Positions 1 to 64,000 of a stretch of 64,000 nucleotides of DNA are shown one piece after another. This DNA is from Brevundimonas sp. G8 (lineage in GTDB: Bacteria; Pseudomonadota; Alphaproteobacteria; Caulobacterales; Caulobacteraceae). A model generated the notes under the pieces. It saw nothing but the letters and a program-made list of their open reading frames with translations. It had not been told where the DNA came from and did not search any database. How positions within the stretch are numbered: position 1 is the first letter of the stretch; each line of letters opens with the position of its first letter. The position numbers were made by a program, and so were the translations under genes. The stretch covers positions 1,352,106-1,416,105 of the forward strand of contig NZ_LR732816.1 of assembly GCF_902506205.1 (NCBI RefSeq), in the 5' to 3' direction.

Positions 1-2115
1 CCCCCACCTCCACCACCACCCCCGCCTTCGGTGACATCGAGCGAATATCTGCGGAACTACGGCCTGGCGAATATGAAGGCCCAAGTCGCCTGGCAGGCCG
101 GGGCGACCGGGTTGGGCGTCACCGTCGCCGTCGTCGATTCCGGCATCGCCAACACCCTGCCCGAGCTCGAAGGGCGGATTTCCAGCGCCTCGACCGACGT
201 GGTCGCGGGGCGCAACACCCCCTATGTCGCGTCGAGCAGCCACGGCACCCGGGTGTCGGGCGTCATCGCCTCCAATTTCAACGGCTTCGGCACGATCGGC
301 GTGGCCTATGAATCGACCATCCTGTCGATCCGCACCGACATCTCGGACTGCACGGACAAGAACACCGACGTCTGTTTCAGCAGTTCGGACCTGGTGCGCG
401 CCCTGGACTACGCCGTCGCCAACGGGGTCAAGATCATCAACATGTCGCTGGGCGGCGATGGCCGGCTGGGCTCGGCGTTCGAGGCGGCGCTGCTGCGCGC
501 CGTCAACTCGGGCGCGGTGATCGTGGCCTCGTCGGGCAATGACGGAAACGCCAATCCGGGCTGGCCGGCGCGCTACGCCATCGATCCGCGCTTCGCCGGA
601 AGTGTGATTGCCGTCGGCTCGCACGGCGCGACCGATGTCATGTCCAGCTTCTCGAACCGGGCCGGTGATACGGCGGCGGGCTACATCTCTGCGCCCGGCG
701 AGGACGTCATCACCGGCTGCGAGGGCACGTCTTGCTGGCGCGTCAACGGCACCTCCTTCTCGGCGCCACATGTCTCGGGCGCTCTTGCCCTGCTGATGGA
801 CGCCTTCCCCAATCTGACGGCGCGAGCGGCCCTGGCTATTCTGGTCGATACGGCGCGCGACGCGGGCGATCCGGGCACCGATATCGTCTATGGGCGCGGC
901 CTGCTGGATATGGCCGGCGCCTTCCGCCCGGTCGGCACGACTTCCACCCCGATGGCGGACGGAAGCTCCATCGTGACCCTCAGCGAGCCGGGCAGTTTCG
1001 TTGGCGCGGCCTTCGGCGACGCCTTCCTGCGTCAGAGCGCGCTCAACACTGTGCTGTATGACGCCTACGACCGGATGTTCGCGGTCCAGCTAGGCGGGGC
1101 CTATCCGACCGCGCCCAGCCGATCCTATCAGGCTGCGCCCTTCGAGCAGAGCACCACGGCGACCACCACCCTGGCCCTGCCCGGCGGCGGGCGACTGAAC
1201 CTGATCGCGGCCCAGCCCAGCCCGACGCCCGAGCCCGTGACGCCGCGCCACGATCTTTATGACGCGCCGTGGATGGGCGACGAGCCGCGCCAGGAGGCGA
1301 TGCTGAACCTAGAGACCGGGCGGATGAACTTCTCGGTCTGGCAGGGCAAGGGCGGGGCGGTCTCGCCTTTCGACGGCGCGGCCGGCGACGGCTTCGCCGC
1401 CCTGGCCCAGGCCGACCATGCAGTGCGCGGCGCAATGCGGTTCGGCGCCGTGACCATCTCGGCCGAAAGCGGGGGCGGCGATCGCCGCATGCCGCTGCGC
1501 CAGGTCGAGCAGGACGCCTCCACCTATAGCCGGGCGGCGATCGGATGGCGGGGCGCCGAGGGCGGCCTGTCGTTCAGCGTCGGCGCGCTTGACGAACGGC
1601 TCGGGCCATTGGGCGCCTTCCTGCCTGGCGGGTCCGACTTCGCCCTTCCGTCGCGGACCGCCTTTTATGCGCTTGGCGGGGACTGGACGCTGAGGCCCGG
1701 TCTGCGCCTGATCGGCGAGGCGGGCATGGGGTCGACGCAGATCGAGGGTCGGTTCCTGTCGATGGATCAGGCGGCGATCAGTTCGAACTGGCGGCTGGGC
1801 CTGCTGACCGGCTGTTCGATGCTGTGCGACCGGATCAGCTTTACCCTGTCGCAGCCCCTGCGGATCGAGAGCGGGACCTTCTCGGCCCTGCTGGCCGATG
1901 TTCCGGTCGAATATTTCGATCCCCTGACCTATTCGCGGCGCAGCTTCTCGGCGTCGCCCAGCGGTCGCCAGATCGATTTCATCCTGGGTGGTGAGCGTCG
2001 GCTGTGGGATGGCTCCAGCATGACGTTGCAGGCCGTCGCCAGCCGTGAGCCACGCCATGTGGCGGATGCGCCCCCGGAGTTCGCCCTGATCGGAGCATGG
2101 CGGCGTCAGTTCTGA
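1..2115 (+). CDS. Subtilisin-like serine protease with autotransporter-type C-terminus (5' end outside window)
   Basis: This is a secreted or surface-anchored S8-family peptidase. The reading frame is open to the window edge and begins with a run of eight prolines, the kind of linker that follows the signal peptide in such proteins, so the true start lies upstream. Counting from the GTG at 31, the triad is Asp36 (AVVDSGIA), His71 (SSHGTRVSG) and Ser242 (NGTSFSAPHVSG). A linker follows, then about 290 residues of alternating hydrophobic strands ending in Phe, as in autotransporter or outer-membrane beta domains. The family usually has a signal peptide, a protease domain and a beta domain; the last two are seen here. 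The substrate is unknown. The protease assignment is firm and the beta-barrel assignment is inferred. Confidence 0.9.
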   Translation, partial: PPPPPPPPPSVTSSEYLRNYGLANMKAQVAWQAGATGLGVTVAVVDSGIANTLPELEGRISSASTDVVAGRNTPYVASSSHGTRVSGVIASNFNGFGTIGVAYESTILSIRTDISDCTDKNTDVCFSSSDLVRALDYAVANGVKIINMSLGGDGRLGSAFEAALLRAVNSGAVIVASSGNDGNANPGWPARYAIDPRFAGSVIAVGSHGATDVMSSFSNRAGDTAAGYISAPGEDVITGCEGTSCWRVNGTSFSAPHVSGALALLMDAFPNLTARAALAILVDTARDAGDPGTDIVYGRGLLDMAGAFRPVGTTSTPMADGSSIVTLSEPGSFVGAAFGDAFLRQSALNTVLYDAYDRMFAVQLGGAYPTAPSRSYQAAPFEQSTTATTTLALPGGGRLNLIAAQPSPTPEPVTPRHDLYDAPWMGDEPRQEAMLNLETGRMNFSVWQGKGGAVSPFDGAAGDGFAALAQADHAVRGAMRFGAVTISAESGGGDRRMPLRQVEQDASTYSRAAIGWRGAEGGLSFSVGALDERLGPLGAFLPGGSDFALPSRTAFYALGGDWTLRPGLRLIGEAGMGSTQIEGRFLSMDQAAISSNWRLGLLTGCSMLCDRISFTLSQPLRIESGTFSALLADVPVEYFDPLTYSRRSFSASPSGRQIDFILGGERRLWDGSSMTLQAVASREPRHVADAPPEFALIGAWRRQF

Positions 2116-2139
2116 CCGACGCCGCCTGCTGAACCGGGA

Positions 2140-2781
2140 TCAGGCCTTGCCGTCGAAGGCCTGACCTTCGGGCGCCTGTGCGGCCCCATAGGGGTTGGGC
2201 CCTTGCGCGCCAGAGCCCTTGGCCGCGACCACGACCATGGCGGGCCGGACGGTGCGGCCGAACAGTTCAAAGCCGGACTGCATGGTCTGGAGCACCGATC
2301 CGCCGGGCACGGTGTCCGACGGCTGTTCCATCATCGCCTGATGCAGGTGCGGGTTGAAGGCCTCGCCGGCTTCCGGCGCGACGCGCTTCAGGCCGTTGCT
2401 GTCGAACGCCTGAAGCAGGGCTTTCTGGGTCAGTTCCAGCCCGGTCACCAGGCCGGCGGTGGCGCCCTCTGCGTCCTTGGGCGCGGCCATCAGGGCGCGT
2501 TCCAGATTGTCGGCCACGCCCAGCAGGTCCTTGGCGAAGCGCTGGATGGCGAAGGCGCGGGCGTCGTTCTGCTGCGTCTCCGAACGGCGCTTGAGGTTCT
2601 CCATCTCTGCGGCGACGCGCAGGGCGCGGTCCTTCCACTCGTCGCGTTCGGCGATGATGGCGTCCAGCGGCGCCAGATCATCACCCCGATTTTCAGAAGG
2701 ATGGGCGTCCAGGCCGTGTTCGGCGTCGGTCTCGGCCGCGTCCAGGGCGTCGAATTCGTCGTTAAGGGGTTTGTCGCTCAC
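2140..2781 (-). CDS. grpE: GrpE, nucleotide exchange factor of DnaK
   Basis: GrpE is a cytoplasmic co-chaperone that releases ADP from DnaK. The 213-residue protein has an acidic N-terminal tail, then a long charged helix (around residues 40-100, with [10 protein letters not shown] and [16 protein letters not shown]), then the small beta domain with the family signature near [10 protein letters not shown] and [16 protein letters not shown]. Length is normal for the family. Its ATG overlaps the stop codon of hrcA by 4 nt, so the two are almost certainly co-transcribed and translationally coupled. HrcA normally represses heat-shock operons in alphaproteobacteria, but I see no CIRCE operator in the short region upstream of hrcA. 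An extra C-terminal tail rich in Gly, Pro and Ala is unremarkable. Confidence 0.97.
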
Positions 2782-3890
2782 TTGTCGTTCCCGTCCAGCA
2801 TCCGGCCCAGCACCCGGGCGGTATAGTCCACCAACGGAATGACACGGGCGTAGTTCAGTCTTGCGGGCCCAATGACGCCGATGGCGCCCAGGACCCTTTG
2901 TCGGCCGCTCATATAGGGCGCCGCGATCACGGCGGAACCCGAAAGTGAAAACAACCGTGTTTCCGCGCCGATGAAAATGCGCACGCCCTGGGCCGCATCG
3001 ACGCCGTCCAGCAGGCCGATCAGCTGTTCTTTCTGTTCCAGGTCGTCAAACAGGACGCGCACCCGCTCCAGATCCGCCAGCCCCTCGCCGTCCTGCAGCA
3101 GATTGGCGCGCCCGCGCACGATCAGGGCGCGCTCGCGGTCCTGTCCGCCGGACCAGGCGGCGAACCCGTCCTCGACCAGGCGAGCGGCGGTCTGGTCCAG
3201 CTCGCGTCGGGCGATTTCCAGCTCGTGCGTCATCTCCCGCTTGGCGTCGGCGAAGGGGCGGCCGCGCAGGCGGGCGTTCAGGAAGTTGGAGGCCTCGACA
3301 AGAGTGGAGGGCGTGACCCCCGCTGACAGGGTCATGATTCGGTTCTCGACCGTGCCGTCGTCGGCGACGATCACCGCCAAGGCCTGATCCCCGCCCAGAG
3401 CCACGAATTCGACGTGTTTGACGCCGGAATCGCGCACCGGGCTGGACACCACGCCCGCCCCGCCCGCCAGGCCGGACAACAGATTGGACGCCTCGTCCAG
3501 GGCGGATTCGAAGTTCCGTCCGCGTCCGGCCAGGCGCCCGTCGATCTCGCGCCGCTCCTCCTTCGTCAGGTCGCCGACTTCCAGCAGGCCGTCCACGAAC
3601 AGCCGCAGGCCGGCGTGGGTGGGGATACGCCCGGCCGAGGTGTGGGGCGCGGCCAGCAGCCCGGCCAGGGTCAGATCCTGCATGGTGTTGCGGATCGAGG
3701 CCGGCGACAGGGCGATGCCGCCCAGCGAGAGGGTGCGCGACCCGACCGGCTCGCCCGTCTCCAGATAGCTCTCGACGATGCGCCGAAAGATGTCGCGGGC
3801 GCGCGCGTCCAGCCCCGCCAGTCCCGCCAAGGCCATGCCTGGGGACTGGGCGCCATCGAACGGCGGGGTTTTGGGGGCATACAGGCTCAC
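2778..3890 (-). CDS. hrcA: HrcA, heat-inducible transcription repressor
   Basis: HrcA is the repressor that binds CIRCE elements upstream of groESL and related operons. The N-terminal winged helix begins at [17 protein letters not shown] and contains the motif [10 protein letters not shown]; the rest matches the HrcA effector domain, ending in [19 protein letters not shown]. The frame runs further upstream into rph, so the start must be chosen: GTG at 3890 gives 370 residues, and an internal ATG at 3836 gives 352, closer to the usual family length. Neither has a strong ribosome binding site. It is divergent from rph, with 61 bp between, and overlaps grpE by 4 nt. Function is sure; the exact start is not. 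Confidence 0.93.
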
Positions 3891-3951
3891 GGTTTCAGGA
3901 TAAGCACCGCCGCCACGGCTTCCAAGGCCAGACTTCCAAGGAGTGCTCTCA

Positions 3952-4677
3952 ATGCGCCATTCGCAACGCACCGACGATCAACTGCGTCCCGTGACCATCG
4001 AGACCGGCGTCAACCGCTATGCCGAAGGCTCGTGCCTGATCACCTTCGGCCACACCAAGGTGCTGGTGACGGCTTCGGTCGAGGAGAGCATTCCCGGCTG
4101 GATGCGCGGCAAGGGTCAGGGCTGGGTCACGGCCGAATACGGCATGCTGCCCCGCGCCACCCACACCCGCGGCCGCCGCGAGGCCGCCGCCGGCAAGCAG
4201 TCGGGCCGCACCCAGGAAATCCAGCGCCTGATCGGCCGGTCTTTGCGCGCCGTGGTCGATCTGAAGGCCCTGGGCGAGCGTCAGGTCGTGCTGGACTGCG
4301 ACGTTATCCAGGCCGACGGCGGCACCCGTACCGCCTCGATCACCGGCGCCTGGGTCGCCATGGCCTCGGCGCTGAACTACCTCCGTGACGAGGGCGTGCT
4401 GAAATCCGACCCGATCCTGGACCAGGTGGCGGCCGTGTCGTGCGGCATCTGCAACGGCGTGCCCGTTCTGGACCTGGATTATGAAGAGGACTCAGAGGCC
4501 GAGGCGGATTCCAACTTCGTCCTGACCGGCGGGGGGCAGATCGTCGAGGTCCAGGCCACCGGCGAAAAGCGCGGTTTCTCGCGCGCCGAGTTCGACCGGC
4601 TGTTCTCGCTGGCCGAGGTCGGCTGCACCGAACTGTTCGCCCTGCAGAAGGCGGCGCTGGCGGCGGTGAAGCGATAG
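3952..4677 (+). CDS. rph: RNase PH
   Basis: RNase PH is a phosphate-dependent 3'-5' exoribonuclease that trims tRNA precursors. The 241-residue protein has the family motifs [38 protein letters not shown] and [18 protein letters not shown], which include the phosphate- and RNA-contacting arginines. The ATG at 3952 is preferred over the GTG at 3943 because a strong AAGGAG (3938-3943) sits 8 nt ahead of it and the mature protein normally begins at this point. Length is typical. It is divergent from hrcA, a common neighbourhood in this group of bacteria. Confidence 0.97.
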
Positions 4678-4741
4678 GGGGTTTCGCCTTGAGTCGTTGA
4701 CGGGCATCCTCGCCTGGTTGGTCCTGACCGGAGACAAGTCG

Positions 4742-5200
4742 ATGCGTCGATCCCAATGGCTTTCGCTCGCCGCCTGCGCTGTGCTGATGGCCGGATGTCA
4801 GCCCTCCGGCCCCGGAGCGCCCGCATCCAGCGATTCGGCGTCGAACCCCGACGTGATCGATGCGGTTCCACTACAGCCGGAAACCGCGCCGGTCGCTCCG
4901 CCTGCCAAGGCGGATGCTCCGGCCAAGGAGCCGGCAAAGCCCGTAGAGGAGCCCCAGGCCAGCATCCCCGAGGGGCCGGACATGGCGCCTCAGCCGGTTC
5001 CGGTCAGCGAAGTTCCATGTCGCGAAGCCATCGGGGCCGCCGCCTCGGCCCGCCTGGTCGAGCGCTGCATCCAGGTCAGCCCGGCGACCCGCCCGCCCTG
5101 CAACGCCGCCAACCCTTGCGACCTGATCCAGGGCGAGATCGACCGCTCCTGCAAGCTGTGGGAACGCGACGGCGACCCGCCGGCGGCGTGTAAGCCCTAA
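4742..5200 (+). CDS. Small Ala/Pro-rich lipoprotein of unknown function
   Basis: The predicted product is 152 residues. It starts with a short basic stretch and hydrophobic segment followed by a lipobox LMAGC, so it is very likely a lipoprotein cleaved and lipidated at that Cys. After it come a low-complexity Ala/Pro/Glu linker and a C-terminal segment with five cysteines (VPCREA, ERCIQV, PPCNAANPC, RSCKLW, AACKP), which could form disulfides in the periplasm. I do not recognise a named family. The ATG at 4742 follows GGAGAC at a good distance; the earlier ATG at 4697 would put extra residues before the signal peptide. It converges on the glmM remnant only 10 bp downstream. Confidence 0.75.
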   Translation: MRRSQWLSLAACAVLMAGCQPSGPGAPASSDSASNPDVIDAVPLQPETAPVAPPAKADAPAKEPAKPVEEPQASIPEGPDMAPQPVPVSEVPCREAIGAAASARLVERCIQVSPATRPPCNAANPCDLIQGEIDRSCKLWERDGDPPAACKP

Positions 5201-5210
5201 AGGCCGACCC

Positions 5211-5453
5211 TCAGCCGGCGGCGCGCACCGCGCCGGCAACATCGGCCACCACCCGTTTCACCAGCGCCTCGTCGTCGCCTTCGGCCATGACGCGGATCAG
5301 CTTTTCCGTGCCCGACGGCCGCACCAGCAACCGCCCCTGACCGTTCAGCGCCGCCTCGGCCTCGGCGATGGCGACCTTGACCGTGTCTGTCTCCAGCGGC
5401 TTTTCGGCGGTGAAGCGGACGTCTCCAGCTTTTGCTGCACCGGATCGAACTGA
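5211..5453 (-). pseudogene. glmM: Remnant of a glmM 3' end
   Basis: About 210 bp here align to the 3' end of the intact glmM at 8930-9173 with roughly 11 substitutions and one 1-nt deletion (near 5422), about 94% identity by eye. The conceptual product keeps the phosphate-binding motif [15 protein letters not shown] and ends AGAVRAAG in place of the intact VKTAG terminus, then a TGA. Upstream, homology stops abruptly after GGATCGAACTGA, and the deletion puts the retained codons out of frame. It therefore cannot make a mutase. It sits exactly where glmM would end if it had once converged directly on the lipoprotein gene, so it may be the displaced original end of glmM. Confidence 0.9.
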
Positions 5454-5678
5454 CGGACGGACAGTCAGCAGCGAAGAGCGTGGGATGGGCGGTCGTCAGA
5501 GCGCCCAGGTCGTAAGGCCCGAACACGGTCGATCGTGATGCACTCCGATCAAAGGTGATCAAACCCCGTCAATCCGACGGAATAACTCAGGGCGCGACAG
5601 GCGCGACTTTGTTCGCAAAACTTCCGGCGACCGGTGGACGGTTCGCGAACAAAACGGTTGTTGACGACAGGTTGCCCC
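5454..5678. other. Non-coding leader of the relaxase gene, candidate oriT or operator
   Basis: No gene is visible in these 225 bp. Close to the relaxase start there are an 8-bp direct repeat GGCGCGAC (twice in 5591-5607), an inverted repeat TTTGTTCGC (5608-5616) with GCGAACAAA (5645-5653), and inside the right arm a perfect palindrome GTTCGCGAAC (5641-5650). Inverted and direct repeats just upstream of a relaxase gene are typical of origins of transfer and of relaxase autoregulation sites. No nick-site consensus is claimed. Confidence 0.45.
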
Positions 5679-7616
5679 ATGGCCACGCCTCACGATCCTG
5701 ACGATTTTCCATTTCGTCCGTCAATGACGGCCCACAGAGATCACTATCCCCGCGGGGCCGTCGGCCTGCCCGGTCGTGCGACGGCGTCGATGACCTTGAG
5801 AGCGAGAACACGACACTTTGCCGCCAAGACCGTCGCGAAGCGGGTCCGGCCTGCCTTCCGGGGCGCCGGGCCGTCGCGTCGCGTATTCGTGAAGGTCAAG
5901 GTCGTGATGAGGACACCGAACGCGCGCGCCTCCCTGAAAGCTTGTGTGCGATATTTCGGACGGGAGGGCGCTGGCGAGGAGGGCGCGAGAGCGGCGTTTT
6001 TCGGGCCGCAGGAGGACCGGCCTGACGCCAAGGCGGAGGTCGATCGGTGGGCCGATGACCGCCGTCATTACCGGATCGTCGTGAACCCGGAGGATGGACA
6101 AGAGCTCGCGGACGTCAGGCAGTTCGCACGTCGGATGATGAAACAGGTTGAGATCGACACCGGCACGCCGCTCGAATGGCTCGCCGTGACGCACTACGAC
6201 ACCGGACGGCCCCATCTCCACATCATTTTACGCGGTCTGCGCGACGACGGGCGCGACCTTGTCTTCAGCCGCGGTTATGCAGCACAAGGCCTGCGCAGCC
6301 GGTGCGAGGCCCTGGCGACCGAAATCCTGGGTCCGAGATCCGACCGGACGGCCTCCACCCGTGATCTGACGGCGGACCGATTGACGGCGATGGATGACAC
6401 GCTTTTGCGCAGTCAGGGCGACGGCAAGCTCAATCTCGAGGGTCTGGAAAGCGGAGAAAGAGCCAACGCCCTCCGCCGTCTGGTCCATCTTGAGCGTCGC
6501 GGATGGGCTCAGCGAGATAGCCAAGGCTTTTGGGCCGTCCCTGAAAATCTGCGCGATATACTGCGGAATCTCGGTGAACAGGAGGCGCGTGAAGCCGCCG
6601 CGACGCGCGCCATCTGGGGCGGCTTTTGGGGCGGGCAAACCGATCGCCTTGAACCGCTGAGTCTCTCGGAAGGCGAGGTGGTCGCTGGCGCTTACGCCGG
6701 CGTTCAGCCGCTCAAATGGCACAAGAAAGCGGCCCAGTTGCTCGTGCTCGAGACCATGGATGGACGTCTGGGGCATGTCCGGCTGGCGTCATTGGATCGC
6801 GTCATGATCCTGGATCGCGTGCCCGAGCGGGCCGTCATCGCGTTGCGGGGAAGGCCATGGAGGGAAAGGACTTCGGACCAGACCATCGCCCAGGTCGCGC
6901 GATTGAGAAACGGCGTCTACTCTGAAGGCGATCATCTTGCGGTCCGGCCCGAAGATCGGTCTGGTTTCATAGAGCGCCATCTTCGACGGCTCGAAGCGAT
7001 GCGCCGCGAAGGCGCGGTTGAGCCTCTGGGCGAAGGCCGGTTCGCCATTCCACCCGACTACATCTCGCGGGCGTCGGCGGCGGATCAGGCGCGCCACGGT
7101 CCCACCGACGTCGAAGTCCGCGTGCTCGATGTCAGGCCTCTGCACCTCCAGACCGCAGCGCGTGGGGTCACGTGGCTGGACCGGGTTGCTGGCGGGTTCG
7201 AACCTGATCCCGGCGCGGGCGCCATGGCGGATGAAGCCAGGAAGTTGGGACAAGAACGGGCTGAGATTCGCAAGGGGTGGGGGATCGGCGATGGCGATGG
7301 CTCAAAGCTTGCCGACAAGGACATGCTCACCCTCTGGACGATGGAGCTAGAGACCCAGTTCAAGAGGCTTGGAAAAGGCGAGAAACTGGTCGTCAAGGCT
7401 GAGGAGGGGCAGCCCTTCTCGGGCGTCTACGACGATAGAGTTCACATGGGCGGTCGAACCTATGCGGCGGTCGAGAGCCGCACCGTGGTCACCCTGGCGC
7501 CTTGGCGAGCGGGTTTGGAGGCGTGTCGTGGCCAGGGTCTCACCGGGGTCCTGCAGGCAGGGCAGGTGGAGTTTCGGTTCGGAGAGCGTGGCCGGGGTCT
7601 GGGACTCGAGCTCTAG
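5679..7616 (+). CDS. Relaxase/mobilization nuclease, VirD2-like with DUF3363 domain
   Basis: This 645-residue protein resembles the VirD2-type relaxases with a C-terminal DUF3363 domain found in integrative and conjugative or mobilizable elements. The HUH metal-binding motif is visible as THYDTGRPHLHIILRG, with His172, His179 and His181 counted from the ATG at 5679; an upstream GRE-rich segment (around 90-165) fits the relaxase core. Such enzymes nick DNA at oriT through a tyrosine and pilot it to a recipient cell. The start is uncertain: ATG 5634 adds 15 residues. No type IV secretion, coupling protein, integrase or plasmid replication gene is nearby, so at most it is mobilizable. It overlaps the convergent helix-turn-helix gene by 4 nt. 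Base composition is less GC-rich than the flanking core genes. Confidence 0.85.
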   Translation: MATPHDPDDFPFRPSMTAHRDHYPRGAVGLPGRATASMTLRARTRHFAAKTVAKRVRPAFRGAGPSRRVFVKVKVVMRTPNARASLKACVRYFGREGAGEEGARAAFFGPQEDRPDAKAEVDRWADDRRHYRIVVNPEDGQELADVRQFARRMMKQVEIDTGTPLEWLAVTHYDTGRPHLHIILRGLRDDGRDLVFSRGYAAQGLRSRCEALATEILGPRSDRTASTRDLTADRLTAMDDTLLRSQGDGKLNLEGLESGERANALRRLVHLERRGWAQRDSQGFWAVPENLRDILRNLGEQEAREAAATRAIWGGFWGGQTDRLEPLSLSEGEVVAGAYAGVQPLKWHKKAAQLLVLETMDGRLGHVRLASLDRVMILDRVPERAVIALRGRPWRERTSDQTIAQVARLRNGVYSEGDHLAVRPEDRSGFIERHLRRLEAMRREGAVEPLGEGRFAIPPDYISRASAADQARHGPTDVEVRVLDVRPLHLQTAARGVTWLDRVAGGFEPDPGAGAMADEARKLGQERAEIRKGWGIGDGDGSKLADKDMLTLWTMELETQFKRLGKGEKLVVKAEEGQPFSGVYDDRVHMGGRTYAAVESRTVVTLAPWRAGLEACRGQGLTGVLQAGQVEFRFGERGRGLGLEL

Positions 7617-7897
7617 GCATCGTCCTCCTTCGACTCCTGCGCGAGGCGCGGCTCGCGCGATGAAGACCGCAGCGCGCTGACCTGCAGCTTGGCCCAGTCC
7701 CGAAGCTGACGTCTCGGATAGTAGGGGCGTTTTCGAAGGTGGATATAGGGCGGACCGTCCAACCCCAGGCACAGCATTTTCGCTAGCGTGGACGGAGCGA
7801 GTTGAATGCCCAAGGCGGCGAGTTCACGCGACGCTTCCTTTCGATTCAGAAGACGATTTTCGTATTCGACTGCCCTATTTGCATCTGCGTCTCCCAA
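7613..7897 (-). CDS. Small helix-turn-helix (excisionase/AlpA-like) DNA-binding protein
   Basis: The 94-residue product carries a segment from LLNRKEASRELAALG through STLAKMLCLGLDGPPYIHLRKRPYYPRRQLRDWAK. This is the layout of MerR/AlpA-like winged helices used by excisionases and by small regulators near relaxase genes: a helix-turn-helix, then a GPPY/F..RRPLY-type wing and the DW(A) end. It probably regulates the element or its mobilization, but no target can be read. It is convergent with the relaxase (4-nt overlap) and lies 10 bp downstream of the MNT-HEPN gene on the same strand, so the two minus-strand genes may form a transcript. Confidence 0.7.
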   Translation of the reverse strand: MGDADANRAVEYENRLLNRKEASRELAALGIQLAPSTLAKMLCLGLDGPPYIHLRKRPYYPRRQLRDWAKLQVSALRSSSREPRLAQESKEDDA

Positions 7898-7907
7898 GGT
7901 TGACGAC

Positions 7908-8843
7908 CTATCCGGCGCTCCCGACCTTCACCCTGAGGTCTTCAATGCGCGCCTTGCTGAGTTCGGCGACCCGATCGCGCAGACACCGAGCCCGCGCCAT
8001 GAGCCACTCCAGGTCTTCGGACGAGGCATCATATTGGTCGCTGTACCGCGCTTCGACATAGGCCCGTTTCAGCAGTTCGAACCGGCGGCGATCGAAGCGG
8101 CCTTCACGCGGCCAGGCCTCGACCAGGCTGGTGTTTACGTCCTCGGCCAAGGAGCGGAGGAACTTGATGTTGTGCGAGCGCGGAAAATAGAAGGTGTGGA
8201 CGAGGAGAAAGCAGGCGTAGGAAGTCTCGACCGCTTGGTGGAGATTGAAGGCGGCGTGAGCTCGGAGGTGAGGTTCCGCGTCTGATCGATCCATCTGCCC
8301 TTGAGCGGTATTCAACCACTCGCCGATATCGCGGTGTTTCTTCTCATAGAACCGCACCGCCGTATCAAGCGCGTCTTGCGCCGTCATCGGCTGCGGCGTC
8401 GCGAAGGGATGGCCGGGAACTTCGTAAAGGGCGATGCCGTCGCGGACGATGTCAGTCCAGAAGTACTCGCCGCGTCGCAGGGCGTCGTTCACCTCATGAA
8501 GATCGTGAACGATCAGATTGACGGTGCGGCCGATGGCCGGGTCGCGAAGGATTTGATCCTCAGAGCTCCACCAGTAGTCGGCGATGTTGGTGAGCTTCTC
8601 GTGGTTGACCACGATCAGGAGGTCGAAGTCCGAGAGATAGCCATTCTCCGGCTCGTCGACCCAGTCCGTCCGTGCGTACGACCCGAACAGGATGATCTTG
8701 AGGATCTGGCCGCCGCGTCTCCAACCGGAGTTGGCGCCGCCGCCGCTTGTCCTGGCCGCTTCAAATCCGGCAAGCAGGATGTCGCGAACGCGTCGAAGTT
8801 CACGTTGCTGACGCTCCGGCAGATGTTCCAGATCGGACTGCAT
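7908..8843 (-). CDS. Single-chain MNT-HEPN protein (nucleotidyltransferase plus HEPN domain)
   Basis: The 311-residue protein joins a minimal nucleotidyltransferase domain (around 1-130) to a HEPN domain (around 155-300). The nucleotidyltransferase signature is visible as ILFGSYARTDW (Gly54-Ser55) followed by SDFDLL with acidic Asp72 and Asp74. The HEPN part has the helical pattern AAFNLHQAVETSYACFLL and then PRSHNIKFLRSLAED; the classical RNase motif R-x4-6-H is not obvious. In HEPN/MNT toxin-antitoxin pairs the MNT partner adenylylates the HEPN toxin; here both are on one chain, so an autonomous toxin-antitoxin or defence role is possible but inferred. It belongs to the inserted segment between the two glmM ends. 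Confidence 0.8.
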   Translation of the reverse strand: MQSDLEHLPERQQRELRRVRDILLAGFEAARTSGGGANSGWRRGGQILKIILFGSYARTDWVDEPENGYLSDFDLLIVVNHEKLTNIADYWWSSEDQILRDPAIGRTVNLIVHDLHEVNDALRRGEYFWTDIVRDGIALYEVPGHPFATPQPMTAQDALDTAVRFYEKKHRDIGEWLNTAQGQMDRSDAEPHLRAHAAFNLHQAVETSYACFLLVHTFYFPRSHNIKFLRSLAEDVNTSLVEAWPREGRFDRRRFELLKRAYVEARYSDQYDASSEDLEWLMARARCLRDRVAELSKARIEDLRVKVGSAG

Positions 8844-8929
8844 AGGAAGAGTCTACCGTAAACTCAGACGCTGTGAACCGCGAAGTTGCACGCATACGCC
8901 GCATAGGTTCGTACATTGTGTTATGGGTC

Positions 8930-10279
8930 TCACCCTGCTGTTTTCACAGCCGCTGCAACTTCAGCCACCACCCGTTTCACCAAGGCCTCGTCGTCGCCCT
9001 CGGCCATGACGCGGATCAGTTTTTCCGTGCCCGACGGCCTCACCAGCAACCGCCCCTGACCGTTCAGCGCCGCCTCGGCGTCGGCGATGGCGGCCTTGAC
9101 CGTGTCAGTCTCCAGCGGCTTTTCGGCGGTGAAGCGGACGTTCTCAAGTTTTTGCGGCACCGGATCGAACTGATGGGCCAGTTCGCTCATCGGCTTGCCG
9201 GATTCGACCAGGACCGCCAGCACCTGCAGCGCCGCCATCAGGCCGTCGCCGGTGGTGGCGTGGTCGTGCAGGATGATGTGGCCCGACTGTTCGCCACCGA
9301 TGTTGAAGCCGCCCTCACGCATCCGCTCCATGACGTAGCGGTCGCCGACCTTGGTCCGCTCCAGCGTCAGCCCCTCGGCGGTCAGTCGGCGCTCCAGCCC
9401 CAGGTTGGACATGACGGTGGCGACGACGCCGCCGCCGGTCAGGATGCCGCGTCTGGCCCAGTCCAGACCGACCAGGGCCATGATCTGGTCGCCGTCCACC
9501 ACCTGGCCCTTCTCGTCACAGATGATCAGTCGGTCCGCGTCGCCGTCCAGGGCGATGCCGATGTCGGCGCGGTAGCGTTTGACCGCATCGACCAGGGTCG
9601 CCGGATGGGTCGAGCCGCATTCGGCGTTGATATTGGTCCCGTTCGGCGTCACCCCGACGGGGAAGACTTCGGCCCCTAGCTCGAACAGGGTGGTGGGCGC
9701 GACCTTGTAGCCGGCGCCATTGGCGCAATCGACGGCGATGCGCAGCCCTTGCAGCGTCAACCGCTTGGGGAAGGCCTGTTTGGCGATCTCGATATAGCGG
9801 GCCTGGGCGTCGTCGATCCGCTTGACCCGACCCAGCTTGTTCGACGGCGCCAGGCCCTGGTCCAGGCCCTGGTCCATCATGGCCTCGATCTTCAGCTCGA
9901 TCTCGTCCGACAGTTTGTAGCCGTCCGGCCCGAACAGCTTGATCCCGTTGTCGGCATAGTCGTTGTGCGAGGCCGAGATCATGACCCCCAGGTCGGCGCG
10001 CATCGACCGGGTTAGCATGGCCACGCCCGGCGTCGGCACAGGACCGAAGGTGCGCACGTCCATGCCCACCGAGGCGAAGCCTGCGACCAGGGCCGGCTCG
10101 ATCGTATAGCCCGACAGGCGGGTGTCCTTGCCGATCACCACCAGATGGCGGCGGTCGTCATCGGTGCGGAACAGTTTCCCGGCGGCCAGACCCACGCGCA
10201 ACGCGACCTCGGCCGTCATCGGATAGGTGTTGGCGCGCCCGCGAATCCCGTCGGTGCCGAAGTATTTTCTGTCGCCCAA
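8930..10279 (-). CDS. glmM: Phosphoglucosamine mutase GlmM
   Basis: GlmM converts glucosamine-6-phosphate to glucosamine-1-phosphate on the way to UDP-GlcNAc, in the cytoplasm. The 449-residue protein starts [17 protein letters not shown] and shows the active-site serine loop [13 protein letters not shown], the metal loop [10 protein letters not shown], the sugar loop GGEQSGHII and the phosphate loop [12 protein letters not shown]. Length is normal. It is divergent from glmS, which makes its substrate. The last 240 bp have a near-duplicate at 5211-5453, and the intact C-terminus (AAAVKTAG) differs from the remnant (AGAVRAAG). The current 3' end may therefore have come with the inserted segment. 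The gene itself looks intact. Confidence 0.97.
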
Positions 10280-10441
10280 GGCCTGGTCCTTTGTTTCGGG
10301 TAACGTTCCGAAACCCCTTTTTTGATGCGGTCCGCCTTAAGATTGCATAGACGGCCGGTGGGGCTTGATGTGTGGCTTAGCCTCGGATCGCCGCCAGTGC
10401 AAAGCGGCGCCCCTTTCCCTGACCTCTCGGAGCCTTCGCTT

Positions 10442-12256
<1,815 letters not shown>

Positions 12257-12937
12257 GGCGCGGCCGCCGTCTCGCGCAGGGTCTCGACATCGGCGATCTG
12301 GATCGCGCCACGCCTTAAGCGCAGCGCGCCCGCGGCGCACAGTTCGGTGCAGGCTGTCGAGACGCTGGCGCGCCGCACCGACATCAGGTCGGCCAAGTCG
12401 CTCTGACGCAGGGATACAGTGTCGCCGCCGCCCTGGTCGTGAACGTCAAGGATGAGCGTTGCCAGACGCTGGCTGACCTTGAGGGCCGCGTGACGTCCTA
12501 GCTCAGCTTGAAGCGCGGCGTTGCGGCGGCGCAGGTCGGTCAAGGTCGCCTCAATCAGGGTCTCGCGGTCGATCCGCTGGGCCAGCCGTCGCGCCGGCAC
12601 GGTCAGGAACCGTCCCGCCGTCAGCCACAGGGCGACTTCCTTCTCGCCGCATTCCGTCACGGCGTCGAAATTGATCAAGTCGTCGCGAGAGGCCAGGCCG
12701 CGCGACAGGGTTTCATCCGGGCCGAGACGGGCGGCGACTCCATCAAGAATGAAGGTGACCTGGGGTTCGCCATCACGCGTCAGGGCGGTGCGTTCGCCGG
12801 GCGCCGCGTTGAAGGCGTCGCCGTCGTCCAGACCCTGTACCGCCAGCAGGGAGAGCAGGGACCGCGCGAGGTTCGACTTGGACATGCGCCGTGTAGACCG
12901 CCAAACGGCGTTCTGCGCGATAACATGCGTTAAGGGG

Positions 12938-13681
12938 TCAGACCGGGTCGCTCTGAAGCCTCAGATAGGTCGGGTCGAACTCGGCGATCTCGGCCAGGCG
13001 GCGCCAGTCGAGGATGTCGATCCGACCGCCTGACCAGTTGACCACGCCCTCGCCGCGCAGTTCCGAGATCAGACGGCTGACATGGACCGTAGACAGGCCC
13101 AGAGCGTCGCCCAGAACGGCCTGCGTCAGCGGCAGGTCGAAGCTCAGGTCACCGGTCTGGCCGACGGCCTGAAGACGCAGATAGAGCTCGCAGACCAGAT
13201 GGGCGAGATGACCCAACCCGCTGCGCCGACCCATGGCGACTAGCCACTGGCGGTGGATGGCCGCGTCGATGATGGTGTCCAGCCACAGCAGGCGCGTCAG
13301 GTGCGGATGGCGCTCGGTGATGTCGATAAGGCCGCTGTGGGGCGCCTCGGCGACGACGCACTCCGTCAGGGCGACGACCCCGTGATCCATCTGCTTCATC
13401 AACAGGCTGTGCAGGTCGATGAAGTCGCCGGCCACATTGATCTCGGTGATCTGACGCGCTCCGTCCTCCAGCGTGGAATAACGGGCGGAGAAGCCGGAGA
13501 TCAGCAGCGTGCTGTGCAGCGGCCGGGTATGTTCGCGCACGATGTCGGAACCTGCGGCGACGATCTTGGGCGACTCCAGCGCCTTTTGCAGAGCCTCGAT
13601 CTCGTCCGGCGAGATGCGGTCGCGCAGGGACAGTTTTTCGACCAGGGTCGTGATCTTTGGCGCGGCTTGAAGTCTGCTCAT
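12938..13681 (-). CDS. Crp/Fnr-family transcriptional regulator
   Basis: This 247-residue regulator has the beta-roll effector half (around 35-130), including the family-like segment ITEINVAGDFIDLHSLLM, a long dimerisation helix and a C-terminal helix-turn-helix LTQAVLGDALGLSTVHVSRLISEL. The pattern matches the large group of alphaproteobacterial Crp/Fnr proteins of unknown ligand that often sit near small DUF6894 proteins. Its ATG overlaps the stop of the DUF6894 gene by 4 nt, which argues for a translationally coupled operon. No Fnr-type cysteines are present. Confidence 0.87.
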   Translation of the reverse strand: MSRLQAAPKITTLVEKLSLRDRISPDEIEALQKALESPKIVAAGSDIVREHTRPLHSTLLISGFSARYSTLEDGARQITEINVAGDFIDLHSLLMKQMDHGVVALTECVVAEAPHSGLIDITERHPHLTRLLWLDTIIDAAIHRQWLVAMGRRSGLGHLAHLVCELYLRLQAVGQTGDLSFDLPLTQAVLGDALGLSTVHVSRLISELRGEGVVNWSGGRIDILDWRRLAEIAEFDPTYLRLQSDPV

Positions 13682-13941
13682 TTGGCGCTTTCCATCAGGC
13701 TCCAGCCCTCAGGCGCATCATCGGAAGCGGCTGCGGTAACGCTGACGACCGTCTGGCCGTCTGCATCGGTGACGATGACGCTGAAGGCGCCGGTCGTCCA
13801 GAAGGATGCTCCACGATAACGTAGGATTTCGCCCAGAACGGCGACGGCTTCCTCCCTTGCGGCATCGACGCTCTTCAGCTCCTCGCCCTGCTCGTCGCGG
13901 ATGCAATCGCCGTTCTGGGTATGGAAAAAGTAGCGCGGCAA
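13678..13941 (-). CDS. DUF6894-type small protein, TTG start
   Basis: The 87-residue protein begins (M)PRYFFHTQNGDCIRDEQGEEL and continues with VDAAREEAVAVLGEI, the pattern of the DUF6894 family of small cytoplasmic proteins of unknown function common in Caulobacterales, Sphingomonads and Rhizobiales. No ATG fits; the start is a TTG at 13941 preceded by a near-perfect GGAGGA 5-6 nt upstream (13946-13951 on this strand), which decides it. A longer frame upstream is a shadow over the phosphomannomutase gene. It is translationally coupled to the Crp/Fnr gene downstream. Function unknown. Confidence 0.82.
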   Translation of the reverse strand: MPRYFFHTQNGDCIRDEQGEELKSVDAAREEAVAVLGEILRYRGASFWTTGAFSVIVTDADGQTVVSVTAAASDDAPEGWSLMESAK

Positions 13942-14008
13942 TCTTTCCTCCTGGCAGCCGAGGGAGGAAGCGGTCACGGGGCCGATTGGTTCAGCCCTCT
14001 GTGATCTT

Positions 14009-15508
14009 TCAGATTTCCTGGTTGAAGGCGCCGATTTCCGGATAGGCGGCCAAGCGGGGTTTGATCTCCTTGCGGAAGAGATCGCGCATGTCGTCTTCGG
14101 ATTGCATGCTCTCGACCACCACAACCAGTTCCGGCTTGTTCGACGAGGCGCGAACCAGAACCCAGGATCCGTCCTCCAGATGCACGCGCACGCCGTTGAC
14201 GGTGATGGCCTCAAGGATCTTGCGGCCCAGGATTTGGCCGCCGGACGCGGCCAGATCGGAATATTCCTTCACGATCCGCTCCAGCACGCCGTACTTCAAT
14301 TCGTCGTCGCAGTGGGGCGACATGGTCAGGCTGGTCCAGGCGTCCGGCAGGGCGGCCTTCAGTTCGCTCAGTTTCTTGCCCGGATTGCGGTCCAGCATGG
14401 CCAGAACCGCTCCGGCCGCGGCCAGGCCGTCGTCATACCCATGCCCCAGATCGCCGGCCATGAAGAAATGGCCCGACTTCTCGAACCCGGCCAGGGCGCC
14501 CAGTTCGGCGGTCTTGCGTTTGATGTAGGAATGGCCCGTCTTCCAATAGACCACCTCGGCGCCGTTGGCCTTGAGGATCTCGTCGGTCTTGTAGAGGCCG
14601 GTTGATTTCACATCGACGACGAAGGTGCTGTCCGGATAGACCTTGGACAGGTCGCGGGCCAGCATCAGACCGATCTTGTCGGCGAAGATCTCATCGCCCA
14701 TGTCGTCCACCACGCCGCAGCGGTCGCCGTCGCCGTCGAAGCCCAGGGCTAGATCGGCGCCGGTCTCGCGCACCCGCTGGGCCATCTGCACCAGCATGGC
14801 GTGATCTTCCGGGTTCGGATTGTATTTGGGGAAGGTGTAGTCGAGATCCGTGTCCATCTCGATCACCTCGGCGCCCATGCGGCGCAGCGCATCCGGGGCG
14901 AAGGCGCCGGCCGTGCCGTTGCCGCAGGCGCAGACGACCTTCAGCGGTCGCTTGATCTGAACCTTGGAGGCGACGTCGGCGACATAGGTCTCGCGGAAGT
15001 CCTCGACCCGGACCAGCTTGCCGCCCGGGCGGGCCACGCCCTCGCCGTTCAGCACGATCTCTTTCAGACGGCTCATCTCCTCGGGGCCGAAGGTCAGGGG
15101 CTTGTTCGCTCCCATCTTCACGCCAGTCCAGCCGTTCTCGTTATGGCTGGCGGTGACCATGGCGACGCAGGGCGCGTCCAGTTCGAACTGGCCGAAATAG
15201 GCCATGGGCGACAGGGCCAGGCCGACGTCCAGAACCTCCATTCCGCCTTCCAGCAGGCCCAGGATGAGGGCCTGTTTGACGCTCAGGCTATAGCGGCGGA
15301 AATCATGGCCGGTGACGATCTTCGGCGGTACGCCGATTTCGTGGACATAGGTGGCCAAGCCCAGACCTAGCGCCTGGATGCCGAGGAGATTGATCTCCTT
15401 TTCCAGGATCCAGCGTGCATCGTATTCGCGGAAACCGGTGTGCTTAACCAGCGCCTGGGTTTCGTAGGCGGCCGTGTTCGGCTTCAGATCCTGACGGGGC
15501 TTCAGCAT
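14009..15508 (-). CDS. Phosphomannomutase/phosphoglucomutase
   Basis: This 499-residue alpha-D-phosphohexomutase interconverts mannose- or glucose-6-phosphate and the 1-phosphates, feeding GDP-mannose and NDP-glucose synthesis. Visible motifs are TASHNENGWTGVKMG (catalytic serine loop), GFDGDGDRCGVVDD (metal loop), FEKSGHFF (sugar-specificity loop) and VRASSNKPELVVVVES (phosphate loop). Together with the ManC-AGE fusion at 17.7-19.9 kb it completes the path from fructose-6-phosphate to GDP-mannose used by Gmd and Rmd. The ATG at 15508, preceded by AAGGA, is preferred over 15538. It lies 30 bp downstream of a GT4 gene on the same strand. Confidence 0.93.
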   Translation of the reverse strand: MLKPRQDLKPNTAAYETQALVKHTGFREYDARWILEKEINLLGIQALGLGLATYVHEIGVPPKIVTGHDFRRYSLSVKQALILGLLEGGMEVLDVGLALSPMAYFGQFELDAPCVAMVTASHNENGWTGVKMGANKPLTFGPEEMSRLKEIVLNGEGVARPGGKLVRVEDFRETYVADVASKVQIKRPLKVVCACGNGTAGAFAPDALRRMGAEVIEMDTDLDYTFPKYNPNPEDHAMLVQMAQRVRETGADLALGFDGDGDRCGVVDDMGDEIFADKIGLMLARDLSKVYPDSTFVVDVKSTGLYKTDEILKANGAEVVYWKTGHSYIKRKTAELGALAGFEKSGHFFMAGDLGHGYDDGLAAAGAVLAMLDRNPGKKLSELKAALPDAWTSLTMSPHCDDELKYGVLERIVKEYSDLAASGGQILGRKILEAITVNGVRVHLEDGSWVLVRASSNKPELVVVVESMQSEDDMRDLFRKEIKPRLAAYPEIGAFNQEI

Positions 15509-15538
15509 GGTGGTCCTTGGTTGTGGGCGGCCGGCCAA

Positions 15539-16624
15539 TCAGGCTGCGGCGCGCTTGCGAATACGGGCTATGCGGCGCAGGCGGCGCCAGAAACGGCCGC
15601 GCTCCGGCTCGGGATAGGGCTGCAGGTTCTCGACGAACTGATCGGCCGAGGCGCGCCAGCTGAACTTTTCCGCATAGGCGCGGACGACCTTGCGGTCGAG
15701 TTCGAGGCATTCCAGGCAGGCGGTCCTGAGATCCTTATCGATAGCCCCGGCGTTAGAGCCGGGGATGATGTCGATAGGGCCATGCGCCGGATAGGCGGCG
15801 ACCGGCGTGCCGGCGGCCATGGCTTCCAAAATCACCAGGCCGAAGGTGTCGGTCCAACTGGGGAAGACGAAGACATCGGCGTCGCGGAAGCAGCGGGCCA
15901 GATCGTCGCCGAACCGGGCGCCCAGGAACTTGGCCTCGGGATATTTCTCCTGCAACTCCGCGCGGGCGGGTCCGTCGCCGACGACGATCTTGGTGCCGGG
16001 TAGATCGAGCTGAAGGAAGGATTCGATGTTCTTCTCGACCGCTACGCGGCCGACGTTCAGGAAGAAGGGGCGGGGCCAGTCCTTGCCCCCCAACTCATCG
16101 TAGATGCGCTCCAGGTCGGGGTTGAACACGTCCGTGTCCACGCCGCGCGACCAGGGAGAAACGTTCTTGAACCCATGCTCGACCAGTTCGTCGCGCAAAG
16201 TCGGCGTCGCCACCATCAGCCGGCCAGACGGCTTGTGGAACCACTTCATATAGGCGTAGCCGACCTGGACCGGGATCGGGAAACGGGCCGAGACATATTC
16301 GGGGAATTTGGTGTGGTAGCTGGTCGTGAACGGCAGTTTCCATTCCACGCAGATGCGGCGTGTGGCGATGCCGATCGGACCCTCGGTGGCGATATGCACG
16401 GCCTCCGGCTCGAAGGCTCGCAGCATCTCACGGATCTCTTCTTCCGCCCCTAGCGCCAGCCGGATTTCCGGATAGGTGGGGCACGGAATGGTCTTGAACA
16501 GGCTGGGCTCGATGACCTCGACCTCATGGCCCATGCTGCGGCATTCCGCGACCGTACGGGTCAGGGTGCGGACGACGCCATTGACCTGAGGTTCCCAGGC
16601 GTCGGTGGCCAGAACGATGCGCAT
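15539..16624 (-). CDS. GT4-family glycosyltransferase (mannosyltransferase-like)
   Basis: The 361-residue protein begins MRIVLATDAWEPQVNGVVRTL, the signature of the GT4 subgroup that includes bacterial alpha-mannosyltransferases acting on glycolipids, and continues with YHTKFPEYV and the C-terminal Rossmann half NVGRVAVEKNIE, VGDGPARAEL, GLVILEAMAAGTPVAAYPAHGP. The catalytic E-x7-E region appears as FPSWTDTFGLVILEAM, with Asp at the first acidic position. It probably transfers a hexose to a lipid or glycan at the inner membrane; acceptor unknown. The basic C-terminus (RRLRRIARIRKRAAA) could bind membrane. ATG 16624 is chosen over the upstream frame extension. Confidence 0.88.
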   Translation of the reverse strand: MRIVLATDAWEPQVNGVVRTLTRTVAECRSMGHEVEVIEPSLFKTIPCPTYPEIRLALGAEEEIREMLRAFEPEAVHIATEGPIGIATRRICVEWKLPFTTSYHTKFPEYVSARFPIPVQVGYAYMKWFHKPSGRLMVATPTLRDELVEHGFKNVSPWSRGVDTDVFNPDLERIYDELGGKDWPRPFFLNVGRVAVEKNIESFLQLDLPGTKIVVGDGPARAELQEKYPEAKFLGARFGDDLARCFRDADVFVFPSWTDTFGLVILEAMAAGTPVAAYPAHGPIDIIPGSNAGAIDKDLRTACLECLELDRKVVRAYAEKFSWRASADQFVENLQPYPEPERGRFWRRLRRIARIRKRAAA

Positions 16625-16798
16625 TGAGGCGGGCGGACCCTGAGCCGTTGGTAAGGGCGGAACTTCTAGACGGTTCGAATGACGAAGGCGAGACGGTTGC
16701 AGTTGTTTGGTCAATACCAATAGGATAAGCGGCGGTCTGCTTGGCAGGCGCGCATTGGCTCTGCTGCGGCAGTGACCGTCGTGGATTCGGAAAGCGTT

Positions 16799-17653
16799 AT
16801 GAAAAACTGGTCGAAATCGGTTTCCAAGTTGTGGAGACCGAAAAAAGACGTTGCGCGTAACGATATGCCCGAGCGGCCATATTTCTATCTAGGCGATGGC
16901 TTGGCTCTTACGAAGCTCAAAAGCGGCCACTTCCTTTATGTTGACCCGATGGAAGAAAGTGTTTGTGCGCATCTAATTGCGCACGGAACATGGGAGCCTT
17001 GGATCGCTAAGGTTGTGCTGAGCCTGCTGAGGCCCGGAGATCGTGTCGTCGAGGTTGGCGGGCACGTCGGGTTTTACACCGTGGCAATGGCTCATCGAGT
17101 AGGGCCTGGCGGAAGTGTTCTGACATTCGAAGCGAATCCGAGACTTGCTGCGCTTTCCGCCAAGTCGGTTCGCCTGAACGGCTATGCGTCTTGGGTGCAA
17201 ATCATTCAAAAAGTCGCAAGCGACACGGCTGGTGCTGTCAGGTTCTCGATCTCCCGCCAATATGGAGGCGGCGGCCACGTCTACGTGGGAGATAATGCGC
17301 TCGGCGGCGATACTCAGGTACTTGAGGTCGAAGCGATCCGTTTGGATGATCTTGATCTGCCCAACGTAAGATTGCTTCGGATTGATGCAGAAGGGTCGGA
17401 GCCGTTGATTTTGTCGGGAGCCGAAAATCTTCTTCAGCAGCCTGATATCATTCTATGCATTGAGTGGGACGTAGTGCAGATACGTTCCCGCGCGGACCCA
17501 CAACAAGTCGCTAATCGACTCCAAGGAATGGGGTTCAGATTTTGGCGCATCACCACCAAGGCGCAACTTTTGCCCGTTGATTGCAATATTCTTGGAGATT
17601 TGGACCCGTGCGATCTCGTGGTCGCTCGGTCGAATCCATTTGGTGAACGCTGA
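16799..17653 (+). CDS. FkbM-family methyltransferase
   Basis: The product (284 residues from ATG 16799; a GTG at 16772 would add nine) has the SAM-binding motif RPGDRVVEVGGHVGFYTVAMA, the second motif TFEANPRL and the FkbM signature RLLRIDAEGSEPLILSGAENLL. FkbM proteins O-methylate sugars and other small acceptors, often in surface polysaccharide loci. ATG 16799 is preceded by GGAAAG. The gene is visibly AT-richer than its neighbours and stands alone, divergent from the GT4 gene and convergent with the ManC-AGE gene, suggesting acquisition. Substrate unknown. Confidence 0.88.
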   Translation: MKNWSKSVSKLWRPKKDVARNDMPERPYFYLGDGLALTKLKSGHFLYVDPMEESVCAHLIAHGTWEPWIAKVVLSLLRPGDRVVEVGGHVGFYTVAMAHRVGPGGSVLTFEANPRLAALSAKSVRLNGYASWVQIIQKVASDTAGAVRFSISRQYGGGGHVYVGDNALGGDTQVLEVEAIRLDDLDLPNVRLLRIDAEGSEPLILSGAENLLQQPDIILCIEWDVVQIRSRADPQQVANRLQGMGFRFWRITTKAQLLPVDCNILGDLDPCDLVVARSNPFGER

Positions 17654-17687
17654 CGACGTGTCCGAAGAACTGCTCTAGCTGTAAATT

Positions 17688-19907
17688 TCAAGCGAGGGAT
17701 AAGGTGGCGCTCATGTTTGGATTTAGAGCAATGATCGTTTGGCGCACCTGAACATAGGCGGCCATGATGTGGTAGAACGAGCTTGCGGGAGCAGGCTCGT
17801 CGATAAAGATCCCATTTTCCAACATCTTGTCATGCCACAGACCTTGCGGCGTTAGATAGCGCCATAGGGCCCGTTGTGCGCGCGACGCCTGATCGAGACA
17901 TTGGGCGCGTCGCCCGTCGTCGCTGAGAGTGGCGAGTATGAGCGACGCCTTCAGCCATTCGGTCTGAGGCCACAGGCGCGAGCGCGGGCTACGCACGCTG
18001 CCGTCGATGTTTATGGCGTCGATAGCGATGCCGCGTTTCGGATCGACGCCCTTCAGGCCGGCTTCGTAGAGTCTCCAGGCGTCCGCGATCGCCGCCTCGT
18101 CGTTCCGGCTGCGGCCATACCGCGCCATCAGCCACGCCCATTCGAACTGGTGACCGGGTTCGACCAAGCGTCCGTCGTCGCCTGTGGTGGGCGACCAGTC
18201 CGCGTCGAAAAACTCACGTAGGCTGCCAGTTTCGGTGTCGATGAATTGGGTTCGGGCCAAGTGCACGATCTGGTCAGCCAACGCGGTCCATCTGTCGCCG
18301 CCGCCGACTTCTTCCCAAGCCAACGCAGCCTCTAGAAGATGCATATGGGGGTTGGATTGGTAAGGATGGATCCCCGCTTCCTCAAAGCCGCCTTTTGCGT
18401 CGGCGGCTTGCATAAGGAGGTCGCGAATCCGTGCCGCCTCCTCTTCGATGGCCGGGTTTGCGGTCACGTCTGAGATGCAGGCCAGGGCGAAGATCAGGAA
18501 GGCTTGGTCATAGACCATCGCCGTCTCGTCCAGCGGCGATCCGTCCGCCGCCAGCAAGGTGCGCATCTGACCGTCGGGGCGCAGGTAGGCAGATTTGAGG
18601 CGATCCAGTCCGCTCTCAACGACGGCTTTCCATTGCCCCTGCCATCCCTGGCGGCCGGCCTCGGCGTAGACCTGCAACTGGCGCGCCTGGACGCGCGCAC
18701 GACGCGATGTGGCGATGTGTCGGCCGTCGAGCGCCAGGACCTCTTCGAAGGCGCCTGTCTCGTCCTGGCCCAGGCTTGACCAGACGGGAAGGGCGGCCTG
18801 TCTGAGCCAGGTCGTCAGGCGAGCGGCGCCGGCCTCCAAAGTTTCCAGGGGCTTGGCCGACGGGAAGTCGAGATGTTGCGGCGACAGCTTGCGCAGTCGC
18901 TCCACCACCTTTTTGACGTCCTGGCTCTTCTTCAGGTCCGTGACCAGCACGGCATCACGTTCCACGATGATGCCGACATCCCTGAGGCCAATGGCCGCGA
19001 CCATCACGCCGTCGCACGCACGAACAAGGCAGCCTTCCGAATCTTCGAGGATATGGAGGCCCACATCGCCTTCGCCTGAAGCGTGCACCGAGTCCCAGGC
19101 GCCGAGGTCCGACCATTCGAACCGTACGGGCAAGACCGACGCACGGGAGGTCTTTTCCATGACGGCATAGTCGATGGAAATCTTGGGTGCAGCCTTGAAA
19201 CCGGACCCCAGGGTTATGCAGGGCCCGTCGATTTCGGCCTGGTCCAGCGCAACCCGAACCGCTTCTCCGACGGCGGGCGCCCGATCGGCGATTTCCTTGC
19301 CCAGCACATCCGCGCGAACGATGAAGTTGCCGCTGTTCCAGAGGTAGCCCTCGGAAATATAGCGGCGGGCCGTCGCCGGGTCAGGCTTTTCGACGAAGGC
19401 GGACACTTCCGACAGCATGGGGCCGGAGGGGGCGATGTAACCATAAGCCGACGAGGGTTCGGTGGGAACCACGCCCAAAGTGACGATCTGTCCCTGCGCA
19501 GCGGCGGACACGGCCTCTTTCACAGACTGCCGAAAAGCTTCTGCATCGGGGATGTGGTGGTCGGATGCGACGAAGAGGTTGACCGCATCTGGCGCACGAC
19601 GCGCTGTCCACAGCGCAGCGGCGGCCATGGCGGCGGAAGAGTCGCGACCCTCGGGTTCGAGCAGGATGACAGCGGTGACGCCGATTTCCTCAAGCTGTTC
19701 GAGGATGGCTCGCTTGTGAGAGACTCCGCCCACGATAACCAATTCGCCGCCTTTATGTGCAAGCGCCGCGACGCGAGAGACGGCCTCCTGAAATAAAGAT
19801 CGGTTCCCGGCGAGAGGAATAAACTGCTTGGGGAGCGAGGGCCGTGACGCAGGCCACAGGCGCGTTCCGGAGCCGCCGCACATGATGACGGGATAGATGG
19901 TAGCCAT
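17688..19907 (-). CDS. Fused mannose-1-phosphate guanylyltransferase and AGE-family (mannose-6-phosphate) isomerase
   Basis: The 739-residue protein joins two enzymes. Residues 1-350 are a GDP-mannose pyrophosphorylase: MCGGSGTRLWPASRPSLPKQF (nucleotide loop), ASDHHIPD, FVEKPD and KISIDYAVMEKT. Residues 370-739 are an N-acylglucosamine-2-epimerase-like (alpha/alpha)6 barrel with ARVQARQLQVYAEAGRQGW and VEPGHQFEWAWLM, the hallmarks of the AGE group that includes mannose-6-phosphate isomerases. The likely chemistry is fructose-6-P to mannose-6-P (C-terminal) and mannose-1-P plus GTP to GDP-mannose (N-terminal), with the mutase at 14-15.5 kb between. The classical ManC partner is a cupin-type isomerase; here the isomerase fold is unrelated. 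The C-terminal reaction is inferred. Confidence 0.92.
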   Translation of the reverse strand: MATIYPVIMCGGSGTRLWPASRPSLPKQFIPLAGNRSLFQEAVSRVAALAHKGGELVIVGGVSHKRAILEQLEEIGVTAVILLEPEGRDSSAAMAAAALWTARRAPDAVNLFVASDHHIPDAEAFRQSVKEAVSAAAQGQIVTLGVVPTEPSSAYGYIAPSGPMLSEVSAFVEKPDPATARRYISEGYLWNSGNFIVRADVLGKEIADRAPAVGEAVRVALDQAEIDGPCITLGSGFKAAPKISIDYAVMEKTSRASVLPVRFEWSDLGAWDSVHASGEGDVGLHILEDSEGCLVRACDGVMVAAIGLRDVGIIVERDAVLVTDLKKSQDVKKVVERLRKLSPQHLDFPSAKPLETLEAGAARLTTWLRQAALPVWSSLGQDETGAFEEVLALDGRHIATSRRARVQARQLQVYAEAGRQGWQGQWKAVVESGLDRLKSAYLRPDGQMRTLLAADGSPLDETAMVYDQAFLIFALACISDVTANPAIEEEAARIRDLLMQAADAKGGFEEAGIHPYQSNPHMHLLEAALAWEEVGGGDRWTALADQIVHLARTQFIDTETGSLREFFDADWSPTTGDDGRLVEPGHQFEWAWLMARYGRSRNDEAAIADAWRLYEAGLKGVDPKRGIAIDAINIDGSVRSPRSRLWPQTEWLKASLILATLSDDGRRAQCLDQASRAQRALWRYLTPQGLWHDKMLENGIFIDEPAPASSFYHIMAAYVQVRQTIIALNPNMSATLSLA

Positions 19908-20040
19908 TTATCAACGCTGTGATCTGTGAGGTAGATCAGTCTATTAAGTGAGACGGTTGGCGTCGTCACCTCATTTGCTGATCCGAAGTCACGGCTGGAG
20001 TCGGTACTTTAAAGGTTGAAGCCGGTGTGACGGGTTTTGA

Positions 20041-20502
20041 TCAAAGCGGGAGCACCGTCGTCGATTTGACCTCTTCCAGCACTGCATAGGTCCGTGTCTC
20101 CCGCACGCCCGGCATCCGCACGAGGACGTCGCCCAGGAAGGCGCGGTAGGCGTCCATGTCGCCGACGCGGGCTTTGATCAGATAGTCGAAGCCGCCGGCG
20201 ACCATGTGGCATTCCAGCACCTCGGGCTGGCTGCGGACGGCGGCGGCGAAGGCTTCGAAGACGTCGCCAGTGGTGCGGTCCAAGAGGACTTCGACGAAGA
20301 TCAGCAGGTCGCGGCCGACCTGGTTCGGGTCGATCATGGCGGCGTAGCCGGTGATGATCTTCTTCTCGCGCAGTCGTTTGACCCGTTCGAAACAGGCGGC
20401 GGGCGACAGGTTGCAGCGCCGCGCCAGCTCTGCGTTGGAGATGCGGGCGTCGGTCTGAAGCACCCTGAGGATGCGGCGGTCGACGGCGTCTATGTCGATC
20501 AT
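20041..20502 (-). CDS. Lrp/AsnC-family regulator, probably of putA
   Basis: The 153-residue protein has an N-terminal helix-turn-helix (DAVDRRILRVLQTDARISNAE to CNLSPAACFERVKRLR) and the C-terminal RAM/ligand domain (VEVLLDRTTGDVFEAF, GGFDYLIKARVGDM). It is divergent from putA with an inverted repeat between them, the arrangement of PutR-type Lrp activators that respond to proline. The target assignment is inferred from position. Length is standard. Confidence 0.92.
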   Translation of the reverse strand: MIDIDAVDRRILRVLQTDARISNAELARRCNLSPAACFERVKRLREKKIITGYAAMIDPNQVGRDLLIFVEVLLDRTTGDVFEAFAAAVRSQPEVLECHMVAGGFDYLIKARVGDMDAYRAFLGDVLVRMPGVRETRTYAVLEEVKSTTVLPL

Positions 20503-20520
20503 CGGAAATTAGGGCTCTTC

Positions 20521-20557
20521 GCCGAACGATCTTCGGCTCAGGTTCGTATCATACGAA
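20521..20557. promoter_or_regulatory. Inverted repeats between the Lrp gene and putA, likely operator
   Basis: Two perfect inverted repeats lie side by side: GCCGAA-N5-TTCGGC at 20521-20537 and TTCGTAT-C-ATACGAA at 20543-20557. The second, a 15-bp palindrome, has the size and symmetry of Lrp-family sites. They lie between the Lrp start (20502) and the putA start (20612), so they probably serve autoregulation and proline-dependent control of putA. Confidence 0.6.
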
Positions 20558-20611
20558 GCACCTTCAATGAACTCCGGCATATACGGCGGAAATCCACAGG
20601 ATCTGTCGCCG

Positions 20612-23600
20612 ATGACCACCCCCGCCTTCACGCCTTCGAGCCTGGCCGCCTGGGAGGGTCTGGATACGCACAAGTTCCGCGACGAACGCGAAGCCGTCGC
20701 CGACAACCTGGCGCGCATGCCTCTGGATGCGACCGAACGGGCCGATGTCGTCGCCGAGGCTACGGCTCTGGTCGAACATGCGCGCCGCAGCCAGAAGAAG
20801 CAGGGGGTGGTCGAAAGCTTCCTGCAGCAGTTCTCGCTGGGCACCCGCGAGGGTCTGGCCCTGATGTGCCTGGCCGAGGCCCTCTTGCGCGTGCCGGACG
20901 AGGAGACCCGCGACCGGCTGATCGCCGAAAAGATCGGCTCCGCCGACTGGGCTTCGCACCTGGGCCAGTCCGACAGCCTGTTCGTCAACGCCTCGACCTG
21001 GGGCCTGATGCTGACCGGCAAACTGGTCGATGTCGACGACGAGGCGCGCAGCGACCTACCCGGCTTCCTGAAGCGGATCGCGGGTCGTCTGGGCGAACCG
21101 GTCATCCGCCAGGCGGTGGCCACCGCCGTCAAGATCATGGGCGAACAGTTCGTCGTCGGTCGCACCATCCAGGGCGCGCTGAAGCGGTCGAACAAGGAAG
21201 GCTGGCTGTGCAGCTTCGACATGCTGGGAGAGGGCGCCCGCACCGTCGCCGACGCTGACCGCTACGAGAAGATCTACGCCGACGCCATTGAGGCGGTGGG
21301 CAAGACGTCAAAAAGTCAGGGGCCGGAACACGGCCACGGCGTCTCGGTGAAACTGTCGGCTCTATCGCCCCGCTATGAGGCGACGCACGAGGACGACGTG
21401 TGGGCGACCCTGTATCCCCGCATCCTTCGCCTGGCCCAGATCGCGGCCAAATACGACATCAACTATACGATGGACGCCGAAGAGGCGGACCGTCTGGCCC
21501 TGTCGCTGAAGCTGCTTGATCGGCTGGCGCAGGAACCCAGCCTGGGCGGCTGGACCGGCCTGGGTCTGGCGGTTCAGGCCTATCAGAAGCGCGGGCTGGA
21601 GACGATCGAACGGGTCGCCGACCTGGCCCGCCGCTCGGGCCGTCGCCTGATGGTGCGGCTGGTCAAGGGCGCCTATTGGGACACCGAGATCAAGCGCGCC
21701 CAGGTGTTCGGCCGCACCGACTACCCCGTCTACACGACCAAGGCGGCGACCGACCTGAACTACCTCGTCTGCGCCAAGGCCATGATCGAGGCGGCGCCTG
21801 CGATCTACAGCCAGTTCGCCAGCCACAACGCCCACACTCTGGCGGCCGTGCGTCTCATGGCCCGCGACCGGAATGTGACCGTCGAGCACCAGCGCCTGCA
21901 CGGAATGGGCGAAGCGCTTTACGACGCGGCGCACGAGGCCTGGGCCGACGAAGTCGTCATCGTCCGCGCCTATGCCCCCGTCGGCGGGCATGAGGAACTG
22001 CTGCCCTATCTGGTGCGGCGCCTGCTGGAAAACGGCGCCAACTCCTCCTTCGTCCACGCCCTGCTGGACGAGCGCGTGCCCGCCTCGGCGGTCGCGGCCG
22101 ATCCCATTTCCCTGGTCGAGCAAGCGCCCGACCGTCACCCCAAGATTCCGGTTCCGAAAGACATGTACGGCGATCGTCAGAACTCCCTCGGCCGCGACTA
22201 TTCCCAGGCCGCCGACCGTGAAGCCCACGCCAAGGCGCTGGAGGGCGTCGATCGCGAGAAGCTGACCTCCGGTCCCATCGTCGGGGGCAAGCTGCGCGCA
22301 GGCATCGACGCCCAGCCCGTGACCAATCCCTTCGACCGGTCGCAGGTGCTGGGCCATGTGTCCGAGGCCGAACCGGCCGACATCGACGCCGCCGTCCAAG
22401 CCGCCGCTGAGGCCCAGGTCAAATGGGATCGCCAAGGCGGCGCCAAGCGCGCCATCGTCCTGCGGGCTATGGGCGATGCGCTGGAGGCCGACCTGGACCG
22501 TCTGGTCGCCCTGCTCAGCCGCGAGGCGGGCAAGACCCTGAACGACGGCGTCGCCGAGGTGCGTGAGGCGGCCGACTTCTGCCGCTATTACGCCCTGCTG
22601 GCCGAACGCGACTTCACCGCGCCGGAAACCCTGAAAGGCCCGACCGGCGAAACCAACCAACTGTTCCTGCACGGACGCGGCGTCTTCGCCTGCATCAGCC
22701 CGTGGAACTTCCCCCTGGCCATCTTCACCGGCCAGATCGCCGCCGCCCTGGCCGCCGGCAACGCCGTCCTAGCCAAGCCCGCCGAACAGACGCCACTGAT
22801 CGCCGCCGAGGCCGTTCGCCTGTATCACAAGGCTGGTCTGAACCCCGACCTGCTCGCCCTTGTCCCTGGCCGCGGCGAGACCGTCGGCGCAGCCCTGGTC
22901 ACGCACCCCGGCATCGACGGCGTCGCTTTCACCGGCGGCACCGATACGGCCGCCGCCATCAACCGCTCCATCGCCGCCCGCCCCGGCGCCATCATCCCCT
23001 TCATCGCCGAGACCGGCGGCCTGAACGGCATGTTCATCGACACCACGGCGCTGAAGGAACAGGTCATCGACGACGTGATCCAGTCGGCCTTCGGCTCGGC
23101 GGGCCAGCGCTGCTCGGCCCTGCGGGTCCTCTATGTGCCCAGGGATTCGGCCGACGCCCTGATCGAGGGCCTGAAGGGCGCGCTTGCGGTCCAGACCGTC
23201 GGCGATCCCGTCGATCCCAAGACCGACATCGGCCCCGTCATAGACACGGAATCGCGCCGCGCCTTGGAAGCCCACGTCGAACGCCTGTCGAAGGAAGCCA
23301 AGATCATCGCCCGCGCCGACCTGCCGCTGGGCGCGGAAAAGGGCGACCTGTTCGCCCCCACCATCGCCGAAATTCCCACGCCCGACTTCCTGGAGCGCGA
23401 GGTCTTCGGTCCCATATTGCACATCTACCGCTACGCCCCGTCCGACCTGAAGTCGGTCGCCGGCAAGCTCGCCGCGCGCGGCTACGGCCTGACCCTGGGC
23501 GTCCACAGCCGCATCGAAGCCTTCGCTGCCGAGGTGGTCGACCTGGTCCCGGCCGGCAACGTCTACGTCAACCGCTCGATCACCGGGGCGGTGGTTGGCG

Positions 23601-23743
23601 TCCAGCCGTTCGGTGGCGAGGGCCTGTCGGGCACCGGCCCCAAGGCCGGCGGACCCAACAGCCTGATCCGCTACGCCGCCGAGAAGGCGATCAGCGTGAA
23701 CATCGCTGCCCAAGGCGGGGATCCGGCGTTGCTGAACCTTTAG
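20612..23743 (+). CDS. putA: PutA, bifunctional proline dehydrogenase / P5C dehydrogenase
   Basis: PutA oxidises proline to glutamate in two steps with FAD and NAD. The protein is about 1043 residues: a PRODH barrel (around 60-470, with KGAYWDTEIKRAQ and the FAD region ASHNAHTL), a linker, and an aldehyde dehydrogenase (around 530-1010) with SPWNFPLAIFTGQI, AETGGLNGMF (general-base Glu) and FGSAGQRCSALRVL (catalytic Cys). There is no N-terminal ribbon-helix-helix DNA-binding domain, so it is the shorter, non-regulatory type, consistent with a separate Lrp regulator next door. ATG 20612 is preferred because ATG 20567 would begin only 9 bp after the palindromic operator. Confidence 0.96.
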   Translation: MTTPAFTPSSLAAWEGLDTHKFRDEREAVADNLARMPLDATERADVVAEATALVEHARRSQKKQGVVESFLQQFSLGTREGLALMCLAEALLRVPDEETRDRLIAEKIGSADWASHLGQSDSLFVNASTWGLMLTGKLVDVDDEARSDLPGFLKRIAGRLGEPVIRQAVATAVKIMGEQFVVGRTIQGALKRSNKEGWLCSFDMLGEGARTVADADRYEKIYADAIEAVGKTSKSQGPEHGHGVSVKLSALSPRYEATHEDDVWATLYPRILRLAQIAAKYDINYTMDAEEADRLALSLKLLDRLAQEPSLGGWTGLGLAVQAYQKRGLETIERVADLARRSGRRLMVRLVKGAYWDTEIKRAQVFGRTDYPVYTTKAATDLNYLVCAKAMIEAAPAIYSQFASHNAHTLAAVRLMARDRNVTVEHQRLHGMGEALYDAAHEAWADEVVIVRAYAPVGGHEELLPYLVRRLLENGANSSFVHALLDERVPASAVAADPISLVEQAPDRHPKIPVPKDMYGDRQNSLGRDYSQAADREAHAKALEGVDREKLTSGPIVGGKLRAGIDAQPVTNPFDRSQVLGHVSEAEPADIDAAVQAAAEAQVKWDRQGGAKRAIVLRAMGDALEADLDRLVALLSREAGKTLNDGVAEVREAADFCRYYALLAERDFTAPETLKGPTGETNQLFLHGRGVFACISPWNFPLAIFTGQIAAALAAGNAVLAKPAEQTPLIAAEAVRLYHKAGLNPDLLALVPGRGETVGAALVTHPGIDGVAFTGGTDTAAAINRSIAARPGAIIPFIAETGGLNGMFIDTTALKEQVIDDVIQSAFGSAGQRCSALRVLYVPRDSADALIEGLKGALAVQTVGDPVDPKTDIGPVIDTESRRALEAHVERLSKEAKIIARADLPLGAEKGDLFAPTIAEIPTPDFLEREVFGPILHIYRYAPSDLKSVAGKLAARGYGLTLGVHSRIEAFAAEVVDLVPAGNVYVNRSITGAVVGVQPFGGEGLSGTGPKAGGPNSLIRYAAEKAISVNIAAQGGDPALLNL

Positions 23744-24095
23744 GCTTCACCGGCCCCGCCAATACAATACGGCCATGCGCGCCTCAGAGTGTCGGCAAGG
23801 CATAATCGTGGAAATGGCGCGGTGCACGTTTTGGGTGATCCCATCACAACCAACTATCCGCACGCTGAACTGGTCAGCGGGCCTACCGGGTTTGTGCCTC
23901 GCAGAGCGTCTGGTGTTTGGTTTCGAAACGCCTGTTGATGACTGCGATGGTCACCTCTCTAGCCGTCCAGTAGCGAAACCCGGCCACCCATGCCCTGTGG
24001 GAGTTGTTGCATAGCGCAATCGATTGGGCAGGATCGCGTCGATGCACTGGCGGCGCCACGGCGACTTCATGCTAGGCTGGCTGCTGCTGATAATA
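23744..24095. other. Intergenic region at left edge of polysaccharide locus, no gene seen
   Basis: These 352 bp between putA and the GT4 gene hold only short open frames without protein-like character or ribosome sites. Composition changes here from GC-rich core to the more mixed composition of the locus, so this is likely the left junction. No clear terminator follows putA and no insertion-sequence end could be established. Confidence 0.5.
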
Positions 24096-25412
24096 ATGAC
24101 GGAATCGCTCGTGTCTGCAATTTGCATCGACGGCTTCAATCTTGCCCTGCCCAAAGGATCGGGCATAGCCACATACAGTCGCAACCTGCTTACGGCGTTC
24201 AACGATATCGGCATAAGTGGCCAAGTTCTCTATGGCCCACCTGCTAAAGATAGCCGCAAGATATCCGAAGTGACTCTTGCCGACGCCATTCGGCAGCCCG
24301 CAAAAGGCCAGAAGCTTGATCGCTTCAAACGTACGGCCATGTCGCAGTTTGGGCGATCAGCATATCCGATTGTCCCCAGCGACAATGTGATCTGGTCTTC
24401 GCGAGGTGGCGGCCGCCCCCAGGCGGACTGCTTTTGGGCGGCGGGCAATCTGTTTCACTATGCGCATCGTTGCTTTCAGGCCTATGGCCAAGTGACGCCC
24501 GTTGCATTTGAAGCAGTTGGTCATGTTGGTCGCCCTGATGCAGTTCAATGGACGGCCACATTGCCATTGTATGCGAAAAATTCGGCTAACATATACACTA
24601 TACACGATCTAATACCACTTCGTCTTCCGCACACTACTATGGAAGACAAGCAAAGATACCTCTCCATGTGTGAGTTTATTGCAAAAAAAGCCGATCATAT
24701 CGCGGTGGTTTCTGAAACAACAAAGAACGATGTAGTAAAACTGCTAGGCGTGAGTGCGGATCGCGTTACCAATACATATCAATCTGTTTCTATACCGGAA
24801 TCAATATCTGGCAGGTCGCAGGATGAAGTCGCTCTGGAGGTGGAGGGCGTCTTCGATCTCGGTTGGAAAGACTATTTCCTTTATTATGGCGCGATCGAGC
24901 CAAAGAAAAATGTCGGACGGATTGTCGAAGCATACCTGGCCTCTGGCGTCGAACGACCGCTCGTTATCGTGGGTGGTAGAGCATGGTTGGAGGAAGGGGA
25001 AATCTCGTTGCTCGATCAGGTGCAAAGAGATGGTACTCGAGCAGGAAAACGTATCCGGCGCTATGAATATATGCCGTATTCTATGCTGATCAGTTTGGTA
25101 CGTGGGGCGCGGGCGACCTTGTTCCCCTCGCTTTACGAAGGTTTTGGTCTTCCAGTTCTGGAGTCCATGATTTTGGACACTGCCGTGCTTACTTCGACGG
25201 GGGGGGCTTTGCACGAAGTGGCCAGCGACGCCGCATTCATGGTCGATCCGTACGATGTGCCAGCCATCACCAAGGGAATCCAGGCGCTAGCCGTAGATGA
25301 CGATCTGGTGGACGAACTGGTGCGCCGTGGCCGTGTCCGTGCTGCGGCGTTTTCGCCGCAGGCTCATGCAGATAGGGTCCGTACAATGTACGCCGGACTT
25401 GGGCTTGTCTGA
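24096..25412 (+). CDS. GT4-family glycosyltransferase
   Basis: The 438-residue product starts MTESLVSAICIDGFNLALPKG, with the GSGIATYSRNLL glycine loop of GT4 enzymes, and continues with IYTIHDLIPLRLPHTT, VVSETTKNDVVKLLG, the C-terminal nucleotide-binding half YYGAIEPKKNVGRIVEAYL and the catalytic E-x7-E region FPSLYEGFGLPVLESM. It probably adds a hexose or deoxyhexose to the nascent polysaccharide on the cytoplasmic side. The frame is open upstream to 24024; ATG 24096 places the first strand at the expected position. It is the only plus-strand gene at this end of the locus and converges on the methyltransferase at 25648. Confidence 0.88.
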   Translation: MTESLVSAICIDGFNLALPKGSGIATYSRNLLTAFNDIGISGQVLYGPPAKDSRKISEVTLADAIRQPAKGQKLDRFKRTAMSQFGRSAYPIVPSDNVIWSSRGGGRPQADCFWAAGNLFHYAHRCFQAYGQVTPVAFEAVGHVGRPDAVQWTATLPLYAKNSANIYTIHDLIPLRLPHTTMEDKQRYLSMCEFIAKKADHIAVVSETTKNDVVKLLGVSADRVTNTYQSVSIPESISGRSQDEVALEVEGVFDLGWKDYFLYYGAIEPKKNVGRIVEAYLASGVERPLVIVGGRAWLEEGEISLLDQVQRDGTRAGKRIRRYEYMPYSMLISLVRGARATLFPSLYEGFGLPVLESMILDTAVLTSTGGALHEVASDAAFMVDPYDVPAITKGIQALAVDDDLVDELVRRGRVRAAAFSPQAHADRVRTMYAGLGLV

Positions 25413-25481
25413 AAGCTTTTCAAGTGGTGGTCGAGGCCAGCGCGAGTGCAGAGAAGATAATAAGGTGACCATGTCGCTGTT

Positions 25482-25518
25482 CGGCAATCGCATTGTGAAC
25501 TCATCACGATGCGATTGC
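25482..25518. terminator. Long hairpin between convergent genes (possible bidirectional terminator)
   Basis: Perfect 11-bp arms GGCAATCGCAT (25482-25492) and ATGCGATTGCC (25508-25518) continue inward with TGTGA/TCACG (one G-T pair), leaving the loop ACTCA: a 16-bp stem. It sits between two genes that point at each other. There is no T-run on either side, so a Rho-independent terminator is not proven; it could also be a repeat element. Confidence 0.5.
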
Positions 25519-25647
25519 CGCTTTGCTGTAGCTTCAATAGATCGCCACTCTTTGCGCAAGAGAGGGCCACCGCGCTGTTCTAGCAGGCCCTAAAGTTCAG
25601 CCGATAAGCCGAACGGCCAATCCACCTGGGTCATGCAGGTGACAGCC

Positions 25648-26400
25648 TTAACGCTTGGATGCGGCCGGTTTGCGTGCCGTCAGCGGCAGCGGGTAGTGAT
25701 TGAAAATGCCAAATTCTTCAACATGATGGCAGAATTCGATATCCACGAAGCCAGCCTTTTCGAGGTGCGATATCATGTCTGTCTTGGAGATCTTCCGCAT
25801 CTCAAGCACGGTGCCAGGGCCACCATGGAAGATCAGATTGTCGTAACGGCTGGTGGTTCCGTCTACTCGGGTATTCTCTATGATGAACACGCCATTTTCT
25901 TCCTTGATTTGATAATCATGCAAGTCAGGGAAAAATTCATCAGTCAAAGCGTCGTAATAAGGCATCGAAAACACGAACGTTCCACCGGGGCGCAGCATAG
26001 CATAAGTGTTCTCGAACGCTCGCGATACGGGATGGGTGACGTGCTCGAACACATCGCTAGAGACGATAAAGTCCATCGTATCGCGCGCTTCGTCCGGCAC
26101 CGGACGGGTGATGTCTAGGAGCGGCTCCTGATGGTAGAAGGTGTTGGTGTAGGAAAAAACACGCCGAAAGTGCCCGGCATAGTTTTCTGAATCGGACATT
26201 CCACAGCCGACGATATCCTTGCGCTCGGGCAGAGTCGCCAAGACGGCCCCCTTGCCCAGCATCGCCTTGGTGACGAGATAGCCCATCGCCCTGAACCGGG
26301 GGGTGGAATGACAATGATGACATGACGATCCCTCGCGCCAAATGAGTTGCGGCTGGAGATCAGTGTGCTGCTGGCCGCACAGATTACATTGAAATCCCAT
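25648..26400 (-). CDS. SAM-dependent methyltransferase with N-terminal zinc ribbon
   Basis: The 250-residue protein begins MGFQCNLCGQQHTDL and has a second pair CHHCH, making a likely four-cysteine zinc ribbon (1-40). It then has a class I methyltransferase core with motif-like stretches KDIVGCGMSDSENYA, MDFIVSSDVFEHVTHP and NTYAMLRPGGTFVFSMPYY. The acidic post-strand-4 motif DVFEHV is typical of sugar and small-molecule methyltransferases of polysaccharide clusters. ATG 26400 is chosen over 26433 because the zinc ribbon begins there. It is the last minus-strand gene of the locus, 102 bp after the FAD oxidoreductase. Substrate unknown. Confidence 0.85.
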   Translation of the reverse strand: MGFQCNLCGQQHTDLQPQLIWREGSSCHHCHSTPRFRAMGYLVTKAMLGKGAVLATLPERKDIVGCGMSDSENYAGHFRRVFSYTNTFYHQEPLLDITRPVPDEARDTMDFIVSSDVFEHVTHPVSRAFENTYAMLRPGGTFVFSMPYYDALTDEFFPDLHDYQIKEENGVFIIENTRVDGTTSRYDNLIFHGGPGTVLEMRKISKTDMISHLEKAGFVDIEFCHHVEEFGIFNHYPLPLTARKPAASKR

Positions 26401-26502
26401 ATTGCTCACACTCTCTGTGCTGCAGGGACACACCCTTGCGGCGGTCCCTTTGTTGCCGACGATTTGCCCGACATGGCGGGCAAGTCAAGGAAAACGCGCC
26501 CG

Positions 26503-27621
26503 CTAAAGTCTGTGTAGCTGGGCGCTGCCGCTGGCAAGGTCCGAGATGGCATCCGCAATATCCAACGACGCCGTCAACCCTGGTGATTCGATGCCGAAAA
26601 GGTTAACTAGGCCATGCCTGCCATGCGCGTCGGGACCATCAATTTGAAAGTCGGGGCTTAAATTGTCAGGCGACCCAATCTTTGGTCGGATGCCGGTATA
26701 GGCGGGTTCGAGGTCGTCGATCGCGAGGTCCGGGTAATACCGTTGGATGGCTGCGGCGAAGTCTGACCGGCGGTTGTCGTCGAATGCGTAGTCCAGGTCA
26801 TCGATCCAGCGAACATCCGGACCGAACCGAGCGCATCCTGCCATGTCGATCGTCACATGGACGCCAAGGCCTCCAGCTTCGGCGACCGGATAGATCAAAC
26901 GGTTGAATGGAACTTTCCCCCGTAGAGCGTAGTAATGGCCAATCGCGTAGGCCGGTCGCGGAATATGATCCGCCGGCAATCCCTCGATAAGTGTGGCGAC
27001 GGCGGGCGCAGCGTGCCCGGCCGCATTGATCAGCCACTCGACAAGCACCTCTGTGCCATCCCCCAACTGCACTTGGTGTCCGTCTCGTCTGACTTTTGCC
27101 GCCACAAATGCAGTCTGGCGCAGAAAGATGCCGCCCGCGTCCTCAAAATCGTGGAGCAGAGCGAGCATATAGGCATGGCTGTCGATGATGCCGGTGCTTG
27201 GCGAATGAAGTCCCGCTTCCGATTTGATCGCGGGCTCCATCGTCGCGATCTGCTGCCTGTCTACCCATACCAAGTCTTCCACGCCGTTATCGACGGCGCG
27301 ACGCTCGTAGTTGGCCAAGATTGAGACATCGGCGGGCGATGCTGCAACAATCAGCTTGCCGATCTGGCGGTGCGGCACGCCTCGTTGCCTGCAATAGGCG
27401 TAGAGCTTCTCTTTACCGGATACGCAGTACCGCGCCTTCGACGAGCCGGCCGGGTAGTAAATTCCCGCGTGGATCACTTCCGAACTGCGCGAACTCGTCT
27501 GCGTTCCGAAAGACGACTCCTTCTCAATCAGGACCGTTTCACGTCCAGCCCTCTGAAGCGCGCGCGCTATAGCCAAGCCGATGACGCCAGCCCCCACGAC
27601 CATCGCATCAACCCTCAGCAT
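26503..27621 (-). CDS. FAD-dependent oxidoreductase of the L-2-hydroxyglutarate oxidase (LhgO)-like group
   Basis: The 372-residue protein has an N-terminal FAD-binding motif VVGAGVIGLAIARAL and the LhgO/DAO-type segment TSSRSSEVIHAGIYYPAGS, with C-terminal GIRPKIGSP and FGIESPGLTASL. The family oxidises 2-hydroxy acids or amines. Here it is packed into a sugar-biosynthesis operon: it starts 1 bp after the stop of an SDR gene. It may oxidise a hydroxyl on a sugar or sugar acid, or act on a substituent; this is inference from position. Length is close to family norm (about 395-420), slightly short. Confidence 0.85.
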   Translation of the reverse strand: MLRVDAMVVGAGVIGLAIARALQRAGRETVLIEKESSFGTQTSSRSSEVIHAGIYYPAGSSKARYCVSGKEKLYAYCRQRGVPHRQIGKLIVAASPADVSILANYERRAVDNGVEDLVWVDRQQIATMEPAIKSEAGLHSPSTGIIDSHAYMLALLHDFEDAGGIFLRQTAFVAAKVRRDGHQVQLGDGTEVLVEWLINAAGHAAPAVATLIEGLPADHIPRPAYAIGHYYALRGKVPFNRLIYPVAEAGGLGVHVTIDMAGCARFGPDVRWIDDLDYAFDDNRRSDFAAAIQRYYPDLAIDDLEPAYTGIRPKIGSPDNLSPDFQIDGPDAHGRHGLVNLFGIESPGLTASLDIADAISDLASGSAQLHRL

Positions 27622-28557
27622 TCAGGAAGGCTCTGTCGGATAGACGGTCCGGTAATAGGCTGCGAGCTCGTCCCAGCAACTGGCCTCATCATGGTTGACG
27701 GTGTCGCGATCAGTGTTCACCCGCATCCGCGGCTCATCGAACTCGGTCTGTACCGCAAAGCTCAACGGTGTTTCCAGGGCCAGGCGGGGCCCAATCTCTC
27801 TTGCGAAGCGTGCTGCGAAACTTCCTTGGCTCTCAACGTAGCAACTAGGGCGGCAATAAAGCACCGGTTCTGCCGCTGCGGCGCGGGCCACGAAGTCGAC
27901 ATAAGCCGAGGCAAGCATCCGGACCGGGATATTGTCGCGGATATAGGACGGCGTATTGACGCGAGCGACCTGCCCGTTGGTCCAACACCTCATCAGATAA
28001 GCGCAAAAACGCGGTTCTTCGTAGGGGCCGAAGGGATTCGGGATAACGAACTTTGCCGAAGGCAGGTCGGCGCGCTCGCAATAGGCGCGAAACAGCGCCC
28101 AGGTAATGCCCTTCGATAGGCCATAGGGGGACGCCGCGCCCAACGGTTGTTCGCCTGCGCCCTCGCCCTCTTCGAACACGCTGCCTGTCGCAATCAGGCG
28201 CCGCACTCCACTTTGCTTCGCGAGGCTTACGACCTCCCTCAGGTTGCGTGTGTTCGCTTGGACCGCGCCGACGACGTCGAAATCAAGACTTTTGTAGTCG
28301 TGCACATAGGCGCCGTGCAGACAGAGGACGTCGAACCCCTCTGCCAGCGTCTGGAGAAAGGCGTCGTGCCCGAACGGATGCGACGCCAAAAGGCTGACGC
28401 CGGCGCTTTCCATAAAGCCGAAGCGCGCCTGGTGCGCGGGGCCGTATGTGTCTACTGGACGCTGCAGAGTTCCTTGAACCTCGTGTCCGCGTTCAGCCAG
28501 CGCCCGGGCGAACCAGGCGCCCGTAAAGGAACTCACCCCTGTCAGCAGGATCTTCAT
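27622..28557 (-). CDS. SDR-family sugar-nucleotide epimerase/reductase
   Basis: The 311-residue extended SDR begins MKILLTGVSSFTGAWFARALAERGH (NAD(P)-binding, TGxxxFxG variant) and has the YGLSK catalytic pair after GSVFEEGE. The family includes 4-ketoreductases and epimerases of deoxysugar pathways. It probably works on the CDP-linked sugar made by the cytidylyltransferase at 38 kb, perhaps as the final 4-keto reductase; the reaction is inferred. It is 12 bp from the SDR upstream and directly abuts the FAD oxidoreductase downstream. Confidence 0.82.
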   Translation of the reverse strand: MKILLTGVSSFTGAWFARALAERGHEVQGTLQRPVDTYGPAHQARFGFMESAGVSLLASHPFGHDAFLQTLAEGFDVLCLHGAYVHDYKSLDFDVVGAVQANTRNLREVVSLAKQSGVRRLIATGSVFEEGEGAGEQPLGAASPYGLSKGITWALFRAYCERADLPSAKFVIPNPFGPYEEPRFCAYLMRCWTNGQVARVNTPSYIRDNIPVRMLASAYVDFVARAAAAEPVLYCRPSCYVESQGSFAARFAREIGPRLALETPLSFAVQTEFDEPRMRVNTDRDTVNHDEASCWDELAAYYRTVYPTEPS

Positions 28558-28569
28558 CGCCGCGTCCGT

Positions 28570-29619
28570 CTACCGGGCCGTCCAGTTGAGGTCCGACGTC
28601 AGTCTGCCGTCGTCGATATGCGCCTCAAGCACCTTAAGTCGCATGAACTGGGAGTTGCGGAAATTGGCGTCGGAGAAGTGCATTCCCTCCAACCCGATCT
28701 TCAGCCGATCGATCGCCTGATCAAGCGTGACCTGCGGCTGATGCTGCGGTGCGATCTGACGATATTTCTCGAAATCGACCTTATAGGATCGACGATCTGG
28801 TGGAGCGTCAGCGTTGATGCTGAGTCTGGCGCCGGGGACACGCCGCACTACGGCCTCCGCCAAATCGCGCACCTGATAGTTCCACTCGGCCGCGCCTACA
28901 TTCACGGCGACATATTGTCCGCCTTGATCGGCCTCACGTGTCAGCGCCCATTCGATAGACCGCGCCATATCCTCGACGTCGATCAGCGGCCGCCACGGTT
29001 GGCCATCGCTCAAAATGGTGATTTCCCCGCTGGCCAGCGCACAGGCGACAAAATCGTTGAGCACCAAGTCTAGCCTTAGGCGCGGAGACATGCCGCACGC
29101 CGTCGAAAAACGCAGAGACGTGATGACCGCGTCACCGGGATCGAGCGCAGCCAAGGCTTGCTCGGTCGCCACCTTAGAGCGAGCATAGGCGGTCAAAGGA
29201 TTGAGTGCGTCCGTTTCCTTGCGAGCGCCGCCTTCTGCGGAACCGTACATGCTGCAGCTGGAGGCGAACACGACGCGTTTCACGCCGCGGGCCACGGCAC
29301 GCCTGGCGATATCGGCACAGGCAAGATGATTGATCTCGTCGGTCACCTTCTCAAAGCTGGCGCCCATCGGATCGTTCGAGATCGCCGCCAGCATCACCAC
29401 GGCGTCAATCTGCTCCAGGACTTCGTCCGGAAACGCCCGGACATCCCCGAAATACTGCACGTCGCAATCGTTTTCCGGGAGCATTGCAGCGTCGGTCAAA
29501 CAGTGTCCGAAATAGCCCTTGTCGTAGCCGTATATCCGGGCGTCCGGCATCGTTCTGCGCAGATGGCGTACGACAACGGGGCCGATGTATCCCATGTTGC
29601 CCGTGATCAAAACATTCAT
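28570..29619 (-). CDS. SDR-family sugar-nucleotide epimerase/dehydratase
   Basis: The 349-residue extended SDR starts MNVLITGNMGYIGPVVVRHLRR (NAD-binding GxxGxxG), carries SSCSMYGSAEGG and the catalytic YARSK, and has the nucleotide-sugar region RFSTACGMSPRLRLDLVLNDFV. Proteins of this type occur with RfbF, C-methyltransferase and 3,5-epimerase genes in O-antigen loci. A dehydratase role for the CDP sugar is possible but not shown by sequence, because the dehydratase-specific Asp-Glu pair is not evident (it reads SSCSMYG). A 138-bp gap separates it from the GT2 gene upstream, so it may have its own promoter. Confidence 0.82.
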   Translation of the reverse strand: MNVLITGNMGYIGPVVVRHLRRTMPDARIYGYDKGYFGHCLTDAAMLPENDCDVQYFGDVRAFPDEVLEQIDAVVMLAAISNDPMGASFEKVTDEINHLACADIARRAVARGVKRVVFASSCSMYGSAEGGARKETDALNPLTAYARSKVATEQALAALDPGDAVITSLRFSTACGMSPRLRLDLVLNDFVACALASGEITILSDGQPWRPLIDVEDMARSIEWALTREADQGGQYVAVNVGAAEWNYQVRDLAEAVVRRVPGARLSINADAPPDRRSYKVDFEKYRQIAPQHQPQVTLDQAIDRLKIGLEGMHFSDANFRNSQFMRLKVLEAHIDDGRLTSDLNWTAR

Positions 29620-29757
29620 GCGAACGGCCTCCCAGCCGGGATTTTCTAGACGATACTATGGAGTGAACAGGTATAGCTGGACAAATTCGGTTGGGCGCCG
29701 CGCTTATATCGGCGACGTGGAACGTGGCAAAGCGATAAGAAATGCGTAGGTCCAGCG

Positions 29758-30705
29758 TCAGACCGTTCCGGTGAACTCACCGAAGCGGCCCATGTGGATT
29801 TCCTTCATCGGCCGGTCAAACACCACGAGCTCGGGTTCCATAGCCCGGAAGTCTCGCAGACAGCGATCTTTGACCACGTCGGGCGTATAAACATCTTGTT
29901 CGAACACTTTGAGCAGATCTGCGAAGCGCGCCTCATCGTGCCCAAAGTACTTCTTTGCCAGGATTAAATGGCCTAGCCCCATGTAATAGGCGTGCTGAGG
30001 ATATTTGTGCGTCTGGTAGACGCCCCGGAATAGTCCTCCCGTCATATGGGAAATATAGGCCCACGGGCAGTAGTAGCATTTCTTGCCGTATTGCCACGCT
30101 TGCCAGCTGAGATCGACATCTTCGCAGTAAAGGAAGATATGTTCATCAAAACCGCCACCGGTCTCGAACAACGCGTCGGCATAGAGTGCGCATGCCCCGC
30201 TGCACCACGAAATCTCGTAGGTGTCAGGGTTGAAGTGGCGGTACGGATTCTCGTGTGGAAACTGGCGTGCCTCCACTACGAACGCATCGTCCTTCTTCGC
30301 CAGATACATCTCCCATAGCGAGAGCACACAATCGCGATGGACAATCGTATCGGGGTTAAGTGCAATGAACACGCGCTCGTCGCGCGGGATCGAACGCGTC
30401 ACCTCATTCCAGATGAGGTTCTGCTTTTCGCCATAACCGCAATAGCGGTCGATGGTCATATGTTGCGGATGGAAATGCTCGCCTTGGAAACGCTCGATGA
30501 GGCCCTGCATCCACGCAGCGTCGACCGGCTGGTGCGTGGCGATGATTGGCACCAGTCTGAACTTTTCGCCAAGACCCGTCTGGCGGGTCAGCGATTGAAG
30601 GCAGTCCTCGATATAGCGGTCGATCTCGTCCCGCGTAGCTAGGATCTGCACGGGGATGGTCGCCAGCGTCATGAGTTGCGTTTCCGTGGAGGGGCTCAGA
30701 GTCAT
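29758..30705 (-). CDS. GT2-family glycosyltransferase
   Basis: The 315-residue protein is a WbbL-like GT-A enzyme: IPVQILATRDEIDRYIEDCLQSL at the start, the metal/nucleotide motif ALNPDTIVHRDCVLSLW, an acceptor-site stretch SWCSGACALYADALFETGGGFDE and the catalytic acid pair YCEDVDLSWQAW. It likely transfers rhamnose or a related deoxyhexose in the cytoplasm. Its ATG at 30705 overlaps the previous stop by 1 nt (TAATG), indicating coupling; a second in-frame ATG at 30672 is an alternative. Confidence 0.87.
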   Translation of the reverse strand: MTLSPSTETQLMTLATIPVQILATRDEIDRYIEDCLQSLTRQTGLGEKFRLVPIIATHQPVDAAWMQGLIERFQGEHFHPQHMTIDRYCGYGEKQNLIWNEVTRSIPRDERVFIALNPDTIVHRDCVLSLWEMYLAKKDDAFVVEARQFPHENPYRHFNPDTYEISWCSGACALYADALFETGGGFDEHIFLYCEDVDLSWQAWQYGKKCYYCPWAYISHMTGGLFRGVYQTHKYPQHAYYMGLGHLILAKKYFGHDEARFADLLKVFEQDVYTPDVVKDRCLRDFRAMEPELVVFDRPMKEIHMGRFGEFTGTV

Positions 30706-32483
30706 TACGCGCGCTGAAACAGATCGCGCAGCCGCTTGAAACGCCGGCGCGTCCTGAAGTACCAGCTGTTTCTGAGCTTGTTGATCGACAGTTTCTGCCG
30801 GTCGGCCAAATCTCGCAGACCGGCGATCTCGTGCTCGGCGTGATCGCGATACGCCTCTAATTCGGCCAGCCTTGCTCTTTGTCGTTGCGACGCGGCGTCT
30901 TCGTCCCGCCAGGACAGCCCCGGCGCTATAACCCCGGCGTCTACGGCGTACTGCAGCACGTTCGATCGCGCATCGAGTAGCGCGCCCGCCTTATTCGCCA
31001 AGTGGTACGGCGTACCCGCCTCCACCAGCGGTGAGATCGTCTCGTTGGGCGAGGGCTTCTGGAAGCTCATGTAGCCCGCACCCCGCTCGATGAGGAAGAA
31101 GGATATCGGCTCGGCCATCAGGCGTTGTGGCAGGGTGCTGCCCAAATCGAACAGATTGATTCCATCAAGCGGGGTCGCTCGGAGGAAAGCGTTGGGGAAG
31201 GTGAAATGCAGCGTGGAACTGGGCTCTGACGACAGCCACTGCTCCCGGTGGGTAAAGCCAAACTTCTCTACTTCCAGGAAGAATGCTTGAGGCCGAGGGG
31301 AGAAGCGCGTTTCCACGCTGCGATGGAGCCGCGATATCTCGGCGGTCGTGATGGGCAGAACATTCACGTCACGCAGCGCGAATTGCATGAACTCGCAAAT
31401 CTGCCGGACAGCCTGCGGAAAAAGAACATACGCATCGTAGACCAGTAGGCTGAAGCCGTCGTTGGGGGTGCGCTGGAGATATGTTCGCCATTGATCGATC
31501 GCGGCTATTCCCGGAAGTTCCTCCTCAGACCAATGGATCGTCAGATAGTCGCGATAGCATTCGACGATAGCGCGGAATTCGTCGTATTTCGCGCTGTCCA
31601 GCCGGTCCAAGCCGATCAGGTAAACAGCGTCGGGCCGCTGGAACTGAGAGACGACGCTCATCAGGCAGCGATCGAATACGTCCGGGTCGTAGTATGTCGC
31701 GAAAACGAAGACCGTTACGGACGCGCGGTCTAGATGATGGGTCGCCCGGTTCAACACGGGTTCAACCAGACTGTAATAAAAATCCTTCGCGTCTGCGGCA
31801 TGGCCGGACAGGCCGATAGTTCCGTACGCGGAGACGAAGCTCGCGTTATTGTACCGCGTGGCAAGATAGCGAGCCCATGCGTCGCGATCGCCTGCAACTT
31901 GCCCGTCGATGGACGCGCCATCGAGATAGACCGGCAGATTGCAGATCCAGCACGGCCGCTCTGCCTCCCATGCGGCGAGCGTAGCGAGATCGCCGACCGG
32001 CGCATCCGCTGGACACTCGCCCGACCCCACGAAAGTCTCAAGCCGAACGTCGCGATGGATCAGAAGTAGGTGGGCATCGAGATGGGCGGCGGGCACCACG
32101 CCCGCAAACCGGTCTGCCGCGGCACCCACGGCGAGCATATTTTTGACCGGCTTGAAATATGGGAACGATATGCCCGCGTTTCCGATAACGCCCCAAGCCA
32201 CGTTGCGCTCTGCGAAGAAGCGGATCTGGGATCGTACGGTTTGGAGGAAGGACGACGGTACGACTACGTTTTGGTCCAGTAGCAGGATATGGCTGTCGGG
32301 ATAGGTTGCCTGCAAAGCCTGCGCATAACTCAGCAGGGCCTGGCCGTCGCCTCGAAGGGCGACGTCGACCTGAACACCATCAACGCCAGTCACGTCAATG
32401 CTCTGGATGGCGCTCGCCTTCTGTTCGGGTTGCGAAAGCAGGATACCGATGACCAGATTAGGTTCGACGTCGATCAGCATCAA
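30705..32483 (-). CDS. Large GT2-like protein with two GT-A-like halves and C-terminal coiled coil
   Basis: The 592-residue product has an N-terminal half (1-230) with strand patterns like a GT-A fold (SHILLLDQNVVVPSSF, around 70-85) but no convincing catalytic motif. A second half starts SVTVFVFATYYDPDVFDRCLMSVVSQ (around 245), the opening strand and helix of GT2 enzymes. The C-terminus (around 525-592) is a charged helix, then NSWYFRTRRRFKRLRDLFQ, a basic amphipathic tail often seen on polysaccharide glycosyltransferases. It is coupled to the tandem GT4 gene by a 4-nt overlap. Catalytic activity of either half is uncertain; a scaffold or partly inactive transferase is possible. Confidence 0.62.
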   Translation of the reverse strand: MMLIDVEPNLVIGILLSQPEQKASAIQSIDVTGVDGVQVDVALRGDGQALLSYAQALQATYPDSHILLLDQNVVVPSSFLQTVRSQIRFFAERNVAWGVIGNAGISFPYFKPVKNMLAVGAAADRFAGVVPAAHLDAHLLLIHRDVRLETFVGSGECPADAPVGDLATLAAWEAERPCWICNLPVYLDGASIDGQVAGDRDAWARYLATRYNNASFVSAYGTIGLSGHAADAKDFYYSLVEPVLNRATHHLDRASVTVFVFATYYDPDVFDRCLMSVVSQFQRPDAVYLIGLDRLDSAKYDEFRAIVECYRDYLTIHWSEEELPGIAAIDQWRTYLQRTPNDGFSLLVYDAYVLFPQAVRQICEFMQFALRDVNVLPITTAEISRLHRSVETRFSPRPQAFFLEVEKFGFTHREQWLSSEPSSTLHFTFPNAFLRATPLDGINLFDLGSTLPQRLMAEPISFFLIERGAGYMSFQKPSPNETISPLVEAGTPYHLANKAGALLDARSNVLQYAVDAGVIAPGLSWRDEDAASQRQRARLAELEAYRDHAEHEIAGLRDLADRQKLSINKLRNSWYFRTRRRFKRLRDLFQRA

Positions 32484-35134
32484 GCAACCCCTGTTTCGCC
32501 TTGCAGCTCGCCGCGAGGTCCATCGCCGCTTGCGAACGGGCGCTTCGTTGGATCAGGCGCCGCAAAGATCTTGGTGATCAAGCCTCTAATGCTTTCCCGC
32601 CAAGTGAGCCAAGGCATATTGGTTGATGTCGGATGCTCGCCGTTTTCATGAAGCGAAAGCCACTGCTCAATGTAGGGCGCCACCTCTATGGGGCTCAGAT
32701 TGTCGGGGAAATAGAAGGCGTGCTCGCCGCAGACTTCCCTGAACACCGGCGCATCCCGAACGATGATGGGCACACCGTGCTGCGCCGCTTCGATTAACGG
32801 CAGGCCGAAACCTTCGACTTTCGAGAAATAGAGCAGGCAGGTCGATAGGTGGTAAATTTCGTCTAGTTGAACGTCGGTTAGATCGTTGAAAAGGAAGAAA
32901 CGGCGGCCGAGCTCGGGGTGTTGCTTGATATAAGTCATCTGTTTTTCGTCGAGCCAGCCCACCTTTCCTACGATGATGAGATTCACGTCGGAGCCCTTCT
33001 CCCAAAGCACTTCCATGGCCCTGAGCATATCCGCATGACTCTTTCGGGGCTCGATCGTGCCCACCATCAAAAAGTTGGTCTTGCCTCTGAGGCCTGCGAT
33101 CTCCTTCTCGCGGAACGTCTCCAGAACCTCCGACGTGCTCCGCTTCACAGCGTCCTGATGGACATAGTTGTGGAAGTCGCCGCCGAGATGGAACCAGTCA
33201 AGCTCGACCATCGGCTGAAAAGGCAGATCGTGTTCTATGACGCTGGCGCGGACATCGTCCTCCGTCGCCCGAGATATGGAGATTAGTTTGTCACCCTGCA
33301 GCAGGCATGACAGCCAACTGAGCATCGCCTCCTTGGCATGATGCCCCTCATGGAACGAGTAGTTGATCGGGATGAGGTCGTAGACAATGAACACGGTCTT
33401 GACGCCGATCTCGCGAAGCGTCTGCAGATGGAAACGTTGCCGGATCAATTGCGGCATCGTCAGTTCGGAATGGAGCAGGGTGTCGCCGTCGGAAAAGACC
33501 ACCCGCTCAGTCGACTCTTGATCGAAGGGCCTCCTAGATTTCCCGTTCAGAAGATGATCCTGCAAGTTCCGAGCATAATGATACCCGATGCCATCAGCAT
33601 GCGAATACACTAGGGCGAGTTCGACATCCTCAAGTTGACGCGCCATTTCGATTACGATGCACTTGATTACGCGCTGAATGCCAGTGTTGTAGTCGTAATG
33701 GACGAACTCGGAAACATCGATGAATATCCGACGCCGTTCGATAGGCGCCGATGTCGGGTAGGTCAGATCAATCGCAGTCGCCGCATTTGCCAGAATGGTG
33801 TCTATTTCCGCTCCCGCAGCTGTATTGGGCAACGGCAGCGCGCCGATTTGTTCGATCGCCCACTTCCGGGCCGAGAATCCATCTGGGAGCCGCGTGCCGG
33901 CCTTGGAATGGGCGTGCTCTAGCCCAGCGATCGCGCGCATCCCGCAAGCGGCCCAGTCCCATTTTTCGACGTGTTCGAGACCGTAGTCTCTCAGGTCTGA
34001 GCGGAACGCCTCATCGGTCAGGCCCTGCGCCATCTTCGCCGCCATGTCGTCGGCATCGGTCGGGTCGAACAACGCATCGTTGCGTCCCATGACTTCTGGC
34101 ATCGCGCTCGTACTAGAGGCGATCACAGGAAGCCCGAAGGCCATAGACTCAAGAATCCCCAGGCCAAATCCCTCATACAGCGACGGGAAAATGCCGAGAT
34201 GAGCCAGCTTGTATAGGACCTGCAGATCCTCGTCTGTGGGATGCACCGCAACGCTCAGCACACTTTGCGGTAGATCGTTCGCCTGAATTACGGCTGACAG
34301 CCGGCCGAGATCGTTGAAGTTGGAGCCTGCGAATACGATTTGATAGGAATCCCTGATGTGGGGCTCCAGTCGAGCGAATGCCTCGATCACGCCAACATGG
34401 TTTTTCCGTGGATCCTGTGCACTGACGTACAGGATGAATGGCTTCCTTATATTGTACTTGTGACAGACATCTTGAACCTGACTGCTGGTGGGCGTCGCCG
34501 TGGAAAGATTTGTGAAACCCAGGCTCGTCATCGTGATGTCGGTAGCAGAATAATCAAGGAACTGAACGATGTCGTCCTTAACGCTCTCAGAAATCGCGAA
34601 TATGTGGTGAGATTTTTTTAAGTACGCCAAGTGTTCGCGGTAGAAATCGATGAATCCGTTACCCGTGCGGTCATCGTACAATTGCGGATAAACGAGAGGG
34701 ATGAGGTCGTAGCAAATCATGACGACCGGAATTTCGTAGGCTCCGGCGGGTACAGGGAGCAGGCAGGCGTCGTGGTATCCGTCGCAAAAGTTTCCAAACA
34801 AAACGACATCTGGTTTCAGTCCCGTTAGGAAGGACTGGTACAGAATAGTGTTGATTCTCCGCTGATAGGCCCAAGTGTCGTTTTGTCGTGCTTGGTGCCA
34901 GCTAACTTCGACAATGCCATGCCAAACATGGAAATTTTCTATCGGCAATATGTCGGATAGCTGCGCCCAGATCTCTTCGGCATAATCGTAAAGCAGGCCG
35001 CTGATGACGACGAGGACTTCGTGATCTCCACGTTGCAGGATGATTTCCCGCACAAGAGAGCGATAGGCACGACCGATGCCGCGGCTCCGATTTGCTGGGG
35101 CCTGGATGGCTTGAAGGTCGAGTACGATACGCAT
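32480..35134 (-). CDS. Tandem GT4 glycosyltransferase (two GT4 domains in one chain)
   Basis: The 884-residue protein holds two GT4 units. The first (1-400) has MRIVLDLQAIQAPANRSRGIGRAY, VYVSAQDPRKN-like ILYVSAQDPRKNHVGVIEAF and the E-x7-E region FPSLYEGFGLGILESM. The second (465-850) begins RRRIFIDVSEFVHYDYNTGIQRV, has MVGTIEPRKSHADMLRAM and its own E-x7-E YFSKVEGFGLPLIEAA. Both active sites look intact, so one chain may add two sugars in turn or alternate, as polymerising transferases of O-antigen repeat units do. The gene is in the same run as the GT2 genes. Sugar and linkage cannot be read from sequence. Confidence 0.88.
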   Translation of the reverse strand: MRIVLDLQAIQAPANRSRGIGRAYRSLVREIILQRGDHEVLVVISGLLYDYAEEIWAQLSDILPIENFHVWHGIVEVSWHQARQNDTWAYQRRINTILYQSFLTGLKPDVVLFGNFCDGYHDACLLPVPAGAYEIPVVMICYDLIPLVYPQLYDDRTGNGFIDFYREHLAYLKKSHHIFAISESVKDDIVQFLDYSATDITMTSLGFTNLSTATPTSSQVQDVCHKYNIRKPFILYVSAQDPRKNHVGVIEAFARLEPHIRDSYQIVFAGSNFNDLGRLSAVIQANDLPQSVLSVAVHPTDEDLQVLYKLAHLGIFPSLYEGFGLGILESMAFGLPVIASSTSAMPEVMGRNDALFDPTDADDMAAKMAQGLTDEAFRSDLRDYGLEHVEKWDWAACGMRAIAGLEHAHSKAGTRLPDGFSARKWAIEQIGALPLPNTAAGAEIDTILANAATAIDLTYPTSAPIERRRIFIDVSEFVHYDYNTGIQRVIKCIVIEMARQLEDVELALVYSHADGIGYHYARNLQDHLLNGKSRRPFDQESTERVVFSDGDTLLHSELTMPQLIRQRFHLQTLREIGVKTVFIVYDLIPINYSFHEGHHAKEAMLSWLSCLLQGDKLISISRATEDDVRASVIEHDLPFQPMVELDWFHLGGDFHNYVHQDAVKRSTSEVLETFREKEIAGLRGKTNFLMVGTIEPRKSHADMLRAMEVLWEKGSDVNLIIVGKVGWLDEKQMTYIKQHPELGRRFFLFNDLTDVQLDEIYHLSTCLLYFSKVEGFGLPLIEAAQHGVPIIVRDAPVFREVCGEHAFYFPDNLSPIEVAPYIEQWLSLHENGEHPTSTNMPWLTWRESIRGLITKIFAAPDPTKRPFASGDGPRGELQGETGVA

Positions 35135-35171
35135 CAGCGCTCCTTGATGACCGAACCGGTCTGACGTTCTG

Positions 35172-35909
35172 TTAGGTGCGCGGCTTGGCGATGCTACGCC
35201 TCAGTCGTCTAAACCAAACACTGATGCCGGAGCTCAGTTGCGTGGCGAGGGTGTGCAGGCCCGGCACCTTAAAGACGACGGCAACCTGCGTCACCGTGAC
35301 GCCAACCACATCTTTAAGATTAAGGCGTACCTCAATCGCCGGCACCACGTGCCGCATAAGGTCGTCCTCTCGCAGGCGGAAGGGCAGGTGGAATGTCGAC
35401 TTGCCTAGTGCCGTTATCTTTTTGGTCTGCTGGCAAAGGTTTGTCCTGTTATTCAGTGTGACCTCACCCGTCACCCGCGCCCTTTTTCGGTCCCCCATAT
35501 TCGTCACCTGAAACTCGATGATCGCCATGTAGAGACCGGCCGGCAGACACAAATCAGGTGGGCCGTAGATGATCCGACCAGTTCCCACGCCGTCGCCGAC
35601 GATGGTGTTATCGATCCGTTCACCTAAATCGGGATTGTGTGACAGGCGATCGGTGACAATCCATGTCGCTGCTCCGTCCACTGTCTTCAGCGCGCGTTCC
35701 TTCTCCAGCGCGCGCAACTTTTGCCGCAGCGCCCTCGCGTTCAACTGTTCCTGCCTCGGCGAGGGGGGAAGCGCCACAGGCTCTATCTTTTCGTCGTGCT
35801 GGACGATCGGCTCGGATCCTGTGGGACGCCTCAAAGACACCAGCAGATCTCGCGCCGGTCCGCTGAGATGTTCCGGCGGTTGGAACCGGATGGAAATTGC
35901 TTGGCTCAT
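35172..35909 (-). CDS. Unrecognised protein of polysaccharide locus, coiled coil plus beta-rich domain
   Basis: I do not recognise this 245-residue protein. It has a disordered, charged N-terminus, a short predicted coiled coil (around 55-75, ARALRQKLRALEKERAL) and a C-terminal half of alternating strands (LPAGLYMAIIEFQVTN, RARVTGEVTLNN, STFHLPFRL, IEVRLNLKDVVGVTVTQVAVVF), resembling an all-beta sandwich. It ends with a basic helix. No signal peptide or membrane segment is seen, so it is probably cytoplasmic. Location between the C-methyltransferase and the tandem GT4 gene suggests a role in glycan assembly, perhaps chain recognition. Confidence 0.6.
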   Translation of the reverse strand: MSQAISIRFQPPEHLSGPARDLLVSLRRPTGSEPIVQHDEKIEPVALPPSPRQEQLNARALRQKLRALEKERALKTVDGAATWIVTDRLSHNPDLGERIDNTIVGDGVGTGRIIYGPPDLCLPAGLYMAIIEFQVTNMGDRKRARVTGEVTLNNRTNLCQQTKKITALGKSTFHLPFRLREDDLMRHVVPAIEVRLNLKDVVGVTVTQVAVVFKVPGLHTLATQLSSGISVWFRRLRRSIAKPRT

Positions 35910-35958
35910 CGTGATGCCTTGCTGGTGACGTGCTACGCGGACTTGTGAACAATTCGAG

Positions 35959-37185
35959 TTAGTTGAGGACGGCGAGTTCGGGAATGGCGATCACGAACCT
36001 TCCCCCATTCTCGCGGATCGCAACTTGTTGCTGCACGATCTCGGCCGCGATGTTCCAAGGGAAGATCACGACATAGTCCGGCCGGTATGCCACGAGATCT
36101 GCGGGTGGCAGGATTGGCAAGTGGTTGCCAGGCATCCACTTGCCCTGTTTGGACGGGGCCGCATCCGCTACGAAAGCGATCAGATCGGTAGAGATGCCTG
36201 AAAAGTTCATGAACGTGTTGCCCTTCGCCGCCGCCCCATAGGCCGCGACCTTTTTTCCGGCGCGCTTTTGCTGGATCAGGAAGAGGAGCAGATCGTCCTT
36301 GATCCGTTCAATCTTGCCCTGGAATTCCCGGTAGGTGTCCAGCTCTGTAAGTCCGAAGGCCTGCTCCTCGTCAAGCAATGCCTGGACGTTCTTTGTATCG
36401 GAACGCGCGTCGGTATCGTGGCAGCCGTAGATCCGATAGCTGCCGCCGTGAGTCGGCAGGCATTCCACATCGAATATGCGCAATCCGCAGCTTGCGAAAA
36501 TCCGTCGTGCCGCAGTCAGCGACAGATAGGAAAAATGCTCGTGGTAGATGGTGTCGAACTGGAAGTCGCGCATCAGCGACATCAGGCTGGGAAACTCTAG
36601 AGTGACGACGCCGCCTAGCTTAAGCGCGACCGCGAGACCCTTTGTAAAGTCATTGATGTCGGGGACGTGCGCATAGACGTTGTTACCGCAGATCAAATCG
36701 GCTTGGCGCCAGCTCTCGATCAGCGTGCCGGCGGTCTCTTCTCCGAAAAAACGCCGCCAGATGGGAACACCTATCTTTTCGGCGGCCAGCGCTGTGCTCT
36801 CAGTCGGCTCGATCCCGAGACACGGTATCCCTTCGGCGACGAAGTTGCGAAGTAGGTAGCCGTCGTTTGCGGCGATCTCGACTACAAAGCTGTCTGCGGT
36901 CAGGCCAAGCCTGCCGCTGATCATTTCACAATAGGACTTCGCATGCTGGAGCCAACTACTCGACGTCGATGAGAAGTACGCATAATCGGGCGAGAAAACA
37001 TCGTCGGCCGCAGTGAAATCTTCGTTCTGGGCAAGCCAGCACGTGTCGCAGATCATGACGCGCAAGGGAAAGGTCACTTCCGGCGCATGAAGCTGGTCCG
37101 CGCTCAGGTAGGCGTTCGACGGCGGCGCATAGCCAAGATCGACGAACTTATGTGTGAGCGGCTGGCTGCAGTGGCGACACTTCAT
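35959..37185 (-). CDS. Sugar C-methyltransferase-like protein (zinc-binding N-terminus, class I SAM methyltransferase)
   Basis: The 408-residue protein begins MKCRHCSQPLTHKFVDLGYAPPSNAYL with a CxxC...CDTCW zinc site, then a SAM core (FVVEIAANDGYLLRNF, around 95-115), an internal FDTIYHEHFSYLSL segment and a C-terminal domain (KVAAYGAAAKGNTFMN, DYVVIFPWNIAAEIVQQ). This is the layout of TylC3/NovU-type C-methyltransferases, which methylate C-3 of NDP-4-keto-6-deoxysugars. Next to RfbF and a 3,5-epimerase it suggests a 3-C-methyl deoxysugar; the exact product is inference. ATG 37185 is chosen because the zinc motif begins there. It is 7 bp from the epimerase. Confidence 0.88.
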   Translation of the reverse strand: MKCRHCSQPLTHKFVDLGYAPPSNAYLSADQLHAPEVTFPLRVMICDTCWLAQNEDFTAADDVFSPDYAYFSSTSSSWLQHAKSYCEMISGRLGLTADSFVVEIAANDGYLLRNFVAEGIPCLGIEPTESTALAAEKIGVPIWRRFFGEETAGTLIESWRQADLICGNNVYAHVPDINDFTKGLAVALKLGGVVTLEFPSLMSLMRDFQFDTIYHEHFSYLSLTAARRIFASCGLRIFDVECLPTHGGSYRIYGCHDTDARSDTKNVQALLDEEQAFGLTELDTYREFQGKIERIKDDLLLFLIQQKRAGKKVAAYGAAAKGNTFMNFSGISTDLIAFVADAAPSKQGKWMPGNHLPILPPADLVAYRPDYVVIFPWNIAAEIVQQQVAIRENGGRFVIAIPELAVLN

Positions 37186-37192
37186 GACGATC

Positions 37193-37765
37193 CTAGCGAC
37201 TGGGATTGGAGTTCGGGAACACGACGCCCGCATATTCGGGCGTAATCAGCGGGTGTGCGACATCCCGATTGGATAGGTTGATGGCGGGCAAGGGCCATTC
37301 GATTCCCAGGCGGGGATCGTCGTAGCGAAGACCGTCCTCTGCACCCGGGGTATAATATTCCGAATGGAAGTAGAGGATTTCACTGTCATCCGCGAGAGTC
37401 TGGAATCCATGCGCGCAGCCCTGGGGAATCAGTAAGGCGTGCCTGTTTTCGGCGCTCAGCTCGACACCGAGCCAACACAAGAAGGTTGGCGATCCTGGAC
37501 GCAGGTCTACGACGACGTCGAATATGCTGCCTGCCATGCAACGGACGATTTTGATCTCGGCATGAGGAGGGTTCTGATAGTGCAGCCCTCGAACCGTACC
37601 CCGTTCACGATTGATCGAGTGATTTATCTGTACGATCGAAGCCTGCCCAAGATGCGGCTCGAATTCTCGCTGGCAGAATAGGCGGGCGAATCCACCTCGC
37701 TGGTCGCCAATCCAGCGTGCATCGAGACGATAGACGCCATGGATAGAGAGTTCTTGGAAGTCCAT
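37193..37765 (-). CDS. dTDP-4-dehydrorhamnose 3,5-epimerase-like protein (RmlC family)
   Basis: The 190-residue cupin has the RmlC motifs GTVRGLHYQNPPHAEIK (catalytic His), VVVDLRPGSPTF, IPQGCAHGFQTL and EYYTPGAEDGLRYDDP (catalytic Tyr). It epimerises 4-keto sugars at C-3 and/or C-5. Because the neighbouring nucleotidyltransferase makes CDP-glucose and no dTDP-glucose enzymes are in view, its substrate here is more likely a CDP-linked 4-keto sugar. A longer frame overlaps rfbF; ATG 37765 gives the family length. Spacing to both neighbours is 7 bp. Confidence 0.92.
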   Translation of the reverse strand: MDFQELSIHGVYRLDARWIGDQRGGFARLFCQREFEPHLGQASIVQINHSINRERGTVRGLHYQNPPHAEIKIVRCMAGSIFDVVVDLRPGSPTFLCWLGVELSAENRHALLIPQGCAHGFQTLADDSEILYFHSEYYTPGAEDGLRYDDPRLGIEWPLPAINLSNRDVAHPLITPEYAGVVFPNSNPSR

Positions 37766-37772
37766 GCGCGGG

Positions 37773-38546
37773 TTACCAAATCTTCCAAGGGGCCCGTTGC
37801 GACTGCCACAGCTCTTCGAGAACATTCTTGTCGCGAAGCGTATCCATCGGACGCCAAAAACCGTCGTGCTGCCAAGTGTAGAGCTCTTCGTCGCGCGCAA
37901 GATTGCGAAGCGGATCCTGCTCAAACACCGTCGCATCGCCATCTGTTATATAATCGAAGACGGTCGGTTCGCAGACGAAGAAGCCTGCATTGATCCATCC
38001 GCCTTCAGTCTTGGGCTTTTCAGAGAAGCTCGCGACTCGCATGTTGTCGCCGATCTCTAGAGCGCCAAACCGCGCGTCCGGCTGCGCGGAGGTCATTGTA
38101 ATCGCCTTGCCATGGCTCTTGTGAAAGCGAACGAGCTCGGCCAGATCGATGTCGGCTACACCATCGCCATACGTCAGCAGGAATGGCTGATCCCCGATAA
38201 ACGGCTGTGCGCGCTTGATGCGGCCCCCGGTCATCGTCTCGAGGCCTGTATCGAGAAGGGTCACCCTCCAAGGCTCGCTCTCGTTGTTGTGCACCTCCAT
38301 CGACCCGTCGCGGATATCGATGGTCACGTCGCTCATGTGCAAGAAGTAGTTGGCGAAATACTCCTTTATATAGAAGCCCTTGTACCCGGTCAGTATCACG
38401 AAATCGTTGAAGCCATAATGCGAATAAAGCCGCATTATATGCCAGAGGATCGGCCGCCCGCCGATCTCAACCATCGGCTTCGGGCGCGAGCCGGTTTCTT
38501 CAGCTAGGCGTGTTCCGAGGCCGCCAGCCAGCAAAAGGACCTTCAT
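37773..38546 (-). CDS. rfbF: Glucose-1-phosphate cytidylyltransferase
   Basis: RfbF makes CDP-glucose from CTP and glucose-1-phosphate, the entry to CDP-deoxysugars. The 257-residue protein shows KVLLLAGGLGTRLAEETG, RPKPMVEIGGRPILWHIM, YGDGVADIDLAELV and GWINAGFFVCEPTVFDYI, matching the family throughout. The ATG at 38546 starts directly at the nucleotide loop. It is the first gene of the long minus-strand operon; a hairpin and palindromes lie in its 5' region. The usual partner RfbG (CDP-glucose 4,6-dehydratase) was not recognised nearby. Confidence 0.94.
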   Translation of the reverse strand: MKVLLLAGGLGTRLAEETGSRPKPMVEIGGRPILWHIMRLYSHYGFNDFVILTGYKGFYIKEYFANYFLHMSDVTIDIRDGSMEVHNNESEPWRVTLLDTGLETMTGGRIKRAQPFIGDQPFLLTYGDGVADIDLAELVRFHKSHGKAITMTSAQPDARFGALEIGDNMRVASFSEKPKTEGGWINAGFFVCEPTVFDYITDGDATVFEQDPLRNLARDEELYTWQHDGFWRPMDTLRDKNVLEELWQSQRAPWKIW

Positions 38547-40223
<1,677 letters not shown>

Positions 40224-40225
40224 AG

Positions 40226-41185
40226 ATGGAGGGCAGCGCAAGGGTTTTGGTCACTGGTGCCGGCGGGTTTGTAGGGCGCCGCCTCGTGAGCGCGCTTTCC
40301 GGGGAGCCAGGTGTCGGCGCTATTCTGGCATTGGGGGGAGGTGCAACAACCCCATCGAAAGTCGAGACCGGCGTGGCTGATGTCACGACCAATGAAATCG
40401 AAATGGCGATTGGCGCGTTCAGACCCAGTCATATTGTGCACTTGGCGGCTAAGTCGTCAGTCTTCTCAGCCCTGCGAGATAGTCGAGGCGTTATGGATGT
40501 GTCCGTGGGTGGGGCGCTGAGAATAGCCGACGGCGTAGCAATGCACGCCCCTTACGCCAAGGTCCTGTTTGCGAGTTCCGCCGAAGTTTACGGTGCTGCG
40601 TTCTCTTCCGGTGTGGAGCTTGATGAGGCAAGCCCTGTCGCGCCGGCCAATCCCTACGCGCGCTCAAAGCTTGCAGCCGAGTTTTTGCTCGCCGATCGGC
40701 TGAATTCGGAAGCCAGCCTAGTTGTGATGCGTCCCCTAAATCATATCGGACCGGGGCAGGACTCCAGATTTGTGGTTTCCGCCTTCGCCCAACAGATTGC
40801 CGAAATTGAACGCGGTTTGCGTCCCCCGGAAATCCGTGTCGGAAATCTTGACGCCCAGCGCGATTTCATGAGCGTCGACGATGTGGTGGAAGCCTATCTC
40901 ATGGTTCTCTTACAGAAGGCAATCGAACCTGGTTCAAGAGATATATTCAATATATCATCGGGATCTGTAAGAAGCATAAAAAGTGTGTTGACCGACCTTC
41001 TTGCTCTTTCTGCTGTCACCTGCAGCATTATCGTAGATAAAGAACGTTTTCGACCTAACGATATTGCCGTCACACGTCTTTCAAGCGCCAAGTTGAAGAA
41101 GGATATCGGCTGGTCTCCTAGGGGGGAGTGGACCGCCCTGTTGGCCTCGGTGCTCGACGAACATCGCTCCAAGCTGGCGAGCTAG
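40226..41185 (+). CDS. rmd: GDP-6-deoxy-D-mannose (GDP-D-rhamnose) synthase, Rmd-like reductase
   Basis: The 319-residue SDR starts ARVLVTGAGGFVGRRLVSAL, has HLAAKSSVFSALRD, SSAEVYG, PYARSKLAAEFLL and RPLNHIGPGQDSRFVVSAFAQQI, the pattern of Rmd enzymes that reduce GDP-4-keto-6-deoxymannose to GDP-D-rhamnose. GDP-fucose synthase is less likely given the sequence and the absence of an epimerase-type active site. It starts 2 bp after gmd. Product D-rhamnose is typical of ABC-exported O-antigens and of Caulobacterales surface glycans. Confidence 0.85.
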   Translation: MEGSARVLVTGAGGFVGRRLVSALSGEPGVGAILALGGGATTPSKVETGVADVTTNEIEMAIGAFRPSHIVHLAAKSSVFSALRDSRGVMDVSVGGALRIADGVAMHAPYAKVLFASSAEVYGAAFSSGVELDEASPVAPANPYARSKLAAEFLLADRLNSEASLVVMRPLNHIGPGQDSRFVVSAFAQQIAEIERGLRPPEIRVGNLDAQRDFMSVDDVVEAYLMVLLQKAIEPGSRDIFNISSGSVRSIKSVLTDLLALSAVTCSIIVDKERFRPNDIAVTRLSSAKLKKDIGWSPRGEWTALLASVLDEHRSKLAS

Positions 41186-41220
41186 GCGCGCACGCTCCAC
41201 ATGGCGAATACTCCTCACGA

Positions 41221-41248
41221 GCGTCTTTAAGACGTGCCGTAAAGACGC
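41221..41248. terminator. Hairpin between convergent genes after rmd
   Basis: A perfect 9-bp inverted repeat, GCGTCTTTA (41221-41229) and TAAAGACGC (41240-41248) with a 10-nt loop, lies 36 bp after the rmd stop, facing the 41356 gene from the other side. No T-run follows, so termination is inferred from its place between convergent genes. Confidence 0.45.
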
Positions 41249-41355
41249 CCCCTTGTTCAAGTTGCGCCCTGAGACGTTTTGGGTGCCTCCGACTGACTAG
41301 GCGCGGTGAACTTTTCAAGATCTGATAGTGTAAAACTACGAACCAGCCAGTCCGT

Positions 41356-42270
41356 CTAGGCCGGGGCGGTCTCGCCCATCATTTCGATATCGACGCCTTC
41401 TAGGGTTAAAGCGCCTGCGAGCGAGCTTTCTGGAAGAATAACCCGGAGTTCACAAAGCGCCGCTTCTTCAAAAATATGGGTGATTTGAGCGATGAAATGA
41501 CCAGATTTTCCCGGAGAAGCTTCGAATGAAGCAAATTGGGCAAGAGGCCCCCACTCGAACCGCAGCCGATGTCGACATGCAGACGCGTCAACAGAAAATC
41601 TAACGGTCGCCTGCCATTGGCCTTTGGGCAACGCCACGTATGGACCGTGAACCAGACATCGAGCACGACCCGTCAAGTCGATTCGTGTGCCGACTGATGC
41701 ATCAAGGCTTTGATGAGCAGGATCGATCGAGAAATCTGAGGGTAACCATGAATAGATGGCCCCCGGCTTCAGTGGGCCCTCCCTGTAGAGGGTGAGCGCA
41801 TGATCTACAGGGCCCTCCTTCGAATCAAACGTTCCGTCGAGGGGCACGTTGAGGAAGGATGTCACAGCTACAGACTTGGCCCCATCCAGCGTAGATGGGG
41901 TTATATATCGCACGCTAGGACTTGTCGGAAGGACCGAAAGGGCAAGCGATACATCGGCTCTTTGCCTGCCAGTCCAGTGCCCGAGAGCGTCAGCCTGCGT
42001 AAGAATTACCGTTTTCTCAGTGTAGGCGTTGGTCGATAGGTCGTTAAGATTATCGGAAATATGGATGCTGTAGGCATTTGTCGGATCGACGGCCTCATTT
42101 TCCCACGTGGAAATGGCTATGCCGCTGCCCTGCCCTTCAGCCAAGATTGCCCGACGCCACCCCTCAGAGTCAGGTGACGATGGAATAATGACCAATGCAC
42201 TGCCCGAATGGGTTTCGGATTGACTGATCAGTAGCGGATTAGGAGAGAGCATTTCTATTTCGATCGTCAA
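41356..42270 (-). CDS. Unrecognised protein with C-terminal beta domain, coupled to the ABC ATPase
   Basis: I cannot name this 304-residue protein. The C-terminal part (from about 190) reads DLTGRARCLVHGPYVALPKG, WQATVRFSVD, HRLRFEWG and a final stretch of strands, like a jelly-roll domain seen at the ends of some alphaproteobacterial glycosyltransferases (from memory, not searched). The N-terminal half has Rossmann-like strands (GSALVIIPSSPDSEGW) but no catalytic motif. No signal peptide. Its ATG overlaps the stop of the KpsT-like ATPase by 4 nt, so it is co-translated with the exporter and may work with it, for example in recognising the exported glycan. Confidence 0.62.
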   Translation of the reverse strand: MTIEIEMLSPNPLLISQSETHSGSALVIIPSSPDSEGWRRAILAEGQGSGIAISTWENEAVDPTNAYSIHISDNLNDLSTNAYTEKTVILTQADALGHWTGRQRADVSLALSVLPTSPSVRYITPSTLDGAKSVAVTSFLNVPLDGTFDSKEGPVDHALTLYREGPLKPGAIYSWLPSDFSIDPAHQSLDASVGTRIDLTGRARCLVHGPYVALPKGQWQATVRFSVDASACRHRLRFEWGPLAQFASFEASPGKSGHFIAQITHIFEEAALCELRVILPESSLAGALTLEGVDIEMMGETAPA

Positions 42271-42947
42271 CTAGCGCGAAGCCACATGTAGACATCGACA
42301 GCCTCATCAATATCGTCGAAAATCTTAGCTTGTCCGCCCTCGATAACAAGAGCGCGACTGCAGTGCGCCTTGATAAGGCCCATGTCGTGCGACGCCATTA
42401 TGAAGGCGCGATCAGCGCGGTGTTGGAAGAGTTCGGTATTACAGCGCTCCTGAAAGCGAGCGTCTCCCACCGAAACCAGTTCATCTATCAGGTAGCAATC
42501 GAATTCGATCGCTAGCGACATGCCAAAAGCCAGGCGTGCCCGCATCCCTGATGAATAGTGTTTGACGGGCATTTCAAGGCGCTTGCCCAGTTCAGCGAAG
42601 CCTTCCACACGATTAAGAATTTCATGATAATCACGACCATAGAGCCGTGATATGAAGCGGATATTGTCTAGGCCTGAAAGGCTTCCCTGAAAACCTCCCC
42701 CGAAACCGATCGGCCACGATGGTTTTACCGACCATTCTATCTTGCCGGATGTCGGGGGTAGGACGCCTCCTAGAATCTTTATCAGCGTCGATTTGCCTTG
42801 CCCGTTGCGACCGAGCAGAGCGAGGCGACCAGATCTGGGCACTTCGAAATTTAGATCGGAAAACACCGGACGACCGACGCCGGGTTTTCCGTATGTCTTT
42901 GTCAGTGAGGTAACGCGAAGGCCGCTGTCGCTCTGCAAGCTGGACAT
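42267..42947 (-). CDS. Polysaccharide ABC exporter ATP-binding protein (KpsT/CtrD-like)
   Basis: The 226-residue ATPase has Walker A LGRNGQGKST (with Gln-Gly instead of Ala-Gly), signature YSSGMRARLAFG, Walker B YLIDELVSVGD and switch His in MASHDMG. The CDELxxVGD-like Walker B and short length without a C-terminal extension match capsule exporters (KpsT, CtrD, Wzt short form) rather than O-antigen Wzt with a carbohydrate-binding tail. It drives export of the finished glycan through the permease at 44151. ATG 42947 shares one nt with the stop of the KpsE-like gene (TGATG). Confidence 0.93.
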   Translation of the reverse strand: MSSLQSDSGLRVTSLTKTYGKPGVGRPVFSDLNFEVPRSGRLALLGRNGQGKSTLIKILGGVLPPTSGKIEWSVKPSWPIGFGGGFQGSLSGLDNIRFISRLYGRDYHEILNRVEGFAELGKRLEMPVKHYSSGMRARLAFGMSLAIEFDCYLIDELVSVGDARFQERCNTELFQHRADRAFIMASHDMGLIKAHCSRALVIEGGQAKIFDDIDEAVDVYMWLRAS

Positions 42948-44113
42948 CAGTCCTGCCTGTGCTCGCGCACTCCAGCCCAAACCAGCCAACCAACCCCATA
43001 AATCAATAGGCAGGTCATAAGGACTGAAAGAATGGAACGTAGCCTGCGAGGCTCGGATGCTACGTCTGGCAGATTCGGAGACGCGATACGTTCCAGGTAG
43101 AGCTGTTGGCGCTGTGCGTCCTGTTGAGAGGACAAGAGGCTTGCTGTCGCCGCAGCAACTTCTTTGGCGGCAAGCTCGTTGTTGAGGACCAGAGTTTCAT
43201 ATTGGCCAAGTTGGGGGGCAAGCGAAGATGCGCCGCCAGCGATCTTGCTGCGTTCTTCAGCGATCTGGCGCTCAAGGGCTGTAATCCTGCCATTGATCGA
43301 GGGGAGCAATGGGCTTTGGGGTGTTTCAGCCCGCAACTGATCACGTTGCGCCTCGATTTCCGCAAGGCTGGACATCAGTCCAACCATCACTTGCGACATC
43401 GCAGTGGCCTCGCGTGCGGGATCGAGAAAACGCTGCTGATTGCGGAAGGTGGCCAAGGCAGCTTGTGCTTCGCCAGACAAGCGGACGGCCGAATCCCGAC
43501 GTAGCGTTGCGTCAGAGATCGCATTTGCAGTTGCGCGACGATTTAGCTGGTTAACAAGCGTTTCTCCTTCGTCAAGCAAGGCATTGGCCACCTTTTGGGC
43601 GTCGCCCGGTCGGAAGGCTTCAACGCGCAGCGTGCTGATTCCAGTTTGAGAGGCGTAGCCGACAGTTATAAATCGGCTGGATGCCTTGTACATGCTTTCA
43701 AAGCTGCGATCCTCAAGCAGATTAGGGTAGCGTGCGAAGACGTCTGCATGCGCGGGACCCAAAACATCGACCATGTTCACGCGCCGGTTCAGTTCGACAA
43801 GGCCATCGCGCGAAGTGATGTACTCGTGAATGGCGAAGGCGTCCGACGCTTGGCTCGTGAAGCCTGCTCCTTGAAGCGCGATGCCCAATGCCGACATTTG
43901 GGGTTGTGTTGGCGAACGCACGATGAAGCGCGCCTCTGATACATATATCGGGGCGGCAATCAGAGCGAAGTAGATGGCGGCGATCAGTGTGGGGATGGCG
44001 ACCACGACCAAAAAACCCCAAGGTATCTTTTTGAAGATATGCCGGTAATTTCGTTGTGGAGGCTTCTGTGCCGACGAGAGCGGGCCGACGTAGGATAGAC
44101 GATTTTCGGTCAT
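42947..44113 (-). CDS. Capsule export inner-membrane protein, KpsE/CtrB-like (PCP family)
   Basis: The 388-residue protein has one N-terminal membrane segment (IPWGFLVVVAIPTLIAAIYFA, split here at residue 20: IPWGFLVVVAIPTLIAAIYF, around 30-50), a periplasmic region with a long coiled coil (around 185-330) and a second membrane segment near the C-terminus (LSVLMTCLLIYGVGWLVWAG). APIYVSEARFIVRSP after the first segment is typical of KpsE/CtrB. It bridges the ABC permease to an outer-membrane exporter in the periplasm. ATG 44113 is chosen because residues before it are not conserved-looking. 37 bp separate it from the permease. Confidence 0.92.
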   Translation of the reverse strand: MTENRLSYVGPLSSAQKPPQRNYRHIFKKIPWGFLVVVAIPTLIAAIYFALIAAPIYVSEARFIVRSPTQPQMSALGIALQGAGFTSQASDAFAIHEYITSRDGLVELNRRVNMVDVLGPAHADVFARYPNLLEDRSFESMYKASSRFITVGYASQTGISTLRVEAFRPGDAQKVANALLDEGETLVNQLNRRATANAISDATLRRDSAVRLSGEAQAALATFRNQQRFLDPAREATAMSQVMVGLMSSLAEIEAQRDQLRAETPQSPLLPSINGRITALERQIAEERSKIAGGASSLAPQLGQYETLVLNNELAAKEVAAATASLLSSQQDAQRQQLYLERIASPNLPDVASEPRRLRSILSVLMTCLLIYGVGWLVWAGVREHRQD

Positions 44114-44150
44114 TGGTGTTTCGCGTTTGAGGCGTACGTCGGATCGATGC

Positions 44151-44936
44151 TTAATCGACTTCGATGCGCTTGCTGGCAACTGTTATCAACAACACGCCGC
44201 TGAGGTTCATGATGAGAACCCAAAGAAGTGCGTAAGCCGGATTGTAGTGCGTTTCAACGAACTCGCCGAACACGGCTGCCCGTATCATTTCCACAGCATG
44301 AGGGAAGGGAATCCAGAGGTAAATCTCGCGCGCAGACGGAGGCAAAAATGATGTCATGACGAATGCGCCCGATATCGGAATGAGCGCATAACTGAGAAAG
44401 CCGATCAGCCGTTCGAAAAGATCTGACATCATGGCCAGGCCGCCGAATGTCAGTGCAAGCCCTGAGCCGAGGCCCAGCATGATAAGCCAACCGGAATAAA
44501 GCAGCAGATAGTCTGTGGGCAGGTTGACTTGCTTGAGCCCGAGCAGAAGTGCGTAGACGATAATGAAGGCGCATGTGGCACCGGCAAATTCGAGAACTAC
44601 TCGGGTCGCGTAGATGTGCAGAGGCTTGATGCGTGAATGGTACAATAGCCCTGAGTTCGCTTGCAAAGCGGTGATGGTCGTGCCGATCAGGTGGCGCAAA
44701 AGCAGCAGGCTCATGTAGCCCGTCATCACAAATGGCCCCAGCTTTATGCCGTGTTCATAGGGGGGCTTGATAAAGTGCCACATCGTGAGCACGCCAACGC
44801 AGAAGATTAGCGGTTCGGCCACCAACCACAGAAAGCCAAGACCTTCCCGACCGTAACGCGTCATTATCTCGCGCATCATGAGCGCGCCTATTATACGGCC
44901 ATGGAGAGGCAGGCCGGTAGGAAGCGAACGGTTCAT
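44151..44936 (-). CDS. Polysaccharide ABC exporter permease (KpsM/CtrC-like)
   Basis: The 261-residue permease starts with a cytoplasmic amphipathic helix (LHGRIIGALMMREIMTRYGREG, here split: LMMREIMTRYGREGLGFLW) and six membrane segments, including FLWLVAEPLIFCVGVLTMW, FAGATCAFIIVYALLLGL and YALLWVLIMNLSGVLLITV. The REIxTRYGREGLGFLW motif is typical of ABC-2 capsule permeases. It is the first gene of the export operon (permease, KpsE-like, ATPase, 41356 protein). No outer-membrane Wza/KpsD gene or Kdo-linker KpsS/KpsC is in this window. Confidence 0.95.
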   Translation of the reverse strand: MNRSLPTGLPLHGRIIGALMMREIMTRYGREGLGFLWLVAEPLIFCVGVLTMWHFIKPPYEHGIKLGPFVMTGYMSLLLLRHLIGTTITALQANSGLLYHSRIKPLHIYATRVVLEFAGATCAFIIVYALLLGLKQVNLPTDYLLLYSGWLIMLGLGSGLALTFGGLAMMSDLFERLIGFLSYALIPISGAFVMTSFLPPSAREIYLWIPFPHAVEMIRAAVFGEFVETHYNPAYALLWVLIMNLSGVLLITVASKRIEVD

Positions 44937-45381
44937 AGGATCTTACTCTGCGCGTAGCGCATGGGATGCAAGCCGAGATGCGTCTTGGGCGGATGACAAA
45001 CAGCTTTCATACCGCATGGCATTCCCAGCAGGTTGATCAAGCGGCCGTCGAAATTCGCGCCCATGATAACCGTTGATGCGAAGGATTTGGCTCCTGAAAT
45101 AGATGTCAGTTTCGGCTACGACAAGCGCGCAGGCTGCGTCAACCTTGATGTCGATTCTGCGGGTAACTCTGCAGGTTGTTCGCTGGCCGACGATGTTGGC
45201 ATTGTCCAACGGTTATTTCGCTAGGTGTTGGCGCGCGACGATTCTCGGCCGTACGCAGCAAGCTGCTTACTTTTGACGATAAATCCGCTGTCGCAACGGT
45301 TGTCCACTATGTGGCGGATCGAGGATGTGTCGGCCCTTCCTGCGTGACACCGCCTCCATCCCCCGCTATCTCGCGCGCGTG
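44937..45381. other. Intergenic region between exporter operon and argB (right edge of locus)
   Basis: These 445 bp contain no gene I can support. Small open frames on both strands (for example ATG 45063 plus) have no ribosome site or recognisable family. It must hold the divergent promoters for the exporter operon and argB. This is the right junction of the polysaccharide locus with core chromosome. Confidence 0.5.
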
Positions 45382-46311
45382 ATGAACGAAACAGAACGCC
45401 AGTCCGAAGAACGCAGCTGGGAGACGGCGAAGACGCTCGCCGAGGCCTTGCCGTATATTCAGGTCTATGACCGCGAGACCGTGGTCATCAAATACGGCGG
45501 CCACGCCATGGGCGAGAGCGCAGTGGCGCGTCAGTTTGCGGCCGATGTCGTGCTGCTGAAGCTGATGGGCGTGAACCCGGTCGTGGTGCATGGCGGCGGG
45601 CCGCAGATCAGCGCCATGCTGGAAAAGGCGGGCGTGAAGTCCAGCTTCGTCGATGGCCTTCGGGTCACCGATCCGGCGACGATGGAGGTCGCCGAGATGG
45701 TGCTGTCGGGCGCGGTGAACAAGGAAATCGCCCACTGGATCACCATGGCGGGCAAGGAGGCGGACGTGCGCGGCGTCGGTCTGTCGGGCAAGGACGCGGG
45801 CCTGCTGACGGTCGAGAAGACCTGTCGCACCAAACGCGATCCCGACAGTATGATCGAGCATGAGGTGGACCTGGGCTATGTCGGGGAGCCGACCAAGGTC
45901 GATCCCAAGCTGATTAAGGGCCTGATCGCGTCGGAGACCGAGGATTGGGTTCCGGTGATCGCTCCAATTGGCGTCGCCGAGGACGGCCAGACCTACAACG
46001 TCAACGCCGATACGGTGGCGGGCGCCATCGCCGGATCGTTGAACGCCAAGCGGATGCTGCTGCTGACCGACGTGCCCGGGGTCAAGGGCGCGGACGGCGA
46101 CATCATTCGCCAGATGACGCTGGAGGAGGCGCAGGCCCTGATCGACAGCGGCGTCGCCCACGGCGGCATGATCCCCAAGCTGGAGACGGCCATGGCGGCC
46201 GTGCGTGCGGGCGTCGAGGCGGTGGTCATTCTTGATGGTCGCCGGCCGCATGCCATGCTGGTCGAGCTGTTCACCGAGTTCGGCGCGGGCACCCTGGTGA
46301 AGGCGTCTTGA
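45382..46311 (+). CDS. argB: Acetylglutamate kinase
   Basis: ArgB phosphorylates N-acetylglutamate in arginine synthesis. The 309-residue protein shows [12 protein letters not shown] (phosphate loop), [23 protein letters not shown] and the C-terminal [21 protein letters not shown], all diagnostic. The ATG at 45382 gives the normal length; its ribosome site is weak. The stop overlaps the next gene by 4 nt (TTGA), so argB, the HAD gene and dapD form one coupled transcript. Confidence 0.97.
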
Positions 46312-46978
46312 CGGATCCCCATTCTGCATCCCTTGGGCATGTGCGGGCCTGGGTGTTCGACATGGACGACACCCTGTATCCGCGCGAGCAGGGGCTGATG
46401 CGGCTGGTGCAGGCGCGGATCAACGCCTTCGTGGTCGAGGCCGTGGGGCTGGACCCCGAGGCGGCGGCGGCGATGCAGCGTCAGTTCCTGGACGAGCATG
46501 GCACCACCCTGGCCGGTCTGATGGCCAACTATGCCGTCGATACCGAGCGGTTCCTGCGCGAGGTGCACGATGTGCCGCTGGATGGGGTCGAACCCAATCC
46601 GCGCCTGGCCGAGCGGCTGAAAAGCCTGCCGGGGCGGTGCTACGTCTTCACCAATGGGGCGCGCGACTATGCGCACCAGGTGCTGGAGCGGATCGGGATC
46701 GCCGATTGTTTCGCCGACGTCTTCGCCATCGAGGACGGCGACCTGACGCCCAAGCCCAATCCCGCCACCTTCCGCCGGATGCTGGAACGGTTCGACATCG
46801 ACCCGCACCAGGCCGCCTTCTTCGAGGACACGCCCAAGAACTTGGAGCCGGCCAAGGCCCTGGGCATGGCCACCGTCCTGATCGGCGACGGCCACGGCAA
46901 GCCGATCGGCCCGCACATCGACCATGTGGGCCCCGACCTTCTCGACTTCCTCTCCGACCTGACCTTCAAGGACGCCGC

Positions 46979-46982
<4 letters not shown>
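46308..46982 (+). CDS. HAD-family pyrimidine 5'-nucleotidase-like phosphatase, TTG start
   Basis: The 224-residue protein has HAD motif [12 protein letters not shown] (Asp nucleophile and Asp acid), motif [12 protein letters not shown] and motif [15 protein letters not shown] and [13 protein letters not shown], matching the SDT1-like pyrimidine 5'-nucleotidase group widely found between argB and dapD in alphaproteobacteria. It starts with TTG overlapping the argB stop, preceded by GAAGG. It overlaps dapD by 4 nt. The physiological substrate is not shown by sequence. Confidence 0.9.
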
Positions 46983-47848
<866 letters not shown>

Positions 47849-49186
47849 TCAGGCGGCGATGCGGGCGTCCTGTATCATGGGCGTTTCGAACGTCGCGTGA
47901 AGGGTGAAGGTCGACCCTTGGCCCGGGGTCGACGTCACCGTGATCTCGCCATCCATCAGGACGGCCAGACGCTGGCAGATGCTGAGGCCCAGGCCGGTGC
48001 CGCCGAACCGGCGCGTGGACGAGCCGTCCACCTGAGAGAAGGGCTGGAACAGGCGCGACAGATCGTCGGCGGCGATGCCGATGCCGGAATCGACGATGCC
48101 GATCCGCAGGGCGATGCGGCCTTCGGCGCGCGGTTCGCTTTCGACGACCATACGCACCTCGCCTTGCGGCGTGAACTTGATCGCATTGGCCAGAAGATTG
48201 TGCGTGACCTGGGCCAGGCGCAGCGGGTCCATCTTCAGCACGGGCGGAAGATCGTCTCGAATTTCGGTCGCGAAGGTCAGGCCGCGCGCCTCGGCCTGGG
48301 CCTTGAACGGCCCTGTCAGCCGGGTCACCAGCGTGTCGGTCTCGATATCGGCGATGTCGAGTTCCATCTTGCCGGACTCGATCTTGGTGATGTCGAGGAT
48401 GTCGTTCAGCAGCACCATCAAACCTTCGCCCGAGTTGCGGATCACGCCGACGAACTCCTTCTGGCGGTCGCTGAGTTCGGACATTTGAAGCAGTTGCGCC
48501 GCGCCCAGCACCCCGTTCATCGGCGTGCGCAGTTCGTGCGAGATGACGCCCAGGAAGTTGGACTTGGCCGCGCTGGCCGCGTCGGCGCGGTCGCGGGCGG
48601 TTTCCAGCTCTGCGATCAGCTCGGCCTGACGCCGGTTCACGGCCTCGAGATCGCCGTCCTTCATCTGGGTGATGACGACCTTGATGAGAAGCGCAAGCGC
48701 CAGGACGGGAACCATGCTGAGCATGACCCAGAATCCGGGACCACCCCATAGGCGGACCAACAGCATGGCCGCCACGATCGAATAGGGCGCCGACACGATC
48801 AAGGCCTCGCGCGGTGCGGCGCGCATCTGGGTGAAGACGAGGACATAGCCCGCCATCAGCAGGCCGACGCCCAGCGGCACGCCATAGGCGCCGCCGTGCA
48901 GGATGGCCAACAGCGGCGCAGCCGCCCAGGCGACGCAGGAAACCGTCGCCGTCGTCAGCTTGATGCGATCGTGAAGCCGGATGTCGGAAAGAACCAGTCG
49001 GCGCTCGACGAAGGTTCGCAACATGCCGATCATCGTAGCCGCACAGAACCAGGAGACGGCCTCGTACCAGTCAGTGACGGTGGCGAGGGCCAAGGCCCAG
49101 CTGGCGATCAACAGATACCGCATGTAACCCGCTGCAATCACGTGCTGCAGAACCAGGCGGCCTGAGGCGGATTGGGGCTGGGTCAT
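47849..49186 (-). CDS. Membrane sensor histidine kinase
   Basis: The 445-residue protein has several N-terminal membrane segments (about 20-175), a linking coiled coil (around 180-205) and a HisKA domain with FLGVISHELRTPMNGVLG (His217). The HATPase follows: LLANAIKFTPQG (N box), VDSGIGIAADD (G1), FGGTGLGLSICQRLAVLM (G2). It lacks a receiver domain and PAS domain. The signal and partner regulator are unknown; no response regulator gene is adjacent. It abuts the dapD stop. Confidence 0.93.
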   Translation of the reverse strand: MTQPQSASGRLVLQHVIAAGYMRYLLIASWALALATVTDWYEAVSWFCAATMIGMLRTFVERRLVLSDIRLHDRIKLTTATVSCVAWAAAPLLAILHGGAYGVPLGVGLLMAGYVLVFTQMRAAPREALIVSAPYSIVAAMLLVRLWGGPGFWVMLSMVPVLALALLIKVVITQMKDGDLEAVNRRQAELIAELETARDRADAASAAKSNFLGVISHELRTPMNGVLGAAQLLQMSELSDRQKEFVGVIRNSGEGLMVLLNDILDITKIESGKMELDIADIETDTLVTRLTGPFKAQAEARGLTFATEIRDDLPPVLKMDPLRLAQVTHNLLANAIKFTPQGEVRMVVESEPRAEGRIALRIGIVDSGIGIAADDLSRLFQPFSQVDGSSTRRFGGTGLGLSICQRLAVLMDGEITVTSTPGQGSTFTLHATFETPMIQDARIAA

Positions 49187-49309
49187 CGTCAGGGTCTCGG
49201 AAAAGGCAACGACCTTTTATACCCACTCTTCACCTAACATACGGTGAACGCTGACTTTTGTAGCCTGTAATGTCCGGGTTCGTACGCAAGGCTTGAGGGC
49301 GGATAGGGT

Positions 49310-49333
49310 GGAGGCGGCCGCGAAACCGCCTCC
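49310..49333 (-). terminator. GC-rich hairpin after the DUF892 gene
   Basis: An 8-bp perfect stem (GGAGGCGG 49310-49317, CCGCCTCC 49326-49333, 8-nt loop) lies 7 bp past the stop of the DUF892 gene on its transcribed side. No T-run follows, so it is a candidate terminator only. Confidence 0.5.
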
Positions 49334-49340
49334 GGTCGTA

Positions 49341-49841
49341 TCAGGCGGCCGTCTTCATGGCGGCGGCGTTGACGGCGGCGTCGGCGATGCCGGTCAGGTC
49401 TTCGTCGGTCTGGGCTTCCTCCTGCAGGGTCTCGTCCAGCAGGGCGGCGGCCTCCTTCATGCCAAGGACCAGCGCCCAGCGCTTCAGCGTGCCGTAGCGG
49501 GTGATCTCATAATGCTCAACCGCCTGGGCGGCGGCCAGCAGACCGGCGTCTAGGGCAGGGTTGTCCTTGTATTCGTCCATGATCTCCTCCCCCTCGGCCA
49601 GGATGCCCTCGATGGCGTCGCAGGTCTTGCCGCGGGCGGGCTTGCCGATCAGTTCGAAGACCTGTTGCAGGCGTTCGATCTGGCCTTCGGTCTGGTCCTT
49701 GTGTTTCTCGAGGGCGGCCTTCAGCTCGGGCGATTGCGCGGCGCGGGCCATCTTGGGCAGGGACTTCAGGATTTTCCGCTCGGCGTAATAGATGTCCTTG
49801 AGCGTGTCGTGGAACAGGGTGTCGAGGGTTTTCTCGGCCAT
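49341..49841 (-). CDS. DUF892/YciE-type ferritin-like protein
   Basis: The 166-residue, all-helical protein starts EKTLDTLFHDTLKDIYYAERKILKSL and has ALEKHKDQTEGQIERL and AAAQAVEHYEITRYGTLKRW, the Glu/His pattern of the DUF892 (YciE) ferritin-like four-helix bundle, probably binding metal. These proteins are linked to stress responses. Length is normal. It is single, with a hairpin just after its stop. Confidence 0.93.
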   Translation of the reverse strand: MAEKTLDTLFHDTLKDIYYAERKILKSLPKMARAAQSPELKAALEKHKDQTEGQIERLQQVFELIGKPARGKTCDAIEGILAEGEEIMDEYKDNPALDAGLLAAAQAVEHYEITRYGTLKRWALVLGMKEAAALLDETLQEEAQTDEDLTGIADAAVNAAAMKTAA

Positions 49842-49946
49842 GGTCGTGTCTCGCTATTTGTGGTGGAGCGCAGGCGCGCACCTCACCACAAGCGATCTTT
49901 CAGGTTTACGTTCCTCTGTTCGGTTTCGCGCGCAGGCTGCGAAGAT

Positions 49947-50936
49947 CTAGGCCTCAAGTGCGTCACGCTCGGCGGCATGCCAGCGCCAGGCCGTGCGAAC
50001 GATGTCGTCCAGGGTCCGTGTCGGCCGCCAGCCGAGAACCTCGCGCGCGCGGCTGTTGTCGGCCACCAGACAGGGGGCGTCGCCGGGACGACGCGGCGCG
50101 GTCTCCACGGGGAAGGGGCGGTTGGTCGTGCAGCGGATGGTGTCGATCAGTTCCCTGACCGTCGTGCCCGTGCCGGCCCCCAGGTTGAAGACCGTCGTCT
50201 CGCCGCCGTCGAGCAGGTATTTCAGCGCCCGCACATGGGCGTCAGCCAGGTCCATGACGTGGACATAGTCGCGCATCGCCGTGCCGTCGCGGGTGTCGTA
50301 ATCGTCGCCGAACAGCTTGAACCCCTGGCGCTGGCCCAGCGTCGTCTGGAGCGCCAGCGGAATGGCGTGGGTCTCGGGGTGGTGGCGCTCGCCGATCCTG
50401 CCGTCCTCATCGGCGCCGGCGGCGTTGAAATAGCGCAGGCAGACAGAGCGGAAACCGGCATAGGCCGAATAGTCGGCCAGGGCCTGTTCGACCATCAGCT
50501 TGGATCGGCCATAGGGGTTCAGAGGCGCTTGGGGATGGGCCTCGTCCATCGGCAGATAGACGGGGTCGCCATAGGTGGCGCAGGTCGAGGAGAAGACCAT
50601 CGCCTCGATCCCGCCGCGCCGCGCCGCCTCGATCAGGGTCAGGGCGCCGACGACATTGTTGTCATAGAAGCGGCCTGGCGCCTTGACCGATTCCCCCACC
50701 TCGATCAGGGCGGCGAAATGCAGGACCGCAACGGGCCTGTGTCTGGCGATCACCGCATCCAGGCGAGCGCCGTCGCGGATGTCGCCGGTCTCCAGTTCGC
50801 CCCACTGGACGAAGGCCGCATGACCGTTCGACAGATTGTCATAGACCACCGGCGTGAAACCGGCCTGGGACAGGGCTAGGCAGGTGTGCGACCCCACATA
50901 GCCGGCGCCGCCCGTGACCAGGATGGTGCTGGCCAT
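49947..50936 (-). CDS. galE: UDP-glucose 4-epimerase
   Basis: GalE interconverts UDP-glucose and UDP-galactose. The 329-residue SDR has STILVTGGAGYVGSHTCLAL, SSTCATYGDP, YGRSKLMVEQAL and CLRYFNAAGADEDGRIGE, all diagnostic of GalE. ATG 50936 is chosen over the frame extension at 50972 because the NAD motif starts directly after. It could supply UDP-galactose for surface polysaccharide although it lies outside the main locus. Confidence 0.95.
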   Translation of the reverse strand: MASTILVTGGAGYVGSHTCLALSQAGFTPVVYDNLSNGHAAFVQWGELETGDIRDGARLDAVIARHRPVAVLHFAALIEVGESVKAPGRFYDNNVVGALTLIEAARRGGIEAMVFSSTCATYGDPVYLPMDEAHPQAPLNPYGRSKLMVEQALADYSAYAGFRSVCLRYFNAAGADEDGRIGERHHPETHAIPLALQTTLGQRQGFKLFGDDYDTRDGTAMRDYVHVMDLADAHVRALKYLLDGGETTVFNLGAGTGTTVRELIDTIRCTTNRPFPVETAPRRPGDAPCLVADNSRAREVLGWRPTRTLDDIVRTAWRWHAAERDALEA

Positions 50937-51031
50937 GCCGCTCTCCCCTTGGACCGTTGCCGGCACAGACACGGGAGCGTGTTGAAGCCTGCCGTCCTAA
51001 GATGGATAACAGCCTGGGGTCATTCTTTCTG

Positions 51032-52969
51032 TCAATCCAGGGTATTGTCTCGCTTCAGATCCGGCGGCGTCGCCTCGTCGGTCAGGATGCGGATGGCCTC
51101 ATCGACCGTGACGAGGGTCTGGGCCTGCGAGCCCAGGCGGCGGATGGCGACCATGCCTTCCTCGGCCTCCTTGCGACCGACGACGGCGATGACCGGCACC
51201 TTGCCGACCGAGTGTTCGCGGACCTTGTAGCCCACCTTCTCATTGCGCAGGTCGATCTCGGTGCGCAGGCCGGCGGCCTTGAACTTGGCCATGACCTCGC
51301 GGGCGTAGTCGTCGGCGTCCGAGGTAATGGTCGCCACCACGGCCTGGGTCGGCGCCAGCCACAGGGGGAAGGCGCCGGCGTAGTTCTCGATCATGATGCC
51401 GATGAACCGCTCGAACGATCCGAGGATCGCGCGGTGCAGCATGACCGGCCGGTGCTTCTGGCCATCCTCGGCGATGTAGGTCGCATCCAGGCGTTCGGGC
51501 AGGACATAGTCCAGTTGGATCGTGCCGCAGGTCCATTCGCGGCCGATGGCGTCCTTGACCACGAAGTCCAGCTTGGGCGCGTAGAAGGCGCCGTCGCCTT
51601 CGGTGATGACCGGCTCGGTTCCGGCGGCGCGGGCGGCCTCCAGCATCAGGGCCTCGGCCTTGTCCCAGAACTCGTCGGTGCCGGCGCGGTTCTCGGGCCG
51701 AGTGCCCAGGCTGATGTAGGCCGTCTGCATGTCCAGGTCGGCGTGGACGCTGCGGGCCAGTTTGATGAACTCAGCCGTCTCCTCGACGATCTGGTCCTCG
51801 CGGCAGAAGATGTGGGCGTCGTCCTGGGTGAAGCCGCGCACTCGCATCAGGCCGTGCAGCGATCCCGACGGCTCATAGCGGTGGCAGGCGCCGAACTCGG
51901 CCATGCGCAGCGGCAGCTCGCGATAGGAGCGCTGGCCCTGGTCGAAGATTTGAACGTGGCCCGGACAGTTCATCGGCTTGAGGCTCAGTTCCTCGCCCTC
52001 GACCGTCTCGCAGACGAACATGTTTGGCCGGTATTTGTCCCAGTGGCCGCTCTGTTCCCAGAATTTCCGGTCCAGAACCTGGGGCGTCTTGACCTCGACA
52101 TAGCCGGCGGCGTCCAGGCGGCGGCGCATATAGGCCTCCAGCACGCGCCACAGGACCCAGCCCTTGGGGTGCCAGAAGACCATGCCCCGGCCCTCTTCCT
52201 GCATGTGGAAGAGTTCCATGGCCTTGCCGACCTTGCGGTGGTCGCGCTTCTCGGCCTCTTCCAGACGCAGCAGGTGGGCGTCCAAGTCTTCCTTAGTGGC
52301 CCAGGCGGTGCCGTAGATGCGCTGCAGCTGTTCGCGTTTCGAATCCCCGCGCCAATAGGCGCCGGCCAGCTTGGTCAGTTTGAACGCCTTGCCGACGTGG
52401 CGGGTCGAGGGGAAGTGCGGGCCCCGGCACAGGTCGATCCAGTCGCCCTGCTTATAGAGGGTAATGGTTTCGGTCCCCGGCAGGTCGCGGATCAGCTCGG
52501 CCTTGAACTTCTCGCCGCGGGCCTCGAAGAATTGGATCGCCTCATCGCGCTCCCACACTTCGCGCTCGAACTTGGCGTCGCGGTCGACAATCTTCGCCAT
52601 TTGCTTTTCGATGGCGGCGAAGTCGTCGGTCGAGAAGGGCTCCTCGCGGAAGAAGTCGTAATAGAAGCCGTCCTCGATGGCTGGGCCGATCGTGACCTGG
52701 GTGCCGGGGAACAGGGTCTGGACCGCTTCGGCCAGGACGTGGGCCGTGTCGTGACGGATCGTATAGAGGGCGGCGGGATCGTCGCGCATGATCAGGCGGA
52801 AGTCGCCGCTCGTCTCCAGCACCCGGCCCATGTCGCGCTGCTCGCCGTTCAACTCGGCCAGAACGGCCTTCTTGGCCAGTGACGGCGAGATCGAGGTTGC
52901 GACGTCGCGCGCCGTGGAGCCTTCGGGATACTGGCGAACCGCGCCGTCGGGGAATTTCAGGTCGATCAT
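51032..52969 (-). CDS. thrS: Threonyl-tRNA synthetase
   Basis: ThrS charges tRNA-Thr. The 645-residue protein has an N-terminal TGS domain ([19 protein letters not shown]), an editing domain ([17 protein letters not shown]), class II motif 1-3 regions ([24 protein letters not shown]-type [30 protein letters not shown]) and the anticodon-binding C-terminus. ATG 52969 begins the TGS domain; the frame extension upstream overlaps yidD. The yidD stop overlaps this start by 4 nt, so yidD-thrS are co-transcribed. Confidence 0.97.
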
Positions 52970-53220
52970 GACTGCTGTTCTTTTTGGTCGGTCTTCAGGG
53001 GCGGAACCGGGTCGTAACCCGACCCGCCGAAGGGATGGCATTTACAGAGCCTGCGCATGGTGAGCCATCCCCCCTTGACCGGTCCGTGCTGGATCAGGGC
53101 GTCGCGCCCGTAATCCGAACAGGTCGGCAGGAACCGGCACTGCTGGCCGATCAGGGGAGACAGCGTCAGCTTGTAGCCCCGATGGGCCGCGCGCACGCCG
53201 CGTTCATAGAGAGACATCAC
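52966..53220 (-). CDS. yidD: YidD, membrane protein insertion efficiency factor
   Basis: The 84-residue protein (or 83 from the second ATG) has [25 protein letters not shown] and [15 protein letters not shown], in parts diagnostic for YidD: the CRFxPTCS and HPFGGxGxDPVP motifs. It helps YidC-dependent membrane insertion at the inner membrane. It overlaps thrS by 4 nt, and the NifU-like gene lies 76 bp upstream on the same strand. Confidence 0.96.
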
Positions 53221-53296
53221 GTCCCTTCGCCGGGGGCTGGAAGAGTTCGCCGCGCTTATCCCCTGTCATCGCAGGGGGATCAACCGGTCGTGCCCC

Positions 53297-53752
53297 TCAG
53301 GCCGCGCCGGCGAGGCGAGTTCGGGCGGTCAGGGCGTTGTTAACCGCCTCCAGCGTCGCCTCCAGCGAGACCAGGGTCGAGGCGTGGCGGGCGGGATAAT
53401 CCGCCACCTGCCGCAAGAGACGCAGATCCTCGAACCGGCCGCTTGGGCCTTCGCCGCCGGACTTCAGCATGGCGGACATGGCGTCACGAGCGTCCCGGAG
53501 TTCATCGACCGACGCGCCGATTACAGACTGGCCCAGCACCCCCGCGGCGGCCTGACCCAAGGCGCAGGCCTTCACGTCCTGAGCGAAGCGGGCGACGCGG
53601 CCTTGATCGTCCAGTGTCACATCGACGGTCGCCCGCGATCCGCACAGCTTGGCGACCCGCTCGCCGGTGCCGTCAGGCGCGGGCAGACGCCCCGCATGCG
53701 GGAGGTTCGCCGCCAGCGACAGGATGCGCGCGCTGTAGAGGTCGTCGATCAT
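53297..53752 (-). CDS. NifU/IscU N-terminal-type iron-sulfur scaffold-like protein
   Basis: The 151-residue protein is of the IscU-like fold: AKLCGSRATVDVTL (first Cys) and VKACALGQAAAGVLGQSV (second Cys in the ACALGQA motif). A third ligand-type Cys is not visible, so it may be a shortened or diverged scaffold as often found beside yidD and thrS in alphaproteobacteria. Function in Fe-S assembly is inferred. Confidence 0.85.
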   Translation of the reverse strand: MIDDLYSARILSLAANLPHAGRLPAPDGTGERVAKLCGSRATVDVTLDDQGRVARFAQDVKACALGQAAAGVLGQSVIGASVDELRDARDAMSAMLKSGGEGPSGRFEDLRLLRQVADYPARHASTLVSLEATLEAVNNALTARTRLAGAA

Positions 53753-53824
53753 GGGGCGAAGATAGGGTGTTCGACGCCGGCGCGAAACCTCCCCCCCGTT
53801 GTGAGGAGGGGAGGCCCGTTCGGC

Positions 53825-54719
53825 TCAGTCCCGGATCGGCAGGAAGAGATCGGTGATCGCCTGATGCTCCGCCACGTCGGGGAAGAGGCTGACCCTCTGG
53901 GCGAACATCGGGAAGTCGCGCAGTTCCTGCCCGCTGTCCGGCAACCACTGACCATAAAGCCAATTCGCCGCCGCGCTCAGGTCGTCGCTGTTTCCGATCT
54001 GGCGCAGAACCGCGCAACGCCCGGCGGGTATGACCCCCGCCACCACGTCCGGGTCGTTCGGCGAGATCGCTCGGTTCGTGGCGGCGCACAGATCGACGCG
54101 ATAGGCCTGCGGCGACGCCTCGTCGGGCTCGGGATGGAAGACGTTGAAGGTCGCGCTGATCTTGGGCGGCAGGCCGGCCGCCTTTCGCCAGGCGATGAAA
54201 CGGCGAATGGTCTCGCCGATCTCTGCGGGGACCGCCCCTATGCGCCATGATGGCGACGGGGGTTTCGGGAAAGTCGAGAATGCGGACGTCGGTTTGGTCG
54301 AAGGTCTGTGACATGGTCTGGCTCCTGGCTTGAATGAGCGGCGTCTGGGCCGCGAGCCAAGGATTCCAGCGGGGCTCTCTTCTGAAGCCGGTGGGGCTCT
54401 GGTCGTAATGACGCCGGAAGGCGCGACTGAACGCCTCCGGCCCCTCGAAACCGCTGTCGAGCGCGATCTCCAGGACGCTATGCCCGTTGCGGAAGGCCAG
54501 CCTGTAGGCCGCGCGTTTCAGGCGCGTGAGCTGCACATAGCGGCCCAGGCTGACCCCGAACAGCGAAGAGAACTGCCGCTGGAAATGATGACGGGAGAAG
54601 GCCGCAACCTCGCTGACCGCCGCCACGCTCAGATCCTCATCCAGGTGCTCGTCGATGAAGACGAGCGCCCGGTGCATCCGCGCGTGATAGTTGTCGATGA
54701 CGTTCCGGCCCATCCGCAC
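53825..54719 (-). pseudogene. AraC-family regulator with GyrI-like domain, frameshifted
   Basis: Residues 1-160 read well as an AraC helix-turn-helix pair (LSVAAVSEVAAFSRHHFQRQF, here LSVAAVSEVAAFSRHHFQ, then SVLEIALDSGFEGPEAFSRAF) followed by the start of a GyrI-like effector domain (ILDFPETPVAIMAHR). Near 54232-54240 the frame changes; in the other frame the expected GyrI domain continues (PAEIGETIRRFIAWRKAAG) and ends at 53825. The sequence has one base too many (or two too few) beside a run of four Gs on this strand. Either the gene is broken or the run was misread. The long open frame continuing to 53673 after the shift is an artefact overlapping the NifU-like gene. Confidence 0.85.
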
Positions 54720-54783
54720 CTCCTTGGCGCATGCAGGGATAAAGATCAGTCGGCGGGCGAACCTGACCGGGAATGCTGATGCG

Positions 54784-55449
54784 TCAGACCTGCGCGGTGA
54801 ACGTCAGCGTCCCGTCGGTTCCGACTTCAAGCCCAGCATCCGCGTAGTCCGCCAGTGTGGGATGATCCGTCTCCAGCGGATGGGTCCAGGCGGCGGTGAC
54901 GACCATCACGTCGGCGCCGGCCGCTTCGCCCGCCTTGATGCCGGCGGCGGCGTCCTCGAACACCAGGCAGTCGGCGACGTCGAAGCCCAGGGTCGCGGCG
55001 GCCTTCAGATAGCCGGCGGGGTCGGGCTTGCCGCGTTCGACGTCCTCAGCGGTGATCATGACCGCGGGCGGCGTCACCCCGGCCGCCTTCAGTCGGGCGC
55101 GGGCCAGGGGGACGGACGCGGAAGTGACCACGGCCCAGCGGTCGGGCGGCAGGCGTTTGACGAAGTCGATGGCGCCGGGAATGGGAGCGACGCCGTCCAC
55201 GTCCTCGATCTCGCCCCGCTCGACCCAGGCGACCTCGGCGTCCAGGTCGATGTCGAGCAGGTTCTGTTTGCGGATGGTGTCGACGGCCCGCACCCCGTGC
55301 ATGACCGACAGCAGGGCCGCGACATCCAGGCCGTGACGCTCGGCCCAGCGGGTCCAGACCCGTTCGGCGGCGAGCGTCGAGGTGATCAGGGTGCCGTCCA
55401 TGTCGAACAGGAAGGCCTGGTAGGTGCGGGGTGCGGGGAGTGAAGCCAT
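54784..55449 (-). CDS. HAD-IA family sugar/polyol phosphatase-like
   Basis: The 221-residue protein has motif I FLFDMDGTLITS, a helical cap, motif II VVTSASVPLARARL and motifs III/IV GKPDPAGYLKAA and VFEDAAAGIKAGEAAG, the pattern of small-molecule phosphatases such as glycerol-3-phosphatase and 2-deoxyglucose-6-phosphatase. Substrate unknown. ATG 55449 is used rather than GTG-type extension at 55464. Cytoplasmic. Confidence 0.9.
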   Translation of the reverse strand: MASLPAPRTYQAFLFDMDGTLITSTLAAERVWTRWAERHGLDVAALLSVMHGVRAVDTIRKQNLLDIDLDAEVAWVERGEIEDVDGVAPIPGAIDFVKRLPPDRWAVVTSASVPLARARLKAAGVTPPAVMITAEDVERGKPDPAGYLKAAATLGFDVADCLVFEDAAAGIKAGEAAGADVMVVTAAWTHPLETDHPTLADYADAGLEVGTDGTLTFTAQV

Positions 55450-55491
55450 GGCCTCATCCACCACGCGGGCGGCCCGACCGCAACGGGTCGA

Positions 55492-56340
55492 TCAGCCGCC
55501 TTGCAGCGAATTCCAGGTGCGGGCCGTGTCGGTCGTCGGCGTGTTCGCCGGTGCGCCGCCGCTGGACGGCGCGGCGCCGGCCGTGCCGCGCGCACGCAGC
55601 CATTGCAGGTTCTGCTCGGCCTGTTCGGGCGGAAGCTCGCGGCGCAGGATTTGTTCGGCCTCGCCCATCTTGCCTTGCAGGCCCAGCACCATGGCCAGGT
55701 TCTGGCGCACCTTGGCCGAGGCGGTCGGCTGGGCGACGGCGCGGCGCAACAGGGTCTCGGCGCCCGGCGCATCGCCCTGGGTCAGGGCGGCGGTGGCGGC
55801 GTTGGTCAGGACATCGGGATTGTCGGGCGACAGGGCCAGGGCCTGGTTCCAGGCGGCGCGGGCGTCGTCCGTGCGGCGCACCTGTTCATAGGCCACGCCC
55901 AACAGCGAATAGGCACGCCAGTCGCGCGGGGCCTGATTGCGGGCCTGTTCCAGAGGCGCGACGCCATAGAAGGCCTGGCCCCGCGCGATATGAGCGCGAC
56001 CCAGCTCCAGCAGGGCGTCGAGATTGTTCGGCTGGACGGTCAGGGTCGCCTGGGCGGCCTCGGCGGCCTGATCGTAGCGGCCCAGTTCGCGCAGGGCCTG
56101 GGCCAGCTTTACCCCCGCGACCGCATCGGTCGGGTTGGCTTCCTGTTCCGAGGCCCAGAAGACCGAGCGTGACAGGGCGTCCATCCGGTCATAGGTGGCG
56201 CGGACCGCTGCGGACGATGGCGCGCGCGTCTGGGCCTGAGTCTGGGCCTGCGTGGCCGGCGTAAGGTCGGCCGCCAGGGCTGATCCGCCGGACAGGGCGA
56301 TCAGGGCGACGGTTGCGAGAAGGGCGGGCATGCGCGACAT
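55492..56340 (-). CDS. TPR-repeat periplasmic protein
   Basis: The 282-residue protein has a signal peptide (MPALLATVALIALSGGSALA, cut near residue 24) and tandem tetratricopeptide repeats (around 70-215: AVAGVKLAQALRELGRYDQA, NLDALLELGRAHIARGQAF, DWRAYSLLGVAYEQVRRTDD, NPDVLTNAATAALTQGDAPG). This resembles TadD/PilF-like secretion helpers but no other pilus gene is near, so a specific role is not claimed. A polar Gly/Ala/Thr tail follows. Confidence 0.85.
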   Translation of the reverse strand: MSRMPALLATVALIALSGGSALAADLTPATQAQTQAQTRAPSSAAVRATYDRMDALSRSVFWASEQEANPTDAVAGVKLAQALRELGRYDQAAEAAQATLTVQPNNLDALLELGRAHIARGQAFYGVAPLEQARNQAPRDWRAYSLLGVAYEQVRRTDDARAAWNQALALSPDNPDVLTNAATAALTQGDAPGAETLLRRAVAQPTASAKVRQNLAMVLGLQGKMGEAEQILRRELPPEQAEQNLQWLRARGTAGAAPSSGGAPANTPTTDTARTWNSLQGG

Positions 56341-56425
56341 GGGTCAGGTCCAGGCGGTCCTTGGGTCTTGCCCCTAGAATCGCCTTTTCGCGTCAACTGA
56401 TGGTTAACTTCGTCCCGAGGGCCCC

Positions 56426-57811
56426 ATGTCCGTCTCGCATCCCCTGCTGGTTTCCGCCCAAGACGGCGACGGCGCGATCCCGATCCGCTTCGTTCAGGCG
56501 GGCGGTGCGCTGGATGTCGGCGCCCGCCGCTGGGGTGATCTGCACAGGTTCGAGGGTAAGGCGGGGCAGCTTTTGGTCGTGCCGGGATCGGACGGCGAGA
56601 TCGCCCAGGTCGTGGTTGGATCGGGGACGACGTTCGATCCGATGAGCGTGCGGGGCCTGTCGGCGCGGTTGCCGGGCGGCCTTTATCGGCTTGAGGTGGC
56701 GGCCGAGGACGCGGAACTTGCGACCCTGGCCTTCCTCTTGGGAGCCTATGTGTTCGACCGCTACAAGGCCCGGCCCGATCGGGCGCCGGCCAGGCTGGCC
56801 GCGCCGGACGGGGTGGATGTCGCCGAGGTCTCGCGCATCGCCGCCGCCTGCGCCCTGGCGCGCGAGATGGTCGATACGCCGGCCGCCGACATGGGGCCGC
56901 TGCAGATCGAGACCATCGCCCGCGAGATCGCCGAGAGCGCCGGCGCCGCGATCAGCGTCACGACCGGCGACGCCCTGCTGGAGGAGAACTATCCCGCCGT
57001 CCACGCCGTCGGCCGCGCCGCCGCCCCGCATCGGGCGCAGCGCCTGATCGAGATCGGCTGGAAGCTGGACCGGACTGACCTGCCGCTGGTGGCTCTGGTC
57101 GGCAAGGGGGTGGTGTTCGACACCGGCGGCCTGGACCTGAAGCCCGCCGCCGGCATGCGTAACATGAAGAAGGACATGGGCGGCTCGGCCCATGCCCTGG
57201 CCCTGGGACGGCTGGTGATGCAGGCGGACCTCCCCGTACGGCTGGTGGTCATCGTGGCGGCGGTGGAGAATGCGGTGTCCGCCGACGCCTTCCGGCCCGG
57301 CGACGTGCTGAACAGCCGCAAGGGCCTGACGATCGAGATCGGCAACACAGACGCCGAGGGGCGGCTGATCCTGGCCGACGCCCTGACGCGGGCGGGCGAG
57401 CACGAACCGGACCTGACGCTGGATTTCGCCACCCTGACCGGGGCTGCAAGGGTCGCGCTGGGGCCGGACCTGCCGCCCCTCTATACCGACGACGAGGCGT
57501 TGGCCGCCGGGCTGCTGGCGGCGGCGGGGCAGGTGCGCGATCCGCTGTGGCGGATGCCGCTGTGGGCCGGCTATCGCGCTGCGCTGGATACCGAAATCGC
57601 CGATCTTAAGAACGACAGCTCCGCCTGGGCCCAGGCCGGATCGGTCACCGCCGCCCTGTTCCTGCAGAAGTTCGCCCCGACCACCGGCGCCTGGGCGCAC
57701 ATGGACATCTTCGCCTGGAACCCCCGCGCCCGGCCTGGCCACCCCGAGGGCGGTGAGGCTCAGGCGTTGAGGGCCTGCTACGCCATGCTCAAGGCGCGTT
57801 ACGCCGACTGA
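56426..57811 (+). CDS. M17-family leucyl aminopeptidase
   Basis: The 461-residue enzyme has the M17 metal and catalytic motifs ALVGKGVVFDTGGLDLKPAA (Lys, Asp), MRNMKKDMGGSAHAL (Lys, Asp) and EIGNTDAEGRLILADAL (Asp, Glu, Arg), so the two-zinc active site is intact. It removes N-terminal residues from peptides in the cytoplasm. The protein lacks the longer N-terminal domain details of PepA, placing it in the PepB-like/cytosol aminopeptidase side group common in alphaproteobacteria. Confidence 0.94.
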   Translation: MSVSHPLLVSAQDGDGAIPIRFVQAGGALDVGARRWGDLHRFEGKAGQLLVVPGSDGEIAQVVVGSGTTFDPMSVRGLSARLPGGLYRLEVAAEDAELATLAFLLGAYVFDRYKARPDRAPARLAAPDGVDVAEVSRIAAACALAREMVDTPAADMGPLQIETIAREIAESAGAAISVTTGDALLEENYPAVHAVGRAAAPHRAQRLIEIGWKLDRTDLPLVALVGKGVVFDTGGLDLKPAAGMRNMKKDMGGSAHALALGRLVMQADLPVRLVVIVAAVENAVSADAFRPGDVLNSRKGLTIEIGNTDAEGRLILADALTRAGEHEPDLTLDFATLTGAARVALGPDLPPLYTDDEALAAGLLAAAGQVRDPLWRMPLWAGYRAALDTEIADLKNDSSAWAQAGSVTAALFLQKFAPTTGAWAHMDIFAWNPRARPGHPEGGEAQALRACYAMLKARYAD

Positions 57812-57814
57812 CGA

Positions 57815-58306
57815 TCAGGCGAAGGCGAAACCAGGGTCCGGCTCGCCGTCGCTGGACGGGGATCGCGGCGCCCACGGCTTTCTGGTGCGCCCGCCCCGCG
57901 ACCGCGCGCCGCGTCTGATCCGGCCGATCAGGGCGCCGGCTCGGCTGAGGGCCATATCCCGCTGTCGAACCAGGCCGCGCCAGCCGGCGACGGCGCGCAG
58001 ACTGATAGCCAGGATGACCAGATCGAAGATCACGGTCACGTCGAACATCAGAACCCAGGCGATCATGTCCGGCGCCGCCATGGAGAACAGCCGCACGCCT
58101 TCGGCCTCGAACAGCAAGATCGCCGCGACGCCCAGCAGGACGACCAGGCCGAGGCCCAGCATCCGACCGCGCGACAGACGCGCCAGAAGTCGCGCCGGCG
58201 CCTCGACCAGCCATCGCCGTAGAGCGATGCCGACAAGCCCTTCGTCGGCGACGGTCAGGCCAAGCACGATCAACAGCATCAGCGACAAAAGCACCTGAAT
58301 CTCCAA
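57815..58306 (-). CDS. Hypothetical inner-membrane protein
   Basis: The 163-residue protein has three hydrophobic segments (LLSLMLLIVLGLTVADEGLV, LGLGLVVLLGVAAILLFEAEGV, IAWVLMFDVTVIFDLVILAI in parts) and a basic, Arg-rich C-terminal tail (RGARSRGGRTRKPWAPRS). I recognise no family. It converges with the M17 peptidase gene, 3 bp apart. The membrane assignment is by hydrophobicity only. Confidence 0.7.
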   Translation of the reverse strand: MEIQVLLSLMLLIVLGLTVADEGLVGIALRRWLVEAPARLLARLSRGRMLGLGLVVLLGVAAILLFEAEGVRLFSMAAPDMIAWVLMFDVTVIFDLVILAISLRAVAGWRGLVRQRDMALSRAGALIGRIRRGARSRGGRTRKPWAPRSPSSDGEPDPGFAFA

Positions 58307-58477
58307 TAGAACCGGACGGCGTCTGGCATCTGAGGTGGCCTCTGAAGGCGAAGCTTCAAGGTGTCATATTGAATTCGAGAACGCGGTTCTGTTGATTTCT
58401 TTCGTAAAAGCGACGGCCGTTAACGGCCCCTAAGCCATCGGGGGATAAGGCTGTGGGTTCAATCACGCGAGTTCACG

Positions 58478-59260
58478 TTGACCGACGTCCTCGATCTTCT
58501 TCCGCCCGGCGACCGCCTCGCTCGCCCCGACCTCGCCGAACAGGCGCTGGAAGGGCTGGTGCGCGCGGGCGCCTATCGGGCGACCGAGGCCATGCATTGC
58601 CGCGCGGCCGTGGCCGACATCCTGTCCGACGAAGACGGGCGGATCGACCAGTTGCTGCACGGCGAAATCTTCGATGTTCTGGATCGGGCGAACGGCCGGG
58701 CCTGGGGCCGGGCGCGTCGGGACGGCGTGGTTGGCTGGGTCGTGCTGGACAGCCTGTCGAGCGGCGCGCCGCTGGCGACCTATCGCGTCGCCGCCGTGGA
58801 CGCGGCCCTGCCGCTGAACGCCCTGGTGATCGAAGCGGCAGATCTGGCCGAGGGCGCTTTGCGTCCTGTGGGCGAGTTCGAGACCGATCTGGTCGCCGTG
58901 GCCGAACGGCTGCTGGGCCGTCCGCACGAGCTGGGCGCGCGGTCTTCGATCTCGACCGACTGTTCAGGTCTGGTGCAACAAGCGCTGCTGGCGTGCGGCC
59001 TGCCGGGTCCACGCCGGTCGGACGCCCAGGCCCAGCTCGGACGGGCGGTTTCTTCGTCCGACATCCAGCGCGGCGACATCGTCGTCTGGTTGGCGCCGAC
59101 CGGCGATCAGGACTGGACCGGCCATTCGGCGTTGATGCTGGACGGCGAGCGGATCATCCATGCGACGGGCGGCAAGGGGGTGGTCATCGAACCCCTGGCC
59201 GAGGTCGAGGCGCGCCTGATCGCCGACGGTTTCGCCGCCGCCGTCTTCCGCCGCCTCTAG
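58478..59260 (+). CDS. NlpC/P60-family peptidase, TTG start
   Basis: The 260-residue protein has an N-terminal SH3-like region (around 35-100, ending GWVVLDSLS) and an NlpC/P60 domain with catalytic Cys162 (STDCSGLVQQAL), His216 (GHSALML) and a third polar residue at His228 (RIIHATGG). These enzymes cleave cell-wall peptides between D-Glu and meso-DAP. No signal peptide is seen, so it may act on imported muropeptides. The start is a TTG at 58478. It overlaps mmcB by 4 nt tail to tail. Confidence 0.88.
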   Translation: MTDVLDLLPPGDRLARPDLAEQALEGLVRAGAYRATEAMHCRAAVADILSDEDGRIDQLLHGEIFDVLDRANGRAWGRARRDGVVGWVVLDSLSSGAPLATYRVAAVDAALPLNALVIEAADLAEGALRPVGEFETDLVAVAERLLGRPHELGARSSISTDCSGLVQQALLACGLPGPRRSDAQAQLGRAVSSSDIQRGDIVVWLAPTGDQDWTGHSALMLDGERIIHATGGKGVVIEPLAEVEARLIADGFAAAVFRRL

Positions 59261-59700
59261 TCGCGCATCGTCCGCATCGCCCCCAGCCGGGCGAAGGCCA
59301 GGGTCAGGGCCTTGCGGCGCGCGGGCGCCAGCGTCATCGACGGCGCCTCACGCACCACCGCCCCGCCGAAGCCGTCGGCGACGATCAGGCCCGGCTCGTC
59401 CGGCAGGATGTCTTGCGGAAACTCGGGCGTGACGGCGAAATAGAAGGCGTCGCAGAACGGTCCGTATTCATGCCATTTGCGATCGACGCGGTAGTCGTCG
59501 ACGCCAGACTTCACTTCGCAGATGACGATGTCGCCCTTGCGCCCGATGGCCATGACGTCGGCGCGACGGCCGTTGGGCAGGCAGACTTCCAGCAGTGGTG
59601 CATAGCCCATGTCCATCATCAGCCGAGCCGCGCCGCGCGTGACCGATTGCGTGGTTTGGGGGCGGCTGAAGACGAGTTCGAGATGGGCGACGGCGGACAT
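59257..59700 (-). CDS. mmcB: MmcB-family DNA repair protein
   Basis: The 147-residue protein matches the alphaproteobacterial MmcB family (mitomycin C resistance, nuclease-like fold): LMMDMGYAPLLEVCLPNGRRADVMAIG, DIVICEVKSGVDDYRVDRKW and GPFCDAFYFAV, in pieces. The ADVMAI...EVKS pattern resembles a PD-(D/E)xK nuclease core, with Glu and Lys in EVKS. Caulobacter mmcB is known to be SOS-controlled, and a perfect alphaproteobacterial LexA box lies 14-28 bp upstream here. Its stop overlaps the NlpC gene. Confidence 0.93.
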   Translation of the reverse strand: MSAVAHLELVFSRPQTTQSVTRGAARLMMDMGYAPLLEVCLPNGRRADVMAIGRKGDIVICEVKSGVDDYRVDRKWHEYGPFCDAFYFAVTPEFPQDILPDEPGLIVADGFGGAVVREAPSMTLAPARRKALTLAFARLGAMRTMRD

Positions 59701-59713
59701 GCCGACAGCTTAT

Positions 59714-59728
59714 GTTCCGCCTACGTTC
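59714..59728. promoter_or_regulatory. LexA box upstream of mmcB
   Basis: GTTC-CGCCTAC-GTTC exactly fits the alphaproteobacterial LexA consensus GTTC-N7-GTTC and lies 14 bp ahead of the mmcB start, the position expected for repression of mmcB until DNA damage. Confidence 0.85.
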
Positions 59729-59746
59729 CCATCGCAAGCGTCGCCT

Positions 59747-60271
59747 TTACAGGCCGGTGTGGACCAGGCGGCCGGTGCTGAAGCCCAGGGCGCGGACGCG
59801 GGTCAGGATGCGGTCGCGCTCGGCTTGGGAAGCATTCTGATTGCGGTGCCAGATCCACCAGTTCGACTTGTCCGGCAGGCCCATGATGGCCCAGCTGTAG
59901 TCCGGGGCGTGGTCGTAGACCCAGTAATTCTGGCCGGCCAGACCGCCGAAGCTGAGCAGGCCGGTCAGGCTGAACCTGAACTTGGCGTTGGTCGTGGTGT
60001 CGGTCACGCGGGCGTTGGCGCGCAGCACCTCGACCTTGCCGTCGTTGCGGCGGGTGCAGGTCACGGCGATGGCGTAGCGGTCGGCGGCGTCGCGTTGGGT
60101 AAAGTCGATCTGCGCGCGGCTGCAGTCCTTCTGGACGTTGTTGTGATTGCGCTCGATCTCGAACCAGCGGCCGTCGAACTGTCCCAGATCGACGCTTTGC
60201 GCTTGGGCGAAAGCCGTGGCGGGCAGGAAGGCCAGGGCGGCGGAGGCGGCGATCAGGCTGGCGCGAAACAT
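59747..60271 (-). CDS. Lipocalin-family protein (Blc-like), secreted
   Basis: The 174-residue protein starts with a signal peptide (MFRASLIAASAALAFLPATAFAQ, in part) and then the lipocalin entry motif DLGQFDGRWFEIERNHN, with further strands (YAIAVTCTRRNDGK, YWVYDHAPDYSWAIMGLPDKSNWWIWHRN in pieces). It has no lipobox Cys, so unlike E. coli Blc it is probably soluble in the periplasm. It likely binds lipids or small hydrophobic ligands. ATG 60271 begins the signal peptide. Confidence 0.92.
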   Translation of the reverse strand: MFRASLIAASAALAFLPATAFAQAQSVDLGQFDGRWFEIERNHNNVQKDCSRAQIDFTQRDAADRYAIAVTCTRRNDGKVEVLRANARVTDTTTNAKFRFSLTGLLSFGGLAGQNYWVYDHAPDYSWAIMGLPDKSNWWIWHRNQNASQAERDRILTRVRALGFSTGRLVHTGL

Positions 60272-60328
60272 GGGCGTATCCTCGTTCGGTTTGCAGGGGA
60301 TACGACGCACCGGCATGATCGGTTGCCT

Positions 60329-60910
60329 TCAGCGTTTCAAGCGCGACCGATTGACCGCCCATTCCTCGCGCGTCTGGCCCCACAGATCGACGGCGTGATC
60401 CTGAAGCGGATCGGGCAGGACGCCCGGTCCGCGATTGCGCGATCCCAGCCGCGTCGCCACCCCGGCCGAGGCCAGATTTTCGGGGTCGATACAGTGGATC
60501 ACGTCGTCCCAGCCCAGAATGTCGAAGGCATAGTCCATCGTCGCTGTGGCGGCCTCGGCCGCATAGCCCTTGCCGGTCGCATCACGGTGCAGGCTCCAGC
60601 CCACCTCGCGGCCGGGCCAGCCATAAGGGTGCAGCGGGCCGATCCGGCCGATCCACAGGCCGGTGGACTTCTCCAGGATCGAGAACATGCCCTCGCCAGT
60701 CAGGGCCCACATGCCGGCGACGGTGCAGATCATGCGCCAGACCTGGGGTGCGGGCTGGACGCCGCCGATGAAGCGGGCGGTCTCGGGATCGGCCATGAAC
60801 TCGGCCCAGCGCGGAAAGTCCTCGACCGCCGGCGGACGCAGGATCAGCCGTTCGGTCTCCAGGGTCGGACCGAGCACCAAATGGGGCGGGACGACATAGG
60901 CATCGCTCAC
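60329..60910 (-). CDS. GNAT-family N-acetyltransferase
   Basis: The 193-residue protein has the RimJ/RimL-type GNAT layout: LETERLILRPPAVEDFPRWA at the start, EVGWSLHRDATGKGYAAEAA (acetyl-CoA motif RDATGKGYA) and DVIHCIDPENLASAGVATRLG. It acetylates an amino group, acceptor unknown. Its start overlaps the stop of thpR by 4 nt, so the two are coupled. Confidence 0.92.
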   Translation of the reverse strand: MSDAYVVPPHLVLGPTLETERLILRPPAVEDFPRWAEFMADPETARFIGGVQPAPQVWRMICTVAGMWALTGEGMFSILEKSTGLWIGRIGPLHPYGWPGREVGWSLHRDATGKGYAAEAATATMDYAFDILGWDDVIHCIDPENLASAGVATRLGSRNRGPGVLPDPLQDHAVDLWGQTREEWAVNRSRLKR

Positions 60911-61446
60911 AGCAGATACTCCCGCTCAAGCTCGTAATGGCTGCCGCTGTCGGTCAGGACGCTGGAATACAGGCCGAAGCGGTCGATGCGGATCGGCGGC
61001 GAGTGCAGCAGATTGTGTCCCGCCATCCACGCGCCGATCCGGTCGGGATTGGTCTGGGTCTTCAGATAGGCCAGGGTCACGTGCGGCTTGTAGGTGCGCG
61101 CCTCCATCGTGATCCCGGCCCGCTCGCCCGCCGATTTGCAGCGCCCCGCCAGCACGGACAGCCGTTCGTTGGGCGTCTCGACCCCGGCCCACAGGGTATG
61201 GCTGCGGTGGTCGTCGCCGAAACAGCCGACGCCCTTCAGCGCGATTTCGAACGGCCCGCCCGCCACGCGCGCCAGTTCCGACGCCAGGTCGTCGGCGCGG
61301 CGTTCGTCGGTTTCGCCATAGAAGCTGAGCGTGACGTGCAGGGCGTCCAAGGGCCGCCAGCGCGCGCCGGGCAGGCCGGATTGACGCCGCTTCAGCGTCT
61401 CTCCGACATCGGGCGGCAGGGTCAGGGCGGTGAACAGGCGAAGCAT
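60907..61446 (-). CDS. thpR: RNA 2',3'-cyclic phosphodiesterase
   Basis: The 179-residue protein belongs to the 2H phosphoesterase superfamily, with the two HxTx motifs HVTLSFYGE (around 44) and HVTLAYLK (around 127). It starts MLRLFTALTLPPDV, as the family does. It hydrolyses 2',3'-cyclic RNA ends. ATG 61446 is chosen because the frame extension upstream runs across the divergent Bax-inhibitor promoter. It is 131 bp from that gene. Confidence 0.93.
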   Translation of the reverse strand: MLRLFTALTLPPDVGETLKRRQSGLPGARWRPLDALHVTLSFYGETDERRADDLASELARVAGGPFEIALKGVGCFGDDHRSHTLWAGVETPNERLSVLAGRCKSAGERAGITMEARTYKPHVTLAYLKTQTNPDRIGAWMAGHNLLHSPPIRIDRFGLYSSVLTDSGSHYELEREYLL

Positions 61447-61576
61447 GCGACCGAAGGTAGCGGCAGGAACAACGGCCTCCAAGTCCGGTTTTCCTTGCAG
61501 CGGGGGCCCAGGCTCACGATATTCAAACCCTGTGACCGGAGAAGCCTCTCCGGCCAATCGGAGAAAGTTCGTCGCC

Positions 61577-62326
61577 ATGAGCGATTTCAACAACGGCTAC
61601 GCCCGTCCTCTGCCGCAGACGGCCGACATGTCGGTCGACGCCGGCCTGCGCAGCTTCATGCTGGGCGTCTACAACAAGCTGGCCCTGGGCCTGGTGGTCG
61701 CCGCCGCCCTGGCCTACACGACCGGCAACGTCCCGGCCGTCCAGCAACTGCTCTACACCGTCGGTCCCGACGGTCGCATGGGTATGACGATGCTGGGTAT
61801 GGCGATCCAGTTCGCCCCGCTGGTGCTGATCTTCGGCTCGATGTTCTTTATGAAGAACCCGACGGCCGGCGCGACCAACATTCTCTACTGGCTGGTTGTG
61901 GCGACCATGGGCGCCTCGCTGGGCTGGGTCTTCCTGCTCTATACCGGCGCCAGCGTGGCTTCGACCTTCCTGGTCACGGCGGCGGCCTTCGGTGGTCTCA
62001 GCCTGTATGGCTACACCACCAAGCGTGATCTCTCGCCGATGGGCACCTTCCTGATCATGGGCGTGATCGGCCTGATCATCGCTTCGCTGGTCAACATGTT
62101 CTGGCCGAACGGCGTCCTGTACTGGATCATCAGCGCCGCCGGCGTGCTGTTGTTCTCCGGCCTGATCGCCTTCGACACCCAGCGCCTGAAGATGAGCTAC
62201 TACGCGCTGGAAGGTGACAAGAACGCCATGGGCGTCGCCACCAGCTATGGCGCGCTCAGCCTGTTCATCAACTTCGTGAACCTGTTCCTCTTCCTGCTGC
62301 GTTTCATGGGCGGCAATCGGAACTAA
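61577..62326 (+). CDS. Bax inhibitor-1/YccA-family membrane protein
   Basis: The 249-residue protein has a short polar N-terminus and seven membrane segments, starting MLGVYNKLALGLVVAAALAY and ending FINFVNLFLFLLRFMGGNRN. FDTQRLKMSYY and the SLYGYTTKRDLSPMGTFL stretch are typical of YccA/BI-1 proteins, which act as pH-sensitive calcium leak channels or in membrane protein quality control. ATG 61577 is preceded by GAGAAAG. A strong terminator follows. Confidence 0.94.
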   Translation: MSDFNNGYARPLPQTADMSVDAGLRSFMLGVYNKLALGLVVAAALAYTTGNVPAVQQLLYTVGPDGRMGMTMLGMAIQFAPLVLIFGSMFFMKNPTAGATNILYWLVVATMGASLGWVFLLYTGASVASTFLVTAAAFGGLSLYGYTTKRDLSPMGTFLIMGVIGLIIASLVNMFWPNGVLYWIISAAGVLLFSGLIAFDTQRLKMSYYALEGDKNAMGVATSYGALSLFINFVNLFLFLLRFMGGNRN

Positions 62327-62347
62327 GGTCTGTCGCAAGATGGATAT

Positions 62348-62379
62348 AGAAAGGGCCCCCCGCGGGGCCCTTTCTTTTT
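62348..62379 (+). terminator. Rho-independent terminator after the Bax-inhibitor gene
   Basis: A 12-bp stem (AGAAAGGGCCCC, then GGGGCCCTTTCT) with a 4-nt loop is followed by a T-run (TTTTT), 21 bp past the stop. This is the clearest terminator in the window. Confidence 0.93.
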
Positions 62380-62471
62380 GTGCGGTCGAATAAGTGGTGC
62401 GACATTTTGGCGCGCTTTGCTCGCTCGCCTCGGTTGCTAAGGCTTCCCGCAGCTTAGCTCTGGGGGAAGAA

Positions 62472-63490
62472 ATGCTGACACAGTCTGCAGAGGTATTTCG
62501 CAGGGGTGTCAGGCTGGCCGCTCAGTTGCGTAGGCTGCCTGGCCGCGTCGCCGCCATAGAGCGTTCCTTACGTGATATAACCGAGGTTCAACGCGCACAC
62601 AGGTTGGTGATTGATCAGGCGACTTTGCCCGAACCTTTGCTTTGGAGAGGACAGCCTCCCCTTCTGGTGAGCGGAGGCCCTGGAGTGCGCATTTTTGATC
62701 GCGGGGGCCTATGTCGACAGGATAGCTTCCAGCAACCCTACTTCTCCTTCTGGTCTGCCCGACTCAACGAAAACCTCCGATATCATCGCAAGCTTTGGGA
62801 GTTTGTATTTATCGCTCAGGCTTTGTGGGAGAGGGGGTTCTGCGTTCCTGGTAAGCGGGGTCTTGGTTTTGGTGTCGGTCGTGAACCCTTGACGGCAATG
62901 TTCGCGTCAGAAGGCGTCGCTGTGACGGCCACAGATTTAGCCGCCGACGGCCGTGTAGAACTGGGCTGGGAAGCGACGAACCAGCACGCGTCGGGGAAGG
63001 AAGCATTGCGTAATCCAGAAATATGTCCCGACGCGCTATTCCATAGGAATGTCGAGTTTCTACCCTGCGACATGAACGCCATTTCCCAAGATTTGACCGG
63101 CTATGATTTCTGCTGGTCTGCTTGCGCTCTGGAACACTTGGGTTCCATTGAGAAAGGCTTGGCCTTCATAGAGCGTTCGATCGATTGTCTCGCGCCGGGC
63201 GGGTGGGCTGTTCACACAACGGAATTCAACATTTCTTCAAACGACGAAACCGTCGACAATGAAGGGACCGTTCTGTTCCGGCGACGCGACATAGAAGCGC
63301 TGATGCAAAAGCTATCGGATCAGGGGCATGACGTGGCCGAGATGGACTGGTCATGGGGGGGCGGCCCGTTGAACAATATCTAGACCTGCCGCCCTTTCGG
63401 GCTGAGCCCCATCTCAAGATGGCTCTCAGCGGGTTCGAGACCACTTCAATCGGTGTTCTGATCAGAAAGAAGCGGTCCATTTCGACCTAA
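62472..63490 (+). CDS. Orphan SAM-dependent methyltransferase, frameshifted at a G7 tract
   Basis: The protein has a coiled N-terminal region (AAQLRRLPGRVAAIERSLRD), a SAM-binding core with GLGFGVGREPLTAMFASEGV and TATDLAADGR, and a post-core motif CWSACALEHLGSIEKGLAFI, typical of glycan-locus methyltransferases. As read, it stops at 63383 (303 residues from ATG 62472). One base more in the run of seven Gs at 63355-63361 would continue it in another frame for 40 codons (EQYLDLPPFRAEPHLKM, then LSGFETTSIGVLIRKK) to a TAA at 63488, a natural end for this family. The tract could be a phase-variable switch, a true mutation or a sequencing error. The start could also be GTG/ATG 62394; ATG 62472 has GGGGGAAG before it. 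Confidence 0.8.
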
Positions 63491-63822
63491 TCCACCACCT
63501 GAAACTTGCGGCCGTCGAAGACCCGCAGCACCTGGGCCAGGTCGCGGCCGCGTTTCAGTATCTGGCCGCCTTCGCCGATGACGGCCCATTGGCCCTGGCG
63601 CGTCTGGAGGGCGGGGCGTTTTTCGATGCGATAGAGCGGTGCGTCGCCGGAGCGGCGGAAGACGGCGAACTCGGCGAAGTCCTTGTGGCCCACGATGCCG
63701 TAGTCGCGCCATTCGCCCTGGGCGACCATGCGGCCATAGACCCGCAGGATGGGGTCCAGTTCGCGACGGTCGAAGAAGACAGGTCCGGCGGTGGGCGTCG
63801 CGTCGTGAGGGTTCATGCTCAT
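63487..63822 (-). CDS. DUF2794-family protein
   Basis: The 111-residue cytoplasmic protein matches DUF2794: VFFDRRELDPILRVYGRMVAQGEW, DYGIVGHKDFAEFAVFRRSG, LYRIEKRPALQTRQG in pieces. The family is common in alphaproteobacteria with no known function. ATG 63822 (or 63816) follows GAGGGG; the frame extension to 63942 is not supported. It overlaps the methyltransferase end by 4 nt. Confidence 0.87.
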   Translation of the reverse strand: MSMNPHDATPTAGPVFFDRRELDPILRVYGRMVAQGEWRDYGIVGHKDFAEFAVFRRSGDAPLYRIEKRPALQTRQGQWAVIGEGGQILKRGRDLAQVLRVFDGRKFQVVD

Positions 63823-64000
63823 GCCCCTCAACTTAAGGGCACGGCGGTCCAGCGCCAGTGGGCGCGAGGAAAACAACGCAGACACGAAATGGCCCCGTTT
63901 CGGTCCTTCGCCCGCCCGGTTGGGCGACGAAATATCGATCATCGGCTCGTCGGAGTTCGGAAGCGTCCCGGATCCTGAACAGCCCCCCCAGCCCCCCTGG
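63823..64000. other. Window end, no gene seen
   Basis: The last 178 bp hold no supported gene, terminator or repeat beyond a G/C-rich tail; a promoter for the DUF2794 gene must lie here. Confidence 0.4.

What the first reader, a model, noticed from the sequence alone, without database searches (positions are those of the whole stretch)
5211..8932. Inserted segment between two copies of the glmM 3' end
A 94% identical, frameshifted and truncated copy of the glmM 3' end sits 10 bp from the lipoprotein gene; the intact glmM lies 3.7 kb away with a different C-terminus. Between them are a relaxase, a small HTH protein and an MNT-HEPN protein. The simplest reading is that glmM once ended at 5211, and that an incoming element brought its own glmM 3' end and displaced the original. 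The 210-bp homology is longer than a usual tyrosine-recombinase att core, so homologous exchange with related DNA is also possible.
Basis: partly seen in the sequence, partly recalled or inferred. Interest (0 to 1): 0.75.

Follow-up and report, generated by a model that had tools for sequence, protein, structure and literature searches.

The report
Integrase-less mobile insert behind glmM
A small DNA element with a conjugation enzyme but no recombinase of its own has slipped in at the end of the essential gene glmM in a few Brevundimonas species, finishing that gene with its own copy of the last codons; this is a variant of a known way in which mobile DNA inserts without harming its host.

Summary
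Window 5211-5456 is a truncated, frameshifted copy of the glmM 3' end (205/219 identical to 8955-9173). About 3.5 kb with an RlxS-like relaxase, a small wHTH and an MNT-HEPN protein lies between it and intact glmM. Of 131 Brevundimonas genomes, 4 carry this double copy with the same element at the same site; in 11 others the lipoprotein gene abuts glmM. The element has moved: between Brevundimonas sp. ASV9 and UBA6550 the relaxases differ at 10% of four-fold sites and host genes at 28% (p = 1.4e-12), and ASV9 sits in a clade whose nine other members are empty. Remnant and intact copy differ mostly in the last ~40 nt, where the remnant looks host-type and intact glmM element-type; the rest of the repeat is host-like or mosaic. 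No tyrosine or serine recombinase lies in any of the four copies. The wHTH model best matches the RdfS excisionase. I favour integration by one homologous crossover within the ~220-250 bp repeat; a recombinase acting in trans, or since lost, is the main rival. It works like e14 in icd without the recombinase: a new variant of a known kind. Side finding: the MNT-HEPN protein has an exchangeable ~42-residue HEPN helix.

The parts
5211..5456 (-). remnant of the original glmM 3' end, codons ~367 to stop, frameshifted in this genome; outer direct repeat
   Evidence: 94% to 8955-9173; end closer to empty relatives than to intact copies
5457..5633 (.). left end of the element, non-coding, upstream of the relaxase; common border in all four genomes; contains an inverted repeat TTTGTTCGC (5608-5616) / GCGAACAAA (5645-5653)
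   Evidence: function of the repeat not tested
5634..7616 (+). RlxS-like relaxase, DUF3363, 660 aa (an ATG start at 5679 is also possible); HYDTGRPHLH and VRYFGREGAG motifs present
7613..7897 (-). small winged-HTH protein, 94 aa, RdfS-excisionase-like fold in an AlphaFold2 model
   Evidence: no family hit
7908..8843 (-). MNT-HEPN single-chain protein, 311 aa, cargo; exchangeable segment aa ~155-196 (8256-8381)
8844..8929 (-). MNT promoter region and right end of the element (promoter-like hexamers TTCACA / TAGACT, 8877 to 8850)
   Evidence: a consensus match only
8930..8965 (-). element-type last codons of intact glmM (~36 nt)
   Evidence: sites differing between intact copy and remnant but shared by the intact copies of G000, G019, G091
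8930..9176 (-). inner direct repeat: 3' end of intact glmM homologous to the remnant
8930..10279 (-). intact glmM, 449 aa
   Evidence: TIGR01455, 617 bits, cut-off 447.55
4742..5200 (+). lipoprotein gene that abuts glmM in empty-site relatives

Best explanation
The segment is a small integrated mobile element (about 3.5 kb here, about 4.6 kb in ASV9 and UBA6550) with a relaxase, an RdfS-like wHTH and an MNT-HEPN cargo gene, and no recombinase. It enters by a single reciprocal crossover between a glmM 3'-end copy carried on its circular form and the host's glmM. The crossover leaves glmM intact with the element's last codons and pushes the host's own 3' end to the far side as a remnant beside the lipoprotein gene. 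I think the crossover is ordinary homologous recombination in the ~220-250 bp repeat, and that the same repeat allows clean loss. Transfer would be by the element's relaxase through another element's conjugation channel. Shown: structure, polymorphism, horizontal movement, uneven difference between the copies, no tyrosine or serine recombinase in the four copies. Inferred: circular form, RecA dependence, mobilization in trans. In this genome the element looks stranded, since no VirB4-family match was found.
For: Four of 131 genomes have the double copy with the same element and left border; 11 have the empty junction. At four-fold sites UBA6550 and ASV9 differ at 37/360 in the relaxase but 222/781 in host genes, p = 1.4e-12. 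The host tree puts ASV9 inside a clade (support 100) whose nine other members are empty, and UBA6550 with G002 (empty) and G120 (no second tail). In all four genomes remnant and intact copy differ more in the last 42 nt than in the body (p = 1e-10 to 0.012). In UBA6550, at 223-221 and 214 nt before the stop the intact copy has the base of its relative G002 and the remnant does not; at 173 and 142 it is the reverse: an exchange inside the repeat, not at its left edge. Whole-genome searches put no PF00589 or PF00239 match in any of the four copies. The relaxase looks selected (ASV9-UBA6550: positions 1+2 differ 2.9%, four-fold 10.3%).
Against: Gene conversion between the repeats after an integrase-made insertion could give the same mosaic, and variants private to both copies in G000 and in ASV9 show that conversion happens. 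The UBA6550 mosaic is not one clean switch: at 235 both copies have the G002 base, at 223-221 the sister G120 has the remnant's base, at 112-97 the remnant is not G002-like. Its remnant is closer to G071 (end 4/39, body 12/198) than to G002 (6/42, 21/198), so calling that remnant host-type is weak. UBA6550's intact end differs from the other three at 8-10 sites. An RdfS-like protein normally works with an integrase. G000-ASV9 and G000-UBA6550 relaxase divergence equals host divergence, and G000-G019 is only slightly lower (0.129 against 0.190, p = 0.014), so two insertions are needed but three are not proven. MNT is only 85.0% identical between ASV9 and UBA6550, below the flanks, because of its variable segment. 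The oriT-like motif of related relaxases is missing. No excised circle was seen.
Confidence: 0.5

Rival explanations
1. Site-specific insertion at the glmM 3' end by a tyrosine or serine recombinase that is supplied in trans, as in cis-mobilized or multipartite elements, or that was lost by the ancestor. The long repeat is then an e14-like att region and the mosaic is later gene conversion.
Against: None of the four copies carries a PF00589 or PF00239 match; the nearest in this genome are about 187 and 179 kb away. The exchange point in UBA6550 lies inside the repeat. A shared left border also follows from common descent of the element.
Confidence: 0.3
2. One ancestral insertion, lost many times by recombination between the repeats; ASV9 and UBA6550 later exchanged the inside of the element by homologous recombination.
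For: G000-ASV9 and G000-UBA6550 relaxase divergence equals host divergence. Repeats with 87-99% body identity would allow clean deletion.
Against: Needs repeated losses in the nine empty members of the ASV9 clade and in G002, G120 and G088, plus an exchange whose ends coincide with the element's ends.
Confidence: 0.17
3. The relaxase itself catalyses integration at a nic-like target in glmM.
For: The relaxase is conserved with its HxDTGRPHLH motif identical in 11 aligned sequences; in some empty sites the left border lies in a partly palindromic stretch of glmM.
Against: The border palindrome varies between genomes with the codons. The relatives' oriT-like motif is absent. This route would not explain the internal exchange.
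Confidence: 0.03

Closest known systems
e14 prophage (and phage 21, recalled) in E. coli icd
   Same: Inserts into the 3' end of a housekeeping gene, supplies its own 3' end and leaves a 163-bp pseudo-copy on the other side (PMC6379469, passages)
   Different: e14 is a prophage integrated site-specifically; here there is a relaxase element without a recombinase, and the repeat behaves as a mosaic
Integrative and mobilizable elements (IMEs)
   Same: Integrated, bounded by direct repeats, relaxase, no transfer apparatus of its own
   Different: [quoted passage not shown] this element does not
ICEMlSymR7A rdfS / rlxS genes
   Same: RlxS-like relaxase near an RdfS-like wHTH
   Different: Score far below the NCBIfam RlxS cut-off (357 against 850 bits); convergent order; no integrase or secretion genes in the element
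HepT/MntA toxin-antitoxin
   Same: MNT and HEPN domains together
   Different: One chain; spacing GSX16DXD instead of GSX10DXD; no RX4HXY motif (read by eye from the translation; motifs from PMC7641770, passages)

Membership tests
Integrative and mobilizable element | own relaxase | tested here: met
   PF03432 and PF11843 over cut-off; HxDTGRPHLH motif present
Integrative and mobilizable element | own integrase or serine recombinase | tested here: not met
   Six-frame searches of the four genomes put no PF00589 or PF00239 match in any copy. Of the other ORFs, 10 (4 in the window, 6 in ASV9) were scanned against Pfam without a hit; transposase families were not searched genome-wide
Integrative and mobilizable element | origin of transfer | tested here: inconclusive
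   Motif seen before 5 of 7 related relaxases is absent from the window (exact search) and from the 250 nt before the ASV9 and UBA6550 relaxases (by eye); an inverted repeat lies at 5608-5653
Integrative and mobilizable element | direct-repeat borders and insertion polymorphism | tested here: met
Integrative and mobilizable element | excised circle or transfer | not testable with these tools
   needs reads or mating
e14-type insertion in a gene 3' end | gene completed by element, pseudo-copy on far side | tested here: met
   element-type part limited to the last ~20-40 nt
e14-type insertion in a gene 3' end | element-borne site-specific recombinase | tested here: not met
ICESym rdfS/rlxS conjugation module | RlxS model score | tested here: not met
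   357.4 bits, cut-off 850
ICESym rdfS/rlxS conjugation module | RdfS-like recombination directionality factor | tested here: inconclusive
   [not shown]
ICESym rdfS/rlxS conjugation module | type IV secretion ATPase in the genome | tested here: not met
   PF03135: none in G000 and G019, present in G091 and G136
HepT/MntA toxin-antitoxin | GSX10DXD and RX4HXY motifs on two proteins | tested here: not met
   read by eye from the translation; motif definitions

The most novel reading that the evidence does not exclude
A family of relaxase elements that needs no recombinase: it carries ~220-250 bp of a conserved essential gene's 3' end as a homology arm, enters and leaves by host homologous recombination, always mends the gene, and re-equips its arm from each host by gene conversion. 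Its cargo, an MNT-HEPN protein, varies in one exchangeable helix that could set specificity.
Probability: 0.3. Interest if true: 0.7.

Novelty: new variant of a known kind. Interest (0 to 1): 0.5.

Why it matters
Surveys often find integrated mobile elements by their integrase. If a relaxase element can move between species with only a long copy of a host gene end, such elements are being missed, and an essential gene end can serve as a reusable landing pad. The pairs of filled and empty genomes make RecA dependence directly testable.

Tried and rejected
Excluded or dropped: second glmM tails in G127 and G006 lie at contig starts or ends; in G127 both contigs break at codon 342 and two N-terminal pieces lie at other contig ends, so it looks like two full copies split by the assembly, not this insertion. 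Full second glmM copies in G001 and G022 are not tails. The viral-contig scan with six peptide patterns of the relaxase found no relative; no phage or plasmid record covers 80% of the element in one place (the plasmid matches I looked at fall on the MNT-HEPN gene). The PADLOC hit for the MNT-HEPN protein is weak (PDC-S09, 3.1e-5). The HTH has no convincing sequence match in Pfam, NCBIfam, PHROGs or PDB. A palindrome in glmM at the left border was considered as a recombinase site and set aside because it varies with codons. The idea that an element-type glmM end marks former insertions was checked in 11 empty genomes: the closest still differs at 9 or more of about 40 sites. Paper searches for glmM as an integration site, integrase-free mobilizable elements and Brevundimonas elements listed nothing whose title or listed abstract describes this; I opened none of those papers, and most subscription papers are not in that library. 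The extra ECF sigma ORF in ASV9 and UBA6550 was noted and not explained.
Full report
THE OBSERVATION. The window is G000:C1:1352106-1416105 of a one-contig 3.32-Mb genome. Named relatives with the same element are Brevundimonas, so I take the genus as Brevundimonas. The 3' end of glmM (stop at 8930) matches 5236-5453 at 205/219 with one gap, E = 5e-93. The remnant reaches its own stop at 5211, 10 bp past the lipoprotein stop, and is frameshifted. Between the copies are a relaxase, a 94-aa HTH protein and a 311-aa MNT-HEPN protein.

POLYMORPHISM. I searched all 131 held genomes of the genus with the glmM tail (129 had a match). Four have a tail-only second copy next to this element: G000, G019 (B. 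intermedia B-10), G091 (sp. ASV9) and G136 (UBA6550); the names come from equal contig lengths. Other double hits are full second genes or contig ends (G001, G022, G006, G127). Neighbourhoods were read for the 30 glmM loci (1.5-kb flanks) and the 20 loci. In 11 genomes (G103, G071, G085, G062, G002, G079, G088, G126, G128, G129, G153) the rph and lipoprotein genes lead straight into glmM. In G120 one ORF intervenes. The remaining loci showed no lipoprotein match beside glmM; the neighbourhoods of the other genomes were not read. In G019 the MNT gene is broken and the HTH and the relaxase end are gone, so that copy is decaying.

MOBILITY. Host genes of ASV9 and UBA6550 are 88.6-91.4% identical (lipoprotein gene 74.2%), relaxase and HTH 94.8 and 93.8%, MNT 85.0%. 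At four-fold sites host genes differ at 222/781 and relaxase at 37/360, p = 1.4e-12; for G000 against either, host and relaxase agree (0.274-0.285 and 0.284); for G000-G019 they are 0.190 and 0.129, p = 0.014. A host tree from grpE, rph, glmS and 5' glmM of 16 genomes places ASV9 in a clade of ten (support 100) whose other nine members are empty, and UBA6550 with G002 and G120 (100). Along the locus the ASV9-UBA6550 identity is mostly 91-98% inside the element and mostly 83-93% outside, lower in the lipoprotein gene; the MNT variable part is the exception inside (68%). The element therefore moved at least once between lineages; two or three insertions are the simplest count.

THE REPEAT. In each filled genome the copies are alike in the body and less alike at the end: body 12/199, 25/200, 1/200 and 17/198 differences, last 42 nt 13/42, 12/38, 13/39 and 10/42 (G000, G019, G091, G136). 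Between the 11 empty genomes body and end differ equally (0.074 and 0.081). Remnant ends are 0-4 differences from the closest empty genome. Intact ends differ from every empty genome at 9 or more sites; those of G000, G019 and G091 differ from each other at 2-5, while G136's differs from these at 8-10 and shares their pattern only in the last ~20 nt. In UBA6550 the intact copy carries the G002 base at 223-221 and 214 nt before the stop where the remnant does not, and at 173 and 142 the remnant carries the G002 base and the intact copy does not. A clean insertion at the left border would leave the remnant wholly host-type. Against a simple reading: at 235 both copies have the G002 base, G120 has the remnant's base at 223-221, the remnant is not G002-like at 112-97, and overall that remnant is closer to G071 than to G002. 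G000 and ASV9 have variants private to both copies, so gene conversion is also at work.

PARTS. The relaxase belongs with RlxS-like DUF3363 proteins but scores 357 bits against the RlxS cut-off of 850. HxDTGRPHLH is identical in 11 aligned sequences, 4 of them from this element; I recognise it from memory as a relaxase histidine motif. Of 7 related relaxases outside glmM whose upstream DNA I printed, 5 share a stretch (GGCAGGGCAAGATAAAATCC type) that may be an oriT; this element lacks it. Of the 19 loci away from the chromosomal glmM site, 9 have relaxase, HTH and MNT together, 8 of them in the same convergent order. The HTH model (pLDDT 75.8) has the RdfS excisionase 8dgl as best PDB match in both searches, just above other wHTH proteins. 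rdfS lies upstream of the oriT and rlxS in ICEMlSymR7A (PMC11963761, passages). Six-frame searches of the four genomes place tyrosine (PF00589) and serine (PF00239) recombinases elsewhere, none in the element; ten further ORFs of the window and ASV9 copies have no Pfam hit. Two loci with related relaxases do have a tyrosine integrase 6-7 kb away. G000 and G019 have no VirB4-family match; G091 and G136 do.

HOW IT WORKS. I favour a circle that recombines with glmM through the shared 3' end, mending the gene with the element's last codons. This needs no integrase and explains the long repeat, the fixed site, the remnant and the mosaic. The main rival is a recombinase in trans with later gene conversion; the RdfS-like protein favours it. 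I cannot separate the two without a recA test.

SIDE FINDING. In 33 related MNT-HEPN proteins taken from the fetched loci (70 of 131 genomes have a match at E <= 1e-30) residues 155-196 have a median pairwise identity of 29% while the rest has 75% (528 pairs). Of 82 pairs at least 85% alike elsewhere, 69 are under 50% identical there, yet some different backbones share one version. In the AlphaFold2 model (mean pLDDT 68, but 91-98 over most of this part) the segment is the first long HEPN helix. This looks like exchange of a specificity element and deserves its own study.

NOVELTY. The arrangement works like e14 in icd (PMC6379469, passages). It fails the IME definition on the integrase. I score it as a new variant of a known kind.

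Noticed in passing
window 8256-8381 (MNT-HEPN aa ~155-196): Exchangeable segment: nearly unrelated between proteins that are 95% alike elsewhere (including G091 and G136); forms the first HEPN helix in the model..
   Followed up: partly
L105 12045-12548 and L107 12045-12548: The elements of ASV9 and UBA6550 carry an ECF sigma-factor ORF between relaxase and HTH that the window element lacks.
   Followed up: partly
L109 (G001:C3:404001-424000): A 63% MNT-HEPN relative lies directly before a full second glmM-glmS pair followed by what look like surface-polysaccharide genes (by eye; not scanned).
   Followed up: no
L065, L066, L067, L110, L119 upstream of relaxase: Conserved GGCAGGGCAAGATAAAATCC-type stretch before related relaxases, a candidate oriT.
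   Followed up: partly
G127:C7 end and G127:C1 start: Both contigs break inside glmM at codon 342, and two N-terminal pieces lie at other contig starts: probably two glmM copies.
   Followed up: no
G000:C1:439538-440458: A second MNT-HEPN gene (78%) in the window's own genome, with no relaxase match in the 20 kb around it.
   Followed up: no
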